Positions 1 through 64,000 of a stretch of DNA of 64,000 bases are shown here, one piece after another. The stretch spans positions 158,787-222,786 of the forward strand of contig JAFVDF010000016.1 of assembly GCA_017478625.1 (NCBI GenBank), in the 5' to 3' direction. This DNA is from Alloprevotella sp. (lineage in GTDB: Bacteria; Bacteroidota; Bacteroidia; Bacteroidales; Bacteroidaceae). Below the pieces are notes generated by a model. The model saw only the letters and a program-made list of their open reading frames with translations. It was not told where the DNA came from and made no database searches. Made by a program: the position numbers and the translations under genes. Position 1 is the first letter of the stretch; each line of letters opens with the position of its first letter.

Positions 1-2366
1 ACATTGACTGAAATGCTTGGAGTACTGAGCCGGATGAAAGAATCGGAGAGTGCTTCAACAGATCCGTCCACATCGCCTTTCACAATGATATTCAGTTCTT
101 GATAATTACCCTGTTTGAGACGACGACCGATTTCGTCAAGCGTCAGACGGGTGTGTGTGCGCAAATCTTGCTCACGCTGCAACTGAACACGTTTGTTGGC
201 AATATCGCGAGCCTCCTGCTCCGTCTCCATAACATGAAATTGGTCACCAGCCTGTGGGGCACCGTTAAATCCAAGTAGGGTGGCGGCCATTGCCGGGGCT
301 ACATCTTTTACACGCTGGCCTCGTTCGTTGAACAGAGCCTTGACGCGTCCATAATTTGTGCCTGCAAGCACAATGTCTCCCTGATGTAGCGTTCCGTTGC
401 CTACTAAGACAGTTGCCACATAGCCACGTCCTTTGTCGAGGGCCGATTCAATGATTGTACCCGAGGCATTACGGTTTGGATTGGCTTTAAGTTCGAGCAT
501 ATCGGCTTCCAGAAGAACTTTTTCCAATAGTTCTTTTACTCCGATACCCTTTTTGGCTGAGATGTCTTGGCTTTGATATTTTCCGCCCCAGTCTTCTACA
601 AGGAAATTCATGGCAGCCAGTCCTTCCTTAATCTTCTCGGGATTGGCCGCAGGCTTATCGATTTTATTAATTGCAAAGACAATAGGAACGTTGGCAGCCA
701 CTGCGTGATTGATGGCTTCCTTGGTTTGAGGCATTATATCGTCATCGGCTGCAATTATTATTATGGCAATGTCTGTCACCTGGGCACCACGTGCACGCAT
801 GGCTGTGAAAGCTTCGTGTCCGGGCGTGTCAAGGAAAGTTATTTTCCTGCCGTCTTCTAATGTGACATTGTAAGCGCCAATGTGCTGGGTAATACCACCC
901 GCTTCGCCCGCGATAACGTTGGCGTTGCGTATGTAGTCCAACAACGAGGTCTTTCCGTGGTCCACGTGTCCCATTACGGTTACAATTGGTGGGCGCGGAA
1001 CAAGATCTTCCTCATTGTCTTCTTCTTCCGCTACGGCATTTTGGACTTCTGCGCTTATGAATTCTGTGCGGAATCCAAATTCTTCAGCCAACAATTCTAT
1101 TGTCTCAGCGTCCAGTCGCTGGTTTATGCTGACCATCATACCGATATTCATACATGTGGCTATGATTTGAGTCACGGGAATATCCATCATGGTAGCCAAC
1201 TCGTTGGCGGTTACAAATTCGGTAAGTTTTAGAATTTTACTCTCCTCATTTTGCTCTTTACGCAACTGAGCTTCTTGAGCACGAACCTGCTCGCGCTTTT
1301 CTTTACGATACTTGGCTCCCTTGGCCATCTGCGTCTTCGAAGAGAGGCGAGCCAGAGTGTCGCGTACTTGCTTGGCTACATCTACATCGTTAGCCTCTTG
1401 GCGTTGATCGCGACCACCCTTTCCGTGTTTTTTATTATTGCCGGCATTGTTTGGTCCGTTTTGTCCTTTGCCACCATTGTTGCGATTGTTTCCACCATTG
1501 TTATTGTCCGTAATCTGATTGGCGGCGGCGTTGATATCTACACGCTGACTGTTGCCAATGCGGTTGCGCTTTTTCTTTTCTTTGTTTTGCGCATTGGATG
1601 CTATGGCCTTGTTGCGTTCATCACGCTCTTTTTTCTTCTCTTCTTTCGTCTTTTTCTTTGGACGGGTGTCGGAATTGATAGTGGAAAGGTCTATTGTGCC
1701 GAGAATCTTGGGCTTGGCAATTTCAGGCGTATTGCGTAGTTCGAAAATGCCGTCCTTTATTTCACCAATCTGCAGAGAGCGCTCTTCAGCAGAGGGTTTT
1801 GCTTTAGCGGGCTTGTTTTCTTGACCGGGAGCAGGCTCTGTCGGTTTAACCACAGGCTGAGGCTCTTTGACCGCAGGTTTTTCCTGCTTGACTTCCGGCT
1901 TTGAGTCCTCTTTAACCTCAATCTTTTCTTCTACGGGTTGAGGGGTGGCCTTGACAGGTTCTTCCTTTTCTGTCTCAGGCTTAGGCTGCTCTTCTTTTTT
2001 TGCCTTTTCGGTCTTGCGTGAAAGGGCGTCTAAATCAACTTTTCCCTTGATTTCAAGTTTTGGCTTCAGCTCTTCTGGAATATCTGTCTTGATTTCTTCT
2101 ACAGGCTTTGGCTCTGTCTTGGCAACGTCTTTCTTTTGTTGCTCTTGCTGTTTCTCGGCCTGCCGGGAAAGGCGCTGACTTTCGACTTCCTTACGATCCT
2201 GCTGATCCGACTTGTACTTTTGCAACACAAGTTCGTAGGCTTCATCGGAAATCTTAGTGTTAGGATTTGGACTGTCCAGTTCTATACCATTTTCTTGTAG
2301 AAATGAGACCACTGTATCAAATCCGACGTTACATTCTTTTATTACTTTATTAAGACGAATAGGCAT
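1..2366 (-). CDS. infB: Translation initiation factor IF-2 (3' part beyond window)
   Basis: IF-2 is the GTPase that brings initiator tRNA to the 30S subunit and promotes subunit joining. The gene reads leftward from ATG at 2366 and runs off the left edge, leaving about 788 codons; I estimate roughly 200 are missing. The N-terminus ([12 protein letters not shown]) is a typical Bacteroidetes IF2_N region. A long charged, Lys/Pro/Glu-rich linker follows, with a Gly/Asn-rich low-complexity stretch near 1400-1540. The G domain starts at residue 466 with the P-loop GHVDHGKT (948-971), and DTPGHEAF and NKID motifs follow. It is the last visible gene of a rimP-nusA-infB operon. The identification is secure; only the C-terminal domains are unseen. 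Confidence 0.97.
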
Positions 2367-2451
2367 AAATTAAATTTCAAGGTAAAAACGGATGGTGGAA
2401 AGGTTTGCATCGACCGGTTGAGTCCGGAGGTTGAGGTAGTCAATAATCAGA

Positions 2452-3741
2452 TTACTGATTAGGTTCTTCTTGTGCAGGTGCTTCTTCAAACTCTGCACGC
2501 AGTACATTAAGAACTAAATCTACAGTACTTTCCTCTAAGTCGGCATCTTCGATGAGTTTGCTACGTTCTGCATTCAATACGTCTTTTGCAGTTTCCAACC
2601 CAACGCCTTTTATGGCTTCGATAACCCACGGGTCTATTTCGTCGGCAAATTCGTCAAGATAAATATCGTCTTCGGTATGAATTTTGTCTTCAACCTCACG
2701 GAATACATCAATAGTGTACTCGGTGAGTAGAGAAGCCAGCTTAATGTTTAAGCCGCCTTTACCGATGGCCAGAGAAACTTCTTCGGGGTTTAGATAAACT
2801 TCCGCACGATGTGCGTCTTCATGCAGTTCAATCCGATTGACTTTAGCGGGGCTGAGTGCGCGCTGGATAAGGAGAGTCGGATTGGAGGTAAAGCTGATGA
2901 CGTCAATGTTCTCGTTATGGAGTTCACGGACTATGTCGTGGATGCGGCTGCCTTTTACGCCAACGCACGCGCCTACGGGATCGATTCGCTCATCGTAACT
3001 TTCTACAGCTATCTTTGCTCTTTCGCCCGGAATGCGGGCTACGCGTTGCAGACTGATAAGGCCATCGGCAATTTCGGGTATCTCGCGTTCCAACAGGCGA
3101 CGCAGGAACTGGTTGCTGGTGCGACTAAGGTAAATTTTAGGTTTACCATTTGTGTTGTCCACACGTTCTATCACGGCAGATACCATGTCGCCGTTGTGGA
3201 AAAAGTCGCGCGGAATTTGTTTATTCTTAGGCAATATGAGCTCTGTACCCTCCTCATCAATGAGAAGCGTTTCGTTTTTCCATGCCTGATAGACTTCTGC
3301 GGTCAGAAGCTGGCCTTCTCGTTTCTTATACTTATTGTAAAGCGCATCGTGTTCGAGTTCCAGTATTTTGCTAGCCAGCGTCTGGCGTAGCGTAAGGATT
3401 GCCCGGCGACCAAATTCGTTGAAATTAACGGTTTCACTGACATCTTCGCCTACTTCATAGTCCTCGTCTATCAAGCGTGCATCAGTCAGGGAAATTTGCT
3501 TATTTGTGTCAGTCACCTGACCATCTTCCACTACTTCTCGACTACGGTATATCTCGCAGTCTCCTTTGTCTGGATTGACAATTACGTCAAAGTTTTCGTC
3601 TGAACCGTAGATTTTAGCAATTACAGACCGGAAACTTTCTTCCAGCACACCAATGAGAGTGGTGCGGTCTATGTCTTTTGTTTCTTTAAACTCAGAAAAG
3701 GTGTTAATGAGACTTACTGTCTCCGTAGATTTCCTTGCCAT
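2452..3741 (-). CDS. nusA: Transcription termination/antitermination factor NusA
   Basis: NusA binds RNA polymerase and nascent RNA and modulates pausing, termination and antitermination. The 429-aa protein has the NusA N-terminal domain (about residues 1-125), an S1 domain (about 140-210), and two KH domains, with VGACVGVKGSRI near 256-267 and IGKGGLNIKL near 326-335. A short acidic C-terminal helix-hairpin segment (about 375-429) ends in a Glu-rich tail. The length is normal for Bacteroidetes. It lies 27 bp after rimP and 85 bp before infB, the widely conserved order, so the three are probably co-transcribed from the promoter upstream of rimP. Confidence 0.97.
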   Translation of the reverse strand: MARKSTETVSLINTFSEFKETKDIDRTTLIGVLEESFRSVIAKIYGSDENFDVIVNPDKGDCEIYRSREVVEDGQVTDTNKQISLTDARLIDEDYEVGEDVSETVNFNEFGRRAILTLRQTLASKILELEHDALYNKYKKREGQLLTAEVYQAWKNETLLIDEEGTELILPKNKQIPRDFFHNGDMVSAVIERVDNTNGKPKIYLSRTSNQFLRRLLEREIPEIADGLISLQRVARIPGERAKIAVESYDERIDPVGACVGVKGSRIHDIVRELHNENIDVISFTSNPTLLIQRALSPAKVNRIELHEDAHRAEVYLNPEEVSLAIGKGGLNIKLASLLTEYTIDVFREVEDKIHTEDDIYLDEFADEIDPWVIEAIKGVGLETAKDVLNAERSKLIEDADLEESTVDLVLNVLRAEFEEAPAQEEPNQ

Positions 3742-3768
3742 AGGTTGATATGTTTATTTTATTATTTT

Positions 3769-4236
3769 CTATTTGAAGTCTATGAACAGACGAGTCTCTT
3801 TAACGTCGTCGTAGTTGAAGGTTTTGTTTTCGGAATATAATTTAGGCCGTTTGTCGCCTTCGCGCTTCTCTTTGACGGTATAGGACAGAGTGAAAACATC
3901 TGCTTCGACATCTTCCAAAGTACCGATAAGCCTGCTTCCTTCTTTAGTTAATACTTCTACTTCATCACCTTCGTGGATGACATATTGCTGGTGGACGAGG
4001 AAAGGTTGGCCCAGTCCGGCACTTCCTACCTCTAGCTCAAAATCTTCTTCGTCACGGTTGAGCCGTTCTTCTATATAGCGACTTAGTTCGACGCAGTCTT
4101 CTATCCATACGCCGTCTTTATGGTCAATTTCCACTAAGATGCGGTTATCTTCCGTAACGTCTATTTGGGTCAGGAAGTATTCGTTCTTCTCCAACCACTC
4201 TTCTACAATTTGTTTTACTAAATTTTTGTCTGTCAT
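3769..4236 (-). CDS. rimP: Ribosome maturation factor RimP
   Basis: RimP assists late assembly of the 30S subunit. The 155-aa protein has the two-domain RimP plan: an N-terminal alpha/beta domain containing VELSRYIEERL, followed by the family-typical LEVGSAGLGQPF (around residues 70-82; many homologues have EVSSPGL, so the central residues are a mild variant). A C-terminal SH3-like barrel includes LIGTLEDVEADVF. It heads the rimP-nusA-infB operon. The 116 bp separating it from coaE hold a good -7 box. Confidence 0.95.
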   Translation of the reverse strand: MTDKNLVKQIVEEWLEKNEYFLTQIDVTEDNRILVEIDHKDGVWIEDCVELSRYIEERLNRDEEDFELEVGSAGLGQPFLVHQQYVIHEGDEVEVLTKEGSRLIGTLEDVEADVFTLSYTVKEKREGDKRPKLYSENKTFNYDDVKETRLFIDFK

Positions 4237-4304
4237 GCCTTATGAAGCCATCTTGTTACTAAAAGAAATGAGGAACTTTCTCAAGTCCCTCACTCAGTCC
4301 GATG

Positions 4305-4334
4305 CAAAAATACATTTTTTTTATAATAAAGAAA
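4305..4334 (-). promoter_or_regulatory. Candidate promoter of rimP-nusA-infB
   Basis: On the minus strand a perfect TAnnTTTG box (TATTTTTG, 4305-4312) is preceded 18 bases upstream by TTTC (4331-4334), close to the Bacteroidetes -33/-7 arrangement. The expected transcript start is about 60 bases before the rimP ATG. Prediction from sequence only. Confidence 0.55.
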
Positions 4335-4352
4335 GTTTGCCACGCTTTTTTT

Positions 4353-5498
4353 CTATTGTTTTTCTGCTTTTTGCACGATTCTTTGATAAGCCAGTCGTTC
4401 GTCACCATTATTTAAGTAAATGATACCGCAATATTGGAAGTCGTTCCGAAGAAGCAATTTCTGCATAATCTTATTGTCGCGGTGCGTATCTATCCGCAGA
4501 TTGTCTGACCGATTATTGCAGAAACGGAGAATGTCGTCGAACACTCCCCTAGGGCCAGTTCTTTTACCTATGCGATGAAGGACCCAATAGGGAGTGGTAT
4601 CGTCCTTCCATGCACCATTATAGATATGTGTGTAGGTACTATCGGGACCTGGCATAAATACGAAGGATGCAATGATCTCGTTATGGCGTTCAACGACAAA
4701 GGAATAGCCCTTGCTAATATCTTCCCGCACTAGTTCAACGCTGGGGTAGTTGTTGATCCATTGCTTGAGGTTGCCACTGGAGCGCATTATGGTCCGAGCT
4801 TCGGCAAATATGTGCATCATCTGTGGCAAGTCGCTTTCTGTGGATTGCCTTATTGAAGTTTTTGGGTAATCAGAAGGGTGGGCAATGAGGTCAAGGATGG
4901 AAGAAATGTCCGGCTTCTTTCCGTCTGGATTCATAATGACGAGATCTGTCCGAAGCCGTTTCTCCTCTTCGGGCATTTGCCGATCCATCCATTGGCTTAC
5001 TGTTTGGGCGTCCATGTGGCTCCGCTCGATTACCCGTTGCAGTCTGGTGGGAGTATCAGCATATACTAATATGCTTCGATCTACTAATGCATCGAAACCC
5101 GATTCGAAGAGCAACGCGCACTCTACGAAAACGGCCTTGTCCGACTGACATTCGGCCCAATACAAGAAGTCTGTTTTGACAGCAGGGTGTACAATCTGAT
5201 TTATCCGATCCACATTTTCAGCGGAATCTTGCATAAATGAACGCAAGGCATCCTTGCGTAGCTGTCCGTCTGCAGTCAGAATGGATTGGCCTATAAGTGT
5301 AGAAAGTCTGCGGATTACGTTTTCGTTTGTTTCCATAATCCGTTTGGCTGCACCGTCGCAGTAATATACCGTGAAGCCAGCATCTTCCAGCAGTTGGCAC
5401 ACGAGCGTTTTTCCGCTACCTATGCCACCTGTTATGCCCACTACTAGCGGTTTATTTTTTTTGCTGTTTGCCATCGGCTGCAATATCTTCGATGACAT
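4353..5498 (-). CDS. coaE: Dephospho-CoA kinase fused to a GNAT acetyltransferase domain
   Basis: The N-terminal ~200 residues are dephospho-CoA kinase, which phosphorylates the ribose 3'-OH in the last step of coenzyme A synthesis. The P-loop GITGGIGSGKT is at residues 21-31 and a FVECALLFESG segment follows the lid. Residues ~205-381 form a GNAT N-acetyltransferase domain (IRQSTESDLPQM start, LRIDTHRDNKIMQ and YCGIIYLNNGDERLAYQR end). CoaE is normally about 200 aa, so the 381-aa protein is a fusion. Two starts are possible: ATG 5498, with an AGAGGT-like ribosome site about 6 bases ahead, or ATG 5474 (MANSKKNK). Both overlap the end of ybbR, indicating translational coupling in the nusB-yajC-ybbR-coaE operon. 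Confidence 0.93.
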   Translation of the reverse strand: MSSKILQPMANSKKNKPLVVGITGGIGSGKTLVCQLLEDAGFTVYYCDGAAKRIMETNENVIRRLSTLIGQSILTADGQLRKDALRSFMQDSAENVDRINQIVHPAVKTDFLYWAECQSDKAVFVECALLFESGFDALVDRSILVYADTPTRLQRVIERSHMDAQTVSQWMDRQMPEEEKRLRTDLVIMNPDGKKPDISSILDLIAHPSDYPKTSIRQSTESDLPQMMHIFAEARTIMRSSGNLKQWINNYPSVELVREDISKGYSFVVERHNEIIASFVFMPGPDSTYTHIYNGAWKDDTTPYWVLHRIGKRTGPRGVFDDILRFCNNRSDNLRIDTHRDNKIMQKLLLRNDFQYCGIIYLNNGDERLAYQRIVQKAEKQ

Positions 5499-6450
5499 AT
5501 TCTACCTCTTCCGGCTGGATTTTCACCCTCTTGACGCCTTGCGGCATGGATTTAAGGGTGACTTTTATGCGAGAAGTGGAGTTTTGCAACAGGTCGTCGT
5601 AAGTTATCACTATGATAAAATCGTCGGGAGTTATATCTCTATACTGTTGCATACCCACCTGAAAATTTACAGTTACTTTCGACGGGAATGTGCGCAGTGC
5701 TTTCTCGGCAGGAAAGTTGGCTTGCTGGATAGGAACTTGGAGCGATTTTTCAACAAGCCTGTCTGTTTTGATGAGAACCTTAACAGCTGAGGGCTCATAC
5801 TTGACACCCGGAGACATTTCAAGTTCCGTTTCTACGGTTACAGTGTCCGACACATTATGCATATAGAGAGGCTTGGTCTTGGCTGTGACTAGTGTGTCCA
5901 GCGTACTAGGACGCGCGTAAACGGTAACGCTGTCAGGCTCTGCCAGGAGGGATAATATGAAATACTGATTATCCGAAACGACATTTCCTACCACTTCTAC
6001 AGGGACACGCTTCTTCTCTCCATAGTTATAATAGAAAGAAACCTGCTGTGGTCTTATTGCAACGATGTGCGTATCTCCACTAATCTGTTTGGAAATCTGC
6101 CGGGTCAGTTCGGCCGATGATATAGTGCCCATCCCGTTGGCTTGCGTGGCTTCATTAAAGTCTATAGTTATAGGCTTCAACTTATTAGAAAGCCGATAGG
6201 ATAACAGAGCCCATCCTTTGTCGGTAAGCGATACATTAATCTCCTTAGGTGGTGCGGTTGTGATAACTACCTCCGCGGGCACACCCTCGAGTTGTAAGGG
6301 AATGGCATAATCTTGCTGATAGGTCCCATTGAGTTTTGTTATCAGCCAAAACACAATAGAGAGAAAAAGAAAGAAGCAGAACGTCAGTGTCTGCTTATTC
6401 CAGATAAGAGCAAGGATGGAACGGCTTGTTTTTCTGCGGTTGTTATCCAT
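5452..6450 (-). CDS. YbbR-like domain protein, membrane-anchored
   Basis: The protein has a short cytoplasmic N-terminus, one transmembrane helix (about residues 22-40, FCFFLFLSIVFWLI) and an extracytoplasmic part of YbbR-type beta repeats (for example VPVEVVGNVVSDNQYFI). In Firmicutes the YbbR protein CdaR regulates a diadenylate cyclase. No cyclase gene is adjacent here, so that role is not shown. It lies between yajC and coaE in a conserved Bacteroidales order, and its 3' end overlaps coaE by 23-47 bp depending on the coaE start. Confidence 0.85.
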   Translation of the reverse strand: MDNNRRKTSRSILALIWNKQTLTFCFFLFLSIVFWLITKLNGTYQQDYAIPLQLEGVPAEVVITTAPPKEINVSLTDKGWALLSYRLSNKLKPITIDFNEATQANGMGTISSAELTRQISKQISGDTHIVAIRPQQVSFYYNYGEKKRVPVEVVGNVVSDNQYFILSLLAEPDSVTVYARPSTLDTLVTAKTKPLYMHNVSDTVTVETELEMSPGVKYEPSAVKVLIKTDRLVEKSLQVPIQQANFPAEKALRTFPSKVTVNFQVGMQQYRDITPDDFIIVITYDDLLQNSTSRIKVTLKSMPQGVKRVKIQPEEVEYVIEDIAADGKQQKK

Positions 6451-6514
6451 AGTGACCTACCTTTTCTGCACTTCCATACAATAATGGAAGTGCAGAGGAG
6501 TTAAGGGGGTGAAT

Positions 6515-6841
6515 TTATGCTTTTGTTTCTCCAGCAGGGGGAACAATGGCAGATTTTTCAAAGACGAGGTCAACGCCCGTAGCCACATTTACGACAAGGG
6601 TGTTATTCTCCTCGTTGATTCGCTTTACTGTTCCGTGCAAACCTCCGACGGTTACCACGTCGCTACCTACATGTAGTGCTTTGCGATACTCGTCTATGGC
6701 TTTCTGACGTTTGTTCTGAGGACGAATCATAAAGAAGTAAACAATCGCAAATAAGATTGCCATCATTACCAGCATGGAAGTCATGCCGTCGGCAGGGGTT
6801 TGACCGGTTCCTTCTAGGAGAGAAAAAAGTAGTGTAATCAT
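6515..6841 (-). CDS. yajC: Preprotein translocase accessory subunit YajC
   Basis: YajC is a small membrane protein associated with SecDF at the Sec translocon. The 108-aa protein has one transmembrane helix (about residues 20-41, ending in the family-typical YFFMIRPQNKRQK), then a basic cytoplasmic domain with GSDVVTVGGLHGTVKRI, the most conserved YajC block. It lies 38 bp after nusB and 64 bp before ybbR in the same operon. Confidence 0.95.
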   Translation of the reverse strand: MITLLFSLLEGTGQTPADGMTSMLVMMAILFAIVYFFMIRPQNKRQKAIDEYRKALHVGSDVVTVGGLHGTVKRINEENNTLVVNVATGVDLVFEKSAIVPPAGETKA

Positions 6842-6879
6842 AGCATTGAATTGTATTTAGTTGTAAATTGATGCAAGGG

Positions 6880-7809
6880 CTATTTTAAGAGCTTTCCCTC
6901 TGCACGTAGTTTTTTTACTACGTGGTCCAGCAGTCCGTTAATATATCGTGAACTCTTCGGAGTGCTGTATATTTTAGCTATGTCTAAGTATTCGCTGAAC
7001 GACACATTGAGCGGAATATCGTTGAAAGTCAGAATTTCTGCTAAGGCTATCTGCATAATGATAATGTCCATAAATGGTAGTCGGGAGAACTCCCAATTCT
7101 GCGCATTCTCCTGTATCAGTTGGCGGGTTTCTTCTTCGCGTTCAAGTACGGCCTTATATAGTCGTTGTCCAAATTCTTCGTCTTCTTGGCTGTCATATTT
7201 GGGCAACAATTCCTCTTCGGGCTTTAAGTTGGGATTATAGCGACGGATGGTCTTCAGCACAAAGCTGTCCACGATTTCCTTGTCGTCATTCCAGTACAGG
7301 CTATGGTCTTCGAGCAATTGCTCAAAGTCGTCGTTCTGGCAGATTATAGTCTTGTAGAGTCTGCGTATGATTTCACGATCGGCTTCATAGGAAAAATCTT
7401 CCGCGTCAAGATAAGCCTGAAAATCGTCGCTTTGTGTAAACCGGTTGTATAGGTCTTTGATAAAACTGGGCTCTTCTTCCCATTCCTCACGCCTTTCCCG
7501 ATATTGAGCCAAAGTCGGATTTTCTTTCAATTGTAATAGGATTTTATTTTCAGAAAACCGTTTGTCGGCAAAGGCCAGGTTTTGATTCAGATTCATTCGT
7601 GTGGCCCGTGCTTCCAAAGCTTCTGCTTTTCGTTCTCCATATTCTTGGAGGCTGACAAGTTGATTGAGCAGATAAAAATACAGTTCGTATGCTTTGCTCA
7701 GACTGAAGTCCAATTCTTTTAGAGCCGTTTCAGGCGTTTTTTCACCATCTTTATAGTATGCATATACTAACTGAACCACTTTCAGCCTTATGAGTGCTCT
7801 ATTTATCAT
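6880..7809 (-). CDS. nusB: Transcription antitermination factor NusB
   Basis: NusB binds boxA RNA with NusE/S10 and supports rRNA antitermination. I start at ATG 7809 (MINRALIRLKVVQLVYAYY), giving 309 aa, the usual size in Bacteroidetes. The reading frame stays open to 7950, but the extra 47 residues look non-coding and cover the promoter. The C-terminal NusB domain (about residues 190-305) carries LPFMDIIIMQIALAEILTF and the SSRYINGLLDHV signature. The N-terminal half is the long helical extension seen in this phylum. It is the first gene of nusB-yajC-ybbR-coaE. Confidence 0.95.
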   Translation of the reverse strand: MINRALIRLKVVQLVYAYYKDGEKTPETALKELDFSLSKAYELYFYLLNQLVSLQEYGERKAEALEARATRMNLNQNLAFADKRFSENKILLQLKENPTLAQYRERREEWEEEPSFIKDLYNRFTQSDDFQAYLDAEDFSYEADREIIRRLYKTIICQNDDFEQLLEDHSLYWNDDKEIVDSFVLKTIRRYNPNLKPEEELLPKYDSQEDEEFGQRLYKAVLEREEETRQLIQENAQNWEFSRLPFMDIIIMQIALAEILTFNDIPLNVSFSEYLDIAKIYSTPKSSRYINGLLDHVVKKLRAEGKLLK

Positions 7810-7844
7810 AATTCTATAAGGAGACCCACTTATGTTCTCCGTTG

Positions 7845-7852
7845 CAAAAATA
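7845..7852 (-). promoter_or_regulatory. Candidate -7 box upstream of nusB
   Basis: A perfect TATTTTTG (-7 type, minus strand) lies about 36 bases before the nusB ATG. No clear -33 TTTG is present at the right distance. Its position supports the 7809 start over the longer frame. Confidence 0.45.
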
Positions 7853-8091
7853 ATGCTTTTTTCTGGCTTCTGCTTTTTCCTTATGAAATTTCGCCTGCTT
7901 TTGGCCTCTGTCACAGGACAAAATGATAGAAAAATAGGTTTCTTTGTCATTAACTGACATTTTTTTAGAAAAATATTTGGGTTTTAATAGTTTTAGACCG
8001 ACTTTTGAAACCGCAACAGGTTGTTGTAAGTCTTTGGGAATTAGTAATTAAAAGAAAAGCCTATCAAGTCTGTAGGCGCAAACCTTAAAAA

Positions 8092-8403
8092 ATGGTAGAT
8101 TTCAAACAATCGGATCGGGAGATTCTTTTTTTTCGCGAGGTTAAAGCCGGAAAACGCATTTACTATATTGATGTAAAGAGGGACCGTAATGGTGATCATT
8201 ATATCTCCCTTACAGAGAGTAAACGCATTAAAGCAGGAACAGAGGGGGAGAAGCCTGTTTTTGAGAAGCATAAAGTGTTCTTTTATGTAGATGATTTGGA
8301 GAAATTGTCCAAGGCAATGGACGATGTAAGGAATTATCTGAGAAACGAAGTGCCTACAGAAAAGCCTTCCAAACTTCTGGAAGATTTCTCATTTGATCTT
8401 TAA
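8092..8403 (+). CDS. DUF3276 / PUR-alpha-like nucleic acid-binding protein
   Basis: The 103-aa protein matches the small Bacteroidetes DUF3276 family with a PUR-alpha-like fold: SDREILFFREVKAGKRIYYIDVK (first strands), then HYISLTESKRI and a C-terminal KVFFYVDDLEKLSKAM. These proteins bind single-stranded DNA or RNA in vitro; their cellular role is not settled. The gene is monocistronic, diverges from nusB across 282 bp, and converges on the GH20 gene with a very long hairpin between them. Confidence 0.88.
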   Translation: MVDFKQSDREILFFREVKAGKRIYYIDVKRDRNGDHYISLTESKRIKAGTEGEKPVFEKHKVFFYVDDLEKLSKAMDDVRNYLRNEVPTEKPSKLLEDFSFDL

Positions 8404-8462
8404 TACTCTCCGTTTTAACGTAAAAAGAAGAACAGTCAATACATTTATATTACAGTTGTATC

Positions 8463-8525
8463 ACACTATCAGTCAAGGGGCTTTGGTTTTCAATCCTGAA
8501 ACCAAAGCCCCTTGACTGATAGTGT
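8463..8525. terminator. Perfect 27-bp-arm inverted repeat between convergent genes
   Basis: Arms 8463-8489 and 8499-8525 are exact reverse complements around a 9-base loop (8490-8498). The element sits between the stops of the DUF3276 gene (8403, +) and the GH20 gene (8538, -), so a two-way terminator is the obvious role. Neither side has the T-run of a standard intrinsic terminator, and the arms are much longer than the other terminators in this window. Confidence 0.7.
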
Positions 8526-8537
8526 AGTGCGAGGTGA

Positions 8538-10208
8538 CTATTTAACTAGGATTTCGTCTAAGAAGATCCAATCGTCCGGCGTGGGCGATGAGGCAACAAT
8601 GTGGATATAACGTGCTTTTTGTTTGCCGGTCCATCCCAGATTCTGAAAGAATAATCGGTTGGAAGGACGCTTCACAATCTTGAAGTTGGCTACCTCATTA
8701 TATGTTTTTCCGTCAGCCGATAAGGCAATGGTAAGTTCGGACGGCAGATAGATCCAAGCCACGTCCGACTGCATGAAGTCCATGCCGACAGAGGATATCT
8801 CTATTGCTTTACGCAAATCAACCGTGACATCCAGGCAGTTCTTACCCTTGAAGCCTTGCCAGCGCTTGTCGTTGTGATTCCAGTCGCCTCTTTTGCCGTC
8901 TATCAGGGCATTTTCGCCTGACGCGGGGTAGGTTTCGTTCATTGGCTGGTTATAGATGACACGTCCCTTGCTGGCACGATTGACTATATCTACCAGACTC
9001 TCTGAGCGATGGCCCTGTTCTGTGCGCAGGTCAAATGTGTTATAACCGTTCTGGCTCAATTGATTCAGCGTATGCAGGGTGTTGAAGCGGAACTCTTTGA
9101 AAGGTTCAATCTCTTTACCCGCTTTTCCGATTTCGGCTATGGCAATGATACGCGGATAAAGCATATACTCTGCATGAGCGCCCGTAGGAATAAATTCAGT
9201 CCAGAGATTTCCCTGTACGCCTAATACGTGAGGCGAATCGATAAGCGCATCTTTCAGCAGGTAGGTCTGTTCCAAAGGCAGGTACGTTCCAAAAGCGTAA
9301 GGCTCTACTATGGGTGCATCTTGGTAATAGTCTAAGTAACAATAGGCCGATGGCGAAAGGATTACATCATAGCCCAGATCCACAGCGTGTTGGGCTTTTT
9401 CCAAACCACGCCAGACCATGATGACACTACCTTTGGGCAATCCTTCACAAAGGGCTTCGTCCCATGCGATAGGTTTGCGCCCCTTGCTTATCACATATTG
9501 CATCATTTCTCTGACAAAATGGTCCTGCAATTCTTGATTGCTCTTTATGCCTAATTCTGCCTTGCGCTGACTGCAGGACGCACACTTTTCCCACGCTGCC
9601 ATACTGGCCTCATCGCCACCGATATGGATATATGGAGAGGGGAATATGCTCATAACCTCGTCGAGTACATTCTGCATAAATTGCACCGTCAGGTCGTTGC
9701 TGGGACATAGGTCGCCCTGTCCGTCAAAGATGCCGTTACAAGCTAATTTCGGGTAAGTGGCCAATACCTCCTCGCTATGCCCCGGCATCTCTATCTCTGG
9801 TACAATTTCCACGCCTCTATCTGCTGCGTAGGCTACGAGGTCGCGCATCTGCTCCTGTGTATAATAACCACCATAGGCACCTGGAGTAAATTCCGAGGCA
9901 TATCGGCGGTCATTGTTTACCCACCATTTGTTCCAGTCCTCTTGTGTGCGCCAAGCGGCTTTACTTGTCAGCAGAGGATAGCGTTTGATTTCCAGACGCC
10001 AGCCTGCGGCATCTGTGAGGTGGAGATGTAGTTTGTTGATACCAATATCTTGAAACGCGTCAATCTGTTTCTTTAAGAAATCTACTGAAAAGAAATGACG
10101 TGACACGTCTATCATACATCCACGCCACTCATAGGCCGCGCTTTGGGCGGATAGAGAAACAATGAAGGCACAGGTGGCCATCAATGTGAAGATACGTTTT
10201 TTGAACAT
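8538..10208 (-). CDS. GH20 beta-N-acetylhexosaminidase, secreted
   Basis: This exo-enzyme removes terminal beta-linked GlcNAc or GalNAc from glycans. A signal peptide covers about residues 1-23 (hydrophobic core LMATCAFIVSLSA). The GH20 barrel spans about 28-390 and carries the catalytic Asp-Glu pair in HIGGDEA (D199-E200), plus EIEMPGHSEE near 138-147 and the substrate Trp in GNLWTEF. Residues ~410-556 look like a discoidin/F5-8C-type carbohydrate-binding domain. The N-terminal GH20b domain usual in longer family members is absent. It probably acts on host glycans together with the GH18 locus at 50-60 kb and the sulfatase, though these are not linked. Confidence 0.93.
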   Translation of the reverse strand: MFKKRIFTLMATCAFIVSLSAQSAAYEWRGCMIDVSRHFFSVDFLKKQIDAFQDIGINKLHLHLTDAAGWRLEIKRYPLLTSKAAWRTQEDWNKWWVNNDRRYASEFTPGAYGGYYTQEQMRDLVAYAADRGVEIVPEIEMPGHSEEVLATYPKLACNGIFDGQGDLCPSNDLTVQFMQNVLDEVMSIFPSPYIHIGGDEASMAAWEKCASCSQRKAELGIKSNQELQDHFVREMMQYVISKGRKPIAWDEALCEGLPKGSVIMVWRGLEKAQHAVDLGYDVILSPSAYCYLDYYQDAPIVEPYAFGTYLPLEQTYLLKDALIDSPHVLGVQGNLWTEFIPTGAHAEYMLYPRIIAIAEIGKAGKEIEPFKEFRFNTLHTLNQLSQNGYNTFDLRTEQGHRSESLVDIVNRASKGRVIYNQPMNETYPASGENALIDGKRGDWNHNDKRWQGFKGKNCLDVTVDLRKAIEISSVGMDFMQSDVAWIYLPSELTIALSADGKTYNEVANFKIVKRPSNRLFFQNLGWTGKQKARYIHIVASSPTPDDWIFLDEILVK

Positions 10209-10257
10209 AGGAGATAAGTCAAAAAGTTTTTTCTATAATAGTCTGTGCAAAGTAAAT

Positions 10258-10294
10258 AAAAAATCCCGATTCCAGCCATTGGGAGTCGGGATTT
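10258..10294 (-). terminator. Intrinsic terminator downstream of clpB
   Basis: A 13-bp stem (10261-10273 with 10282-10294, one G-T pair) is followed on the minus strand by a T-rich tract. It lies 47 bp after the clpB stop and separates clpB from the GH20 gene. The dispersed motif CATAATGCAATTTGC (10297-10311) sits beside it. Confidence 0.8.
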
Positions 10295-10341
10295 TCCATA
10301 ATGCAATTTGCAGGAGCAAAGTATGACTGTGCTGATAGTTC

Positions 10342-12942
10342 CTATTCGTTTCGGAATGTCAGTTTGCCATCGGCTACTCCAACGAAAATAGTTTTCTCTT
10401 TGTCTATTGTTCCAGCCAGCAGGTCTTTTGACAGATTGTTGAGTAGCATCCTTTGCAGTGCGCGCTTGATGGGGCGAGCTCCAAACTCGGCGTCAAATCC
10501 TTCTTGCGCTATCAAGTGGATAGCTTCGTCGTCCACGTGGAGCCGTACGTCTTGTGCTTCGAGCCGTTGGATGATAGTCTGTGTCTGCAGCCTTACGATG
10601 TCGGCAATTTGTTCCTCTGTAAGCGGTTCGAACATTATGATATCATCTACGCGGTTTAGGAATTCTGGCCGTATGGTCTGTTTAAGCATATCTAACACGC
10701 CTGTGCGCGCCTCGTCAATAGCCTTTTCGCGCTGGGCCATAGTGGCACCCTCCAATGCGCCTAGTTTTTCTTGTATGAAGCGACTTCCCAGATTCGACGT
10801 CATTATGATAATCGTATTTTTGAAGTTCACCACGCGTCCTTTGTTATCTGTAAGTCGTCCGTCGTCTAGGACTTGGAGCAATATGTTAAAGACGTCGGGG
10901 TGTGCCTTCTCTATTTCGTCGAATAAGACCACGCTGTATGGTTTCCGCCTTACGGCCTCGGTCAGTTGCCCGCCCTCTTCGTAGCCTACATAGCCCGGAG
11001 GTGCACCGACAAGCCTTGAAACACTGAATTTCTCCTGATATTCAGACATATCAATACGGGTCATCAGATTCTCGTCATTAAAGAGATATTCTGCAAGTGC
11101 CTTGGCTAGTTCGGTTTTGCCCACACCAGTGGTTCCCAGAAATATGAACGATCCAATCGGTCGCTTGGGATCTTGCAATCCGGCCCTGCTACGGCGCACT
11201 GCATCACTGACGGCGGCAATGGCCTCGCCTTGTCCTACGACGCGCTTGTGTAGTTCGTCTTCGAGATGTAGGAGCTTTTCGCGCTCACTCTGTAGCATTC
11301 GGTTTACGGGAATACCCGTCCAGCGCGAAACCACATCCGCTATGTCATCGGGCGTAACCTCTTCGCGCACAAGTGCATCGTTTCCCTGCTGGTCTCGGAG
11401 TTTTTTCTCCACACTGTTTATCTCGTCTTCCAATGCGCGTAGTTTTCCGTAGCGTATCTCAGCCACCTTGCCGTAGTCTCCCTCTCTCTCAGCGCGTTCG
11501 GCCTCGAAGCGGAGTTGTTCCATAAGTTTACGGTTCTCTTGAATCTTGGCAATCAGCTGTCGCTCACCTTCCCATTTTGCACGGAAAGCACTTTCGCGCT
11601 CCTGCAATTCGGCAATTTCTTTGCCCAATTGGGCTAGTTTAGGCTCGTCGTGTTCTCTCTTGATGGCCTCGCGTTCTATTTCCAGCTGGCGTAACCGGCG
11701 AGAAATCTCGTCTAATTCTTCGGGCTGAGAGTCGTGTTCCATGCGTAATTTTGCCGCGGCTTCATCCATAAGGTCTATAGCCTTGTCTGGCAGAAAACGG
11801 TCGGATATGTAGCGGTGGGAGAGTTGTGCGGCGGCTATAAGGGCATCGTCTTCGATACGTACCTTATGGTGATTCTCATAACGCTCCTTCAGACCACGTA
11901 GAATACTTATTGTGTCTTCTACACTCGGTTCGTCCACCATTACAGTCTGGAAGCGGCGCTCAAGTGCCTTGTCCTTTTCAAAATACTTTTGGTATTCTTC
12001 CAGCGTAGTAGCGCCGATGGTTCTTATCTCCCCGCGTGAGAGAGCCGGCTTAAGTATGTTGGCTGCATCCATAGCGCCTTCACTTTTACCCGCACCCACC
12101 AGCGTATGAATCTCATCAATGAAGAGGATTATATTACCCTCCGATTGCGTTACCTCATTCACTACGCTTTTAAGTCGTTCCTCAAACTCGCCCTTATATT
12201 TTGCACCGGCCAGCAGTGCCCCCATATCGAGCGAGAAGAGTTGCTTGTCGCGCAGATTGTCTGGGACGTCGCCACGTACTATACGCTGGGCTATTCCTTC
12301 CACTATGGCCGTCTTACCGGTGCCCGGCTCACCAATCAGGATGGGGTTGTTTTTCGTGCGACGCGATAGGATTTGAAGTACACGGCGTATCTCGTCGTCG
12401 CGACCAATCACTGGGTCGAGGTGTCCGCTCTGCGCTTCATCAACCAGGTTGCGCGCATATTTTTGCAGAGCCTGCCATGTGTCTTCGCTAGACGGACTGT
12501 CTGTGGTCTTTCCACCTCGGAGCTGGGTAATGGCCTGACTTACGATTTCACGGCTTAGACCTGCGTCACGAAGAATGTGGCCTGCAGTACCATTGGAACT
12601 GGTAAGTGCCAGGAGCAACGTTTCAATACCGACGAAAGTGTCACCTTGTTTGCGGGCCAGTTCTTGCGCCTGAAGCAACACTTGGTTGGCCTCTTTGTCT
12701 AGATAAGGTTCACTGCCGGTCACACGGGGTAGCCGGCCGATTTCATTATGTACAGCCTGTACCAAGGGTTGCAAGGCTACACCAGCCTTATTGAACAGAA
12801 ATTTTATCACATCTTCGCCTACGGCAAGTACGCCGGCGAGCAGATGCAAGTCTGTGATAGCTTGTTGTCCGCCTGTAGAAGCTTTGTCTATGGCGGTCTG
12901 AATGCTCTCTTGAGCCTTGATGGTAAAATTATCTAACTTCAT
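10342..12942 (-). CDS. clpB: ATP-dependent chaperone ClpB
   Basis: ClpB is the Hsp100 disaggregase that works with DnaK to rescue aggregated proteins. The 866-aa protein is full length: Clp_N repeats (about 1-145), AAA1 with Walker A GEPGTGKT (204-211) and the [12 protein letters not shown] Walker B, a coiled-coil middle domain (about 400-530, rich in Glu/Arg/Lys), AAA2 with [12 protein letters not shown] near residue 608, and the D2-small domain. It is transcribed alone. The 301 bp upstream contain palindrome arrays that could be heat- or stress-related operators, but no known heat-shock operator is recognised. Confidence 0.97.
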
Positions 12943-12995
12943 ATTTTTCTACGTTTGGTTTCTGTCTTTCTATTACTCAAACTTCTTGCCAAACG

Positions 12996-13096
12996 CCATT
13001 ATGCGGTCGTTTTGTCAGATTATGGGCCTAAATTGCAGGTTTACAGGCTGACAAAATGGCATAATTCCCGTTGTGTGTAGCATAATGCCATTTTCT
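12996..13096. repeat. Cluster of the dispersed ATTATG motif upstream of clpB
   Basis: Copies resembling CATAATG(C/G)(A/C)ATTTTC occur here in both orientations: 12996-13010 (CCATTATGCGG), 13052-13068 (AAAATGGCATAATTCCC, inverted) and 13080-13096 (GCATAATGCCATTTTCT). The last two form inverted arms able to pair (AAAATGGCAT with ATGCCATTTT). The same motif recurs in other intergenic regions of the window. Confidence 0.6.
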
Positions 13097-13098
13097 AT

Positions 13099-13153
13099 TT
13101 CACAGTGTGAAATATGAAGTTCACACTGTGAAATGTGGAGTTCACACTGTGAA
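13099..13153. repeat. Three 13-bp palindromes at exact 21-bp spacing
   Basis: TTCACAGTGTGAA (13099-13111) and two copies of TTCACACTGTGAA (13120-13132, 13141-13153) start exactly 21 bp apart, which is two helical turns. The 8-bp intervals (ATATGAAG, ATGTGGAG) are also similar, making a tandem 21-bp repeat. They lie in the gap between the clpB start (12942) and the trpB stop (13244), about 157-211 bp before clpB. This looks like an operator array for a dimeric regulator bound on one DNA face; the regulator is unknown. Confidence 0.6.
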
Positions 13154-13177
13154 CTGAAACAGCGGATTATATAACAG

Positions 13178-13217
13178 ACAGACCGCACGGACTTGCTGGC
13201 AAATCGGTGCGGTCTGT
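13178..13217 (-). terminator. Probable terminator downstream of trpB2
   Basis: An 11-bp perfect stem (13178-13188 with 13207-13217) begins 27 bp after the trpB stop. On the minus strand it is followed by an AT-rich stretch (GTTATATAATC) rather than a clean T-run. Confidence 0.6.
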
Positions 13218-13243
13218 AGTAGTGACAGTATAGACTTATTTTG

Positions 13244-14605
13244 TTAAATCTTTGGTACGCTGGCCAATGTCTTGGCAATGTCGGCGTCGGAGATGTCGTA
13301 ATTCTGCAAGTCGCCATTCAAGAATTGGTCGTAGGCAGTCATGTCGATGAGTCCGTGGCCTGAAAGGTTGAAGAGGATGGTCTTCTGCTCGCCACTCTCC
13401 TTGCAACGCAGCGCTTCGCGTATGGTAGCGGCGATGGCGTGGCTACTTTCGGGAGCAGGAATGATGCCTTCGGTCTGTGCAAAGAGCAAACCGGCCTGGA
13501 AACTTTCCAGCTGCGGAATATCAACGGCCTTAATATACTGGTCCTTTAAGAGCTGGCTGACAATGGCTCCCGCACCGTGGTAGCGAAGCCCGCCGGCGTG
13601 GATGTTGGCCGGTCTGAAATCGTGGCCGAGCGTGAACATGGGAATCAGTGGCGTGTAACCGCTTGCGTCGCCGAAGTCATATTCAAATTTGCCTCTTGTA
13701 AGTTTTGGGCAACTACTGGGCTCTGCAGTTATGAACGTGGTCTGCTTTCCGTCCAGTAAGTTATGGCGCAGGAACGGGAAGGCCAGACCGCCGAAGTTAC
13801 TTCCGCCACCGAAGCAGGCTATGACAATGTCAGGATACTCACCTGCCTGCTCCATCTGCTTCTCTGCTTCCAGTCCGATAACGGTCTGGTGGAGCGATAC
13901 ATGGTTCAGTACGGAGCCGAGCGTGTATTTACAGTTGGGTGTGCTTATGGCAAGTTCTATTGCTTCGCTGATGGCTGTTCCCAGCGAGCCGGGATTGGTC
14001 GGGTCGGCCGTGATAAAATCTTTTCCTGCGCGTGTGGACATTGAAGGAGAGCCTTCTACCGTTGCTCCAAATGTGCGCATCATTATGCTCCGATAGGGTT
14101 TCTGTTGCAGACTAATCTTTACTTGATAGACCGCAGCTTCCAAACCGAAAGTGCGAGCCGCATAACTCAGCGCGGCACCCCACTGGCCTGCGCCCGTCTC
14201 GGTAGTAACATTCGTGATGCCCTGTTCTTTGAGGTAATAGCATTGTGCGAGGGCGGAATTGATCTTGTGGGAGCCAAGCGGATTGACGCTCTCGTTCTTG
14301 AAATAAATATGAGCGGGTGTATCCAGTGCTTTCTCCAGGTCGTAGGCACGGACGAGTGGCGTGGCGCGATAGGACTTGTATTTTTCCAGAACGGGTTCCG
14401 GAATGTCTATAAAGGAGTGTGTTTGGTCAAGTTCCTGCCGTGCACATTCTTCTGCGAAGAGCGGAAAGAAATCTTCAACTTTCACAGGCTCGTGAGTGGC
14501 CGGGTTGAGTGGCGGAAGGGGCTTATTGACCATGTCTGCCTGGATGTTGTACCACTGTGTAGGGATTTCGCTCTCTTGGAGCAAGAAACGCTTTTGTTTA
14601 GTCAT
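13244..14605 (-). CDS. Tryptophan synthase beta chain-like protein (TrpB2)
   Basis: This PLP enzyme would condense indole with serine (or a related acceptor) to form tryptophan. The 453-aa length and N-terminal extension (IPTQWYNIQADM near residues 14-25) place it in the TrpB2 group, not the TrpAB-complex TrpB1. The PLP lysine is K114 in NPLGSHKINSA, and the phosphate-binding loop is CFGGGSNFGG near 235. No trpA or other trp gene is near, which fits TrpB2 as a stand-alone indole-salvage enzyme. Upstream lie a promoter, a Trp-rich leader peptide and an attenuator, so expression should rise when charged tRNA-Trp is scarce. Confidence 0.92.
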   Translation of the reverse strand: MTKQKRFLLQESEIPTQWYNIQADMVNKPLPPLNPATHEPVKVEDFFPLFAEECARQELDQTHSFIDIPEPVLEKYKSYRATPLVRAYDLEKALDTPAHIYFKNESVNPLGSHKINSALAQCYYLKEQGITNVTTETGAGQWGAALSYAARTFGLEAAVYQVKISLQQKPYRSIMMRTFGATVEGSPSMSTRAGKDFITADPTNPGSLGTAISEAIELAISTPNCKYTLGSVLNHVSLHQTVIGLEAEKQMEQAGEYPDIVIACFGGGSNFGGLAFPFLRHNLLDGKQTTFITAEPSSCPKLTRGKFEYDFGDASGYTPLIPMFTLGHDFRPANIHAGGLRYHGAGAIVSQLLKDQYIKAVDIPQLESFQAGLLFAQTEGIIPAPESSHAIAATIREALRCKESGEQKTILFNLSGHGLIDMTAYDQFLNGDLQNYDISDADIAKTLASVPKI

Positions 14606-14670
14606 GGGATAATGATTTTAGATTATATAAGAAATGTGTATGTCGGATAGATGTGTCGGATAGTGGGAGA

Positions 14671-14711
14671 AGTGAAAAGAAAAAGGCCTGTCGTAAGAAC
14701 GGCAGGCCTTT
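14671..14711 (-). terminator. Attenuator terminator of the trpB2 leader
   Basis: The stem AAAGGCCTG (14682-14690) pairs with CAGGCCTTT (14703-14711) and extends inward by four more pairs, one of them G-T. On the minus strand it is followed by TTTTTCTTTTC. It lies between the Trp leader peptide and trpB2, 32 bases after the peptide stop codon, as expected for transcription attenuation. Confidence 0.88.
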
Positions 14712-14742
14712 GTATCTTTATGTATCTACACGGCGACGTTGC

Positions 14743-14799
14743 TCACGACTGTCTGAGTCTTGAGTTGCGCCACCACCAATTTGCAGATAATTGTTTCAT
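14743..14799 (-). CDS. trp leader peptide with three consecutive Trp codons
   Basis: A short frame reads MKQLSANWWWRNSRLRQS and stops at 14743-14745. Three adjacent TGG codons (14770-14778) make it a classic sensor of Trp-tRNA supply: stalling there should change folding of the downstream RNA and prevent the 14671-14711 terminator. It begins about 20 bases after the predicted transcription start. The arrangement fits the published Bacteroid-trp RNA class found upstream of trp genes in Bacteroidetes; I have not compared it with that alignment. Confidence 0.9.
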   Translation of the reverse strand: MKQLSANWWWRNSRLRQS

Positions 14800-14825
14800 T
14801 TTCATGTAAGTGAGTCTTTCGTGTA

Positions 14826-14857
14826 CAAATGTATGGGATGTGATATTACGAACCAAA
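14826..14857 (-). promoter_or_regulatory. Promoter of the trp leader and trpB2
   Basis: On the minus strand TTTG (14854-14857) and a perfect TAnnTTTG box, TACATTTG (14826-14833), are separated by 20 bases. This is the Bacteroidetes housekeeping promoter arrangement. The start point would fall about 20 bases before the leader-peptide ATG. Confidence 0.8.
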
Positions 14858-14966
14858 CTTTTTGCCGAAAAAAGTAGGTTTTTTCTTTCGTTTTGTAATT
14901 CTTTGAGGTGTCGGAATGCTGAAAGGCGCCTATTTGATAGTTAGAGTGTGCACAATGTGCGCGTTT

Positions 14967-15488
14967 TTATTCAGTATCAAGCCCGTTGGCACGCCGTGCA
15001 TATTCAAATAGTGCAGAGGGAAGATGACAATAGCCGTCAGGATGCTTCTGCAAGTAGTCCTGATGGTACTCGTCGGCCGCATAGAAGTTCCGAAGTGGAA
15101 GTATCTCCGTAGCAATCGGCTCGGAGTAAGACTCTGCCACCTTGGCGCATATTTCTTTGGCCAGATGCTCCGTTTCTGCATCCTCATAGTATATGCCTGT
15201 GCGATAGCGAGTACCGATGTCATGGGCCTGCCCATTAACTTGAGTGGGATCTATGGCCTTGAAAAACATTTCCAGAAGCAGGTGTAGGCTGACTACATCG
15301 GCGTCATAGATGATATGTACGGCTTCTGCATATCCCGTAGTATCGGTATAGACTTCTTTATAGGTGGGCGCTTCGGTATCTCCGTTTGCGAAGCCTGTTT
15401 CTGTACTCAGTACGCCACGGACTTGCTTGAAATAATGTTGCGTGCCCCAGAAGCAGCCTCCTGCAAGGTAAAGATGTTTTTCGGTCAT
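14967..15488 (-). CDS. msrA: Peptide-methionine (S)-S-oxide reductase MsrA
   Basis: MsrA repairs oxidised methionine in proteins. The 173-aa protein begins with the catalytic motif GCFWG (residues 11-15, Cys12) and contains the family blocks TGFANG, YTDTTGYAEAVHI and a near-C-terminal YHQDYLQKHPDGYCH. It is a single-domain MsrA with no MsrB fusion, and no msrB is visible nearby. It follows the sulfatase gene with a gap of only 4 bp, so the two are co-transcribed. Confidence 0.96.
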   Translation of the reverse strand: MTEKHLYLAGGCFWGTQHYFKQVRGVLSTETGFANGDTEAPTYKEVYTDTTGYAEAVHIIYDADVVSLHLLLEMFFKAIDPTQVNGQAHDIGTRYRTGIYYEDAETEHLAKEICAKVAESYSEPIATEILPLRNFYAADEYHQDYLQKHPDGYCHLPSALFEYARRANGLDTE

Positions 15489-15492
15489 AATC

Positions 15493-17121
15493 TTATAGTG
15501 TAAAATCGTTGAGTATTGGGTCGTGATATTGGAGTTGCAGGCGTTTTAACTCTTTGCGCATACGCCTGGTAGCCTTCTCTGTGCCCGGCTGACCATAGAT
15601 GTTATGCAGTTCATGAGGATCCGCTTGCAAGTCATAGAGTTCCCAAGCGTCAATATCTTGGTAGAAATGAATCAGCTTATAGCGTCCGTCAAATACACCG
15701 TAATGACGTTTTACACTGTGCTCGGCTGGAAACTCATAATAATGGTAGTAGAGACTGTGACGCCAGTTTTTCGGATGTTCTCCTTTGAGCAGTGGCAAGA
15801 GAGACACACCGTCCATATCTGCAGGAACCTGTGCGCCGGCAAGTTCGAGGAAAGTGGGCGCGTAGTCTATGTTTTGTACCATTTCGTGTATCAGTCCGTC
15901 GTCGCCCTTATCGTGCAGATTGGCTTCACGCTCTTTTTGCAGGGTGCGAGGCAGTTGCATTACCAGTGGAGTGGCAAATGATTCCTGATACATAAAGCGT
16001 TTGTCGAACCAGCCGTGTTCGCCCATATAAAAGCCTTGGTCGCTGGTATATACGATAAGGGTGCTGTCCGTCAGACCTGCATTTTCCAGATAATCTAACA
16101 GTCGGCCCACATTGTCGTCCAGCGTCTTTACCACTTTGGCATAATCGCGCATGTAGCGCTGATATTTGAATTCAGCCAGCGCACGGGCTCTCTCGCTGTA
16201 TTGGCTGGGCTTCTGGGTCTCCAACTCATTCTGGAGTTCGTGGAAGTCGGGGAAACGATTCAGAAAATCTACAGTGAGCGAATCGTAGAAGAAGGAATAG
16301 GCCAACTGGTCTCTGCCGTCAAGTCGGGTGACCATATTTTTGTAATGCTCAGATAGGCGCGTGTGTTCATAAGGCTGATACATCTTGGTGTCGTACACGA
16401 GGTCCATATCTTTTGCAATATGCATTTCCTGTGTTTGAGCCGCGCGACGCCCGTCGAAATCATCGTAGAAAGTGTCAGGAAGCTGAAATTCCTGATCTTC
16501 ATACTCGTGCAGGTATTTTATTTCGGGCAACCAATCGCGGTGTATAGCCTTGTGATGGACGAGTATAAGGAAAGGTTTTTCCTTGTCGCGTTTATTCTCC
16601 AACCAGTCTATGGCCTTGTCCGTAATGATATTGGTAAGGTATCCTTTCTCGGTGCTTGTAGTGCCGTCCATATTGATGAACGGCGGGTTGTAGTAGTCGC
16701 CCTGTCCTGGCACTATGTTCCAGAAATCAAAGCCCGTCGGGTCGCTTACGAGGTGCCACTTACCAATCAGTGCAGTCTCGTAGCCTGCCTGCTGGAGTAA
16801 CTTGGGCATCGTCTGCTGGCTCCCGTCAAAGATTCCGTGCTCGTTGTTGGTAAATCCATTATTATGACTGTGTTTCCCCGTAATCATACAGGCACGGCTG
16901 GGCCCACTGAGCGAGTTGGCTACATAGCTTTGCGTAAATCGGAGCCCGTTTTCGGCTATGCGGTCAAGGTTGGGCGTCTGTATGTGGCTTCTGTCGTAGC
17001 ACGACATCATCTGTGCCGTGTGGTCATCCGTCATAATATACACCACATTATAGCGCTGGGCCGATGCCGCTATGGGAAGGAGCGACAGCACAGCGGCCAT
17101 TTTACCGTAGGTCTGTTTCAT
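15493..17121 (-). CDS. Secreted serine-type sulfatase
   Basis: This type I sulfatase family protein hydrolyses sulfate esters, probably on glycans. I start at ATG 17121 (MKQTYGKMAAVL), which gives a clean signal peptide to about residue 21 and avoids overlap with glmM; the frame is open to 17190. The metal-binding Asp pair is TDDH (residues 31-34). The modification signature is S72-G-P-S-R76, so the formylglycine precursor is Ser rather than Cys and needs a radical-SAM maturase (anSME), which is not in the window. The C-terminal half carries further sulfatase blocks (TSDQGFYMGEHGWFDKR). Substrate unknown. It lies between glmM and msrA in a leftward run. Confidence 0.92.
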   Translation of the reverse strand: MKQTYGKMAAVLSLLPIAASAQRYNVVYIMTDDHTAQMMSCYDRSHIQTPNLDRIAENGLRFTQSYVANSLSGPSRACMITGKHSHNNGFTNNEHGIFDGSQQTMPKLLQQAGYETALIGKWHLVSDPTGFDFWNIVPGQGDYYNPPFINMDGTTSTEKGYLTNIITDKAIDWLENKRDKEKPFLILVHHKAIHRDWLPEIKYLHEYEDQEFQLPDTFYDDFDGRRAAQTQEMHIAKDMDLVYDTKMYQPYEHTRLSEHYKNMVTRLDGRDQLAYSFFYDSLTVDFLNRFPDFHELQNELETQKPSQYSERARALAEFKYQRYMRDYAKVVKTLDDNVGRLLDYLENAGLTDSTLIVYTSDQGFYMGEHGWFDKRFMYQESFATPLVMQLPRTLQKEREANLHDKGDDGLIHEMVQNIDYAPTFLELAGAQVPADMDGVSLLPLLKGEHPKNWRHSLYYHYYEFPAEHSVKRHYGVFDGRYKLIHFYQDIDAWELYDLQADPHELHNIYGQPGTEKATRRMRKELKRLQLQYHDPILNDFTL

Positions 17122-17149
17122 AGATTGAGGAAATTGGAGAATGAAAGGA

Positions 17150-18535
17150 TTAGAGGAATTTATGGACTTCCGCCATAACGGCTTGGGCAATTTGTTCGGC
17201 TTCTTCGGATGTGTGGGCTTCAGAATAGACGCGAATGATAGGTTCTGTATTGCTTTTGCGTAGGTGTACCCAACTGTCGGCGAAGTCTATCTTCACGCCA
17301 TCTATGTCGGTGATGTGTTCAGAAGCATACTTTTCTTTGATGGCAGCCAGTAGTCCGTCGATATCTGTGCCGGGCTGGAGGTCAATGCGGTTCTTCGCCA
17401 TAAAATAGGGCGGATAACTTTTACGCAACTCCGATGTTTTCTTCCCGCTCTTAGCCATATAAGTCAGCATAAGGGCTATACCGACCAGCGTGTCCCTGCC
17501 GTAATGAGATGCGGGATATATCACGCCACCATTCCCTTCTCCGCCAATGACAGCCCCGGTCTCTTTCATCTTCAAAACTACGTTGATTTCTCCGACGGCC
17601 GCAGGTGCATAGGTACAGCCATAGTTTTCGGTTACATCGCGTAGGGCTCTGGTTGAAGAAAGGTTAGAAACCGTAGCGCCGGGAGTATGTTTCAGTACCC
17701 AGTCGGCACAAGTGACGAGCGTGTATTCTTCTCCGTACATTTCGCCGTCTTCTTGTATAAAAGCCAAACGATCTACGTCGGGGTCGCATACAAAACCAAT
17801 GTCGTAACCGCCTTGTGCCATCAGACTGCATATTCCGTCAAGGTGCTGGCGTAAGGGTTCTGGATTATGGGCAAACTGGCCGTCGGGCGTTCCATTAAGT
17901 ACCGTGTAGTTTTCTACGCCGAGGGCGCGCAGAAGCTTGGGAAGTACGATGCCTCCTACGGAGTTGATGGTGTCGAGGCATACACGGAAATTTGCTTTCT
18001 TTATGGCCTCAGCATCTACGAGGTCAAGATCGAGAATCTTCTGTATATGTATTTCATCGTAGATAGGCTTGCTCTCGTAGTGGCCCAAGTTGTCCACGTC
18101 TGCATAGATGAAATCTTCCGCGTCGGCTATGCGAACCACTTCGGAAGCCTCTGCAGGAGGTAGGAACTCGCCTTTTTCGTTTAGAAACTTAAGCGCATTC
18201 CATTGGCGGGGATTATGGCTGGCTGTCAGTATTATGCCACCGAGTGCTTTCTCCTCTGTGACTGCAATCTCGGTAGTGGGCGTCGTAGCTAGGCCTATGT
18301 CCACCACGTCGAGGCCCATACCCATCAGCGTGCCACATACGCAATGGTTCAGCATGGAGCCACTGATGCGTGCGTCGCGACCTACAACGATTTTCTTAGA
18401 CAGTCCGGCCGACTGACGTAAGCGTAGCGTAGCGTAGGCACTTACTGATTTGGTAATATCGAGTGGATTTAGAGTGTTGCCGGGGGCACCTCCGATGGTA
18501 CCGCGAAATCCGGAAATAGATTTAATCAGTGTCAT
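17150..18535 (-). CDS. glmM: Phosphoglucosamine mutase (alpha-D-phosphohexomutase family)
   Basis: The enzyme interconverts glucosamine-6-phosphate and glucosamine-1-phosphate for UDP-GlcNAc synthesis. The 461-aa protein has the catalytic phosphoserine in TASHNP (S106), the metal loop DPDVDRLAF, the sugar-binding EGNGGV motif, and the C-terminal phosphate-binding RKSNTEPIIRVYSEA. Assignment to GlmM rather than phosphomannomutase rests on the EGNGG-type sugar loop and similarity to the Bacteroidetes form, so substrate specificity is a family inference. The sulfatase starts 28 bp downstream. Confidence 0.85.
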   Translation of the reverse strand: MTLIKSISGFRGTIGGAPGNTLNPLDITKSVSAYATLRLRQSAGLSKKIVVGRDARISGSMLNHCVCGTLMGMGLDVVDIGLATTPTTEIAVTEEKALGGIILTASHNPRQWNALKFLNEKGEFLPPAEASEVVRIADAEDFIYADVDNLGHYESKPIYDEIHIQKILDLDLVDAEAIKKANFRVCLDTINSVGGIVLPKLLRALGVENYTVLNGTPDGQFAHNPEPLRQHLDGICSLMAQGGYDIGFVCDPDVDRLAFIQEDGEMYGEEYTLVTCADWVLKHTPGATVSNLSSTRALRDVTENYGCTYAPAAVGEINVVLKMKETGAVIGGEGNGGVIYPASHYGRDTLVGIALMLTYMAKSGKKTSELRKSYPPYFMAKNRIDLQPGTDIDGLLAAIKEKYASEHITDIDGVKIDFADSWVHLRKSNTEPIIRVYSEAHTSEEAEQIAQAVMAEVHKFL

Positions 18536-18864
18536 AGTTAGGGTGGATTATGCAATGAGTTTGGTTATCAGTGCAAAAATACACGAAAACCCCGAAAGCA
18601 ATATAAGGAATTAAGGAATAATTCAGATTCAGAGACAGGCCGGTTTCTTTCATCCTGCACATTTCTGACCCCAGTGAGTAAAAGGCTCATTCCATTATGC
18701 CGTCGGGTAATAAAAAGAAGAAAAAAAGACGTTAAATTATGTTATGATATTGCGGAATTATGCTATTTTCGCACCGTGTTAAGCAAAAGCTTAAAAGGAA
18801 ACTTTTTATAGTTGCCTACATCTTTCAGTGAAACCAACCAATTATTCACACAAAATTTTCTTTT
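18536..18864. promoter_or_regulatory. Divergent intergenic region glmM / TonB receptor
   Basis: The 329-bp gap between divergent genes holds a -7 box for glmM (TATTTTTG, minus, 18574-18581) and a -7-like TATTTTCG for the receptor (18764-18771, plus), about 94 bases before its ATG. Three copies of the ATTATG motif are present: 18545-18556 (GGATTATGCAAT), 18691-18702 (CCATTATGCC) and 18755-18770, the last overlapping the receptor -7 box. No gene is seen. Confidence 0.5.
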
Positions 18865-21800
18865 ATGTTTACATTCAAAAGAGTTGTGTTTGCAATGGTT
18901 GCAAGCCTTTTGGCTATAGGCCTGCAAGCACAGGTGACGACGTCTGCTATTGGCGGACAAGTAACCGACAATGAAGATCTTCCAGCCGTGGGAGTTGCCG
19001 TTAAGGCCACCCATCTTACATCTGGAACGGTCTATCGTGCAGTTACGAATGCCAAAGGACGCTACACGATTCAAGGTTTGCGCCCAGGCGGTCCATACAC
19101 CATCGAGTTCAATTACTTGGGTTATGCACCTGCAAGACTGGACGACATTTATTTGGAACTGGGTAACGAGTATCCGCTAGACACTAAATTGGCTCTTCAA
19201 GAGACTAATTTGGGCGAAGCAGTAGTCGTTGCAATGCGTCGAGCCTCTGCGGGTTCTGGGGAAAACTTCTCTTTAGAGAGAATACAGACCTCTCCAACAA
19301 TTAACCGCGACGTTTATGACATCGTAACTACTTCTCCGATGGTTATGAGTTCGAAAATTGGCGGTATAAGCATTGTTGGTTCGAATAACCGTTACAATTC
19401 ATTCCAAATAGACGGCGTTGTAGCAAATGACGTATTTGGTCTGAGTGCCGGAGGTACGAATGGAGCCCAGACAGGGGCCAATCCTGTATCTCTTGACGCT
19501 ATTGAAGAAGTTCAAGTAGTGGTTGCGCCCTACGACGTACGCCATGGCGGATTTACAGGCGGTGGCATCAACGCAGTGACCAAGAGCGGAACGAACCAAT
19601 TACACGGTTCTGCTTATGCATATTTCAACAATCAGAATATGTATGGCCGTTACAGCGTACTGCAGAACTATGCCAAAAATCCTCTGACCGACCAGTTCGA
19701 CCGTACTTTCGGCGGAACGCTCGGAGGTGCTTTTGTAAAGGATAGACTATTCTATTTCTTCAGTGTAGAGAATAAGAAGAAGAGTTATCCGTCTTCTCTC
19801 TGGCCAGGCTTCGACGATAAATATATTACTACTGAGGTAGCACAGCAGATTGCCGACAAATACTATGAAATGACAGGCATTCGCGAAACATTCGGCCGTC
19901 ATGATGTAGATAGCCATAGTCTTGGCATTCTGGGTCGCCTTGATTGGAACATAGACGAGCGTAACAAACTGACGTTGCGTTATCAGTTCAATAATTCCTA
20001 TAAGGATGCCTATAGCCTCGGTTCTACTTCTTACACATTTGAGCGCAGTGCATATCGCTACAATAATCTGACCCACTCCATTGTGCTTGAACTCAACAGC
20101 CACATCAGCGACAAAGTGAGCAACGAACTGCGTGTAAGTGGTAGCTGGATACGCGACCACCGCGACGTGCCCTACCACGGACCCAACGCGCAGATTACAA
20201 ATGTAAACGGAGCCGACGGAACGCGCCGTATCACGGTCAATATTGGTACCGACTATAGCTCGGGAGCCAACATCCTTGACCAAAACACGTATTCCTTTGA
20301 GGATAATCTCTCTGTTTACCTTGGCAACCACACGCTGACCTTCGGAACGCACAACGAGATATTCAAAATCCGCAACCTCTTTATCCAGGCAGCTTATGGT
20401 GCGTGGTACTTCAACTCGCTGGACAACTTCTTGAACGATAATCCCTACCAGTTCAAGTACAACTATACCGATCCGACCTACACTAAGGGCGACGTATTGT
20501 TTGCGCCTAACATGGGTGCCGGTCAGTTTGGCCTGTACGCTCAGGACAAGTGGAACGTGACGCGCGACTTTAATGTAACGTATGGTTTGCGTATAGACAT
20601 TCCCACTCTCTTTAACCGCCCGATGAAAAACCAGGAATTCAACGCTTACGCAGCCGAGCAAGGCTTCGACGTAAGGGTTGGCGAGAATCCTAAGGCTCAT
20701 GTGATGTTCTCTCCGCGCCTCGGATTCAACTGGTACTTAAACAAGAAACACAGCGTCCTGTTGCGCGGAGGTACGGGTATATTTACAGGTCGCGTTCCCT
20801 TCGTTTGGTTGAGCAATACCTTTAACAACACGGGCGTTGAGAAGAAGGGAACCACTATTTCCCGTAACGTACCGGGCATGAGCGACTACCAAAATGCACT
20901 TCAAGAGGTGATAGACGCTGGTAGCAATAGCCTGAAGCCCGACATCGTAACGGTAAGTCGCGATTTCAAGTATCCGCAAGTATTCCGCTCCAACCTCGCT
21001 CTCGAAGCAACCCTTCCACTGGGCATCAAGTTTACCCTTGACGGAATCTACTCCAAGACGCTGAACAACGTGTTCTTTGAGAATCTCGCTATCACGAGCA
21101 ACGAAAATATCTACGCCGTTCCAGGCGTTGCCGCATCGGCCACTCCTTATTATAATATAGAGAGCAGTGCTTACTACAGCATCGTAAACCTTAAGAACAC
21201 CTCTAAGGGCTACACATACGCTGTTTCCGCTATGTTAGAGAAGGACTTTGATTTCGGTTTGAACGTAGCTGCCAGTTACACCTTCGGACATGCCAAGAGC
21301 GTGAATGATGGTACGTCTTCAGTGGCTTATTCTAACTGGAAGTACAACTACTCCCACGACACCAATGGTAAGGGCGAACTTGGCTATTCTAAGTTTGATG
21401 TGCCTCACCGCATTATGGCGCGCCTCACTTACAACTCCAAGCGCTACCTCGGTGGTCTCTTCTCAACCAATCTCGGTATTACCTACAACGCTACGAGCGG
21501 TCAGCGCTACTGCTTGACTATGTATGAGAACGATGACTTTAATGGCGACGGATATCGCGGTAACAACCTGCTCTATATCCCCACCAAGATGGAACTCGGT
21601 GCTATGCAGTTTGAAGACACCTATGTCAACGGTGTACTCAAGATGGATGCCGATGAAAATCGTGCCGCATTTGAGCGTTGGATCGAGAGTGACAGTTACG
21701 CAAAGAACCATCGCGGACAGTACGCCGAGCGCAACTCTAATCTGACAGATTGGGAGCACGAAGTAAATCTCCACTTCGGACAAGCCATTCACCTTAAGAA

Positions 21801-22032
21801 CTATGTCAAGGCAGAGTTCACGCTGGATATCATCAACTTTGCAAATTGCCTCAACAAGAAGTGGGGAGCCCAGTACGGTAGCGTATATAACTACTCGCCA
21901 CTCTACTTGAGCAGCATCACTACCGTAAACGGTCAGAAAGTACCCGTGTTCCAATACAACGAGACCACGCTGACCAAGAGCGATATCTACAGCCGCTGGC
22001 ACATGCAGCTCGGTTTCCGTCTGACGTTCTAA
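18865..22032 (+). CDS. TonB-dependent outer-membrane receptor, Oar-like
   Basis: The 1055-aa protein has a signal peptide (about residues 1-22, ending LQAQ), an N-terminal carboxypeptidase-regulatory-like domain (about 28-110, VTNAKGRYTIQGLRPGG), a plug domain (about 120-240, with VAPYDVRHGGFTGGGINAVTKSG) and a C-terminal beta-barrel ending in aromatic Phe (MQLGFRLTF). The plug and the absence of a SusC N-terminal signature put it in the Oar-like group. No SusD partner follows, unlike the locus at 50 kb. The ligand is unknown; homologues move peptides or other substrates. It is monocistronic, with a strong terminator just downstream. Confidence 0.9.
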   Translation: MFTFKRVVFAMVASLLAIGLQAQVTTSAIGGQVTDNEDLPAVGVAVKATHLTSGTVYRAVTNAKGRYTIQGLRPGGPYTIEFNYLGYAPARLDDIYLELGNEYPLDTKLALQETNLGEAVVVAMRRASAGSGENFSLERIQTSPTINRDVYDIVTTSPMVMSSKIGGISIVGSNNRYNSFQIDGVVANDVFGLSAGGTNGAQTGANPVSLDAIEEVQVVVAPYDVRHGGFTGGGINAVTKSGTNQLHGSAYAYFNNQNMYGRYSVLQNYAKNPLTDQFDRTFGGTLGGAFVKDRLFYFFSVENKKKSYPSSLWPGFDDKYITTEVAQQIADKYYEMTGIRETFGRHDVDSHSLGILGRLDWNIDERNKLTLRYQFNNSYKDAYSLGSTSYTFERSAYRYNNLTHSIVLELNSHISDKVSNELRVSGSWIRDHRDVPYHGPNAQITNVNGADGTRRITVNIGTDYSSGANILDQNTYSFEDNLSVYLGNHTLTFGTHNEIFKIRNLFIQAAYGAWYFNSLDNFLNDNPYQFKYNYTDPTYTKGDVLFAPNMGAGQFGLYAQDKWNVTRDFNVTYGLRIDIPTLFNRPMKNQEFNAYAAEQGFDVRVGENPKAHVMFSPRLGFNWYLNKKHSVLLRGGTGIFTGRVPFVWLSNTFNNTGVEKKGTTISRNVPGMSDYQNALQEVIDAGSNSLKPDIVTVSRDFKYPQVFRSNLALEATLPLGIKFTLDGIYSKTLNNVFFENLAITSNENIYAVPGVAASATPYYNIESSAYYSIVNLKNTSKGYTYAVSAMLEKDFDFGLNVAASYTFGHAKSVNDGTSSVAYSNWKYNYSHDTNGKGELGYSKFDVPHRIMARLTYNSKRYLGGLFSTNLGITYNATSGQRYCLTMYENDDFNGDGYRGNNLLYIPTKMELGAMQFEDTYVNGVLKMDADENRAAFERWIESDSYAKNHRGQYAERNSNLTDWEHEVNLHFGQAIHLKNYVKAEFTLDIINFANCLNKKWGAQYGSVYNYSPLYLSSITTVNGQKVPVFQYNETTLTKSDIYSRWHMQLGFRLTF

Positions 22033-22067
22033 TCCGTTCGTCCGTCGGACTTCCGATACCGTTTCAT

Positions 22068-22101
22068 AGCCCTGCGCTCCTACGAGAGCGTGGGGCTTTT
22101 T
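22068..22101 (+). terminator. Intrinsic terminator of the Oar-like gene
   Basis: A 12-bp stem AGCCCTGCGCTC (22068-22079) with GAGCGTGGGGCT (22086-22097), including two G-T pairs, is followed by a T-run. It lies 36 bases after the stop codon. Confidence 0.88.
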
Positions 22102-22164
22102 CATGCGTTAAAGTTGAGGTGTCAGCGAATAGTCCGTTTCTCAGTTTGGTGCTTCGTCTGCGGA

Positions 22165-22266
22165 AATTGCATTATGGCGTCAATTTATTGCATTATGCAA
22201 TCGCGTGATTGTATAATGCAATTTTCAAATCCGATTATGCAAAAACTGTACGGCATAATGCAATAT
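22165..22266. repeat. Cluster of five ATTATG-motif copies
   Basis: Within about 100 bp are five copies in mixed orientation: 22165-22178 (AAATTGCATTATGG), 22190-22204 (GCATTATGCAAT), 22211-22227 (ATAATGCAATTTTC), 22232-22245 (GATTATGCAAAA) and 22252-22266 (GGCATAATGCAAT). The cluster lies between the Oar-like gene's terminator and the left direct repeat of the AT-rich island. The remainder of 22102-22692 has no supported gene. Confidence 0.65.
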
Positions 22267-22290
22267 ATCGGTAGTATAATTGTACCGAAA

Positions 22291-22326
22291 TTTCCTGCTT
22301 ATTCCGTGGCGGGAGAGATGAGGGCT
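22291..22326. repeat. Left copy of a 36-bp direct repeat bounding the AT-rich island
   Basis: 33 of 36 positions match 24848-24883, which contains the last codons of the MmeI-like gene and the bases after its stop. Read on the minus strand this copy would encode ALISPATE and a stop, against ALISPTTE and a stop in the intact gene; all three differences are transitions. It looks like a duplicated gene end, either an attachment-site scar or the relic of a second copy. Confidence 0.7.
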
Positions 22327-22463
22327 ACCTACGCGTTGGATTAAAGAATGATGAAAATGCATGTACATGCTTATTTCAAGTATGTATTTATATTCTTCTT
22401 TGTACGATTTGTATGTAGAATTCACTATTTTCGTTGAATAGATTGAGTTTTCAAGATTTCATT

Positions 22464-22508
22464 CTAATTCTTGTTCCAATTCTTGTTCTAATTCTTGTTT
22501 TAATTCTA
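22464..22508. repeat. 12-bp tandem repeat, about 3.7 copies
   Basis: Units close to CTAATTCTTGTT start at 22464, 22476, 22488 and 22500 (last copy partial). They lie in the AT-rich leader of the island, about 185-230 bp before its first gene. A perfect 12-bp palindrome GCATGTACATGC is at 22359-22370. Confidence 0.75.
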
Positions 22509-22664
22509 TTACCAAAAGTTTTTAAGACTGTGATGTATATATAGGTTAAAACTGCTTTAAAGTTAAAAGTTATTATTATTATTGTAAACATGTTTAATTA
22601 TAAATGAGTGAAGAATAGGTGAAAAATTTTCAATATAAAGTTGGAGGCTATTAGCAGAATTGTG

Positions 22665-22672
22665 TAATTTTG
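22665..22672 (+). promoter_or_regulatory. Candidate -7 box of the first island gene
   Basis: A perfect TAATTTTG lies 21 bases before the ATG at 22693. A TTGG at 22641-22644 is a possible weak -33 element, 20 bases upstream. Confidence 0.5.
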
Positions 22673-22692
22673 TAGGAAAATAATAGAAGACG

Positions 22693-23088
22693 ATGTTGAC
22701 AATATTAAAACCCCAAGATTTTAGTTGTAAACTGAAGGCAACCGTACAAAGTTCCGGAAAATTAAACTTTACTGATGCGACAGCTCAGGAGCTTGGCTTG
22801 GAAAAAGTACGCAGTGTGAAATTTGCACTGGATGAACAGAATAATTTATATATTGCACTTTTGAGTGAAAAGGTTCCTGATGCTTTTTTGTTGTGTCGGT
22901 CTGGTCGGTACTATTATGTACAGGCCAGGTTGATTTTTAATTCTTTGGGGATAGACTATGTAAACAATACTGTTATATGTGATCTGCGACGATACATAGA
23001 GGCAGATGAAGAAATGGTGGGGAAAGCATATAAATTGATTATACGCGTTAAGCCACAAAAAGGAAAGGAGGATGTCGGTGAGGTTTAA
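22693..23088 (+). CDS. Hypothetical protein, first gene of the AT-rich island
   Basis: I do not recognise this 131-aa protein. It has no signal peptide or membrane segment. It reads as a compact alternating alpha/beta protein (GKLNFTDATAQELGL, then VKFALDEQNNLYIALL, then YYYVQARLIFNSLGI), with a basic tail (IRVKPQKGKEDVG). Composition is clearly more AT-rich than the flanking genes. It has its own -7 box and a 202-bp gap to the next gene, so it may be transcribed separately from the three-gene cluster that follows. Confidence 0.7.
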   Translation: MLTILKPQDFSCKLKATVQSSGKLNFTDATAQELGLEKVRSVKFALDEQNNLYIALLSEKVPDAFLLCRSGRYYYVQARLIFNSLGIDYVNNTVICDLRRYIEADEEMVGKAYKLIIRVKPQKGKEDVGEV

Positions 23089-23168
23089 ATAGCAAAAAAA
23101 GTGCCCGAACAAGTGCAAGTTGTACGGGCAGGGAGTTTCCCCGAATGTGGATAGGGGGATGCCAAAGA

Positions 23169-23197
23169 TTTGATTGTTGAGTTTGGCTTTAGTTTTG
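23169..23197 (+). promoter_or_regulatory. Candidate promoter of the DUF4417 operon
   Basis: TTTG (23169-23172), a 17-base spacer, and TAGTTTTG (23190-23197), a perfect TAnnTTTG box. It lies 94 bases before the DUF4417 ATG. A hairpin with TGCCCG/CGGGCA ends (23102-23130) sits further upstream; its T-run is on the minus strand, so it is not a good terminator for the preceding gene. Confidence 0.5.
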
Positions 23198-23290
23198 CAA
23201 AAATAGATTATACTTCCTTTTTTTGCAAGCTATATCCCATATAATATCAAGATTCCACTAGTTTTTTTTCATAATTTTAAACTGATTTTT

Positions 23291-23998
23291 ATGGGACAAT
23301 TTTTGTTTTCTAAAGATGAAATGCAAACATTAAAGGTTTTACCTGAAGTATCAGATACTAGAAAATATAAAGGTATGCTTATACCTAAAGAATTAATTAT
23401 ACCCCATTTTACGGATGGGCCATTTGACATACCTTTACTGTCACCTTATGATGGGAATCTGCCTGACAAATTAGTTCATTTTACACGGTTATCAACACAG
23501 AAAGGTAACTTATGCAATAGTGGTATTTCTCTTTTTATGGACGATGAACTTCAGAATTATTTGTGGAATAATCCTTCTTATTATTTGTCTCGTTTGAAAT
23601 ATGCACAGTGCGTAATGGGATTAGATTTTTCCTTATATGTAGAATATGATTTTTCTGCAAATCTCTGGAATATATATAGAAATCGCCTTCTTTCTTATTA
23701 TTATCAAGTAAATGGCGTTGGCTTTATTCCAACTGCATGTTTTGGCAATTCTAATACATTTTCATACTGTTTTGCAGGATTGCCCGAAAATAGCCCAATA
23801 GCCATAAACCATTCTGTTATTGGGAATAATCCGTATATGAAACAGCTAATTCGTCTTGGAGTGGAGGAATTAGTTAAACAGAAACACCCCAATCCCTTAA
23901 TTATATATGGTTTTCCATTGGATTTCGAGGTTCCTGTGCAAGTCTTATATTACGAAAGCAATATTCAACGATTACGTCAACTTAAAAAAGTTTCTTAA
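23291..23998 (+). CDS. DUF4417 family protein
   Basis: The 235-aa protein matches the DUF4417 pattern known from phages and mobile elements: a short Asp-rich lead-in (LVHFTRLSTQK), then MDDELQNYLWNNPSYYLSRLKYAQCVMGLDFSLYVEYD, IYRNRLLSYYYQVNGVGFIPTACFGN, FSYCFAGLPENSPIAI and a C-terminal PLIIYGFPLDFEVPV. The function of the family is unknown. No signal peptide is present. The next gene starts one base after its stop, so it is the first gene of a tight three-gene operon. The AT-rich codon use sets it apart from its chromosomal neighbours. Confidence 0.75.
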   Translation: MGQFLFSKDEMQTLKVLPEVSDTRKYKGMLIPKELIIPHFTDGPFDIPLLSPYDGNLPDKLVHFTRLSTQKGNLCNSGISLFMDDELQNYLWNNPSYYLSRLKYAQCVMGLDFSLYVEYDFSANLWNIYRNRLLSYYYQVNGVGFIPTACFGNSNTFSYCFAGLPENSPIAINHSVIGNNPYMKQLIRLGVEELVKQKHPNPLIIYGFPLDFEVPVQVLYYESNIQRLRQLKKVS

Positions 23999-23999
23999 T

Positions 24000-24386
24000 A
24001 TGAAAAAGAAAGTTATTACCCCCTTACCCGAAAAGGATTTTCGCTTGTTTGAAGATATGTCTGATAAATATGTCTCAGAGCCTGAGCGGAAATTCTTTGA
24101 GACTCTTAGACAGCGGGAGGAAGATTATGCCATTAATTGGGATTGGCTCATAAATGAGCATAAAAATCCAGAGCACATCTCGCTTATTCGCTATTACAAT
24201 AGTGAGTATAAGGTAGGTTGCCTGGATACGAATGGAAAATATTATCGGATTGCTTATGTGGATTCCTTAGCAGAAGCATTGGAAGTTGTTGTTCCCGTAG
24301 CTGGCAATCGTTTGGGCTCTTTAGTTGATTGGCTACGTAATTCACACTATACTTATGTTTCATATAATGGAGTGGAGGAGTTATAA
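24000..24386 (+). CDS. Hypothetical protein, middle gene of the island operon
   Basis: I do not recognise this 128-aa acidic cytoplasmic protein. I start at ATG 24000 (MKKKVITPLPEKDF), one base after the DUF4417 stop; the frame is open back to 23907 but that part overlaps DUF4417. The N-terminal half is charged and helical (MSDKYVSEPERKFFETLRQ), the C-terminal half beta-rich (YYNSEYKVGCLDTNGKYYRI). Its TAA overlaps the next ATG (TAATG), so the two proteins are translationally coupled and probably act together. An immunity or antitoxin role for the next protein is conceivable but unsupported by homology. Confidence 0.7.
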   Translation: MKKKVITPLPEKDFRLFEDMSDKYVSEPERKFFETLRQREEDYAINWDWLINEHKNPEHISLIRYYNSEYKVGCLDTNGKYYRIAYVDSLAEALEVVVPVAGNRLGSLVDWLRNSHYTYVSYNGVEEL

Positions 24387-24808
24387 TGGGGGGACCTAAG
24401 CAAGCAATAAGTTCTGGCGGTTTCACGGAATTACGCTATCATCAAGTGGGAGAAACTATTTCTGCTGGTGGGTTGTCTGGCAAGATAATTGCCTATAATG
24501 AAACATTTGATTATCACGAGGGGCTTCCTAGTATGTCTAATACGTCAAATATTTACTTTAAATTAGCTGATGGCGGACAATATGTAGAACAGATGCGCGT
24601 CTATAAAAATAGGAAAGTTGTATTTGACTTTGATTGGGGACATGGTCATGAAGGATTCAAAAGTGGTGTCGTTCATGTGCATCAATGGGAAGAAGACGCC
24701 AACGGAATACCTCGACGAACAGGTATAAAAAGGTATATGAATAATTACGAAATGAAAAAGTATGGTTCTATTATACGTAAAGCAAATCCAAAAGTGAAGT
24801 TTAGATAG
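24386..24808 (+). CDS. Small protein with a possible toxin-like His-rich domain
   Basis: The 140-aa protein begins MGGPKQAISSGGF and has no signal peptide. Its core, VVFDFDWGHGHEGF followed by VVHVHQWEED (about residues 75-105), and the upstream GLPSMSNTSNIYFKL, resemble small domains with D-x-D, H-G and H-x-H-x-W motifs that occur at the ends of polymorphic toxins and phage minor head proteins. That resemblance is from memory and no activity can be assigned. It overlaps the preceding stop codon by one base and ends 47 bp from the convergent MmeI-like gene. Confidence 0.6.
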   Translation: MGGPKQAISSGGFTELRYHQVGETISAGGLSGKIIAYNETFDYHEGLPSMSNTSNIYFKLADGGQYVEQMRVYKNRKVVFDFDWGHGHEGFKSGVVHVHQWEEDANGIPRRTGIKRYMNNYEMKKYGSIIRKANPKVKFR

Positions 24809-24812
24809 TTTA

Positions 24813-24838
24813 GATTAATATCAATAGCCATATTAATC
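24813..24838. terminator. Hairpin between the island operon and the convergent MmeI-like gene
   Basis: GATTAATAT (24813-24821) pairs perfectly with ATATTAATC (24830-24838). On the plus strand it is followed by an AT-rich tract ending in a T-run (24847-24851). Confidence 0.6.
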
Positions 24839-24847
24839 ATAATATAT

Positions 24848-24883
24848 TTTTCTGCTTATTCTGTGGTGGGAGAGATGAGGGCT
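24848..24883. repeat. Right copy of the 36-bp direct repeat
   Basis: This copy spans the stop codon and last codons of the MmeI-like gene and matches 22291-22326 at 33 of 36 positions. The two copies are 2557 bp apart, and the AT-rich four-gene segment lies between them. Confidence 0.7.
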
Positions 24884-27624
24884 TGGTAGCGGCGGAAGAG
24901 GGCTGTAACAATGTCGGACTCGGAGATGCTGCTGGGGAAGCCGTAGGCGGCAAGGACGGCGCGGTCGTTCTGCTGATGGGCGCGTCGGAGTTCGGGCGGC
25001 ATGGTTCGCGGGTCGTAGAGGTCGGCCAGCGTGGAGTCGGGGTATAAGGCGCGCGCATCGAGGATGGCTTGGGCGGTGGTTTCTATCCGTGCGGTCTGTT
25101 CGCTGGACACCTCGGGCCAAGGGAAGTTATTATACACTACATCCTTGGAATAGCGGTAATCGCTTTTTAAGCGGCCGCAGACGGCGCGCATCCACGCCAT
25201 GTGTACCGACGACATAAGCACGCCGAAATGGTAGAGCGTCGCATCGGGGATGATGAGCGTAGCGTTGGTTGAGACGAAGTCCTTACCAAGAAATCCCATA
25301 GGGATGTATGGGCGATTCTCTGAAGAAAGAGAAGGAATAAGTAAGAATGTTTCTGGATTGTTGGTTTCTCTAAACAGATGGGGCATATCTGCCAGCCTGC
25401 GAGTGGCTGCATCAGAACTGGCCAAGCGCATAGCGTGCACACGCTCCATACGTTGTAAGACAAGAGGCATAGCGCGTAACTCTGCGGGAGTGGCATCTTT
25501 AAGCCAAAGACAATAGCGTGGCTTGTTGTTAATATATTCTTTAGCCCCAACGAGTTGCTTTATGAATTTTTTTGCCTTGGGCTCTTCTCGTAGAAAGTCT
25601 TCTAATTCTGCCGCATCTATGATAAGATTTCCTCCGTCTGTGGGCTGATTCCCTTTCCTTATGGGAGGAATGTCTTCCAAAGGTCTGTTCCTGCTCCTAA
25701 TAAAGATATCGGGAGCATCCATAAGGTAGGCATTGATGTTCTTAACGGAAATTTTTTGTCCGTTGTCATATATGAATTTGTCAGACGGCGTAATTTGCGC
25801 ATAGCTAAATCCAATTATAACACAATGCACGTGGGCCGTGTTGTTTGCCTCGCTGTCCCAGCGGAAAGTACGGTGCGCAAAATCTATATGTAGTCCGTCT
25901 GCAAAAAGAGGTGCCCACAAGTTGGGTACTTGTTCGCCTTGACAAATGCTATTAGTAGATACAAATGCTGCGCGAATAGGGCTTCCTTTCATAAAGTCTG
26001 AGGCCTTTTTAAACCAGCCTGTGACATAGTCCATTTCACCTATGTTCCGCCACCTTGGCCCGAATAAATTGACCAAATCCCTATGCTGTTCGGGGCTCAT
26101 GTTATTTGCGCCGATAAAAGGAGGGTTACCAATTATATACAACTGCCCATTGTGTTCTGGGATGAGGCTCTGCCAGTCCATTTGGAGGGCGTTGCCTTCG
26201 TGGATGTTCGTGTAGGTTTTTAGTGGGAGGAAGTCGAGGTCTTGCTGGACTATGCGCTCGGTCTCTGCCATCATCTGATTTTCAGATATCCATAGGGCGG
26301 TGGTGGCTACGGCTACGGCGAAGTCGTTTATCTCTATGCCGTGGAACTGCTGGATGCTGACGCGAATAGGGTTCAGGCCCGCGCCCCACACTTTCTGCTC
26401 GCGGAAACGCTCGCGGATGGCTATGTTCTCCAGACGGCGCAGGGAAAGATACGTCTCGGTCAGGAAGTTTCCGCTGCCGCAAGCCGGATCGAAGAAAATG
26501 AGTGAGGCGAGTTTTTCCTGATAAGCGGTGAGCAGGCTGACGCGACGCTTCTCTATGCGCTCAGCCAGTATGGCGTCGAGTTCTGCGCGCAGGCTGTTGA
26601 GAAAGAGCGGGTCTATAACTTTGTGTATGTTCTCGATGCTGGTGTAGTGCATACCACCCTTGCGTCGCGTATCGGGGTTGAGCGTCGATTCGAATACCGC
26701 GCCGAATATCGTGGGCGATATTTCGCTCCAGTCGAAACCTTTGCTGGCATGTTCTACGAGTAATTCGCGCAGGCTGAACGTGAACTGCGGCACTTCGATA
26801 GACTCGCTGAAGAGTCCGCCGTTGGTATAGGGGAAGGCCTTAAGACTTTCTTTCAGATAGGGGGTTCGCTCGGCTTCGGGCGTATTGAGCACGTCGAACA
26901 ACTCCAAGAGGGCCGCGCGCAGGTCCTCAGAATTGCAGTGGGCGAGGTAGTCGTGAAACTGGTCGTGGCTAAAGATGCCCGCGTCCTCGGCGTAAAGGCA
27001 GAATACGAGCCTGACGCAAAGAATGTTGAGCCAGCGCTGGGCCTGCGGGCTGGGGTCGTTGTACTGCCGGAGCAGTTCGTCGTAGATTTTGCCCACGATT
27101 TCGCCAGCCTGCATACTGACTTGCATCTCGCGTTGCAGATGGGCGGCACCACTCTCTACGAGAAAGCGCAGACGGTAATATTCCTTGCCCAAATCCTTGA
27201 GGAAAATCTGCTGAGGCTCCGCGTGGGGCTGCTCCATGTCATAGACGAGAAATTCGGCAAAATTACACGTCACGATATAGCGAGGGTGCTGCGAGAGCGG
27301 TAGTCCGAGCACGTAGCGACGCGCCTGCTCAAACGGCGTCAGTTCTATACCTCCGCTCTGCCTGATAGGCTCGCGCAGGTTGCGGCCAAGGCTTTTTTGC
27401 TCGATAAGTACCTTGGTGGAGGGGATATGTGCGTCGATGAAGTTGGTCGTATCGACCTTTACTTGTTCTTCATAACGTATGAAGGTAGATGGATTGGGAA
27501 TGCCGAAAACTTCTGCGAGCAGTTCGGTCCAAAACACCTGCGAGTCGCCCTTCTCATAGCCGCGTCCCTGCCAACGTCGGGCAAACGCGGCTGCTGCCTT
27601 AGCCTGTTGTTTGTTGCTCTTCAT
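24856..27624 (-). CDS. MmeI-like type IIL restriction-modification enzyme
   Basis: A single-chain enzyme that cuts and N6-adenine-methylates DNA. The 922-aa length is nearly that of MmeI (919). The N-terminal PD-(D/E)xK nuclease is visible as D64 with E75-Q-K77 (FIDAHIPSTKVLIEQK). A helical spacer covers about 160-340. The SAM-binding motif DPACGSGNF is at 379-387 and the catalytic NPPF at 500-503, the gamma-type amino-methyltransferase order. The target-recognition domain and C-terminal region follow (about 620-922). All key residues seem intact, so it is probably active. One polypeptide recognises, cuts and modifies, so no partner gene is needed. It starts 12 bp after the antiporter gene ends. 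Confidence 0.88.
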   Translation of the reverse strand: MKSNKQQAKAAAAFARRWQGRGYEKGDSQVFWTELLAEVFGIPNPSTFIRYEEQVKVDTTNFIDAHIPSTKVLIEQKSLGRNLREPIRQSGGIELTPFEQARRYVLGLPLSQHPRYIVTCNFAEFLVYDMEQPHAEPQQIFLKDLGKEYYRLRFLVESGAAHLQREMQVSMQAGEIVGKIYDELLRQYNDPSPQAQRWLNILCVRLVFCLYAEDAGIFSHDQFHDYLAHCNSEDLRAALLELFDVLNTPEAERTPYLKESLKAFPYTNGGLFSESIEVPQFTFSLRELLVEHASKGFDWSEISPTIFGAVFESTLNPDTRRKGGMHYTSIENIHKVIDPLFLNSLRAELDAILAERIEKRRVSLLTAYQEKLASLIFFDPACGSGNFLTETYLSLRRLENIAIRERFREQKVWGAGLNPIRVSIQQFHGIEINDFAVAVATTALWISENQMMAETERIVQQDLDFLPLKTYTNIHEGNALQMDWQSLIPEHNGQLYIIGNPPFIGANNMSPEQHRDLVNLFGPRWRNIGEMDYVTGWFKKASDFMKGSPIRAAFVSTNSICQGEQVPNLWAPLFADGLHIDFAHRTFRWDSEANNTAHVHCVIIGFSYAQITPSDKFIYDNGQKISVKNINAYLMDAPDIFIRSRNRPLEDIPPIRKGNQPTDGGNLIIDAAELEDFLREEPKAKKFIKQLVGAKEYINNKPRYCLWLKDATPAELRAMPLVLQRMERVHAMRLASSDAATRRLADMPHLFRETNNPETFLLIPSLSSENRPYIPMGFLGKDFVSTNATLIIPDATLYHFGVLMSSVHMAWMRAVCGRLKSDYRYSKDVVYNNFPWPEVSSEQTARIETTAQAILDARALYPDSTLADLYDPRTMPPELRRAHQQNDRAVLAAYGFPSSISESDIVTALFRRYQALISPTTE

Positions 27625-27636
27625 GTGTCAGTCAGT

Positions 27637-29928
27637 TTATTCTTTCTTTTCTGCGATTTCTGCAAGACGCTTCAGGGCGGCATTATCGCCTGCCACCCAA
27701 AGGCGGTCTCCGACTTGGATGACACGGCTGGCCTGTGCCATTTCGATAGTGTCATCGCCTTCTTCCTGACTTTCGAAGCCTACGACGAGGCAGTCGTAAC
27801 GGTCGCGGATATGGCTTTCGCTCAGCGGAAGGCCTGCAAGAGGCGACAGCGCCGAGATGTGTACGCTTCGGACGGAGAGAGGCTCTACGGCGAGGGCACT
27901 CTGATCCTGCGCTACGCTTGTCTTGACGCGTTGTACAAAGGCTTGCAGACTTTCGTCATTGCCCAGCACTTCGAGCTTATCATGTGGAAAGACGCGCGAG
28001 GTAGCCCTCGGCGTATGCAAGCGCTGACCACCGCGCACGATGGCTGCAATGAGTACACCGTCGGTCTGACCGATGCGGAGTTCCTGCAGTGTTTTTCCAC
28101 CCCAGGTACTGCCTTCGGGCAAAACTACCTCTGACAGGTGGATGTCGTGCTTGCTCAGCGCTACGGCATATTTGGGTCTTGAGGATTCCTGCTTGCGTTC
28201 ACGCAGATGGAGGTTGTCGCGGAAGATAAGTTCTAGTTGTCGGCTGGCACGTTTGATGAGTAGGGCAACGGGATTGGGAAATCCGATATTTTCACAGCAG
28301 AATAGCAATGTGATAAGTACAGAGGCGAGGATGTGCCAGTACCAGCGTGCAGGGCTCAGGAAGTTGAGTACATAATAGACTATTGAACAGACTAAGGCAA
28401 AGCGGACAAGTACCGTCAGCTGGAAGATACGGTAATTTAACTGTCTCGATTCCGTGCGCCATATATCCACTTGCTCTGAACCAAACTTCTTCATTACTAT
28501 GGGGCGCAGGAAGAGAGAACAGAGGCCTATGGTGAGGATACCACAGACCGCATTGCCGACCCAATGTCCAAAGATACCGCGCGATACGGGCAGAAGAGCA
28601 GAGAGCGAGAACGTCATCACAGTCAGGGCGAGGATGAGAAATACACCGCCAATCATTACTTGGCGTTGCAACATCTTCTGCCAAGGATGTCCGGGCTCTG
28701 TATCGGTCTGTACTTCGGGACGTTGCGAAAGGCGCAGTGCTACAGAGTCGGGCAGGTGGCTCTCTAAGAACGAATAGGCAGGCTCGGCAAAACGCATCAT
28801 ATAGGGCGTGAAAAATGTAGTTATGATGGACACGGCCACCACAATGGGGTATAGGAAGTCATGGGTTACGCCGAGCGAATGGCCTAGGGCCGCAAGGATA
28901 AAGGCGAACTCACCAATCTGCGCCAAGGAGAAACCGCACTGCATGGCTATTCGGAGTGACTGTCCCGATATGAGAAATGCCAGCGTGCCCAAGATGGCCT
29001 GCCCCAGTATGACGGCGAGGGTCAGCACGAGTATGGGCACAGCATATTGCACCAGGATTTGAGGATCTACGAGCATGCCGACGCTCACGAAGAAAATGGC
29101 GCTGAACAGGTCTTTAACGGGACCTACAACTTTCTCTATGCTTTCAGCTTCTACGGTCTCTGCAAGGATGCTTCCCATCATAAAAGCACCAAACGCGCTG
29201 GAGTAACCAGCCTGCACGGCCAAGACAACCATCAGAAAACATAGTCCTACGCTCACTACAAGGAGCGTCTCGCCACTAATCCACTTCGAATTGCGTCGCA
29301 GGGCTGTCGGAATGAGAAATATACCCACTATGAACCACACCGCGAAGAATACGCCGAGTTTTACAAAGCTCAGGACGAGTTCGCTGCCTGCGAAATGTTG
29401 GCTTACGGCCATAGCACTGAGCACTACCATAAGCAAGATTCCGAGGATGTCCTCAAGTACAAGCACGCTCAATACTATGCTGGCAAATTTGCGTTGTCGG
29501 AGTCCCAATTCGTCCAGCGACTTGAAGATGATAGCCGTAGAACTCATGGCCAGCATACCGCCCAAAAACAGGCTGTTCATACTGTCCCAGCCGAAGAGAT
29601 GGCCCACCGTGCTACCTACGCCTATCATAAACATCATGACGCATAGGGCCGCAACGACAGGCTTTATGCCCATCTTTACAATCTTCTTGAAACTGAATTC
29701 CAGACCCAAGGTAAACATAATGAAGATAACGCCAATCTCCGACCAGGTATCGATTCCGGCATGATCGGTTACGGAAGGCATATACGACATATGTGGGCCG
29801 GCCAAAAAGCCGGCTAAGATGTAGCCCAACACAAGGGGCTGCTTCAATCGCTTAAAGATGAGAGTGGTTACTCCTGCAACTACGAGTATAAGGGCTAAGT
29901 CGCGGACAAGACTCGGGAGGGTTTCCAT
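27637..29928 (-). CDS. CPA2 family monovalent cation:proton antiporter with TrkA-C domains
   Basis: An inner-membrane KefB/YbaL-type transporter that exchanges K+ or Na+ for protons. The 763-aa protein has about 12 transmembrane helices in residues 1-400 (PLVLGYILAGFLAGPH and FMLTLGLEFSFKKI-type CPA2 blocks), a second hydrophobic segment (about 430-560), and a cytoplasmic tail with two TrkA-C-like domains (LPEGSTWGGKTLQEL and LAGLPLSESHIRDRYDCLVVG). The Rossmann TrkA-N domain found in KefB/C is not obvious. It is followed 12 bp later by the MmeI-like gene, though a functional link is not implied. Confidence 0.88.
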   Translation of the reverse strand: METLPSLVRDLALILVVAGVTTLIFKRLKQPLVLGYILAGFLAGPHMSYMPSVTDHAGIDTWSEIGVIFIMFTLGLEFSFKKIVKMGIKPVVAALCVMMFMIGVGSTVGHLFGWDSMNSLFLGGMLAMSSTAIIFKSLDELGLRQRKFASIVLSVLVLEDILGILLMVVLSAMAVSQHFAGSELVLSFVKLGVFFAVWFIVGIFLIPTALRRNSKWISGETLLVVSVGLCFLMVVLAVQAGYSSAFGAFMMGSILAETVEAESIEKVVGPVKDLFSAIFFVSVGMLVDPQILVQYAVPILVLTLAVILGQAILGTLAFLISGQSLRIAMQCGFSLAQIGEFAFILAALGHSLGVTHDFLYPIVVAVSIITTFFTPYMMRFAEPAYSFLESHLPDSVALRLSQRPEVQTDTEPGHPWQKMLQRQVMIGGVFLILALTVMTFSLSALLPVSRGIFGHWVGNAVCGILTIGLCSLFLRPIVMKKFGSEQVDIWRTESRQLNYRIFQLTVLVRFALVCSIVYYVLNFLSPARWYWHILASVLITLLFCCENIGFPNPVALLIKRASRQLELIFRDNLHLRERKQESSRPKYAVALSKHDIHLSEVVLPEGSTWGGKTLQELRIGQTDGVLIAAIVRGGQRLHTPRATSRVFPHDKLEVLGNDESLQAFVQRVKTSVAQDQSALAVEPLSVRSVHISALSPLAGLPLSESHIRDRYDCLVVGFESQEEGDDTIEMAQASRVIQVGDRLWVAGDNAALKRLAEIAEKKE

Positions 29929-29946
29929 AGTGCAATATAGGGAAAA

Positions 29947-29982
29947 TCCTCGCGCCGAGCCAGCTGGCTATCGACGCGAGGA
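29947..29982 (-). terminator. Intrinsic terminator of pepT
   Basis: TCCTCGCG (29947-29954) pairs with CGCGAGGA (29975-29982), with an inner AGCCA/TGGCT stem. On the minus strand TTTTCCC follows. It lies between the pepT stop and the antiporter start. Confidence 0.8.
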
Positions 29983-30002
29983 GTGGATATCAATGAAACG
30001 AA

Positions 30003-31229
30003 TTACTTGGCCTGTTCTGCCGTAATCCGACAAATCTCGACAACGGTCTGCATAGCCTTTTCGAGGTTCGGAATGGGCAGGAACTCGTGAGGGCCGTGGA
30101 AGTTGAGACCACCTGCAAAAATGTTGGGGCAGGGGAGTCCCTTAAAGGATAATTGCGCGCCATCGGTGCCACCTCGGATAGCTTGGATGCGTGGGGTGAT
30201 ACCGATGCGCTCCATAGCTTCTTTGGCGATGGAAACGACATGAGGAACAGGATCTATCTGCTCTTTCATGTTATAATATTGGTCATAAATGCGCACGCTA
30301 ATGGTGTCGGCGCCATACTTACGGTTGAGTTCATCGGCCACCTTGCTGAAGAATGCTTTGCGCTGTTCGAATTTTTCGCGGTCATGGTCTCTGATGATAA
30401 AGCTCAAGTTGGCCTGCTCGCAGGAGGATTCTATGCCCAGACAATGGTAGAATCCTTCATAACCTTCCGTTTCTTCAGGTGTCTCCGAAGCAGGAAGTGC
30501 TGCGAGGAACTCCATGGCTACGCGCGTGGCATTACGCATTTTACCCTTGGCATAACCGGTGTGTACGCTTACTCCCGTGATCTGAACTTTAGCCCCTGCG
30601 GCATTGAAACATTCATATTCGAGTTCGCCTACATCTCCACCATCGATAGTATAAGCCCATTCGCACCCAAACTTTTCTACATCAAATTGATGTGCGCCAA
30701 GCCCGATTTCTTCGTCCGGATTGAAGCCTACGCGGATGCGTCCGTGCTCAATCTCGGGATGCTCCTGCAAATAAATCATAGCCTGCACAATGGCTGCGAT
30801 ACCGGCCTTGTCGTCTGCACCAAGAAGTGTGTGGCCGTCTGTGACAATAATGTCCTCGCCGATGTGTCGGAGCAATTCGGGGAATAGGGTAGGGCTTGTT
30901 ACCATACCATTCTCTTCCAAGACAATGTCATCTCCCTGATAGTTGCGCACAATATGGGGTTTTACGTTTTCTCCAGAGGCGTCGGGACTGGTATCCATGT
31001 GTGAGATGAAACCGATAGTGGGCACAGCCTTTGTCGTATTGGCTGGCAACGTGGCATAGAGATAGCCGTTGGATGTAAGTTCTACATCGGATAACCCGAT
31101 ATTTTCCAACTGGTCGCGAAGGAAACGCGCGAAAACAAGTTGCTTGTCTGTACTCGGAGTCTTGCCCGTGTCTTCGGCAGACTGCGTGTCAAACTTGACA
31201 TACTCTAGAAATCTGTCAACGATATTCAT
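30003..31229 (-). CDS. pepT: Peptidase T (tripeptide aminopeptidase)
   Basis: A cytoplasmic M20B zinc exopeptidase that removes N-terminal residues from tripeptides. The 408-aa protein shows the metal-ligand blocks [11 protein letters not shown] (His near residue 78), [12 protein letters not shown] (bridging Asp), GFNPDEEIG (catalytic and ligand Glu), [10 protein letters not shown] and the C-terminal [16 protein letters not shown] with the last His. The length is standard. It stands alone and diverges from the sigma-54-type regulator across about 207 bp that contain a perfect 15-bp palindrome. Confidence 0.95.
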
Positions 31230-31288
31230 GTCTGTATTTATTTTAAGGAGTTTACGAGATGTTTTGCTTATGCGAATTTAATGAAAAA

Positions 31289-31303
31289 CAGTGTGACACA
31301 CTG
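31289..31303. promoter_or_regulatory. Perfect 15-bp palindrome between pepT and the regulator
   Basis: CAGTGTG-A-CACACTG is symmetrical around 31296. Its ACAGTGTGA portion is shared with one of the palindromes at 13099-13153. A CATAATGGAATTTTC motif copy is adjacent (31308-31322). It is a candidate operator for either divergent gene. Confidence 0.5.
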
Positions 31304-31392
31304 ATTGCATAATGGAATTTTCTCATTTTTCAGAAAAAAGAATAGCCCCAAGGCTCAAAACCCTGAAAAGAATACTCCAATATGCCCAAAGT

Positions 31393-31423
31393 TTTGTTTT
31401 CCGACTCCAATACTTTATTTTCG
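31393..31423 (+). promoter_or_regulatory. Promoter of the regulator-lptE-secG operon
   Basis: TTTG (31393-31396), exactly 19 bases, then TATTTTCG (31416-31423), a TAnnTTCG variant of the -7 box. The predicted start lies only 7-10 bases before the ATG at 31437, implying a very short leader and supporting that start over the longer open frame from 31305. Confidence 0.7.
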
Positions 31424-31436
31424 CAAGACATTGGCT

Positions 31437-32651
31437 ATGACAACCGCAGAATTACAAAAACTAAAGCAGCGCTATGAGATAGTAGGCAACTACGAAGGCC
31501 TTCTACGTGCGCTTGATGTGGCTCTTAAAATTGCGCCCGTCGATTTGCCTGTTCTGATAGAAGGCGAGAACGGAGTCGGAAAGGAGATATTTCCACGTAT
31601 TATCCACGACTTTTCGCCAAGGAAAGGCAAGCGTTATTTGGCTGTAAACTGCGGGGCAATTCCCGAAGGTACTGTAGATTCGGAATTGTTTGGACACGAA
31701 CGTGGCGCCTTTACGGGGGCAGTTGAGAAGCGTGAGGGATATTTCAGCGTGGCCGATGGAGGAACATTGTTTCTTGATGAAGTGGGTGAACTACCACTTC
31801 AAACACAGGCCCGTCTGCTTCGTGTGCTTGAAACGCACGAATTTATTCCTGTGGGCTCCAGCGAAATTCGCACTACCAATGTGCGCATTGTGGCGGCCAC
31901 TAATGTGAATATGGAGAAGGCTGTAGAAGAGGGAAAATTTCGCGAAGATCTCTACTACCGTCTTAATGCGCTGACGGTAAAAGTGCCACCTTTGCGTGAG
32001 CGTGGCGAGGACATTGTGCTGTTGTTCCGTAAGTTTGCGCTTGAGATGAGCGAGAAATACCACATGCCTCCTATCCGTTTGGATGAGAGCGCACGTCAGT
32101 TGCTTATGGCATACGATTGGCCTGGAAATGTAAGGCAACTAAAAAATTTGGCCGAGAGTATGTCAGTGACATCAGAAGTTCGCGAACTCAATGCAGACCA
32201 ACTGGCAGGCTTTCTTCCTAAACGAAGCGGTGGAGGCCAACTTGTGGTGGCTCCAAAGGATAAGGGAGAACACTCGTTTGAATCGGAACGCGAGATACTA
32301 TACAAGATTCTTTTTGACTTGCGCCGTGATGTGACCGAACTCAAACGTACGGTCAGTGAAAAACTCGGACAAGATACACCGAAGGGCGAACCTACTTTTC
32401 ATACGGGTATAACAATACTTCCCACTCACTCCTCTCATCACAATCATGACGCTGTAGATGAAATCTCTGAAGCAGAAGAAGTGGAAGACAATACGCACTA
32501 CGAGTCGATAACCCTTGACGAACAGGAAAAAGAACTCATCCGACAGGCTCTGGAACAGACTCACGGGCATAGAAGCCTGGCCGCTGAAATGTTGGGAATA
32601 TCTGAGCGCACATTATATCGTAAGATTCGAAAATATGAACTTGACAACTAA
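31437..32651 (+). CDS. Sigma-54-type AAA+ transcriptional regulator
   Basis: An NtrC-family enhancer-binding ATPase that would activate sigma-54 RNA polymerase. From ATG 31437 the protein is 404 aa: an AAA+ domain directly at the N-terminus with Walker A GENGVGKE, the sigma-54 contact loop GAFTGA, Walker B GGTLFLDEVGEL, and a C-terminal Fis-type helix-turn-helix (LAAEMLGISERTLYRKIRKY). There is no receiver, PAS or GAF domain, so input must come from a partner or from abundance. It is the first gene of an operon with lptE, a TPR-like gene and secG; the lptE start lies inside its last codons. Confidence 0.92.
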   Translation: MTTAELQKLKQRYEIVGNYEGLLRALDVALKIAPVDLPVLIEGENGVGKEIFPRIIHDFSPRKGKRYLAVNCGAIPEGTVDSELFGHERGAFTGAVEKREGYFSVADGGTLFLDEVGELPLQTQARLLRVLETHEFIPVGSSEIRTTNVRIVAATNVNMEKAVEEGKFREDLYYRLNALTVKVPPLRERGEDIVLLFRKFALEMSEKYHMPPIRLDESARQLLMAYDWPGNVRQLKNLAESMSVTSEVRELNADQLAGFLPKRSGGGQLVVAPKDKGEHSFESEREILYKILFDLRRDVTELKRTVSEKLGQDTPKGEPTFHTGITILPTHSSHHNHDAVDEISEAEEVEDNTHYESITLDEQEKELIRQALEQTHGHRSLAAEMLGISERTLYRKIRKYELDN

Positions 32652-33156
32652 ACGATATTTTTGGGGGATAGGTGTGATGTTCCTTATACTTATGTTGCAA
32701 TCCTGTAGCGTAAGTTATAAGTTTACTGGAACGTCTATCAACTACGATATAATCAAAACGATTCAATTAGACAAGATTGTAAATCGTGCTCCCTATGGAT
32801 GGGCTCCTATGGAGGCAATGTTCAATAACAAACTCCAAGATATATTTGCCCAGCAGACACGACTTCGTCAGGTAAAGCGGGCCGGCGATCTCCATATAGC
32901 CGGCGAAATCACAGCCTATGATCAATTTAACAAGTCTATTTCATCAGATGGCTATTCTGCTCAAGTACAACTTCGCCTGACGGTTAATATCCGCTACGAA
33001 AATGTTAAGACAGGAGAGCATTGGGAGCGTCAGTTCTCTGCTACGTCACAATACGATTCCACACAGCAGTTGTCGGCTGTTCAAGAAAGTCTGGTAACTG
33101 AAATGATAGCTGACTTGACGGACCAAATATTCAATGCGACGGTTGCAAACTGGTAA
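32635..33156 (+). CDS. lptE: LPS-assembly lipoprotein LptE
   Basis: LptE is the outer-membrane lipoprotein that plugs LptD and completes delivery of lipopolysaccharide to the cell surface. I start at ATG 32635 (MNLTTKRYFWG), 17 bp inside the regulator's end; this places a lipobox LQSC after a hydrophobic stretch (about residues 10-24). The mature part has the Bacteroidetes LptE pattern (YKFTGTSINYDIIKTIQL, then LHIAGEITAYDQF and EHWERQFSA). LptD is encoded in the same window (43051-45912) but not adjacent. Confidence 0.85.
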   Translation: MNLTTKRYFWGIGVMFLILMLQSCSVSYKFTGTSINYDIIKTIQLDKIVNRAPYGWAPMEAMFNNKLQDIFAQQTRLRQVKRAGDLHIAGEITAYDQFNKSISSDGYSAQVQLRLTVNIRYENVKTGEHWERQFSATSQYDSTQQLSAVQESLVTEMIADLTDQIFNATVANW

Positions 33157-33165
33157 CTTAAAACT

Positions 33166-33906
33166 ATGGACCTCCTGCGCTATACTAATCATCCCGAATT
33201 GCTCACTCGAAGTACCTTGTTTCAACTTCGAGAGGAGGTAGCGCGTCATCCTTACTTCGTGCCAGCCCGTTTGCTTTATTTGCGTAATCTGTTCTTACTT
33301 CGCGATCCTGATTTTGGGCCAGAATTACGCAACGCGGCCCTTTTCGTGCCAGACAGGAATGTACTGTATCAATTTGTAGAGGGTGAAATTGTACCCGATG
33401 AGATTGAGACGAAAGACGTTATCAGTGTAAACAATCCACAGGAGCACTTCGAACTTCTGATTGATAATTTTATCGCAGCCGATGAGGTTGAGGAGGAAGG
33501 ACAGGATAAGCGTCCGACGGCTGTGGATGCTGTTGGAGACTATGCGTCTTATCTGATGCAGTTGGACGATATAGATGTGGCTCAATCTACAGCGGATACA
33601 GAAGCAAAGACGAATCATAGGATACAGTTACTCAACGATTTCATTGATACGGATAATCCTATCGAACTGGAAGATTCTCCTACCTATTCACCCAGTCTTG
33701 TAGATGAAGGAGAAGACCCTGATGCGCTCAACGAAGACTTTTTCACTGAAACTTTGGCAAGGATTTATACAAAACAAGGTCGTTACGATAAGTCTATGGA
33801 AATATTACGTAAACTAAATTTGGCTTATCCCGATAAAAATCCTTACTTTGCGGATCAAATGCGATTTTTGCAGAAACTCATCATAAACGATAATCATAAA
33901 AAATAA
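33166..33906 (+). CDS. Hypothetical protein with a TPR-like C-terminus
   Basis: A 246-aa cytoplasmic protein. The first ~60 residues are helical and Leu/Arg-rich (LLTRSTLFQLREEVARHPYFVPARLLYLRN), resembling half a TPR. An acidic, low-complexity middle follows (about 95-185), then one recognisable TPR-like helix pair (TETLARIYTKQGRYDKSMEILRKLNLAYP) at the C-terminus. Proteins of this shape commonly sit between lptE and secG in Bacteroidales; no specific function is known to me. It lies 9 bp after lptE and 8 bp before secG, so it is part of the operon. Confidence 0.8.
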   Translation: MDLLRYTNHPELLTRSTLFQLREEVARHPYFVPARLLYLRNLFLLRDPDFGPELRNAALFVPDRNVLYQFVEGEIVPDEIETKDVISVNNPQEHFELLIDNFIAADEVEEEGQDKRPTAVDAVGDYASYLMQLDDIDVAQSTADTEAKTNHRIQLLNDFIDTDNPIELEDSPTYSPSLVDEGEDPDALNEDFFTETLARIYTKQGRYDKSMEILRKLNLAYPDKNPYFADQMRFLQKLIINDNHKK

Positions 33907-33914
33907 ATAAGAAA

Positions 33915-34256
33915 ATGTATCAAGTCATTATTATCTTAGCCGTTATCGTGGCTGTATTGCTTACCTTGATTGTACTCATTCAGGAATCAAAGGGTGGAGG
34001 CTTGGCTTCAGGCTATCAAGGAGGCAACAATGTACTTGGCGTTCGTAAGACGACCGACTTTGTAGAAAAGGCCACTTGGACGCTTGCTGCGGCTCTTGTA
34101 GTTCTGAGTATATTGAGCGTTTATGCCACGCCGAAAGCCACGGACGCAACTACCGTAGTAAAGGAAATGAAGAATACGCCAGTTTTGCCTACACAGCAGA
34201 AAGCTACGGCACCCGTAGCCCCTCAGGCTCCAGCCCAGCAACCCGTAGCAGAATAG
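33915..34256 (+). CDS. secG: Preprotein translocase subunit SecG
   Basis: SecG is the small translocon subunit that assists SecYE. The 113-aa protein has two hydrophobic helices (about residues 2-22 and 52-72) separated by the conserved cytoplasmic loop QESKGGGLASGYQGGNNVLGVRKTTDF. A Pro/Ala/Gln-rich tail (about 90-113) is typical of Bacteroidetes SecG. It is the last gene of the operon, followed by a strong terminator. Confidence 0.94.
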   Translation: MYQVIIILAVIVAVLLTLIVLIQESKGGGLASGYQGGNNVLGVRKTTDFVEKATWTLAAALVVLSILSVYATPKATDATTVVKEMKNTPVLPTQQKATAPVAPQAPAQQPVAE

Positions 34257-34302
34257 CAGTAGATTCTTCTAATACTTTCTGGTGGAAGTAAAGCTACCAT
34301 AT

Positions 34303-34335
34303 AGGTGGGGACTTTTGAAAGTCCTCACCTTTTTC
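34303..34335 (+). terminator. Intrinsic terminator after secG
   Basis: A 13-bp stem AGGTGGGGACTTT with AAAGTCCTCACCT (one G-T pair) closed by a tiny loop and followed by TTTTTC. Confidence 0.9.
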
Positions 34336-34392
34336 TATGTCCATATTTAGGCTTTTTCCGTATATTCGCATATCGAAAAATAATTTGTCAGT

Positions 34393-36000
34393 ATGTTAGC
34401 AAACGACTTGATACCTAAACCCACCGAACCGCTGGATGAAAAATCGGCCGAAAGCCTGCAGTTTTTAGCCAACATATTAGCCTCTATGGAGACTTATACT
34501 CTTTCGGCTCCTACCGCCGAGGAAATCTTTGAGGCATTAAGCGAACCGCGTCATTTGGTTATAGACCGTCCCTTTCTTTCTTTCGAACTTTCGATGGAGA
34601 CGTTTTGGCAATTTATAACAATGCCCTCAAACGACGGACTTGAGCGTTTTATTACGTTACAACCTCACGAAAGAATAGAACAGAGGGAGTCGGTGTGCGG
34701 TTGTCGGCCGTCTATAGGTCTTAATCTTTATGCGTTGGTTGAGAATCCCTTTACTCAGGAAGCTCGTCTTAATTATGAGCGACTGAACTATTATGCTATT
34801 TTGGCAGAACAGATAGGGAGAAGGTTGGTAAAACTGACCTGTCATCAGTTGAAGGCTCGGTTGAGCGAGGAAGAATTAAGTAGTTTTGAAAAAGATTACC
34901 TCAATCAGACACTGGCAGTTTTGGGTAAGCCAAATCCGTTTACAATCAGTCCGATAGGATTGGCTGATATGCTGGCGGCATTAGGAAAATCGTATGCATC
35001 AGAAGAAGCGCGCGAATTATCCTGTGAGATAATGACAGAAATATGCTCGGCGTGGGGCTATTCAGCCGAAAGCGCCAGTCAGACACTAAACTTCTGCCGA
35101 ACTACTCATATCTCGCGCGTGGCTCATGTAGCAGATGGCGTCCGGCCACTCCTTTGCCCAGGCTTTTTCAATAAGAAAACTTCTCAGTATGTAGTTCATG
35201 CTCCTTTGCGCACATGGGCTGAGGTTACACAACAGAATCTGCCTGAAAATAATACTGCAGAAGAATGGTTTGAACTGCTTCAGCGTTCGCCATACGCTTA
35301 TGACGAGAGTGCAGAAGTCGATACATTGCAGCGATTTCCTATGCAAACGGCATTGCAGGATTTTACGGCCTATCCGTTGATGTTGCCGTTTGAGTTTGCT
35401 ACATCTGCAGACGTGGCAAAGGCCTTGCCTAAATTGAGTGAGGAAGCCAAAAAACAGGGCTGTCAATATGTGGCATGGTATATTACGTCCATAGATAAGT
35501 CCTGCTCACTTTATGAGAGCCAAGAAGACCACAATGAGGATTTAGTCGTAGAGCGACGTCCTCCCGTGTTGGAATGTGACGTGGTACGCTTTCAGAATGA
35601 TAAAGAGAAGTGGGTGGCATTCGTCGGCTTGCTGAATGGTCGGCCGTATGAAATCTTTACGGGATTGCAAGATGATGACGAAGGAATAGTGCTTCCGAAA
35701 AGTGTAATGAAAGGACACATTATTAGAGCAAACAATTCGGACGGAACTCGTCGATACGATTTCCAGTTTGTTAATAAACGTGGCTATAAGACTACCGTGG
35801 AAGGCCTTTCAGGGAAATTCAATAAAGAGTTTTGGAATTATGCAAAACTGATTTCCGGAGTGCTCCGCTATAGAATGCCAATAGAAACCGTAATCAAATT
35901 GGTGGGTTCGATGTCGATGGAAGATGAGACCATCAACACCTGGAAAACAGGCGTGGCTCGCGCACTGAAAAAATACGTTTCCGGAGGCTCGGAAGTTTAA
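34393..36000 (+). CDS. Class II ribonucleotide reductase-like protein lacking the catalytic core
   Basis: The 535-aa protein aligns with the C-terminal half of adenosylcobalamin-dependent ribonucleotide reductase (NrdJ): GLNLYALVENPFT, GLADMLAALGKSYASEEA, LLQRSPYAYD, LQRFPMQ and the NrdJ C-terminal domain (about 370-530: VVRFQNDKEKWVAFVGLLNG, YEIFTGLQDDDEGI, GYKTTVEGLSGKFNKEFWNY). The N-terminal ~300 residues of a complete NrdJ, including the nucleotide cone and the first catalytic Cys, are absent. The finger-loop motif (NPCxE in true enzymes) reads as ESVCGCRPS. No upstream remnant is visible in the 136 bp before the ATG. I infer a pseudoenzyme or regulatory paralogue; a -7-like TATATTCG is at 34361-34368. 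Confidence 0.72.
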   Translation: MLANDLIPKPTEPLDEKSAESLQFLANILASMETYTLSAPTAEEIFEALSEPRHLVIDRPFLSFELSMETFWQFITMPSNDGLERFITLQPHERIEQRESVCGCRPSIGLNLYALVENPFTQEARLNYERLNYYAILAEQIGRRLVKLTCHQLKARLSEEELSSFEKDYLNQTLAVLGKPNPFTISPIGLADMLAALGKSYASEEARELSCEIMTEICSAWGYSAESASQTLNFCRTTHISRVAHVADGVRPLLCPGFFNKKTSQYVVHAPLRTWAEVTQQNLPENNTAEEWFELLQRSPYAYDESAEVDTLQRFPMQTALQDFTAYPLMLPFEFATSADVAKALPKLSEEAKKQGCQYVAWYITSIDKSCSLYESQEDHNEDLVVERRPPVLECDVVRFQNDKEKWVAFVGLLNGRPYEIFTGLQDDDEGIVLPKSVMKGHIIRANNSDGTRRYDFQFVNKRGYKTTVEGLSGKFNKEFWNYAKLISGVLRYRMPIETVIKLVGSMSMEDETINTWKTGVARALKKYVSGGSEV

Positions 36001-36022
36001 GTTGCTTTATTCTTTAAGCATA

Positions 36023-36058
36023 AAATGGTGCAACTCTGTGTGGAGGGTTGCACCATTT
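36023..36058. terminator. Bidirectional terminator between convergent genes
   Basis: A perfect 12-bp stem AAATGGTGCAAC (36023-36034) with GTTGCACCATTT (36047-36058), between the stops of the RNR-like gene (+) and folB (-). Confidence 0.88.
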
Positions 36059-36068
36059 CTTTATAGAC

Positions 36069-36440
36069 TTATCGTGTGGCCGTCATTTCTACGCCTGCTG
36101 CAGTGCAGTCGAATTCCATAGGTGGGGCCAACTTTCGAATGTAAACTTTTGCCTGACTAATTACAGGAAAGTCTGCCAGCAAACGCTTCAGTATCCTGTG
36201 GGCGACATGCTCTAACAAGTTGGAAGGTTGGTTCATCTCCTCTGCTACAGCGTTGCATATACTGGCATAATTGGCAGTTCCATCTAAATTGTCGTCTTGA
36301 AGAGCCGAGTCTTGGGGCTGTAACAGAATCTCTATATCCAAAGAAAATTCGCCTCCGATTGTGCGTTCTTGTTCAATTACGCCATGATAAGCATGGAAAC
36401 GCAGATTCTCAAGTCGGATAGTAGTGTGCTCAATTTTCAT
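36069..36440 (-). CDS. folB: Dihydroneopterin aldolase FolB
   Basis: This folate-pathway enzyme converts dihydroneopterin to hydroxymethyl-dihydropterin and glycolaldehyde. The 123-aa protein starts with IRLENLRFHAYHGVIEQERTIG, containing the conserved HGxxxxE block (Glu near residue 23). It has NYASICNAVAEEM in the middle and the C-terminal VYIRKLAPPMEF with the catalytic Lys. Length is typical. It is the last gene of a leftward GSCFA, murF-alr, folB run with gaps of about 20 bp. Confidence 0.93.
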   Translation of the reverse strand: MKIEHTTIRLENLRFHAYHGVIEQERTIGGEFSLDIEILLQPQDSALQDDNLDGTANYASICNAVAEEMNQPSNLLEHVAHRILKRLLADFPVISQAKVYIRKLAPPMEFDCTAAGVEMTATR

Positions 36441-36461
36441 AATGTGCTGAATCAGAAATGC

Positions 36462-38936
36462 CTATTCACGAAAATATATGCGCTTGACACGCTCGGAAAT
36501 GCTTGTTAGAATCTCGTAAGGGATGGTGTCAAGCCACTCAGATAACTTGGTAACGGGGAGTTGATTGCCGAAAATTTCAACAGAGTCTCCCTCATGACAG
36601 TCTATGTCCGTTACATCAATCAATGCCACGTCCATGCAGATATTTCCTACGTAGGGAGCAGGCTGTCCGCTAACAAGACAGAATCCGTGGCCGTTGCCAA
36701 GATGGCGGTTGAGCCCATCAGCGTATCCTATGGGTATGGCAGCGATACGTGAGGGCCGGCTGAGTACCCCCTTGCGACTGTAACCGACCGTTTCGTTTTT
36801 GGGGACGTCTCGTATCTGCAGGATAGTAGTCCGCAGGCTGGCTACATTATGTATTATCTTGTTCGTAGAAGGATTGACACCATATAACCCTATACCAAGC
36901 CTTACCATGTCAAGTTGTCGTTCCGGGAAACGTTCAATAGCGGCCGAGTTGCAGATGTGGCGGAGTATTTTATGTGGAAAGGCCTCTTGCAATAGGTTGG
37001 CTGCCTGCGTGAAAAGTGTAAATTGTTGGTTTGTGAAATCATCAAACTGCTCGCTGTCGCTTCCTACAAAGTGGCTGAAAACAGAACGTGGTATGAGGGC
37101 TGTCTGATGGAGCAGACGATTAGTCAGTATGGGTATGTCAAGTGTCGGATTGAAGCCCAGACGATGCATTCCGGTATCTATCTTGATGTGTACGGGCCAG
37201 TTAGTAATTCCTTCTGCCTTTGCAGCATGAATAAGGGCCTCAAGAAGTCGCAGATTATATACTTCTGGCTCTAGGCGATAGGCAAAAAGAGTGTGGAAGG
37301 ATGACATCTCCGGGTTCATCACTATGATATTTGCCGTAATTCCAGCCTTACGAAGTTCAGCACCTTCATCAGCCACAGCCACGGCAAGGTAGTCTACACC
37401 GAGATCTTGGAGTGTACGCGCAATCTCAATACTTCCAGTTCCGTATGCCGAGGCTTTGACCATACACACCATCTTTGTGTCGGGACGAAGAAAAGAACGG
37501 TAGAAATTCAAGTTGTCTCTAATGGCTGAAAGGTCTATCTCAAGAGTTGTTTCGTGGACGCGGAGAGCCAGTTGTTCGGAGATAAGTTCAAAGTTGAACG
37601 TGCGACTTCCTTTTAATAATATGATGGAATCCGACAGTTCTGACAGATACCCACTTTGCAAGAGTTCATCTGTAGAAGCAAAGAATTTTTTTTGCAGTTG
37701 AAAGAGAGAATGAGCCGAAGCGATATGCGACCCGACACCGATGATATGCGATATGTTGCGTTGTACAGCCATACGATTTACCATTTCGTAGAGTTCGTCA
37801 TCTGGCATACCACTTTGTACGATATCGCTTAGGATGAGTACGCGTGGTTTTGAGTTTCCTGCAAACCGGCGTTGCATAAAATCCAGAGCAATATCAAGAC
37901 TGGTCAAATCGGAGTTATAACTGTCGTTTATCAGTGTCAGATTGCGCAATCCCTGCTTTACTTCCAAACGCATGGCTACGGGCTCGAGTCGTGGCATACG
38001 CTGAGAGATGTCTTCGGGTTTCAGACCAAGCAATAGGCTTATGGCCAGACAATGTACTGCATTCTGAATGGCAGACTTGCTGTGGAAAGGAAGTTGGAAT
38101 TGGCTTTCGCTACCTTGGAATATATAACTGATGAGCAGGCCTGTCTCGTCTTTTTGTACTTCTTTTATGAATAGTTCAGCGTTAGGGTTGGTCTGCGACC
38201 ATGCAAAAGATTTACCTTTAAATGAGACCATTTCAAGGCATCGGCTGATTAGTGTGTCATCAGCATTGTATATGAGAGTCTTTGCATTCTTAAAAAGAGT
38301 AAGTTTTTCGATACACTTATCTTCCAGTGTCGCAAAGTTTTCTTGATGTGCCTGCCCGATATTTGTTATTAGACCAATCGTGGGTTGGATGATACTCTCG
38401 AGAGCAGCCATTTCGCCTATCTGGCTAATGCCTGCCTCAAAGATTCCTACTTGACTGCGCTTATTAAGTAGGCATACAGATAGGGGAACGCCAATTTGGC
38501 TATTGAAAGATCGGGGTGAGCGCGTCACGTTCATCGATGGCATAAGCAATTGAGCAAGCCACTCCTTGACAATGGTTTTTCCATTGGATCCAGTGATACC
38601 TATAATAGGGATGTCGAATTCTTCACGGTGTCTTTCGGCTAATCTTTGCAAGGCTTTGAGTGGACTCACTACGAGCAGGAAATTTGCCTCGGGATAATGA
38701 GTCGAAAAGTCGGTAGGGAGTGTTCCTATGACGAAGTTTCGTACACCTCTGCGGTAGAGATCATCAATGTAAAGGTGGCCATCACCCAACTTCGTGCGCA
38801 AAGCGAAGAACAGAGTGGTTTCAGGGAACGATAAAGAACGACTGTCTGTCAGTAGCCAGTCTATACCAGCCTGTAGATGGCTACCGTAAAAGTGGGCACC
38901 AGTTAGCGTGGCTATTTCTTCTATTGTGTAATGCAT
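36462..38936 (-). CDS. Bifunctional MurF ligase / alanine racemase
   Basis: A fusion that makes D-alanine and adds D-Ala-D-Ala to the UDP-MurNAc tripeptide of peptidoglycan. Residues ~1-455 are MurF with the ATP loop GITGSNGKT (113-121) and INDSYNS. Residues ~463-824 are alanine racemase with the PLP lysine K494 (MVCMVKASAYGTG) and a C-terminal VGNICMDVALIDV region with GETVGYSRKG-type blocks upstream. The 824-aa fusion is a known Bacteroidetes arrangement, so it is not an assembly artefact. The GSCFA gene lies 20 bp upstream and folB 21 bp downstream. Confidence 0.95.
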   Translation of the reverse strand: MHYTIEEIATLTGAHFYGSHLQAGIDWLLTDSRSLSFPETTLFFALRTKLGDGHLYIDDLYRRGVRNFVIGTLPTDFSTHYPEANFLLVVSPLKALQRLAERHREEFDIPIIGITGSNGKTIVKEWLAQLLMPSMNVTRSPRSFNSQIGVPLSVCLLNKRSQVGIFEAGISQIGEMAALESIIQPTIGLITNIGQAHQENFATLEDKCIEKLTLFKNAKTLIYNADDTLISRCLEMVSFKGKSFAWSQTNPNAELFIKEVQKDETGLLISYIFQGSESQFQLPFHSKSAIQNAVHCLAISLLLGLKPEDISQRMPRLEPVAMRLEVKQGLRNLTLINDSYNSDLTSLDIALDFMQRRFAGNSKPRVLILSDIVQSGMPDDELYEMVNRMAVQRNISHIIGVGSHIASAHSLFQLQKKFFASTDELLQSGYLSELSDSIILLKGSRTFNFELISEQLALRVHETTLEIDLSAIRDNLNFYRSFLRPDTKMVCMVKASAYGTGSIEIARTLQDLGVDYLAVAVADEGAELRKAGITANIIVMNPEMSSFHTLFAYRLEPEVYNLRLLEALIHAAKAEGITNWPVHIKIDTGMHRLGFNPTLDIPILTNRLLHQTALIPRSVFSHFVGSDSEQFDDFTNQQFTLFTQAANLLQEAFPHKILRHICNSAAIERFPERQLDMVRLGIGLYGVNPSTNKIIHNVASLRTTILQIRDVPKNETVGYSRKGVLSRPSRIAAIPIGYADGLNRHLGNGHGFCLVSGQPAPYVGNICMDVALIDVTDIDCHEGDSVEIFGNQLPVTKLSEWLDTIPYEILTSISERVKRIYFRE

Positions 38937-38956
38937 GAGATGATGAAAAAAAATCT

Positions 38957-39841
38957 TTAAGAATGGGTGGAGACGAGAGGTCTGTGAGCTTGTCGGCGCA
39001 CCTCCTTTTCTATTCGTTCTGCTTGCTTATGGGCATTTTCTGTGAATGTCCAATCTCTGAAGCGTTGCCATATATAATCGGCTGCTTGGTCTGAGGGGTG
39101 GAGCATATCGGGCTTGTAGAATCGGTAATCGCGCAGTTCGTCGGTAAGAATTTCGTAGGCAGGGAAGTAATATGTCTGGGGATTTTGCTTACAAATCTGT
39201 TCTATGGCCAAAAGTAGTGTGGCTTTCGAAATGGCATTGTCGTGGAAACCATATTTTTGATAGCGGTATGGACTAAGAGAAAATACCACTTGGAGTGCAG
39301 GAGATTTCTTGCGGAGTCGCCCCAGAGTTTCTTGCCACGATTGGACGATGCTATCTTGCGATAGGATAGTTTCGCTAAACTGTCGCTGTAACTCCTTGTG
39401 ACAGTTACTTACAATCTGTCCCGTTTCGCGTAGCCGATAAGCGTGTGTCGTTCCGAAAGTAATGCACAATAGGGTGGCGCGCGACAATTGCTCTATTCCT
39501 CTGGCGTAAGCTGTGAGGATCTTCTCACGACAAACCTCGCGATCTGGTGCAGAGTAGGCCGTAGAATGCATCCAGCTGTGCCAAATTTCATCACGGCCAA
39601 GGAACATACAGTCGTCCGGGAAGAAGAGCGAACCACCCAACAGGGTCTCTAGAGCAAGGCGTATGCTTTCTGGATTGTAAAGAACTCCAAACGGACTGCC
39701 TAATACTTGTCCGGAAGGAAAAACACGCATCATACGCTCACAAGTGTTTTCTGCAAAACAAGAGCCTAAAAAGAGCGCCTGAGTAGTGGCTTCTACTGTG
39801 GGGTGGGATTGAGGCAAATCGACCGGAGTACGGAATTCCAT
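38957..39841 (-). CDS. GSCFA domain protein
   Basis: The 294-aa protein (from ATG 39841, MEFRTPVDLPQSH) carries the GSCFA signature itself (LFLGSCFAENTCERM, about residues 24-38), then SPFGVLYNPESI, LCITFGTTHAYR and a C-terminal HPSDQAADYIWQRF with an SGNH-like Asp/His arrangement (DMLHPSDQ). The family is SGNH-hydrolase-like; no substrate is established to my knowledge. The frame is open 90 bp upstream but those residues look non-coding. It is the first gene of the murF-alr operon. Confidence 0.85.
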   Translation of the reverse strand: MEFRTPVDLPQSHPTVEATTQALFLGSCFAENTCERMMRVFPSGQVLGSPFGVLYNPESIRLALETLLGGSLFFPDDCMFLGRDEIWHSWMHSTAYSAPDREVCREKILTAYARGIEQLSRATLLCITFGTTHAYRLRETGQIVSNCHKELQRQFSETILSQDSIVQSWQETLGRLRKKSPALQVVFSLSPYRYQKYGFHDNAISKATLLLAIEQICKQNPQTYYFPAYEILTDELRDYRFYKPDMLHPSDQAADYIWQRFRDWTFTENAHKQAERIEKEVRRQAHRPLVSTHS

Positions 39842-40038
39842 AGAAACGTGTATAATACTGTCTGATGATACGGAAAATGTCAGTATCGGTAAGTCGTAGG
39901 CAAAATTACGCCACCTAATGCGCTCAGCCAAACCAATGTGCTGATTTTTCGTTTGTATTGAGGCGTGGGCAAAGTTGAATACGGACGAGAGAGTGTACTA
40001 TAAATGGAAAAAACTGTACTGTTTTGCGGTAGATTAAT

Positions 40039-40046
40039 TAACTTCG
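40039..40046 (+). promoter_or_regulatory. Candidate -7 box of the DUF5606 operon
   Basis: TAACTTCG, the TAnnTTCG variant, lies 40 bases before the ATG. No good -33 element is seen at 19-20 bases. Confidence 0.4.
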
Positions 40047-40085
40047 CGCCATTGAAAACTACCCATTTAATCAAATTCAAAAGTT

Positions 40086-40511
40086 ATGAAAGATACAATT
40101 TTGGCTATTACTGGTCGTCCAGGTCTTTATCGTCTGGTTTCACGCGGTCGTGGCAATCTGATTATTGAGTCACTTGATGAAACTAAGAAACGTTCAGCCG
40201 TTGGACAACGTGACCGCGTTACGTCATTGAATGATGTGACAATGTACACCGATGATGAAGATGTAACACTGATGCAGGTTTTCAAAAATCTCTATGATGC
40301 ACTGGAAGGCAAAATAGCTGATATTAATCCGAAGAAGGCCTCTGAATCCGAGCTTATTGGGTATATGGAAAAAGCACTACCCAACTATGATCGCGAAAGG
40401 GTACACTTTAGCGATATGCGTAAGTTGGTGCAGTGGTATAACATACTAGTATCGGAAGGTAAGATAGATTTTGTGGAAACCGAAGAGGCTGAGGCTTCTG
40501 AAGGAGAATAA
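40086..40511 (+). CDS. DUF5606 family protein
   Basis: The 141-aa protein matches the Bacteroidales DUF5606 pattern: MKDTILAITGRPGLYRLVSRGRGNLIIESLD, TSLNDVTMYT, and MEKALPNYDRERVHFSDMRKLVQWYNIL, ending in an acidic tail (ETEEAEASEGE). It is cytoplasmic with no known function. The next gene begins 18 bp downstream, so they form a two-gene operon. Confidence 0.85.
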   Translation: MKDTILAITGRPGLYRLVSRGRGNLIIESLDETKKRSAVGQRDRVTSLNDVTMYTDDEDVTLMQVFKNLYDALEGKIADINPKKASESELIGYMEKALPNYDRERVHFSDMRKLVQWYNILVSEGKIDFVETEEAEASEGE

Positions 40512-40529
40512 GTCTTTAACTTGTTTCCA

Positions 40530-41114
40530 ATGGAGACACAGACGCAACTGCATTCCAACGTCATCCTGATTGATGCGGAATATGCTGACCGCGTAGCCTT
40601 TGATTTGACCGTGAACTTCGAGCGAATGATAACACGGCGTATTTCTGTGGCAGATCTTCCACGCTGGCTTGATTGTCTGGCTCTTGATGGTGGACTACGG
40701 CCAGATGAACAGACCGTGCAGTGCTTGTTTGTTTATCCTAAGGATATGCAACGTTTGAAGTGTTTTGCACCATCTGATTTTAGGGAAGATCTGGACGGTA
40801 AGGCTTTTTCCGATAATATGGGAGAATTTCTCTTACAGAGCGTCCCTGTGGAATCCTTAGTGACTAAAGAAGACTTCTTCTGTCAGTGCCTTGAAACCAT
40901 CTGCAATTCTGCCGAAGTGGAGCGTGTGATGGTAGTGGCCGACATGGAGACGTATGGCCGGCGTGTAAAAGATATAGTGGCACAAGCTGAAAAGAAAGAT
41001 ATTACCTTGTTTGCTATGCAACCACTTATGGGCCGTGGTTTTCAACAGGAGTTACTTGGCTATTCGCTGATGGAGGCTTTAGGAATTCGAGCCGACGAAC
41101 TTCCTAATGTGTAG
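40530..41114 (+). CDS. Conserved Bacteroidales hypothetical protein
   Basis: From ATG 40530 (METQTQLHSNVILIDAEYAD) the protein is 194 aa; an in-frame TTG at 40521 is a poorer start. It reads as an alpha/beta protein with NFERMITRRISVADLPRWLDCLALDGGLRP, a VERVMVVADMETYG strand and a C-terminal MQPLMGRGFQQELLGYSLMEALGI. It resembles a Bacteroidales-only family of unknown function (possibly DUF6621). The context with DUF5606 is recurrent in the group. It ends in front of a strong two-way terminator. Confidence 0.75.
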   Translation: METQTQLHSNVILIDAEYADRVAFDLTVNFERMITRRISVADLPRWLDCLALDGGLRPDEQTVQCLFVYPKDMQRLKCFAPSDFREDLDGKAFSDNMGEFLLQSVPVESLVTKEDFFCQCLETICNSAEVERVMVVADMETYGRRVKDIVAQAEKKDITLFAMQPLMGRGFQQELLGYSLMEALGIRADELPNV

Positions 41115-41132
41115 AAGTTTAGTTGTTTTACA

Positions 41133-41174
41133 AAAAATCCCACCTTACTTAACGGAGAGTAGGGTGGGATTTTT
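41133..41174. terminator. Bidirectional terminator between convergent operons
   Basis: A 17-bp stem (41133-41149 with 41158-41174, one G-T pair), with an A-run before and a T-run after, lies between the stops at 41114 (+) and 41191 (-). Confidence 0.93.
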
Positions 41175-41190
41175 ATATGAAAGGATTGTC

Positions 41191-41649
41191 TTAAGGTAAG
41201 GATATCTCCTCTGTGTCAAGGTCAAGGAGGAAATCATCAGTTTCATCGTCATCCATAAAACTATCATAGTAGTCTGCAGGATTTGTAAAATCATCTAAGT
41301 CACGACGCTCTTTCTTGGTGGGGCGCCCCATACCGCGAGCGCGATTTACGAACCCACTGATTCGGCTCATTTCAAGAATATCGTATTGTTCTGGTGGGGT
41401 AATGTTTTCCAGCATATCGGGGACGAATCGTGCGCCGACACGATTTTCTATAGCCTGCTTCACACGAAAAGTATAGGTAATTGGTGGTTTGCGTACGCTA
41501 ACAGTATCACCCACTTTTACCATGCGTGACGGCTTGACGACAGCATCGTTGATGCGTACGCGAGAGTTTTTACAGGCATCGGCTGCTATGGTGCGTGTCT
41601 TGTATATACGAACAGCCCAGAGCCATTTATCTATTCGGGCTTCGGACAT
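41191..41649 (-). CDS. RNA-binding S4 domain protein (Hsp15-like)
   Basis: The 152-aa protein opens with an S4 RNA-binding domain ([32 protein letters not shown], residues 4-36) like Hsp15/HslR, which binds stalled 50S subunits carrying nascent chain-tRNA. Residues ~100-152 are an added charged, Asp-rich tail ([15 protein letters not shown]-type). It overlaps the end of pth by 19 bp, indicating translational coupling. That pairing suits a role with peptidyl-tRNA on stalled ribosomes, which is inference. Confidence 0.87.
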
Positions 41650-42221
41650 GGGCTACTTTTTCGTTTGTTAAACTGATTCATTGCAAAGTCTATGCCACTG
41701 AGCGCAAAGGTCTTAATGATGTCACAAGCTATGGGGATTGATTCTTGCAACACACTGTTTTCTTCAGGAAGAAAAGGGCTGAGCACGTAATCGGCTTGCA
41801 TTCCACGTGGATAGTTGTTACCGATACCGAAGCGTAAGCGTGCATACTGCTGGGTGCCTAGCTGTTGGCTGATGCTACGTAGCCCATTGTGTCCGGCCTC
41901 ACTTCCGCCAGCACGTAACCTGAGCGCACCCAGGGGTAGGCTAATGTCATCTACCACAACAAGTACATTCTCAAGTGGAATATTCTCTTTTTGCATCCAA
42001 TAGCGGACAGCATTCCCAGAGAGATTCATGTAGGTAGATGGCTTCAGCAATACAAGTTGCTGGTTTTTCACGCGCATTTTTTGGACGAAGCCATAGCGAC
42101 GGTCGTCAAATATGATATTGGACGCCTTGGCTAAGGCGTCCAATACTTTGAATCCGATGTTGTGGCGTGTCTCAGCATACTCGTCGCCGATATTACCGAG
42201 CCCCACAATTAGAAACTGCAT
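41631..42221 (-). CDS. pth: Peptidyl-tRNA hydrolase
   Basis: Pth cleaves peptidyl-tRNA released from ribosomes. The 196-aa protein has the family blocks [24 protein letters not shown] (catalytic His near residue 20), [42 protein letters not shown] and RLRFGIGN. Length is normal. It lies 37 bp after rplY and overlaps the S4-domain gene. The rplY-pth pairing is widely conserved. Confidence 0.97.
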
Positions 42222-42258
42222 CTGTGTGCTAACTAGAGGTTTCTATCTTTTTGACAAT

Positions 42259-42870
42259 TTATTCGCCTGCATTAGCAGCAGCGGCTGCGCTGTCAGCACT
42301 CATGGCTGCACGGGTCATTTTCACGCTTACAACGTTTACTTCCTTCGGGGTAACAAGTTCCAACTTGTCGAAACTCAAATCACCAACCTTGATGCTTTTA
42401 CCCAGCTGGAGCTTGGTTACATCAATGATAAGTTTTTCAGGAATATCCTCGTAGAGAGCGCGAACATTAATCTTACGAACGAGCGTTACCAAACGGCCAC
42501 CAGCACGTACACCGTCAGCAAGTCCTTCTGTCTGTATGGGCACACCCATTACGATAGGCTTCTCGGCGTGTACCTCAAGGAAGTCAATGTGTAGGATGGT
42601 ATCTTTTACAGGGTGGAACTGTGCTTCGCGGAGAACGGCCTTATGGTCCACACCGTCAATCGTAAGGTCAACGAGATAGATGTGTGGAGTAAAAATCAGT
42701 TTCTTAGCATCATTCTCAGAAATGCAGAAAGATGTGGCTACGTTTTCGCCTTCAGCATTTTTTTCTAAGCCATAAATGTTGCAAGGAACAAAACCTTGCT
42801 TGCGGACAGCCTTAGTGGCTTTCTTTCCCACTTCGGTGCGTTTTGCACCGCTAATAGCGATTTGTTTCAT
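42259..42870 (-). CDS. rplY: Ribosomal protein bL25, long Ctc form
   Basis: bL25 binds 5S rRNA in the 50S subunit. The 203-aa protein is the two-domain Ctc form: an L25 barrel (about 1-95: GKKATKAVRKQGFVPCNIYG) and the Ctc C-terminal beta domain (about 97-185: VMGVPIQTEGLADGVRAGGRLVTLVRKINVRAL), with an Ala-rich tail. It is first in the rplY-pth-S4 operon, behind an excellent promoter and a roughly 100-base leader carrying a perfect palindrome. Confidence 0.96.
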   Translation of the reverse strand: MKQIAISGAKRTEVGKKATKAVRKQGFVPCNIYGLEKNAEGENVATSFCISENDAKKLIFTPHIYLVDLTIDGVDHKAVLREAQFHPVKDTILHIDFLEVHAEKPIVMGVPIQTEGLADGVRAGGRLVTLVRKINVRALYEDIPEKLIIDVTKLQLGKSIKVGDLSFDKLELVTPKEVNVVSVKMTRAAMSADSAAAAANAGE

Positions 42871-42934
42871 TTCGCGATTGTGTTTTTAAGGTGTGTTACT
42901 CTAAATTAAATTACTTAATTCGCCATCGCACTTA

Positions 42935-42952
42935 AAACCGATTAATCGGTTT
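42935..42952. promoter_or_regulatory. 18-bp perfect palindrome in the rplY leader
   Basis: AAACCGATTAATCGGTTT lies between the rplY promoter and its ATG, so it would be within the transcript. It could be a DNA operator or an RNA stem acting in leader control. Confidence 0.5.
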
Positions 42953-42973
42953 CGGTCTGAGCCGAATCGGGCG

Positions 42974-43004
42974 CAAAGATACTACAATCTTTCAATAAGA
43001 CAAA
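42974..43004 (-). promoter_or_regulatory. Consensus promoter of rplY-pth
   Basis: On the minus strand TTTG (43001-43004), exactly 19 bases, then TATCTTTG (42974-42981). Both boxes and the spacing match the Bacteroidetes consensus fully, the best match in the window. Confidence 0.88.
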
Positions 43005-43050
43005 TGTTCTGTGTAAAATCCTTTGCGAATTGTCTGTTGCAATAAGCTTT

Positions 43051-45912
43051 CTAATACCACTCAATATTCGTTGAGTAGGAACTACGCTTATCCCATTTCA
43101 AGGCGTCTGCTAATTCGCTGGCACGCGCACGGAATGTGAAATTAAAAGAGGAATAAGGCTTCAAAACTACGCTGCACGACATAGAGAAACAGTGTAAGTC
43201 GCGCGAAAGAGAAGCCGTTGTCATAGAAATCTTCTTGTTTTTAAAATCATATCCGCTCGCGAAATTGACATTCCAGCCTTCTGCTATTCTTACATTGCCC
43301 GTTGCATTGATTGTCTGCGTAAATCCATAGGGATAGCGCATGCGTCTGACATTTATGGGCTTCTGACGATTTTCAAACATAGTCACAGAGTATGATAGAG
43401 TAAGGCTCCAAGGCATAGAGAAGGAGAGATACCCATCTTTATCTACCGATGCTTTGACTTTTTCTTTTGGTTTCTTTCGGGCTGCCAGCAGGTCGGGATC
43501 CACGTTGGCATTCTCTAAATCTGCATCATTGTCATCTTCGTCTGTAGTATTATTGTTTCTGCTGGATCGCCCTTTGAATAGATCGATTAGTTTGTTGAGC
43601 GATTGATTATTAAAGGTGTAGGAGAGATTTTGGCTCATTCCTTGAAAGCGTCCGAAACGTCCGTAACTCCATTCGGTACGATCGCTGGTGACAACGTTGC
43701 CGTGTTGATCGAATGCGTAGGCATAAGTGGCAAATACAGCCGCCATAGAAAGTGTGTAACTCTTAGAAAGTTTCAATCGAAGCCTTGTGGAAAGATCGCT
43801 CCACGGCCTTTTTTCGGCAGCAAAGTTGTAACTGAGTGATGCAGACAATTCGTCAATCAATGAGACTTTCCTTTCCCCTGTGGAATCCTTGTCGCTCTTC
43901 ACTTTCATCTCTAAATTGTTCGACACATTAAGTGTGAGCATGTTCTGCTTACGTCCTGATGGATAACTGAATATTCCGTCTTGATAGGGCGAGTATTGTA
44001 CAGTCTGAATGTTTCCATATTGGTCGGTACGGTCGTATGTTTTCACATAGCCGTAACGTTCGCTGGTAAAATCAGGGGCATAGCTATAGGTAACGCTAGG
44101 CTTAAAGACATGACGGATGGCTATAATTTTTCCACCAAATAGTTTCTTCCAAGGTTTGTAGAATCCATAGAGCGTTGTGTTCGCACTTACCCCCACATTC
44201 CATTGGTATAGATTGTAGAATCCGTATGTTGTGTCAGCCAACTCTCGCAGACTTTCGGCATCCCATGAGCGATTGATGCGATGAGAATACATAAAGTCAC
44301 GGAAAGTAAAGTTCGGCGAAATGTTTATGTATTTGAATAGTTGGAACGTAGCATCAATCGGAATGCTATGTGACATACCATTGCGCCAGTCCTTAATGAG
44401 ATTGGAGTGTAAAAGTTGGTTCTCTTTCGTTGTAATACGGTTGGAGATTTGTCCCGTATAGGAGAAAGAAATCTTCTCATACCAGCGTTCTTTGCCAGTA
44501 GGATGTTTGCGCCGGAAAGGGTATTGACGGCTTAGAGAAAGAGAGAGTTCGGGTAGAGTGACGGCCAGCGTAGAGTCACGCATATTTTGCGTCAAGTTGG
44601 CTGAGCCGGAAATGGTAAGGCCAATACCTGAAAATGTATGACTGAACGAGATACTGCTTGCTCTAGTGCTTTGCGTATAGGCAACGGGGTCATACATTGA
44701 TGTGAGGTTAGAGCGCTCATAATTTTGCGAAGCGAAATTCACGCGTGCCGAGAATGTCGTATTGCCACTACCTACCTTTTGCATCGAATGGGACCATTGC
44801 ACTTTTAGAGAAGTGCTCTTTGAGTAGTCAGGCATATTCTTCTCTCCAGTGATAGTGTTGAGATAGCTAACAAAAATATTGCCTGAATATTTGTAACGCT
44901 TTTTGTAGTTGCTTTCTATACTAACACCCCACGAACCTTTAGTATATATTTCGCCTAGAAGTTTGAGATCAATGTAGTCGGAAATGGCAAAATAATAGCC
45001 TCCATCACGAAGGTAAAAACCTCGACTGGTTTCGTCGCCATATGAGGGCATTATAATTCCACTGGAGTACTTCTTGTTAAAAGGAAAGAAGCCGTAGGGA
45101 ATACCTATAGGGAGGGGGACATCTTCTACGACCAAGTAAGCCGGGCCAAAAATAGTTTCTTTTCCAGGTATGACTTTTCCTCGGGATAGTTTCAAGTAGA
45201 AATGTGGATGTTTGGCGTCGCAAGTTGTGTAAGTGGCATGTCCTAGATAAAGCGTTCCGTCATCTGAGCGCTTGGACAACTCACTCTTCAAAAATCCGTT
45301 GCCTTGCTCTGTGCTTACATCTTGTATAAATCCACGTTTTGTCTTGAAGTTGTAACTCATCTGTTTGCTCTCGTAGGAATCATTTCCCTGCTTATAGAGC
45401 GGAAGTTGGTCTAACTGGCCTGCGGTATCAACTACGGCTCGTGCATAGACAATGTTTGAGTCCATGCTCATAGAGATTTCGCCCGCTTGAAGTTCCATGT
45501 TTTCATACTTCACGTTACTATGGCCGTAGAGGAATACGTTGCGACTTTCTGCATCGTAAACGAGCGAATCTTCTGCCGTATAATCTACAGGTGCGTCTAA
45601 TGCTCCTGGTTTCTTGCGTATCGTGTCAGTATGTACACTGTCTTTGCGTGCTTGCCATCTTAAACTATCAGTCTGCGAATCTGTGCTGATAGTAGAATCG
45701 GGACTTTGGGAGTGGGGTAAATTCGCCTCGCTCGCAGAGTCCTTTATGGCATGTTGAAAAGAGTCCGAGACAAGTGTGTCAAGTGGCTTTTGAGCATATC
45801 GTGAAGTTTGTTTGTTTTGACGGAAAGCCCCCTCGGCCACACAAATGGCTAAGAATAGCATTAACAAAGTGGTTAGAAATTTCCTCAAAACGCTTCCAGT
45901 TTTTGTGCACAT
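43051..45912 (-). CDS. lptD: LPS-assembly protein LptD-like outer-membrane protein
   Basis: LptD is the outer-membrane barrel that inserts lipopolysaccharide. The 953-aa protein has a signal peptide (about residues 8-29), a Ser/Asp-rich linker, an OstA-type periplasmic beta domain (about 105-260: ESRNVFLYGHSNVKYENMELQAG), and a long C-terminal barrel with VPLPIGIPYGFFPFNKKYSSGIIMPSYG, a hallmark of the Bacteroidetes LptD family. It ends in aromatic residues (YSTNIEWY). LptE is encoded at 32635. An acidic Asn/Asp insertion (about 785-810) interrupts the barrel. Confidence 0.88.
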   Translation of the reverse strand: MCTKTGSVLRKFLTTLLMLFLAICVAEGAFRQNKQTSRYAQKPLDTLVSDSFQHAIKDSASEANLPHSQSPDSTISTDSQTDSLRWQARKDSVHTDTIRKKPGALDAPVDYTAEDSLVYDAESRNVFLYGHSNVKYENMELQAGEISMSMDSNIVYARAVVDTAGQLDQLPLYKQGNDSYESKQMSYNFKTKRGFIQDVSTEQGNGFLKSELSKRSDDGTLYLGHATYTTCDAKHPHFYLKLSRGKVIPGKETIFGPAYLVVEDVPLPIGIPYGFFPFNKKYSSGIIMPSYGDETSRGFYLRDGGYYFAISDYIDLKLLGEIYTKGSWGVSIESNYKKRYKYSGNIFVSYLNTITGEKNMPDYSKSTSLKVQWSHSMQKVGSGNTTFSARVNFASQNYERSNLTSMYDPVAYTQSTRASSISFSHTFSGIGLTISGSANLTQNMRDSTLAVTLPELSLSLSRQYPFRRKHPTGKERWYEKISFSYTGQISNRITTKENQLLHSNLIKDWRNGMSHSIPIDATFQLFKYINISPNFTFRDFMYSHRINRSWDAESLRELADTTYGFYNLYQWNVGVSANTTLYGFYKPWKKLFGGKIIAIRHVFKPSVTYSYAPDFTSERYGYVKTYDRTDQYGNIQTVQYSPYQDGIFSYPSGRKQNMLTLNVSNNLEMKVKSDKDSTGERKVSLIDELSASLSYNFAAEKRPWSDLSTRLRLKLSKSYTLSMAAVFATYAYAFDQHGNVVTSDRTEWSYGRFGRFQGMSQNLSYTFNNQSLNKLIDLFKGRSSRNNNTTDEDDNDADLENANVDPDLLAARKKPKEKVKASVDKDGYLSFSMPWSLTLSYSVTMFENRQKPINVRRMRYPYGFTQTINATGNVRIAEGWNVNFASGYDFKNKKISMTTASLSRDLHCFSMSCSVVLKPYSSFNFTFRARASELADALKWDKRSSYSTNIEWY

Positions 45913-45968
45913 TAGTCTTCTGCTTTTGCAAGCCGTTTACATAGGTGCACACTTCACATATTACATCG

Positions 45969-45999
45969 CGAAAATAGTATTTTTTGTAGGACAAACGAA
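45969..45999 (-). promoter_or_regulatory. Candidate promoter of lptD
   Basis: Minus strand: TTCG (45996-45999), exactly 19 bases, then TATTTTCG (45969-45976). Both boxes are the TTCG variant. It gives a leader of about 50 bases. The rest of 45913-46228 shows no gene or RNA that I can support. Confidence 0.5.
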
Positions 46000-46228
46000 T
46001 TTCTTTAGGAGTAAAGATTATCGGTGGGGCTCAGTAGGCAGGTTGAATACTGAGAAAGAACAGATTTTCCTCAAAAAATGCGTAGAATTTGATGCAAAAG
46101 AATTTCTGATATGGTGACAGAGGATTATACAATAATCAAATTGTCGGACGTTGCATCGTAAATGGGGCGAGGTAATAACCCGGGGCTGTATGAAACGGAA
46201 CCGACAGAATCTGAAATAAGGGTGGAGT

Positions 46229-46792
46229 CTATTCAAAGAGAGTAGCCCAATGGAGAAATGTGTCCACGCAAGTCTCGCCGAACTTGCGAAGGCTTTCGGC
46301 TGTTTGAGTTACGGTGCGTTCCCGCTCGGGATGACTTTTGGAGAAAAATTTGTCGGCATAGCATACAACCTTTTCTTCCAGCGTTTGTGGCGTTAAGGCC
46401 ATTTGTGACTTGTCATTGCGGAGAAGCTCGGGGATGGGAATATTTAATCTTTGGAATTGTTCGGCCTGTAGTCCGGTTCCTGTGTGGCGTTCGCAGAATT
46501 GAGCCAATTGGGGCATATTTTCTGCACGGAGCAGTTGACCTCCGAGTGTCCCGTGGAGCAGGTAGTGGTGGGGACCATGACAATGTATGCCGGGGGCATC
46601 GCAGAGAAAGATTCCGATGTCGTGGAGCATAGCTCCTTCAAGTACAAGGGTTCTGTCTAACGATAATTCAGGGTGCTTCTCGCAAACGGTTAGAGCCTTC
46701 TCCATAACTTGACGGCTATGTAGAAGCAGCAACTGCCGAAGGTCTGTATCGTCGGGGTAAAACTTGTGGATTAGGGATAGAGCCTTTTCCAT
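46229..46792 (-). CDS. HD domain phosphohydrolase
   Basis: The 187-aa protein has an HD metal-binding domain: His in LLLHSRQVMEKAL, the paired LEGAMLHDIGIF (HD near residues 56-57), then HGPHHYLLHGTLGG and HTGTGL, and a final CYADKFFSK Asp. Such single-domain HD proteins act on nucleotides or phosphate esters; the substrate is not evident. It starts 11 bp after the acyltransferase gene, so they are co-transcribed. Confidence 0.87.
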   Translation of the reverse strand: MEKALSLIHKFYPDDTDLRQLLLLHSRQVMEKALTVCEKHPELSLDRTLVLEGAMLHDIGIFLCDAPGIHCHGPHHYLLHGTLGGQLLRAENMPQLAQFCERHTGTGLQAEQFQRLNIPIPELLRNDKSQMALTPQTLEEKVVCYADKFFSKSHPERERTVTQTAESLRKFGETCVDTFLHWATLFE

Positions 46793-46803
46793 AGTCTAAA
46801 GGT

Positions 46804-47856
46804 TTAGTGGGAAGATTCCGTGGACTCTTTTTTAGGTAAGAGCCTGTAGTACAGATTCTCGATCCACCTCCATGATATTTGCCTAAGCGTGTCCACTCCA
46901 ACTGCTACAAGATAGACGCAACAGATGGCTACGAAGTCGAGGACTAAAGCTAACGCAATTGGGTAGGTGGCATGGAGTGTGCGGAATATATCACAGTATT
47001 CCTGGCGCACATAAGGATTCTGGTGGAGCAGATAGACGGCAAGTGCAGCGGAAGCCAGATAATTGATGGTCCTATTCTGGATTTTTAGGCGCGAGAAGAT
47101 TAGAATGAGCATTGCAGCTTGTGCGATGCAAAGAGGATTGGTGTAGATAGTAAAATAATGGGTGCAATGCGTGTAAAACTTAATGCTCCCGACGAATCCT
47201 GCCAGCCATTGAAGAGATACCATCAGTAGCGTGAGACCGAAAAAGGCTATGACAAATCGGTGGGTGGAAACCTGTTGCCATCGAGGAGCCAGATAGAGTC
47301 GTATATAGCGGGCTAAGACATAGATAAATACAAAGTGGAGGGGTGAGAAACCGCTGAAAAAGAGCGACAGGTTGGACAACTTATCGAATAACTCCATGGC
47401 GAGCATTGCCCAAAGGAAGTTGCGCACTTCGCGCTCGGAAGCTTTCTCTATAAAGGCGTTCAGTGCTGGCGATAGGATATATAGCATGAGATAAGACCAT
47501 ACGAACCACATGCCACAAGCGTTTTGAAAAATCCGGCCGAAAGAACTAGTCAACTGGCCACGCGCTATCATAAAAAGACCGACAGCAACGCCACAGAATA
47601 AGATCTGGTATAAAAGTCGCAGGGCACCATTCAACCGAGCCCGTATGCCAAACCAGCCACTAATCATCACAAAGACATCGACGGCCGAGATACAGAGATA
47701 TTCTAAGAAATAGCGTCCAGGATAGGTCAATATGTGCGAATTAACGAGCTGAAATTTTGGGTAGCCAAAGCAGAAGTAGTTAGCGTGTAAAAGCAATATA
47801 CCAAACATCGTGATTACACGCAATAGCTCCATATTAGATTGTCGTGTGGTAGCCAT
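46804..47856 (-). CDS. Acyltransferase 3 family membrane protein
   Basis: An integral inner-membrane acyltransferase (OafA/WecH type) that would O-acylate a surface polysaccharide or another envelope molecule. The 350-aa protein starts with the family signature (MELLRVITMFGILLLHANYF; catalytic His near residue 24) and has about ten transmembrane helices, with VDVFVMISGWFGIRAR (about 58-73). There is no SGNH extension. It precedes the HD gene. Substrate unknown. Confidence 0.87.
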   Translation of the reverse strand: MATTRQSNMELLRVITMFGILLLHANYFCFGYPKFQLVNSHILTYPGRYFLEYLCISAVDVFVMISGWFGIRARLNGALRLLYQILFCGVAVGLFMIARGQLTSSFGRIFQNACGMWFVWSYLMLYILSPALNAFIEKASEREVRNFLWAMLAMELFDKLSNLSLFFSGFSPLHFVFIYVLARYIRLYLAPRWQQVSTHRFVIAFFGLTLLMVSLQWLAGFVGSIKFYTHCTHYFTIYTNPLCIAQAAMLILIFSRLKIQNRTINYLASAALAVYLLHQNPYVRQEYCDIFRTLHATYPIALALVLDFVAICCVYLVAVGVDTLRQISWRWIENLYYRLLPKKESTESSH

Positions 47857-48020
47857 AAGGTATGTGTTATGTGAAAGTCAGTAGTAGATAATACTGCCAA
47901 ATAGTTTTATCGGACTGTAAAATTAGGCAAAAAAGACCTTAAAACAGCGATGCTCACTCTGACATAAGTAAAAATAGGGGGCAAATAATCAAAAAATCAT
48001 TTCGAATTATAAAAAATGTT

Positions 48021-48028
48021 TACTTTTG
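48021..48028 (+). promoter_or_regulatory. Candidate -7 box for the 48056 gene and ECF sigma gene
   Basis: TACTTTTG is a perfect TAnnTTTG box, 28-35 bases before the ATG at 48056. No convincing -33 partner is seen. It makes the in-frame TTG at 48026, inside the box, an unlikely start. Confidence 0.55.
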
Positions 48029-48055
48029 CGAGAATATGAGAAAATGTGCCTTTCT

Positions 48056-48496
48056 ATGAAAAATTCACAATCTGTCTTATCTCAACTGCAACAGGTCTTG
48101 CGCAAATTAGAGCCCGCTCTTTCTTCATTGGACGAGTTTATGCCCTTGACCGATATCCTGTTTGAATGGAAAGCCGAGGAAAAAGTGTTAGTAGTCTGCG
48201 ATGATGAAGAGCGTGAATTGGTGCGAGGCGCTATAGATGCTTGGGCTGAGCAAGGAGAGAATTTGGAAGAAGTAGAAATTGCTGAAGCCTTACGAGGGGC
48301 CATTGCAAGCGTGAAAGCAGAGATGGACTCCTTAAGTGTGCTGAAACCCTTTGCATTTGTATTAATGAAAGAAGAGAGCGGAGACACGGAAGAAATTTAT
48401 CGTGTGGATGATGAAAATGTGATTTTAGAAGATTCTCTGATGAAAAATCTGGACGAAGATCTAGATGCTTTTTGGGAAAAATTGTGTAGAGAATAA
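48056..48496 (+). CDS. Hypothetical acidic protein upstream of the ECF sigma gene
   Basis: I do not recognise this 146-aa cytoplasmic protein. It is acidic and largely helical: LSQLQQVLRKLEPALSSLDEF (N-terminal helix), a VLVVCDDEERELV strand-helix, and a C-terminal DENVILEDSLMKNLDEDLDAFW. ATG 48056 (MKNSQSVL) is chosen; ATG 48044 is possible. The ECF sigma gene follows after 27 bp without a clear promoter, so the two may be co-transcribed. Confidence 0.65.
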   Translation: MKNSQSVLSQLQQVLRKLEPALSSLDEFMPLTDILFEWKAEEKVLVVCDDEERELVRGAIDAWAEQGENLEEVEIAEALRGAIASVKAEMDSLSVLKPFAFVLMKEESGDTEEIYRVDDENVILEDSLMKNLDEDLDAFWEKLCRE

Positions 48497-48523
48497 TTGC
48501 CGGTACGCTGACACGCATACTAT

Positions 48524-49093
48524 ATGAAACGAACTTTAGACTATCTGATAAAGCCAATAGCCAACGGAGATATAGCGTCCTTTGAGACATTATATCGATA
48601 CCGTTATGCCGACTTGTGCGGTTGGGCCTGGCAGATTGTAGGGTCTAAGGAAAAAGCAGAAGAAGTGGTCGATGATGTGTTTACGCAGGTTTGGAAAAAC
48701 CGAAGCACACTATCGACCATTTTACATATAGACTCCTATCTCTACGCCGCGGTGCGCAACAGTTGTCTGAACGAACTCAAAAGTAAGAGCCGTCGCCAGG
48801 AAAATAACACGTTAAGCGTAGATGCCGACATTGACGTGGAAATATTAGCAGAAGCATTCCACGATGAAAATGATGGCTACGAGCAATATGCGTTTCAGGA
48901 AGTACAGACACGCTTGGCGGAGGCTATAGATTCTTTCCCTGAGAAAATGAGGAATGTCTTTGTGCAAAGTCGCCGGGAAGGCCTTACGATGGATGAGATT
49001 GCAGTGCGGAATGACATTTCTGCCAATACTGTACGTTATCATCTGAAAGAGGCTCTCTCACGTCTGCGACAAGTGCTTCGTTCTGATAAGTGA
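48524..49093 (+). CDS. ECF-type RNA polymerase sigma-70 factor
   Basis: A 189-aa group IV sigma factor with region 2 (about 10-85: FETLYRYRYADLCGWAWQIVG, EEVVDDVFTQVWKN) and region 4 (about 130-185: MRNVFVQSRREGLTMDEIAVRNDISANTVRYHLKEAL). It is followed by a FecR anti-sigma gene and then a SusC with an STN domain, the standard trans-envelope signalling set in Bacteroidetes. It is therefore expected to transcribe the SusC-to-lipoprotein operon when the glycan binds SusC. Confidence 0.94.
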   Translation: MKRTLDYLIKPIANGDIASFETLYRYRYADLCGWAWQIVGSKEKAEEVVDDVFTQVWKNRSTLSTILHIDSYLYAAVRNSCLNELKSKSRRQENNTLSVDADIDVEILAEAFHDENDGYEQYAFQEVQTRLAEAIDSFPEKMRNVFVQSRREGLTMDEIAVRNDISANTVRYHLKEALSRLRQVLRSDK

Positions 49094-49096
49094 ATA

Positions 49097-49115
49097 CCTA
49101 TATATTATATATAGG
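49097..49115. promoter_or_regulatory. 19-bp perfect AT palindrome after the ECF sigma gene
   Basis: CCTATATAT-T-ATATATAGG lies immediately after the sigma stop codon and is followed by an A-rich tract. It could be a terminator-like hairpin without a T-run or an operator ahead of fecR. Confidence 0.5.
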
Positions 49116-49153
49116 AGTAAAAAAATAAATATTCGACCTACCCAGTTGCTTTA

Positions 49154-49161
49154 TAAATTTG
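49154..49161 (+). promoter_or_regulatory. Candidate -7 box of fecR
   Basis: TAAATTTG is a perfect TAnnTTTG box, 35 bases before the first fecR ATG. TTCG at 49132-49135 is a possible -33 element, 18 bases upstream. This suggests fecR can be transcribed separately from the sigma gene. Confidence 0.5.
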
Positions 49162-49195
49162 TCTAAAATTATAGAGCACGCTTATAAAACTTCCG

Positions 49196-50200
49196 ATGAC
49201 CTGTATGATTGATAATGTGAATGAACTGTTGGTACAGACCTTTTTGAGTGGTCATGCTACCAGCGCCGAAAAGCAAGCCTTGAGAGAGTGGCTGGCTTTG
49301 TCGGAGGAAAATCGTGCTTATTTTCGTGAACAATGGACTGTATGGCATTTGAGTGGAGTGGCCGTACAGTCTGACCAGCCTGTATTCGACACTGACCATG
49401 CCTGGCTCGAAAGACATCAGGGCATGGAGGTGTCGGAGGGCCGGGGCTGGCATATTATGTGGCACAAGGTGGCATGGCGTATAGCCGCCGTACTACTGTT
49501 TCTTATAGTACCCGCATCCGCATTTTTGTTGGGCCGTAAAGTGGGCGTTCCCGACTCGTCGGTGCATTCCATAGAGACGTATAGTGGGACGCACTCTAAA
49601 ATCGTGTTGTCGGATAATACGGTAGTTTGGTTGAATTCTAACTCTCGTCTGGAGTGTAAGCCAAACTTCGGAAAGAATAATCGCACGGTCCATATCTATG
49701 GTGAGGGGTATTTCGAAGTGGCTCGCAATGAGCATTTGCCCTTTATTGTGGAAACGAGTCAGGTTTCCTTGCGCGTTCTGGGTACTAAGTTTAATATCAG
49801 AGATTATGATTACGATGATTTTGAACGCGTAGATCTGACCCAGGGAGAGGTTTCGCTTTACAATGCAAGTTATGAGCAAGAGATGACGCTTAGACCTAAT
49901 GAGCGTATGATATACGATAAAAAGACGGGCATAATGCGCAAGGAGCGTTTTAATGTGACAGAGGCTAATCTCTGGGTTTCAGAACAGATCTTTTTTAATG
50001 AGAAACCGCTTAGCATGATTGCGTCTGACCTCAATCGTATCTTTGATGTAAAAATTACCGTAGCACCAGCAGTGGCCAATAAGAAGTTCTACGGTTTGTA
50101 TAATATGGAAAACACAACAGTTGATGAAATTCTTAATTCTATAGCCGCGACGGGTCAAGTTCGGCTTGCGAAACGTGGAAATGAATACAAATTATATTAA
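49196..50200 (+). CDS. FecR-family anti-sigma factor
   Basis: An inner-membrane signal transducer that holds the ECF sigma factor and releases it when the outer-membrane transporter is occupied. The 334-aa protein has a cytoplasmic N-terminal domain with a zinc-free anti-sigma fold (LSGHATSAEKQALREWLA), a single transmembrane helix (about residues 90-110), the periplasmic FecR domain (GTHSKIVLSDNTVVWLNSNS, VHIYGEGYFEVARN, VLGTKFNIRDY) and a C-terminal STN-like DUF4974 domain (LSMIASDLNRIFDVKI). Its partners are the sigma gene upstream and the STN domain of SusC downstream. ATG 49205 is an alternative start. Confidence 0.94.
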   Translation: MTCMIDNVNELLVQTFLSGHATSAEKQALREWLALSEENRAYFREQWTVWHLSGVAVQSDQPVFDTDHAWLERHQGMEVSEGRGWHIMWHKVAWRIAAVLLFLIVPASAFLLGRKVGVPDSSVHSIETYSGTHSKIVLSDNTVVWLNSNSRLECKPNFGKNNRTVHIYGEGYFEVARNEHLPFIVETSQVSLRVLGTKFNIRDYDYDDFERVDLTQGEVSLYNASYEQEMTLRPNERMIYDKKTGIMRKERFNVTEANLWVSEQIFFNEKPLSMIASDLNRIFDVKITVAPAVANKKFYGLYNMENTTVDEILNSIAATGQVRLAKRGNEYKLY

Positions 50201-50353
50201 ACAAATGTCAAATCCTTGTAAACCTTAATCAAAGCCTATGAGAAAATAAAAAGAAGAAGCGTTTTACTCTAAGAAAAATTTCTTTGCTACCACGCTATCG
50301 GAAGGTGGAAAGCAGAGAATACTAAATCCGATTATTTTCAAAAATTAATCAAC

Positions 50354-50380
50354 CCCGTTTCTAATCGAAAACCCGTTTCT
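50354..50380 (+). repeat. Paired 9-bp direct repeats upstream of susC
   Basis: CCCGTTTCT occurs at 50354-50362 and 50372-50380, 18 bp apart, 43-69 bases before the SusC ATG. The spacing suits a promoter bound by the linked ECF sigma or a regulator. No TAnnTTTG box is seen in this 222-bp leader. Confidence 0.5.
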
Positions 50381-50422
50381 GTACAGGGAACGACCGATTG
50401 GAAATAAACTTAATCTTATTAT

Positions 50423-53400
50423 ATGAGAAATGTAACCAAGGTTGTCTTGGCACTTTTCGCTGCATTCTGTCTGAATGTTTCAGTAATGGCTCAGAAAGTC
50501 ACGCTGAATGCACAGAATGTTACGGTTAAGCAAGCCATTGAACAACTCCAGAAAAACACAGGCTATTCGTTTGTTTTTTCAAGTGCTGATGTGAACACTT
50601 CAAAAATCGTCAGCGTGAAAGCAAACCAGCAGGATCTGAGTGCAGTAGTCCGTCAAATCCTGGCAGGCCAACAGAATTTGGATTTCGAAATCCAAGGTAA
50701 ACAAATCATCGTACATAAGAAAAATGTTGCTACTCCTGTGGCATCGGGCAAGACAAAGCGCGTAAGCGGCCATATCTCCGATGCTAACGGTGAGCCTGTA
50801 GTAGGAGCATCCATTCGCGTACACGACGGTCAGGCTTTCACGCAGACTGACGGTAACGGTAACTTCTCTATTGAAGCACCGGAGAATGGACTGTTAGATA
50901 TCCGTTATATCGGTTATCGCCCGCAGACAGTAAAAGCTGAAGACGGCTTGAATGTCAGCATGCAGGAATATGCACAGGAACTGGAAGAAGCCGTGGTAAC
51001 CGCCCTCGGTATTAAGCGTGCTTCAAAAGCCCTTTCTTACAATGTGCAGATGGTACAGTCTGATGATGTTACAGCCAATAAAGACGCTAACTTCGTTAAC
51101 TCTTTGAGTGGTAAAGTAGCAGGTCTGAACATCAACGCTTCATCTGGTGGTGCAGGTAGTATCTCCAAGGTTGTAATGCGTGGTACAAAATCCATCATGC
51201 AGTCTTCTAACGCATTGTACGTTATTGATGGCGTTCCAATGTATGCTGGCAACAATACGGGTTCTACGGAATTCGGATCTCAGGGTACTACAGAGCCTAT
51301 CGCCGACATCAACCCAGACGACATTGAAAGTATGTCTGTACTGAGTGGTGCCGCCGCTGCCGCTCTTTATGGCTCAGAAGCTGCCAATGGTGCTATCGTT
51401 ATCACTACCAAGAAAGGTAAGGAAGGTCGTCTGACGGTAAACTACTCCAATGCTACGGAGTTCTCTACCGCTCTTGTATTGCCGGAATTCCAGAATCGTT
51501 ATGGTACGGGTAGCGTTCTGCAACCTGAAACCACAGTGATGAGTTGGGGCCGTGCCTTGACCGCTGATAACAACTATGGCTATAATCCTCGTGACGATTA
51601 CTTCCAGACTGGCGTTTTGGAGATGAACAATGTTTCTCTCTCTGCTGGTAATGAAAGAAATCAGGTCTATGCTTCCGCAGCAGCCACCCATAGTAAAGGT
51701 ATTGTTCCTAACAACCTTTATAAGCGTTATAATTTCAATATCCGCAACACTACTTCCCTGCTTGACGATCGCTTGACTCTTGACTTGAATGCAAGCTATA
51801 TTCGTCAGAATGACCGCAACATGATCAACCAGGGTCAGTACAACAACCCAGTTGTAGGTGCTTATATTTTCCCGCGTGGTAACGACTGGGAAGACATCCA
51901 GATGTATGAACGTTGGAATCCGACTCGTAAGATCAACGAGCAGTATTGGCCCGTTGGCGATGCCGGTATGGTAATGCAGAATCCTTATTGGATTAACTAC
52001 CGCAATCCTCGCACCAATAAGAAGGATCGTTATATGCTCGGTGCAAACGTAACTTACAAAATCCTTGATTGGTTGAACGTTTCTGGTCGCGTACGTTTGG
52101 ATAACGCTGAGAATATCTACCAGGAACAGTTCTATGCAACTACCAACACGCAGCTGACTGGTCTGTCTGACCGTGGCTACTATAGCGAACAGCGCACTCA
52201 GAACAAGCAGGTTTATGCAGACATCTTGTTTAGCATTAACAAGCAGTTCGGCGACGATCTTACATTGAATGCAAACCTTGGTGGTTCTTACACTGACACG
52301 CGTATGGACTATCTTCAGGTTGGAGGCCCGATTGCAGACGGTAGCACAACGTTTGGTACTGACCCTGTTGGCTTGACCAACTTCTTTGCAGTACAGAACC
52401 TGAGCGCAAGTCGTCTTGGCAAAATGAATGCCGGTTGGCACGAGCGTACAAAGTCTATCTACGCTTCAGCTGAACTCGGTTATAAGAATACCTACTTCCT
52501 CACGCTGACAGGTCGTAACGATTGGCCTTCTCAATTAGCAGGTCCTAACAGTAACAGCAAGAGCTTCTTCTATCCATCTGCTGGTCTTTCTGTTATCCTC
52601 TCCGAGCTGATGCCAAATCTGAACCGCGATTATCTTTCTTATTTGAAAGTTCGTGCTTCATACGCATCTGTAGGTAACCCCTTCAGCCGTTACATTGCCA
52701 ATCCGCGCTATGAGTGGAATTCTGCTACGCAGACTTGGTCCACCACAACGCAATATCCTATCTATAATCTGAAACCAGAGCGCACCTCTTCATTCGAGGC
52801 TGGTATTTCCGCTCGTTTCTTCAGAAACTTTACGTTCGATTTCACCTACTACAATGCTCAGACAAAGAACCAGACGTTCAATCCGCAGCTTTCTGTATCT
52901 GGCTACTCCGCTCTGTATATTCAGACAGGTTCTGTTCGTAACCAGGGTATTGAACTTTCGCTTGGCTATAAGAACAACTGGGGCAAATTCTCTTGGGAAA
53001 CAGGTCTGACCTATTCGCTCAACCGCAATAAGATTCTCGAACTTGCAGACAACGCTGTAAACCCAGCTACGGGCGAACGTTTCTCCATTGATCTTCTGAA
53101 CATGGGTGGTCTTGGAACTTCTCGCTTCTTGCTGAAGAAGGGTGGTTCAATGGGTGACCTCTACTCTCTGAGCGACCTCCGTCGCGATAGCAACGGTAAC
53201 ATCTATGTAGATGAGTCTGGAAATATTACAGCAGTTTCTATCACAGATCCAGCCAATTATATTAAGCTCGGCTCTGTATTGCCGAAGGGAAATCTTGCTT
53301 GGCGCAACACGCTTAAGTATGGCAACTTCGACCTCAGTTTCCTTATTTCAGCTCGCTTAGGTGGCGTTGTATTCTCTCGCACACAGGCTATGCTCGACTT

Positions 53401-53776
53401 CTACGGCGTATCTGAGGCTTCCGCAGCCGCTCGCGATCTTGGTTATGTTACCATCAATGGTACAGACCGCATTGATCCCGAGAAGTGGTACAATACCATT
53501 GCTGGTGGTACGGCTATCGCACAGTATTACACATATAGTGCAACCAACGTACGCCTGCAGGAACTGAATGTAGGTTACAACATTCCTCGCAAATGGCTGG
53601 GCAATGTATGTGATGTACGTGTAGCCTTTGTAGGTCGCAACCTGTTTATGATTTATAACAAAGCTCCGTTCGATCCCGAATCTGTTGCTTCTACCGACAA
53701 CTTCTATCAAGGCATTGACTACTTTATCATGCCGTCGCTCCGCAACCTCGGTTTCAGCATCAACGTGAAGTTCTAA
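50423..53776 (+). CDS. SusC/RagA-type TonB-dependent glycan transporter with STN domain
   Basis: The outer-membrane importer of the locus. The 1117-aa protein has a signal peptide (about 1-23), an N-terminal STN signalling domain (about 24-100: VTLNAQNVTVKQAIEQLQKNTGYSF) that touches FecR in the periplasm, a carboxypeptidase-like domain (about 115-190: VSGHISDANGEPVVGASIRV), a plug with MRGTKSIMQSSNALYVIDGVP and the SusC-typical DIESMSVLSGAAAAALYGSEAANGAI, and a beta-barrel ending in NLGFSINVKF. The SusD gene starts 12 bp downstream. Regulation through STN, FecR and the ECF sigma is clear from gene order. Confidence 0.96.
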   Translation: MRNVTKVVLALFAAFCLNVSVMAQKVTLNAQNVTVKQAIEQLQKNTGYSFVFSSADVNTSKIVSVKANQQDLSAVVRQILAGQQNLDFEIQGKQIIVHKKNVATPVASGKTKRVSGHISDANGEPVVGASIRVHDGQAFTQTDGNGNFSIEAPENGLLDIRYIGYRPQTVKAEDGLNVSMQEYAQELEEAVVTALGIKRASKALSYNVQMVQSDDVTANKDANFVNSLSGKVAGLNINASSGGAGSISKVVMRGTKSIMQSSNALYVIDGVPMYAGNNTGSTEFGSQGTTEPIADINPDDIESMSVLSGAAAAALYGSEAANGAIVITTKKGKEGRLTVNYSNATEFSTALVLPEFQNRYGTGSVLQPETTVMSWGRALTADNNYGYNPRDDYFQTGVLEMNNVSLSAGNERNQVYASAAATHSKGIVPNNLYKRYNFNIRNTTSLLDDRLTLDLNASYIRQNDRNMINQGQYNNPVVGAYIFPRGNDWEDIQMYERWNPTRKINEQYWPVGDAGMVMQNPYWINYRNPRTNKKDRYMLGANVTYKILDWLNVSGRVRLDNAENIYQEQFYATTNTQLTGLSDRGYYSEQRTQNKQVYADILFSINKQFGDDLTLNANLGGSYTDTRMDYLQVGGPIADGSTTFGTDPVGLTNFFAVQNLSASRLGKMNAGWHERTKSIYASAELGYKNTYFLTLTGRNDWPSQLAGPNSNSKSFFYPSAGLSVILSELMPNLNRDYLSYLKVRASYASVGNPFSRYIANPRYEWNSATQTWSTTTQYPIYNLKPERTSSFEAGISARFFRNFTFDFTYYNAQTKNQTFNPQLSVSGYSALYIQTGSVRNQGIELSLGYKNNWGKFSWETGLTYSLNRNKILELADNAVNPATGERFSIDLLNMGGLGTSRFLLKKGGSMGDLYSLSDLRRDSNGNIYVDESGNITAVSITDPANYIKLGSVLPKGNLAWRNTLKYGNFDLSFLISARLGGVVFSRTQAMLDFYGVSEASAAARDLGYVTINGTDRIDPEKWYNTIAGGTAIAQYYTYSATNVRLQELNVGYNIPRKWLGNVCDVRVAFVGRNLFMIYNKAPFDPESVASTDNFYQGIDYFIMPSLRNLGFSINVKF

Positions 53777-53788
53777 TATAAGAGACTT

Positions 53789-55408
53789 ATGAAGAATATT
53801 ATGAATAAAGGTTTGATGGCGCTTGCTGTATTTGCATTTGCAGCCTGCACAAACGACTATTTGGATATTAACTCCAATCCTTATGAGCCAGGAAACCTGT
53901 CGGCTGATGACTACGCTCTGGGTTCTGCCATGAACAATCTGGCAGGTTGCGTAATCTCGCCCGACGTGAATACAACTCAGTTTACTGAGTGTCTGCAAGG
54001 TGGTCCGTTCAGCGGTTACTTTGCTGATTCAAACGACGGCTTTAACGATCGTGCACTTTCCCGCTACATCCCACGCGACGACTGGGCACGCGTACTTCTC
54101 AAGAGTGATCGTATCATCCCGACTCTCTATAGCAACCTGACCATGGTTAAGAACGCTGTTCAGGCCAGTGGCGATGAGACCCCGCTCGCAGTAGCAACGC
54201 TCATCAAAGTAGCTGCTATGGACCGTGTAACCGATGCTTTCGGTCCGATTCCTTATTCTCAGATTGGTGAGGACGGTAAGATTACCATTCCTTACGATTC
54301 TCAGGAAGAAGTGTATAATAAGTTCTTTGAAGAGATTGATGGTGCGCTCGAATACCTCAATGCTCATCCAGGAGCTGCTCTTACCGCTAGCGCCGACTAT
54401 ATATACAGTGGCGATATCTCCAAGTGGATCAAGTTTGGTAACTCTCTTAAACTTCGTCTTGCTATGCGTATTTCTTTTGTAAGTCCCGCATTGGCAAAAG
54501 AGAAGGCTGAGGAAGCTGTTGATCCCGCTAATGGTGGTGTGATAGAGGCTAATGCCGACAATGCTGCTTGGAACTACTTCGGAACCACGCAAAATCCGCT
54601 TTATGTAGCCACTCGCTACAATACGGCAGATGGATGCTTGACGGGTGGTGACACTCACGCAGCTGCAGACATCATCATGTATATGAATGGCTACAACGAC
54701 CCTCGTCGTGCTGCTTACTTTATCGAATCTGAGTGGACCGATGCTTCTGACAATATCATCCCCTATGTAGGTCTTCGTCATGGTATCGTAATTCCTGCCA
54801 ACGCCGTTACGCGCAAGTATAGTGGTGTAAATGTAACTCCAAGTGATCCTCTGAACTGGCTTTGCGCTGCAGAAGTTGCATTCCTCCGTGCAGAGGGTGC
54901 TGCTGTTCATGGCTTCAATATGGGTGGTTCTGCACAGGATTTCTATGAGCAGGGCATCCGTCTTTCCTTCGAACAATATGGAGTAGAAGGTGCAGATGCA
55001 TATATTGCACAGACTGGTCTTCCTTCTTCTGTTACTTATGTTGATCCCGCTGGCACTAATACTTTCAGTGGCGCCATCAACCTTGCACCTCTTGCTTGGG
55101 ACGATGCGGCAAGCACTGAGGCTAAGTTGGAACAAATTATCGTACAGAAATGGATTGCCAACTGGCAGAACGGTATGGAGTCTTGGGCTGACATCCGTCG
55201 CACGGGCTTCCCAGTTCTGATTCCGGCTTCTGATGCAGGTAACGCCAGTGGTGGTATCGTTGACAACCAGCTTGGTTGCCGTCGTCTGCCTTATCCTCTG
55301 GACGAATATGTAAGCAACGCTACCAACGTAACTTATGCTGTCAGCAACTACCTTCGTGGTACCGACAATATGGGTACTGACGTTTGGTGGGCAGGTAGAA
55401 GAAACTAA
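53789..55408 (+). CDS. SusD/RagB-type surface glycan-binding lipoprotein
   Basis: SusD is the lid that captures glycan over the SusC pore. The 539-aa protein has a lipobox with Cys20 (FAFAACTN) and the SusD-like helical repeat core (LYSNLTMVKNAVQASGDETP, WIKFGNSLKLRLAMRISF) with FLRAEGAAVHGF and a C-terminal RRLPYPLDEY. The pattern is the SusD_2-like subfamily that pairs with STN-type SusC. It lies 12 bp after susC and 37 bp before the GH18-like gene, in one operon. Confidence 0.94.
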   Translation: MKNIMNKGLMALAVFAFAACTNDYLDINSNPYEPGNLSADDYALGSAMNNLAGCVISPDVNTTQFTECLQGGPFSGYFADSNDGFNDRALSRYIPRDDWARVLLKSDRIIPTLYSNLTMVKNAVQASGDETPLAVATLIKVAAMDRVTDAFGPIPYSQIGEDGKITIPYDSQEEVYNKFFEEIDGALEYLNAHPGAALTASADYIYSGDISKWIKFGNSLKLRLAMRISFVSPALAKEKAEEAVDPANGGVIEANADNAAWNYFGTTQNPLYVATRYNTADGCLTGGDTHAAADIIMYMNGYNDPRRAAYFIESEWTDASDNIIPYVGLRHGIVIPANAVTRKYSGVNVTPSDPLNWLCAAEVAFLRAEGAAVHGFNMGGSAQDFYEQGIRLSFEQYGVEGADAYIAQTGLPSSVTYVDPAGTNTFSGAINLAPLAWDDAASTEAKLEQIIVQKWIANWQNGMESWADIRRTGFPVLIPASDAGNASGGIVDNQLGCRRLPYPLDEYVSNATNVTYAVSNYLRGTDNMGTDVWWAGRRN

Positions 55409-55445
55409 TTGTCGAACCCACTTTTAATTAGGTAATACAATTACT

Positions 55446-56471
55446 ATGAAAAGAAATATTATCAAATTCTTGTCGTTGGCTATGCTGCTGGTAGGTGCTA
55501 CTGCCTTTACAGCTTGCAACGATACGGAAGCCGTAGATTTGGTAGAGCCTTCTATCCAGAATCAGAATCCTGAGCTTTATGCCCAGTATCTGCAGAATCT
55601 GCGTGCTTATAAAAATAGCGAACACGTGCTGGTTTACACATGGTTCGACAACAGCAACAAGACGCCGAACTCTCGTGCCGAGCATATTGCCGACCTTCCC
55701 GACAGCGTGGACATTGTAGCTCTTACCAATCCCGAGGCTTTGGCTCAGTGGGAACTGCAGGAGATTCAGAGTTTGCGTTCGGAGAAAAACATCCGCTTTA
55801 TCTACGATGTGGATTTCGACGCTATCAAGGCTGACTACAATGCACTCTTGGAGGTTGCTACCGAAGAAGAGCCTGTCAGCACCGATTTTATCGGTTACCT
55901 AGTAGAAAATCTTGAAACAAAACTTTCCTTTGCTGATCGTTTTGGCTTTGACGGTATCTGCATTGCATATCAAGGTAAGAGCACGCGCCACATGCAGGCT
56001 GCCGCTCTCCGTGAGTATCAGGCTAACGAACGTGCTTTCTTTGGCATTCTGTCCAATTGGCACGCACGTCATCCGAATGCTCTTCTCACATTCTTTGGCA
56101 ATCCTCAGAATGTAGCAGACGCCACTCTCTTGGCCGACTGTCTGCACCTGCTCGTAGATGGTACTTCCAGCTTGAGCGCAGACGCCTTGACTCAGGCGCT
56201 TTTACTTGCACAGGTTGAGGATCTTACAGAACCTTCTTACGGCATTGTGGTAAACAACTTTGACGTAAATGACGAGAACGAGACCATCGGTTATTTCTCT
56301 GACGGTAGTTTTGCTGTAGATGGATTGGCTGTTTGGGCTCCGGAAGCACACGGTGATGTAAAAGTCCAGGCCGTAGGTGTTAAAGGCGTTTCTTCCGACT
56401 ATTTCGATGCTCAGAAGGTTTATAGCCACACCCGTGCTTTGATTTCCTCTGTTAACCCCCCGATTAAATAA
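55446..56471 (+). CDS. GH18-fold lipoprotein without catalytic acids, probable glycan-binding protein
   Basis: The 341-aa protein has a lipobox (TAFTAC, Cys24) and a GH18-like barrel: VLVYTWFDNSNKTP, IRFIYDVDFDAIKADY, FADRFGFDGICIAYQG. At the catalytic strand, active GH18 enzymes have DGxxxDxE; here D169-G-I-C-I-A174-Y-Q176, so both the Asp and the Glu proton donor are replaced. It should therefore bind rather than cut. Its place after SusD matches the surface glycan-binding protein BT3985 of the B. thetaiotaomicron N-glycan locus. Expected on the cell surface. Confidence 0.82.
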   Translation: MKRNIIKFLSLAMLLVGATAFTACNDTEAVDLVEPSIQNQNPELYAQYLQNLRAYKNSEHVLVYTWFDNSNKTPNSRAEHIADLPDSVDIVALTNPEALAQWELQEIQSLRSEKNIRFIYDVDFDAIKADYNALLEVATEEEPVSTDFIGYLVENLETKLSFADRFGFDGICIAYQGKSTRHMQAAALREYQANERAFFGILSNWHARHPNALLTFFGNPQNVADATLLADCLHLLVDGTSSLSADALTQALLLAQVEDLTEPSYGIVVNNFDVNDENETIGYFSDGSFAVDGLAVWAPEAHGDVKVQAVGVKGVSSDYFDAQKVYSHTRALISSVNPPIK

Positions 56472-56492
56472 TTTTGAAGGAGATATAAGATT

Positions 56493-57638
56493 ATGAAACA
56501 CATAGTTAAATTGTTTTCTGCCGCCTTTGCAGTTGTAGCCCTGAGTTCTGTGGCTGTTTCTTGCGACGACGATATGGAAACCTACGACAACAAAGCTTTC
56601 ATTACCTCCGAAAAAGTGCATACCATCGTAGTTAAAGGCTCAAACAACGAGGAAGATGGCGTCATCAAGACGGCTATCGCTCAGCGTGAGGCTCAAGACG
56701 TGGTTGTGACCTATGGAGTGGATGCTTCTCAGGTAACTTCTTACAACGAGCAGTATGGTGAGGAAGCAGTTATTGTTCCTGAGGAAAATTATGAAGTAGA
56801 TGGTTTTACTTCTACCATATTGGCTGGTGCCTTGCAAGGTAATGATGTAACAATCCACTTTAAGGACCTCAATGATTTGGACCGCGAAGTAGTTTACGTT
56901 CTCCCGGTAGTTGTTAAGTCTAGCACGCTGGAAGTGCTCCGCAGTACGAAGACCGCGTTCTTTGTAATCCGTGGTGGTGCTCTCGTAAACTCTGCAGCTG
57001 ATATCACACGCAACTATCTCTCTCTGAAGTCTCCGGGTTCTGCCACCTCTTTGGGTAGTTTGAACCAACTGACGGCAGAGTGCTTAGTTCGGGTTACTGT
57101 TTTCGGAAAACTCATTAGCACCATTATGGGTCGTGAAGGTAACTTCCTGATTCGTATCGGTGACGCCGGTGTTCCCGATAACCAGATTCAGCTCGCTACG
57201 TCTAATGGTAACGTTACTGACGCCGCGTGGGTTGTTCCTACAGGCGAATGGGCTCATGTTGCGGTAACCTTTGATCGCACAAACGGTGCAACCGATGTGT
57301 ATATCAATGGTGTGCACAAAGGTGCTACGCAATATTCCAGCTATCGTAACGCAGTCAATTGGAATACCTCCGATTTCTACGTAGGTAAGTCTTATGATGA
57401 CAACCGCTGGCTGGAGGGTCTTATCTGTGAAGCACGTATTTGGAACCGTGTTCTAACAGCAGAAGAAATCCAGGCTAAGAACCACTTCTTCATGGCTGAT
57501 CCCGAAGATGAAGACCTTGCTGCTTACTGGAAGTTCGACGAAGGTGCAGGACGCGAGATTGCTGACCACACCGCCAATGGCAATGCTCTTCAGGCAAATG
57601 TCGTTCCGGGTTGGAAGGCTGTTTCACTTCCCGAATAG
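56493..57638 (+). CDS. DUF1735 and LamG-type lipoprotein, probable glycan-binding protein
   Basis: The 381-aa protein has a lipobox (VAVSC, Cys24), an N-terminal DUF1735 Ig-like domain (about 35-155: VVVTYGVDASQVTSYNEQYG, VYVLPVVVKSS) and a C-terminal concanavalin/LamG domain (about 190-375: GEWAHVAVTFDRTNGATDVYINGVHKG, EARIWNRVLTAEEI). LamG-fold domains commonly bind sugars; no catalytic residues are apparent. It corresponds in position and domains to BT3986-type surface binding proteins. 21 bp follows the preceding gene and 52 bp precedes the GH18 gene. Confidence 0.85.
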   Translation: MKHIVKLFSAAFAVVALSSVAVSCDDDMETYDNKAFITSEKVHTIVVKGSNNEEDGVIKTAIAQREAQDVVVTYGVDASQVTSYNEQYGEEAVIVPEENYEVDGFTSTILAGALQGNDVTIHFKDLNDLDREVVYVLPVVVKSSTLEVLRSTKTAFFVIRGGALVNSAADITRNYLSLKSPGSATSLGSLNQLTAECLVRVTVFGKLISTIMGREGNFLIRIGDAGVPDNQIQLATSNGNVTDAAWVVPTGEWAHVAVTFDRTNGATDVYINGVHKGATQYSSYRNAVNWNTSDFYVGKSYDDNRWLEGLICEARIWNRVLTAEEIQAKNHFFMADPEDEDLAAYWKFDEGAGREIADHTANGNALQANVVPGWKAVSLPE

Positions 57639-57690
57639 TCTTATTGGTTTAACACAGTATAAGAAACACTCTTAAAATATAAATAAAGAT

Positions 57691-59139
57691 ATGAAATCAT
57701 ATATTTTGGCATTACTCGTCGGCGCAGGTGCTCTGCTTTCGACTGCTTGTGAAGACGATGTGCAGGTAGGTACTGTTGATGAAACCAATTATCAACTTGC
57801 CAACGATGCGCTTGGCTATATTGCCGACCAAAAGGGTAACCGTTCGTTCCCCACGCTGGAGTTCCGTAGCGCAGGCGACGTGCAGCTGACACTCCACGCT
57901 CGTCAGGCTGCCTCTCAGAACATTGAACTTACGGCAGTCTATGATGCTTCTGTTCTCGAGGCTTACAATCAGGCTAATGATACCGAGTTCGAAGCTATCC
58001 CTCAGAGCGACATCACGTTGTCCGATGCCGGCGTATTTACGCTGGTAGCCGGCGCTGTTGAGTCCACCGCACTGAACATCCATGTAGTAAGCGACGGAAG
58101 TCGTGACCACTCTGCAGCTTATGCTATTCCTTTGCGCTTTACCGCATCCAATGGTGCTGTTCTTCCAGTGGCTGACCAGACCAAAATTGTTTGGGTAACC
58201 GACTTGACCGGTCTGGCTACTGGCGCAGCAAAGGTTACATACGACTCAAGTGGTAATCCTACTGAGCCTGTATTCGTATTCTCCTGCATGGAGGTCAATG
58301 ATACGAACCCGCTCAATAACCTCTGCTTCACACTTTCCGAAACAGGTGCTCCGCTGATTGATGGTGTGATCTTGTTCTCTTCTAATATCAACTACAATGC
58401 CGAGACCGGCCGCGTATATGTATATCACAATGAGAACTGTACCGCTATCTTCAACAACCGCGCCAAATACTTGAAGCCGTTGAAAGACCGTGGCATGAAA
58501 GTGTATCTCTCCATCTTGGGTAACCACGACGCTTCTGGTGTGGCCAATCTGGCTGACGAGACAGCACGTGAGTACGCAAAAGAAGTCAAGGCTATCTGCG
58601 ATGCATACGATTTGGATGGCGTAATGCTCGATGATGAGTATTCCGACTATGCTGCTGCTGCCGGCATACCAGGTTTTGTAACGCGCAGTTACAATGCTAT
58701 TGCACGTCTCTACTACGAGATGAAGAAGATTATGCCTACTCGTGATATGATCGTTTACCAATACGGTTACACTCCGAGTGGCGTTACGCTCACGGAAGAG
58801 GACGGAACACAGATTGCCGCAGGTGAGTATATTGACTACGTGCTCCATGACTATGGCCAGTCTTCTGACGTAACCTCTCGTTACCCGGGTCTGCCTTATT
58901 CTCACTTAGGCTTGTATTCTCAGGAATATACCGGACGCTCTTGGTGCTCCGATACAAACTTGCAACGCCTTGTGAACAACGGTTCTCGTACGCACATGAT
59001 TTTTGCTATGGACCCCAACCGCTCCAACTACTCCCGTCAGCTCCAGTCTATGCAGAGCATGGCTCGCATATTCTATGGTGAACAACTCGTGGTAGAAGAA
59101 GCTCCGGGTGGAGGTTTCTATCAGAAAGATTGGAACTAA
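57691..59139 (+). CDS. DUF1735 and GH18 endo-beta-N-acetylglucosaminidase lipoprotein
   Basis: The enzyme of the locus, expected to cut the chitobiose core of N-glycans at the cell surface. The 482-aa protein has a lipobox (LSTAC, Cys20), a DUF1735 domain (about 45-165: VYDASVLEAYNQANDTEFEAIP), and a GH18 barrel (about 190-470). The catalytic strand reads D309-G-V-M-L-D314-D-E316, with the required Asp and Glu intact; KVYLSILGNHDASG and YQYGYTPSG are typical of the EndoH/BT3987 group. Specificity for high-mannose glycans is inferred from similarity and locus order only. Confidence 0.9.
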   Translation: MKSYILALLVGAGALLSTACEDDVQVGTVDETNYQLANDALGYIADQKGNRSFPTLEFRSAGDVQLTLHARQAASQNIELTAVYDASVLEAYNQANDTEFEAIPQSDITLSDAGVFTLVAGAVESTALNIHVVSDGSRDHSAAYAIPLRFTASNGAVLPVADQTKIVWVTDLTGLATGAAKVTYDSSGNPTEPVFVFSCMEVNDTNPLNNLCFTLSETGAPLIDGVILFSSNINYNAETGRVYVYHNENCTAIFNNRAKYLKPLKDRGMKVYLSILGNHDASGVANLADETAREYAKEVKAICDAYDLDGVMLDDEYSDYAAAAGIPGFVTRSYNAIARLYYEMKKIMPTRDMIVYQYGYTPSGVTLTEEDGTQIAAGEYIDYVLHDYGQSSDVTSRYPGLPYSHLGLYSQEYTGRSWCSDTNLQRLVNNGSRTHMIFAMDPNRSNYSRQLQSMQSMARIFYGEQLVVEEAPGGGFYQKDWN

Positions 59140-59178
59140 TAGCCTATATTTCAACTCAACGATTAAAAATCAGAAATT

Positions 59179-60162
59179 ATGAAATATTTCAATAAAACGT
59201 TAGTATCCCTTCTGGCTCTTTGTGCTTTCACTTTCTCGTTTACATCTTGCGATAATGACGATGATAACGTGGTTGGTTCTGAGATTCCCGATTTCGAACT
59301 GGCTTCTGAGCAGATGAGAGTGAAGATTGGTACTGAAAACAAGCAAGCTATTGACGTGGAGAGTGGTGCAGGCGAGTATGCTGCCTATTCCCTCGACGAA
59401 ACGATTGCTCAGGTAGTAGAAGAAGATGGCCAGGTATTTATTGAGGGCTTACGCAACGGTCAGACAACGATTATCGTTTCCGATGCAGGAAGTCGTTATC
59501 GCCGTATCGCCGTATCGGTTTATACCACCGAGGTGCTGACCCTTTCTGAAACCAGCTTTAACCTTGAAGCACCTCTGGGCTTCAATGCTACGGCCGAGGC
59601 CAGCGTGGTTCTTGGTAATGGTGAATATACCATTGAAAGCGACAACGCAGCCGTTACGGCATCTATTGATGCAGAAACGGGCGAAATCACTATCAACGGT
59701 CGTGGTCGTCTGGAAGAATACACCGCTGTGGTTACTGTAACAGACTGCACGGGTATCTCCGCAACAATCGAAGTTACCGTAGTGGGTTCTACCACTCCGT
59801 TTACAGCTGACGATCTTGATGCCATCAAGGCAAACAATACCGTGGGTATCACGTTCGATAATGGACGCGACGATTTGTATAATTACGGCACGAATGTAGC
59901 CGCTGTACAGAGTAACGGTAAGATGCGTGTAGGTATTACTTTCTATAGCTATTACTACACTTATGTGGAGTATAATGGCGACTTGACGGTTGGCACGAAG
60001 ACCGATGGTACGTTCTCTGCTAATTATTCTTGGCGTTATTCTCAGCAGGCTTGTGATGTAGAAGTAATTCAGAATACGGGCAGTCGTATTTGGATTATAT
60101 TCTCATGGGTAGATATGGAGAACGAAACGCTGCATCGCGGTTATATCATCCAGAATATCTAA
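59179..60162 (+). CDS. Lipoprotein with bacterial Ig-like domains, unknown function
   Basis: The 327-aa protein has a lipobox (FTFSFTSC, Cys24) followed by an Asp/Asn stretch that acts as a surface-export signal in Bacteroidetes. Two Ig-like domains follow (about 40-115 and 118-200: LNGQTTIIVSDAGSRYRRIAV-like and ITINGRGRLEEYTAVVTV) and a beta-rich C-terminal part with many Tyr/Trp (SYYYTYVEYNGDL, ANYSWRYSQQ). It is the last gene of the locus and could be an extra glycan-binding protein. I do not recognise the C-terminal domain. Confidence 0.75.
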   Translation: MKYFNKTLVSLLALCAFTFSFTSCDNDDDNVVGSEIPDFELASEQMRVKIGTENKQAIDVESGAGEYAAYSLDETIAQVVEEDGQVFIEGLRNGQTTIIVSDAGSRYRRIAVSVYTTEVLTLSETSFNLEAPLGFNATAEASVVLGNGEYTIESDNAAVTASIDAETGEITINGRGRLEEYTAVVTVTDCTGISATIEVTVVGSTTPFTADDLDAIKANNTVGITFDNGRDDLYNYGTNVAAVQSNGKMRVGITFYSYYYTYVEYNGDLTVGTKTDGTFSANYSWRYSQQACDVEVIQNTGSRIWIIFSWVDMENETLHRGYIIQNI

Positions 60163-60176
60163 GCAACGAAATCAGC

Positions 60177-60225
60177 GGGAGTAGCGCAAGGATTCAATCT
60201 GAGTGCTACTCTCCTTATCCTTTTC
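60177..60225 (+). terminator. Possible terminator of the glycan locus
   Basis: GAGTAGC (60179-60185) pairs with GCTACTC (60205-60211), with flanking GG/CC and a T-rich tail. The loop is long, so this is moderate evidence. Confidence 0.45.
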
Positions 60226-60550
60226 TCTGTTCGGAGTGTCCTCTTGCAGGATGCTCCGAACTTATTTTTGTACACCCTGCAACTCCTGCACTCTCTCATA
60301 CCGTTATGCCATCTTGCGCTTATTGCTCTATATCTTTCCGTTTCGACATATAATCTATCCGTTTTCCGTCTGTTGTCCTTTCTTTTCTCCTTCTGGCCCA
60401 TTAGCTTCCGCCAGTTGCATATCCGTTCCAGTCCATCGCTCTTTCGTTCCATTCCGATGCCTTTCGCCGAGCCCCTTCCCCGCCGTGGAGCACCCGTCCT
60501 ACGTGCTTGTTAGGGCCACCTTTCCCTTCATCCGGCGCGTGGTGGAAAAC

Positions 60551-60668
60551 ACGGTATAATGGAGTAGGAAAATCCCATTATGCAATCTGAAAAAAGAATT
60601 ATGGAATCTGAAAATCCGCTTATGCAATTTCAAAATTACATAAGCGGATTTTTTCGTCCTATAATGCC
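60551..60668. repeat. Cluster of ATTATG-motif copies with an embedded hairpin
   Basis: Five copies lie within 120 bp: TATAATGGAG near 60554, CATTATGCAATCTGAAAA (60576-60593), ATTATGGAATCTGAAAAT (60598-60615), CTTATGCAATTTCAAAAT (60619-60636) and TATAATGCC at 60660-60668. The middle three are direct repeats about 21 bp apart. The rest of 60226-61034 holds no gene that I can support. Confidence 0.65.
60611..60654. terminator. Strong intrinsic hairpin with A-run and T-run
   Basis: AAAATCCGCTTATG (60611-60624) pairs perfectly over 14 bp with CATAAGCGGATTTT (60639-60652), followed by further T. It can terminate in both directions. Confidence 0.85.
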
Positions 60669-60932
60669 ACTGGTGCAGGGTGGGGCAGAATGAGTCGGCG
60701 GACAATGTGCCGTTTGTGAAAAGGTCGCTGTTGCAGGTTGAGAGCTCTGTGCATCCGCTTCACAACTGTATTAAGCGACGCTAAAGTTCAGCCTTTTTGT
60801 CACCTGCCGACCTTTGCTCTTTCGGTAGGAAGGACTTGTTATTATATAGCATTAACATTTAACATATTCAGCGCATTTAACGGCTTAATATAATTAATAA
60901 GTAATTTATTTTAGTTAAATATTGTAAAAAAT

Positions 60933-60961
60933 GGGGGGGGTAATTTCTTTGACTAACTTCG
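60933..60961 (+). promoter_or_regulatory. G8 tract and -7 box upstream of the WcaF-like gene
   Basis: A run of eight G (60933-60940) sits where the -33/-7 spacer begins, 13 bases before TAACTTCG (60954-60961), a TAnnTTCG -7 variant. Length change in the tract would alter promoter spacing. The ATG of the acetyltransferase lies 230 bases further on. Confidence 0.45.
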
Positions 60962-61034
60962 CACCAAAATTCCTCAGTAAGCGCAGTCTGACGGGCGTTA
61001 TAAGTTTGTGGAAAATTCAACCGTCAAGAAGTAG

Positions 61035-61178
61035 ATGAACCCTCTTTTAATGAGACAACGGCAATATCTGACGAAAAGGAATGACGGTCTGGCACACATT
61101 CTAATGCCTGTGGAAAGGCGAGAAGAACCTGCGCTTCGCTTTTGCAATACTACAACCTCCCTCTGTGGATGGAGTTAA
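61035..61178 (+). CDS. Possible 47-aa small ORF in the WcaF-like leader
   Basis: A short frame starts MNPLLMRQRQYLTKRNDGL and ends in LCGWS, 13 bases before the acetyltransferase ATG. It is basic, has no signal peptide and no recognised family. It is downstream of the predicted promoter, so it would be in the same transcript, but there is no other coding evidence. Confidence 0.25.
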   Translation: MNPLLMRQRQYLTKRNDGLAHILMPVERREEPALRFCNTTTSLCGWS

Positions 61179-61191
61179 GGCTTGAATAGCT

Positions 61192-61767
61192 ATGGATGAG
61201 ATTAAAGTTGATTTGTCAAAATATCACAACTCCCTCGGGCGCAAACATCAATTAGTGCGCGTGGCGTGGAGTGTGACTTGGACGCTTTTCGCCCGCCCTC
61301 TGCCGAGGAGCCTGGGTAGTGGATGGAAACGGTTTCTCTTGCGGGCGTTTGGTGCAAAGCTGGCCGGAAGTGCGGTGGTCTATTCTTCGGCCAAGGTGTA
61401 CTATCCTGCGAACTTGACAATGGGAGAACATTCCTGTCTAGCTTCTGAGGTGGACTGTTATAATGTAGCCCCCGTCACGATAGAGTCCAATGTGACAGTT
61501 TCGCAAGGGGCATATCTCTGCACGGCAAGTCATGATATTTCAGACCCTAAGCACCACTTGACCACGGCACCTATTGTTATCAAGAGCCAGGCCTGGGTGG
61601 CTGCAGATGCGTTTATTGGAATGGGAGTTACCGTGGGGGAAGGCGCAGTCGTCGGCGCGAGAGCCTGCGTGTTCAAAGATGTGGAGCCCTGGACGGTGGT
61701 AGGTGGAAACCCTTCTCAGTATATAAAAAAGCGGAGAGTCAAGTATGAAGTGAACCCCGAGAGTTAG
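61192..61767 (+). CDS. WcaF-like hexapeptide-repeat acetyltransferase
   Basis: A left-handed beta-helix O-acetyltransferase likely to modify a surface polysaccharide. The 191-aa protein resembles colanic-acid acetyltransferase WcaF: LVRVAWSVTWTLFARPLPR and WKRFLLRAFGAKL (N-terminal), then hexapeptide turns (SSAKVYYPANLTMGEHSCLASEVDCYN, NVTVSQGAYLCTASHDISDP with the catalytic His) and VVGARACVFKDVEPWTVVGGNP. It is isolated from any polysaccharide cluster in this window. A terminator overlaps its stop codon. Confidence 0.88.
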   Translation: MDEIKVDLSKYHNSLGRKHQLVRVAWSVTWTLFARPLPRSLGSGWKRFLLRAFGAKLAGSAVVYSSAKVYYPANLTMGEHSCLASEVDCYNVAPVTIESNVTVSQGAYLCTASHDISDPKHHLTTAPIVIKSQAWVAADAFIGMGVTVGEGAVVGARACVFKDVEPWTVVGGNPSQYIKKRRVKYEVNPES

Positions 61768-61785
61768 ACAGAACTTTCGGGGTTT
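61753..61785 (+). terminator. Terminator overlapping the WcaF-like stop codon
   Basis: A 13-bp stem AACCCCGAGAGTT with AACTTTCGGGGTT (one G-T pair) followed by TTTATTCT. The left arm includes the last sense codons. Confidence 0.85.
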
Positions 61786-61912
61786 ATTCTAGCGCGGAGC
61801 AATAAGCGGAATTATGCGCAGGTGGGGTGTACTTTTATGCTTTCTGCAGAGGTGTGCCCAGCGAGTGGGTGGCATAGGGGAATAGTCTATGGGTTAAACT
61901 CGCAAGTCTCGC

Positions 61913-62521
61913 TCACTTTCGCTTCCATTGCTGGCGTATGTACTTCGGCATATCGCTGTAGTGGATACCCACGAGAAGTGTCTCTATCTTCTGCAACGTA
62001 GCGAAGCATACGAACATCAGAAGCGGACCAAAGACATAGTCGGGCCAAGTGCCGAGGTGGTTGTTTATGAGGTACACGAGAAGAGCGAGGCCGATACCGC
62101 CTTCAATAAGAGCTGTAATCATTCCCGGCGTGTAGAAGTGCTTCGTGCGGAACAGACGGATGCCCATCGTGTGTACGAAACTCTCGATAAAGCCGAACGT
62201 GACTACCATCATCGTGAACAGTGGCATATCGTGGCAGACGAAAGGTACGATGCTGAGCAGCAGGAGCAGGATGCCTGCCGGAATACGGCTTGCGCGCTTC
62301 ATCTCGTTGCTTACTTCCACATGGATAAGGCCTCCGATAAGATTTGTGAAGCCCCCGGGATAATGTCCCTCCTCCCACTCGTGGAAGACGAAGATAAGGG
62401 CGTCAAAAATGAGCAGTTTCTGCACGAAACTGAGCCCGTCCATAAGAGCAGTGGACGTGATGAAAAGCAAGGCCAGAACGGTGTAGATTTCTAAGGCGTA
62501 GTGTTTGATAAAGCGTTTCAT
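61913..62521 (-). CDS. HXXEE domain membrane protein
   Basis: The 202-aa integral membrane protein has about six transmembrane helices and the HxxEE signature at H47-E-W-E50-E51 (FHEWEEGHYPGG), with further conserved residues in FGFIESFVHTMGIRLF. The family function is unknown; the motif suggests metal binding. It diverges from the AraC-type regulator across 128 bp, so it is a plausible target of that regulator. A perfect -7 box TAATTTTG lies at 62547-62554 on its strand. Confidence 0.83.
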   Translation of the reverse strand: MKRFIKHYALEIYTVLALLFITSTALMDGLSFVQKLLIFDALIFVFHEWEEGHYPGGFTNLIGGLIHVEVSNEMKRASRIPAGILLLLLSIVPFVCHDMPLFTMMVVTFGFIESFVHTMGIRLFRTKHFYTPGMITALIEGGIGLALLVYLINNHLGTWPDYVFGPLLMFVCFATLQKIETLLVGIHYSDMPKYIRQQWKRK

Positions 62522-62546
62522 AGTGTAACTTGTTGATTTGATTCCG

Positions 62547-62627
62547 CAAAATTACTACGCTTTTATGCCCTGTTTGTGAATGATTTTGGTAAATAAATGT
62601 GCAAATCCTACGAAATTCGTACATTTG
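62547..62627. promoter_or_regulatory. Divergent promoters between the HXXEE and AraC genes
   Basis: Minus strand: TAATTTTG (62547-62554), 26 bases before the HXXEE ATG. Plus strand: TACATTTG (62620-62627), 23 bases before the AraC ATG, with TGTG (62598-62601) as a weak -33 element. Both -7 boxes match TAnnTTTG exactly. Confidence 0.6.
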
Positions 62628-62649
62628 CCTCGAAGAGAGATTTTTCATT

Positions 62650-63525
62650 ATGAAGTCAGTTCACGTTCGGCATATTGACCTCGCGCAGATCCGCGAGGAG
62701 TTACATCCCCAAGGCAGTAACGTAGCGCGACCGCACTTCGCGTTGGTGATGAACTCTGTCCCCATCTTGGCTAGTCCCGTGTTGCATCAGCCTATGCGCC
62801 TTGCCGAGTGGCGTTTGTTGCGCATTGTGGCGGGCGAGGCAGATTATATAGTCAATCTTGTACCACATCGTTTCAGCGCGGAGCAGTTTGTGTTTCTGCC
62901 GCGTAATTGTCTGGTGGAGGTGAAGAGTGTTAGTCCTGACTATGCCGTTCAGGTGCTGGCAGTGGCAGATGCCGAGGGATTGCCTACCGCACTTGCGGCC
63001 TTGCCCGTAAAACCTTTCTGTCTATCCCTTTCGCCTTCCGACGATCAACTCTGTGCAACCTACTTCGACCTTTTTGCGACTCATCTTACGCAGGAAGCCC
63101 CCTGCGAGGTAGCCGTGGCCCACTTGGCATTGTCACTTCTCCAGTTGATGCAGGCACGCCAGCAAGACTTCGAAAGTAGGGCTGCCGGTAGCGCTACACG
63201 GGGCGAAAGGCTCGTACGACAGTTTGTCGATTTGCTCTACATCTACGGTACGCGTGAACGCAATATCTCCTTTTATGCCGAGCAACTGCATATTACGCCC
63301 AACCACCTTAGCACCGTCATCCGCCAAGAGACGGGCGAGACAGTGATGCAGTGGCTCGTGCGTACTACCCTCACGGAGGCCAAGGTTCTATTACGCCACA
63401 GCAGCCTACGCATATACGAGATAGCCCACCGACTGGCCTTTCCCGAAGCTACGGCCTTTAACCGCTATTTCAAGGCGCACACGGGGCAGACACCGCTGGA
63501 CTATCGCATGGGACAAGTGCGATAA
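62650..63525 (+). CDS. AraC-family transcriptional regulator
   Basis: From ATG 62650 (MKSVHVRHIDLAQI) the protein is 291 aa; an in-frame GTG at 62599 lies upstream of the promoter. The N-terminal ~170 residues resemble a cupin-like sensor (LRIVAGEADYIVNLVPHRFSAEQFVFLPRNCLVEVKSV). The C-terminal ~100 residues are the two helix-turn-helix AraC domain (ISFYAEQLHITPNHLSTVIRQETG and IYEIAHRLAFPEATAFNRYFKAHTGQTPLDYR). It is divergent from the HXXEE gene. The inducer is unknown. Confidence 0.93.
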   Translation: MKSVHVRHIDLAQIREELHPQGSNVARPHFALVMNSVPILASPVLHQPMRLAEWRLLRIVAGEADYIVNLVPHRFSAEQFVFLPRNCLVEVKSVSPDYAVQVLAVADAEGLPTALAALPVKPFCLSLSPSDDQLCATYFDLFATHLTQEAPCEVAVAHLALSLLQLMQARQQDFESRAAGSATRGERLVRQFVDLLYIYGTRERNISFYAEQLHITPNHLSTVIRQETGETVMQWLVRTTLTEAKVLLRHSSLRIYEIAHRLAFPEATAFNRYFKAHTGQTPLDYRMGQVR

Positions 63526-63867
63526 CCTACAGACAATAGCCGGTAGGCCTATAATAATTCGGATTTTCTTTGGGGATAATCAGGATAGAGTAAAACTGCT
63601 ACAGGCCCTGCTCTCAACAACAGAGAAAAGGTTGAAGATTAGCCTGAGAAACGGCTCCATTTGTGCTGTGCTGGTCCGGGACATGATAGAGTAGGGAATG
63701 GGGCGTGGCTGTCCATTCGCTCCCGTAACCATCCGGTGAATTGACAAAAGAAACGGTGTAAAAGAATGGGAATATGGTTTTTGAAAAAATATTTTGGGAT
63801 CTTTTTTCTTGTATAAGTTCGTGCTTTTTAGAGTTTTATTGTGAGTGCAGGTTGTTGTATGTAAAAA
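63526..63867. other. Gene-free region before the rRNA-type promoter
   Basis: No supported gene. A weak hairpin (CCTAC/GTAGG around 63529-63549) may end the AraC transcript. From about 63770 the sequence becomes strongly AT-rich with A- and T-runs, as in the upstream activating DNA of rRNA promoters. Confidence 0.45.
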
Positions 63868-64000
63868 TAATTTTGCAAAAAGTTATAAAAATATTTGGTA
63901 GTTAATGTCAGTTGTTCTAATTTTGCACTCGCTTTCGCCCTAAAAAAGTAGGGTTAGGAAGTATGAAGAAGCGATCTTTGAAAGGATTAAGATAAAACTT
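63868..64000 (+). promoter_or_regulatory. Probable rRNA operon promoter and leader
   Basis: Two TAATTTTG boxes occur 50 bp apart (63868-63875 and 63918-63925). The second is preceded by TTTG (63894-63897) with a 20-base spacer. Downstream are a small CCCTA/TAGGG stem (63939-63956) and the GCGATCTTTGAAAGG segment (63972-63986) typical of the leader just before 16S rRNA in Bacteroidales. No 16S sequence is reached before the window ends, so this rests on leader resemblance. Confidence 0.7.

What the first reader, a model, noticed from the sequence alone, without database searches (positions are those of the whole stretch)
22291..24883. AT-rich four-gene island bounded by a duplicated end of the restriction-modification gene
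A 36-bp direct repeat (33/36 identical, all differences transitions) flanks a 2.5-kb segment. One copy is the stop-codon end of the intact MmeI-like gene; the other stands alone on the far side of four AT-rich genes. This is what insertion at a gene's 3' end with a regenerated terminus looks like, yet no integrase or transposase lies inside. It may be a cargo module moved by an external recombinase, or the relic of a tandem copy of the enzyme gene. Accessory genes lodged beside a restriction-modification gene also recall a small defence island.
Basis: partly seen in the sequence, partly recalled or inferred. Interest (0 to 1): 0.7.

Follow-up and report, generated by a model that had tools for sequence, protein, structure and literature searches.

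The report
Mobile toxin-like cassette beside restriction gene
A small AT-rich set of genes, which looks like a toxin and its protector together with a phage-type gene and a probable small RNA, seems to have inserted at the very end of a DNA-restriction gene and duplicated that end; similar sets sit scattered in related bacteria, often beside other restriction genes.

Summary
A 33/36 direct repeat (three C/T differences) flanks a 2,521-bp, 34% GC segment with four genes beside an intact MmeI-type gene. No longer decayed methylase was found behind the left copy. The segment is a recurrent cassette: DUF4417 gene, acidic ORF3, basic ORF4, sometimes preceded by ORF1; 13 further loci carry ORF4. ORF4's predicted fold matches three phage proteins, one annotated minor capsid protein, so a toxin-immunity-like pair is likely but untested. 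Nine of thirteen leaders printed hold a probable minus-strand small RNA. Two further loci, both in one related genome, duplicate a neighbour's 3' end (24 and 486 bp, perfect). Cassettes lie tail-to-tail with the next gene in 8 of 10 readable loci and by restriction-modification genes in 5 of 10. The best reading is insertion with long, variable target duplication, a pattern already described for R-M genes, here carrying a cassette that my searches found undescribed. No clean empty site was found, no recombinase is identified, no function was tested.

The parts
22291..22326 (.). left repeat copy: duplicated 3' end of the MmeI-type gene (last 8 codons with one residue changed, stop, bases beyond)
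22327..24847 (.). inserted AT-rich segment (2,521 bp, 34.3% GC)
   Evidence: insertion inferred
22665..22672 (+). promoter-like TAnnTTTG box upstream of ORF1 (Bacteroidales-type consensus recalled)
22693..23088 (+). ORF1, 131 aa, no family above cut-off; homologues precede the cassette in L034, L038 and L041
23094..23198 (-). probable small RNA: hairpins ending in an intrinsic terminator (stem about 23103-23129, then a T run)
   Evidence: inferred, no expression data
23198..23205 (-). promoter-like TAnnTTTG box of the small RNA
23190..23197 (+). promoter-like TAnnTTTG box of the DUF4417 operon, back to back with the minus-strand box
23291..23998 (+). DUF4417 protein, 235 aa (PF14386 E 1.5e-35; phrog_940 'nuclease')
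24000..24386 (+). ORF3, 128 aa, acidic (pI 5.2); immunity or antitoxin candidate
24386..24808 (+). ORF4, 140 aa, basic (pI 9.5); toxin-like domain, overlaps the ORF3 stop by one base
24848..24883 (.). right repeat copy, inside and just after the MmeI-type gene's 3' end
24856..27624 (-). intact MmeI-type IIG restriction-modification gene, 922 aa

Best explanation
The segment is a mobile accessory cassette of probable phage ancestry: an acidic immunity or antitoxin-like protein (ORF3) and a basic toxin-like protein (ORF4) behind a DUF4417 gene, with a divergent small RNA and, here, ORF1. It inserted just behind the stop codon of the MmeI-type gene, convergent with it, and the event duplicated 36 bp of the gene's 3' end, so the gene stayed whole. 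The likeliest route (inferred) is integration of circular or captured DNA across short homology at a gene end, or another long-target-duplication event, not a dedicated integrase or DDE transposase. Once in place (inferred) the pair acts as a selfish or defensive toxin-immunity unit; settling at gene ends and beside R-M systems costs the host little. Shown: the repeat, the recurrence, the gene order, the convergent placement. Inferred: insertion itself, toxicity, immunity, small-RNA expression, the recombination route.
For: ORF4 is present in the 14 loci compared (window, L030-L042); DUF4417 in 12 of 14, ORF3 in 12 of 14, ORF1 in 4 of 14; order DUF4417-ORF3-ORF4 in the 10 loci with all three. 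L032 and L033 lack a DUF4417 match, L040 and L042 an ORF3 match. pI is 8.9-10.0 in 14 of 14 ORF4 and 4.4-5.2 in 12 of 12 ORF3. ORF4's model (mean pLDDT 82) matches three viral predictions at probability 1.00, one a 406-aa minor capsid protein. In G741 an ORF3 relative and the first part of an ORF4 run, with a change of frame, into a gene with a papain-fold toxin domain, and a second ORF3 relative lies beyond. L031 has a perfect 24-bp repeat at an oxidoreductase 3' end; L038 a perfect 486-bp repeat at a gene 3' end. The next gene downstream is convergent in 8 of 10 readable loci against 26 of 90 background pairs, P 0.0012.
Against: Convincing flanking repeats were seen in only 3 of 14 loci, two of them in one genome, G110; five of the 14 had under 1.1 kb of flank on one side. 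L031 also has a second, longer direct match (52 bp, 85%) outside the first that I cannot explain. No clean empty site: G147 lacks both cassettes, but at the L031 site it holds about 5 kb of other DNA between the same boundaries and a gutted oxidoreductase gene, and at the L038 site its flank differs beyond the single copy. ORF4 has no significant PDB match, Pfam support is weak (DUF6978 in 2 of 14 members, best E 5e-4; Ntox24 in 1 of 14, E 0.03), and which part of the viral models is matched was not shown. ORF3 has no convincing family. No toxicity, expression or mobility data exist.
Confidence: 0.55

Rival explanations
1. Site-specific element moved by an integrase supplied in trans: the repeats are attL and attR at a gene 3' end, and the cassette is cargo of a satellite or ICE.
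For: Gene 3' ends with a restored terminus are classic attachment sites (recalled); 24 and 36 bp are plausible lengths.
Against: The three repeats are no more alike than shuffles and one is 486 bp; no integrase family came up for the cassette's genes.
Confidence: 0.2
2. Functional partner of restriction-modification: a guard that releases the toxin when the neighbouring R-M enzyme is blocked or lost, with the small RNA as regulator.
For: R-M genes of three unlike kinds lie downstream and convergent in 5 of 10 readable loci: MmeI (window), GmrSD/HNH with EcoRI-type methylase (L032, L038, and L030 after three other genes), T5orf172/ResIII with Eco57I-type methylase (L039).
Against: In the other five (L031, L034, L035, L036, L037) the next gene has no R-M family by Pfam; further genes there were mostly not scanned. 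Of 30 EcoRI-methylase loci fetched, with 1.5-kb flanks, only the one in G110 shows ORF4. A shared preference for defence islands explains the link more simply.
Confidence: 0.13
3. Relic of a second MmeI-type gene whose body was replaced by foreign DNA.
For: The left copy is a gene end with its stop codon. Four of seven relatives' C-terminal parts give weak hits (E 0.025-0.94) in the segment or its leader, but on the plus strand.
Against: No minus-strand match of the window enzyme better than E 1.3 in 22000-24847; the two G110 loci repeat the anatomy at unrelated genes.
Confidence: 0.05

Closest known systems
Insertion with long target duplication of R-M genes (Nobusato 2000 and Furuta 2010, known here only through passages of PMC3031569 and PMC1643837)
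   Same: insert flanked by a long, variable direct repeat of target DNA, linked to R-M genes
   Different: the inserted unit is a toxin-like cassette, without R-M genes in the window and L031 and with them in L038, and it lands at gene 3' ends
MuF polymorphic toxins of temperate phages (PMC5576092, passages seen)
   Same: ORF4's fold matches a phage minor capsid protein (whether of the MuF kind is not known); a small gene for a possible immunity protein lies next to it
   Different: ORF4 stands alone with no delivery domain found, and the acidic gene precedes it instead of following
Two-gene toxin-antitoxin operons (general features recalled)
   Same: short overlapping genes, acidic partner first, basic second
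   Different: a DUF4417 gene and a divergent RNA are attached; no DNA-binding family came up for ORF3
DUF4417 phage proteins (PMC12704722, passages seen)
   Same: ORF2 carries the Pfam domain
   Different: that paper describes fusions to ParB-CTPase folds; here the domain stands alone in a cassette

Membership tests
Insertion with long target duplication | direct repeat of target DNA flanks the insert | tested here: met
   window 36 bp, L031 24 bp, L038 486 bp; of the other 11 of 14 loci none has a convincing one (L040 a 16-bp match at E 0.047, L041 a 13-bp match)
Insertion with long target duplication | relative with a single copy and no insert | tested here: inconclusive
   G147 has one copy of most of the L038 repeat (413 bp, 97%) and no island, but its flank differs; none for the window
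Integrase-borne genomic island | integrase in the element | tested here: not met
   no such family for the window's four genes
Integrase-borne genomic island | common attachment core | tested here: not met
   the three repeats, both orientations, score like shuffles: 54 to 410 of 500 shuffles reach the score
MuF polymorphic toxin | MuF delivery domain fused to the toxin | tested here: not met
   ORF4 is 140 aa with no Pfam match
MuF polymorphic toxin | toxin-type C-terminal domain | tested here: inconclusive
   Foldseek probability 1.00 to three viral models, matched part of them not shown
Toxin-antitoxin or toxin-immunity pair | one gene toxic, the partner neutralises it | not testable with these tools
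   only charge and gene order known
DUF4417 | Pfam PF14386 above its cut-off | tested here: met
   122.8 bits against 28.9
MmeI-type IIG R-M | N, helicase-spacer, methylase, TRD and C domains | tested here: met
   five Pfam domains above cut-off; activity not tested
Defence system in PADLOC-DB 2.0.0 | match to a PADLOC model | tested here: not met
   none of the four cassette proteins matches up to E 1

The most novel reading that the evidence does not exclude
An RNA-regulated toxin-immunity cassette that travels with and guards restriction-modification systems: a divergent small RNA, which in seven of nine cases carries the motif [AG]CCAAA[CG], controls a DUF4417-ORF3-ORF4 operon, and loss or inhibition of the neighbouring R-M enzyme frees ORF4 to kill or stall the infected cell.
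Probability: 0.1. Interest if true: 0.85.

Novelty: new variant of a known kind. Interest (0 to 1): 0.52.

Why it matters
It gives a searchable cassette (DUF4417, acidic ORF3, basic ORF4, divergent RNA) for a toxin-like family that I did not find described, mostly in Bacteroidales genomes from metagenomes. It also extends 'insertion with long target duplication', known to me from R-M genes, to such cassettes and to gene 3' ends. If the R-M link is functional, it would be a new way in which restriction is backed up by cell suicide.

Tried and rejected
Tandem-methylase relic: tblastn of the window enzyme against 22000-24847 gave only weak hits on both strands (E 1.3-8.8), one of them the repeat's own 8 codons. 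The last 200 aa of seven relatives were also tried; four (L004, L005, L019, L020) gave plus-strand hits at E 0.025-0.94, most of them around 22270-22440. I took this as chance because the strand is wrong for a relic.

Other copies of the repeat: no match with up to 8 mismatches of 31 in the 103 records then held, beyond the two places and their re-fetched copies.

Known RNA family: none at gathering threshold in seven loci; four sub-threshold hits, E 0.17-3.5, in window 22000-25000, none at the RNA.

Phage or plasmid relatives of ORF4 by tblastn: none for the window protein in phages or plasmids, none for two relatives in phages, four hits at E 1 or more for a third. DUF4417 of the window matched 475 phage records and 5 plasmids. 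In five DUF4417 regions fetched (4 phage, 1 plasmid) no ORF1, ORF3 or ORF4 relative was found at E 0.05. PHROG hits of ORF4 members are weak (best E 0.0013, 2 of 14). Two more viral scans, with L042's ORF4 and with ORF1, only returned contigs already known.

Wider searches: ORF4 profile in 1 of 393 order genomes (the own genome) and 6 of 399 family genomes.

DUF4417 structure: first job failed, two further submissions were not accepted; left undone.

Background for convergence rests on crude ORF calling (ORFs of 120 aa or more); the figures 8 of 10 and 7 of 10 were read by me and the window's ORF list and typed into the script. L033, L040, L041 and L042 were left out because the contig ended or no clear gene followed. 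The partial ORF4 copies in G094 (L168; next gene convergent) and G741 (L167; next gene in the same direction) were also left out.
Full report
OBSERVATION. The two copies, 22291-22326 and 24848-24883, agree at 33 of 36 positions and the three differences are C against T. No other direct pair with at least 33/36 identity was found in the window by a seeded scan, 100 shuffles gave no match, and the 15-bp core is found only at these two places in the held genome, 59% complete. The right copy is the end of an intact 922-aa MmeI-type gene. The segment between the copies has 34.3% GC, the window 46.3%.

CONTENT. ORF1 (131 aa) has no family above cut-off. ORF2 is a DUF4417 protein (E 1.5e-35). ORF3 (128 aa) and ORF4 (140 aa) have no Pfam family; the ORF3 stop overlaps the ORF4 start by one base. 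None of the four matches a PADLOC model up to E 1. Exactly three TAnnTTTG boxes (Bacteroidales promoter consensus, recalled) occur on either strand of 22327-24860: 28 bp before ORF1, about 100 bp before DUF4417, and one on the minus strand back to back with the second.

RECURRENCE. Searches with ORF4 gave matches in five of 251 family genomes including the own one, 11 loci in the genome collection and 2 viral contigs. Some are the same place seen twice: L024 and L031, L028 and L038, L025 and L033, L026 and L037. I compared 14 loci, the window plus L030-L042: DUF4417 in 12, ORF3 in 12, ORF1 in 4 (window, L034, L038, L041). L032 and L033 have no DUF4417 match by profile; L040 and L042 have no ORF3 match, but another short gene follows ORF4. 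Partial ORF4 copies in G094 and G741 were not among the 14. The set is rare: 6 of 399 family genomes and 1 of 393 order genomes. So the genes are a travelling set, not a chance assembly.

THE SAME ANATOMY ELSEWHERE. In L031 a perfect 24-bp repeat (6406-6429, 8460-8483) flanks the cassette; its right copy is the 3' end with stop codon of a convergent GFO/IDH oxidoreductase gene. In L038 a perfect 486-bp repeat (5515-6000, 11563-12048) flanks the cassette plus GmrSD/HNH and EcoRI-type methylase genes; its right copy is the last 348 bp of a convergent ORF (11701-12411) plus 138 bp beyond. That ORF looks like a corrinoid protein (recalled, not tested). In all three cases the whole gene lies on the ORF4 side and the truncated copy on the leader side. 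L031 and L038 are both from G110, so these are three cases in two genomes. The three repeats are no more alike than shuffles. Of the other 11 loci none shows a convincing flanking repeat, only a 16-bp match in L040 at E 0.047 and a 13-bp match in L041 one point above the best of 60 shuffles. L033, L035, L037, L041 and L042 had about 0.2-1.1 kb on one side, L036 1.7 kb. L031 also has a 52-bp, 85% direct match further out, and L038 a 20-bp one, both unexplained.

EMPTY SITES. G147 is a relative of G110, 97% identical over 751 bp of the L031 left flank. At the L031 site its homology stops at the outer edges of the repeat on both sides, but about 5 kb of other DNA lies between, and its oxidoreductase gene has lost residues 18-306. 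At the L038 site it has one copy (413 bp, 97%) and no island, but its sequence past the terminator side differs. These fit insertion but are not clean empty sites. For the window, the two flank genes (TonB-type receptor and Kef-type transporter, names recalled from sequence) lie on different contigs in all seven genus genomes with a receptor match of 50% identity or more, so no test was possible.

PLACEMENT. Ten loci have a readable downstream neighbour: window, L030, L031, L032, L034, L035, L036, L037, L038, L039. It is convergent in eight (not L034, L037), with at most 70 bp between the stops in seven (not L036, 292 bp). Background pairs in the same contigs: 26 of 90 convergent, 16 of 90 convergent within 70 bp; binomial P 0.0012 and 0.0004 (the ten were chosen by me after seeing them). 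R-M genes follow in five: MmeI (window), GmrSD/HNH with EcoRI methylase (L032, L038, and L030 after three other genes), T5orf172/ResIII with Eco57I-type methylase (L039). L035 is followed by a 207-aa protein that looks like a methylase to me but has no Pfam match. The EcoRI methylases of the three loci are 41-56% identical (in that output the labels print last, and I take the first three rows as the methylases from the order of the script). EcoRI methylase occurs in 120 of 399 family genomes, so three neighbours by chance are unlikely, but one composite unit could be counted three times. Of 30 EcoRI-methylase loci fetched, one, G110's own, showed ORF4 in the 1.5-kb flanks held.

NATURE OF ORF3 AND ORF4. 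ORF4 is basic in 14 of 14 and ORF3 acidic in 12 of 12. ORF4's model (pLDDT 82, pTM 0.79) has no PDB match of note but three BFVD matches at probability 1.00: a 148-aa protein named glycosyltransferase, a 367-aa phage protein and a 406-aa minor capsid protein. Phage MuF proteins can carry toxin domains (PMC5576092, passages); whether these models are of that kind was not tested. In G741 an ORF3 relative and the first 79 profile positions of ORF4 run, with a change of frame, into a gene with papain-fold toxin domain PF15644, and a second ORF3 relative lies further on. This fits toxin and immunity, without proof.

SMALL RNA. Thirteen leaders were printed and folded; L040 was not looked at. Ten, those before a DUF4417 gene in loci other than L042, were searched for a minus-strand TAnnTTTG box: seven have it in place (window, L031, L034, L037, L038, L039, L041). 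L035 and L036 have a box with one mismatch and were added by hand; L030 has none. All nine show hairpins and a final stem followed by a T-rich run; folding z-scores against mononucleotide shuffles are -2.4 to -5.9. Seven of nine carry [AG]CCAAA[CG]; L031 has GCCAAAAC and L041 GCCAAG. Random 120-base windows of the same loci show the motif in 79 of 1800, but the motif was defined after looking. The alignment has few invariant columns, and no covariation test was made. Rfam has no match at threshold in the seven loci searched.

LITERATURE. DUF4417 occurs in 3 papers of the library; one reports ParB-CTPase fusions in phages (passages). 'Long target duplication' occurs in 19 papers; passages state that R-M systems can insert with long and variable target duplications (PMC3031569; PMC1643837). 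The primary papers, Nobusato 2000 and Furuta 2010, were not read (the latter not held). A prophage-encoded Bacteroides toxin with two immunity proteins is known (PMC11699363, abstract and outline). I found no description of this cassette, on the searches only.

VERDICT. A real insertion-like structure carrying a recurrent toxin-immunity-like cassette; the mode of insertion is of a known kind, the cassette and its probable small RNA are new to the searches made here.

Noticed in passing
22164-22268: Cluster of palindromic GCATTATGC-type repeats between the TonB-type gene and the left repeat copy
   Followed up: no
22462-22507: Three 12-bp tandem units (TTCTAATTCTTG-like) in the cassette leader
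   Followed up: no
27625-27636: Only 12 bp lie between the stop of a Kef-type transporter ORF (name recalled) and the start of the MmeI-type gene, so the enzyme gene itself may be a late arrival
   Followed up: partly
L167:4400-8250: G741 locus with an ORF3 relative and a partial ORF4, a papain-fold toxin gene (PF15644), a second ORF3 relative and a SocA/Panacea gene: looks like a toxin-immunity array
   Followed up: partly
L122:751-5794: G147 carries unrelated DNA of about 5 kb between the boundaries where G110 has the cassette: perhaps an insertion hotspot at a gene 3' end
   Followed up: partly
L031:5223-5273 and 14127-14178: A 52-bp direct match (85%) lies outside the 24-bp repeat of L031, unexplained
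   Followed up: no
G000:C15 278676-279734 and 327410-328363: The window's genome holds two EcoRI-type methylase genes on another contig
   Followed up: no
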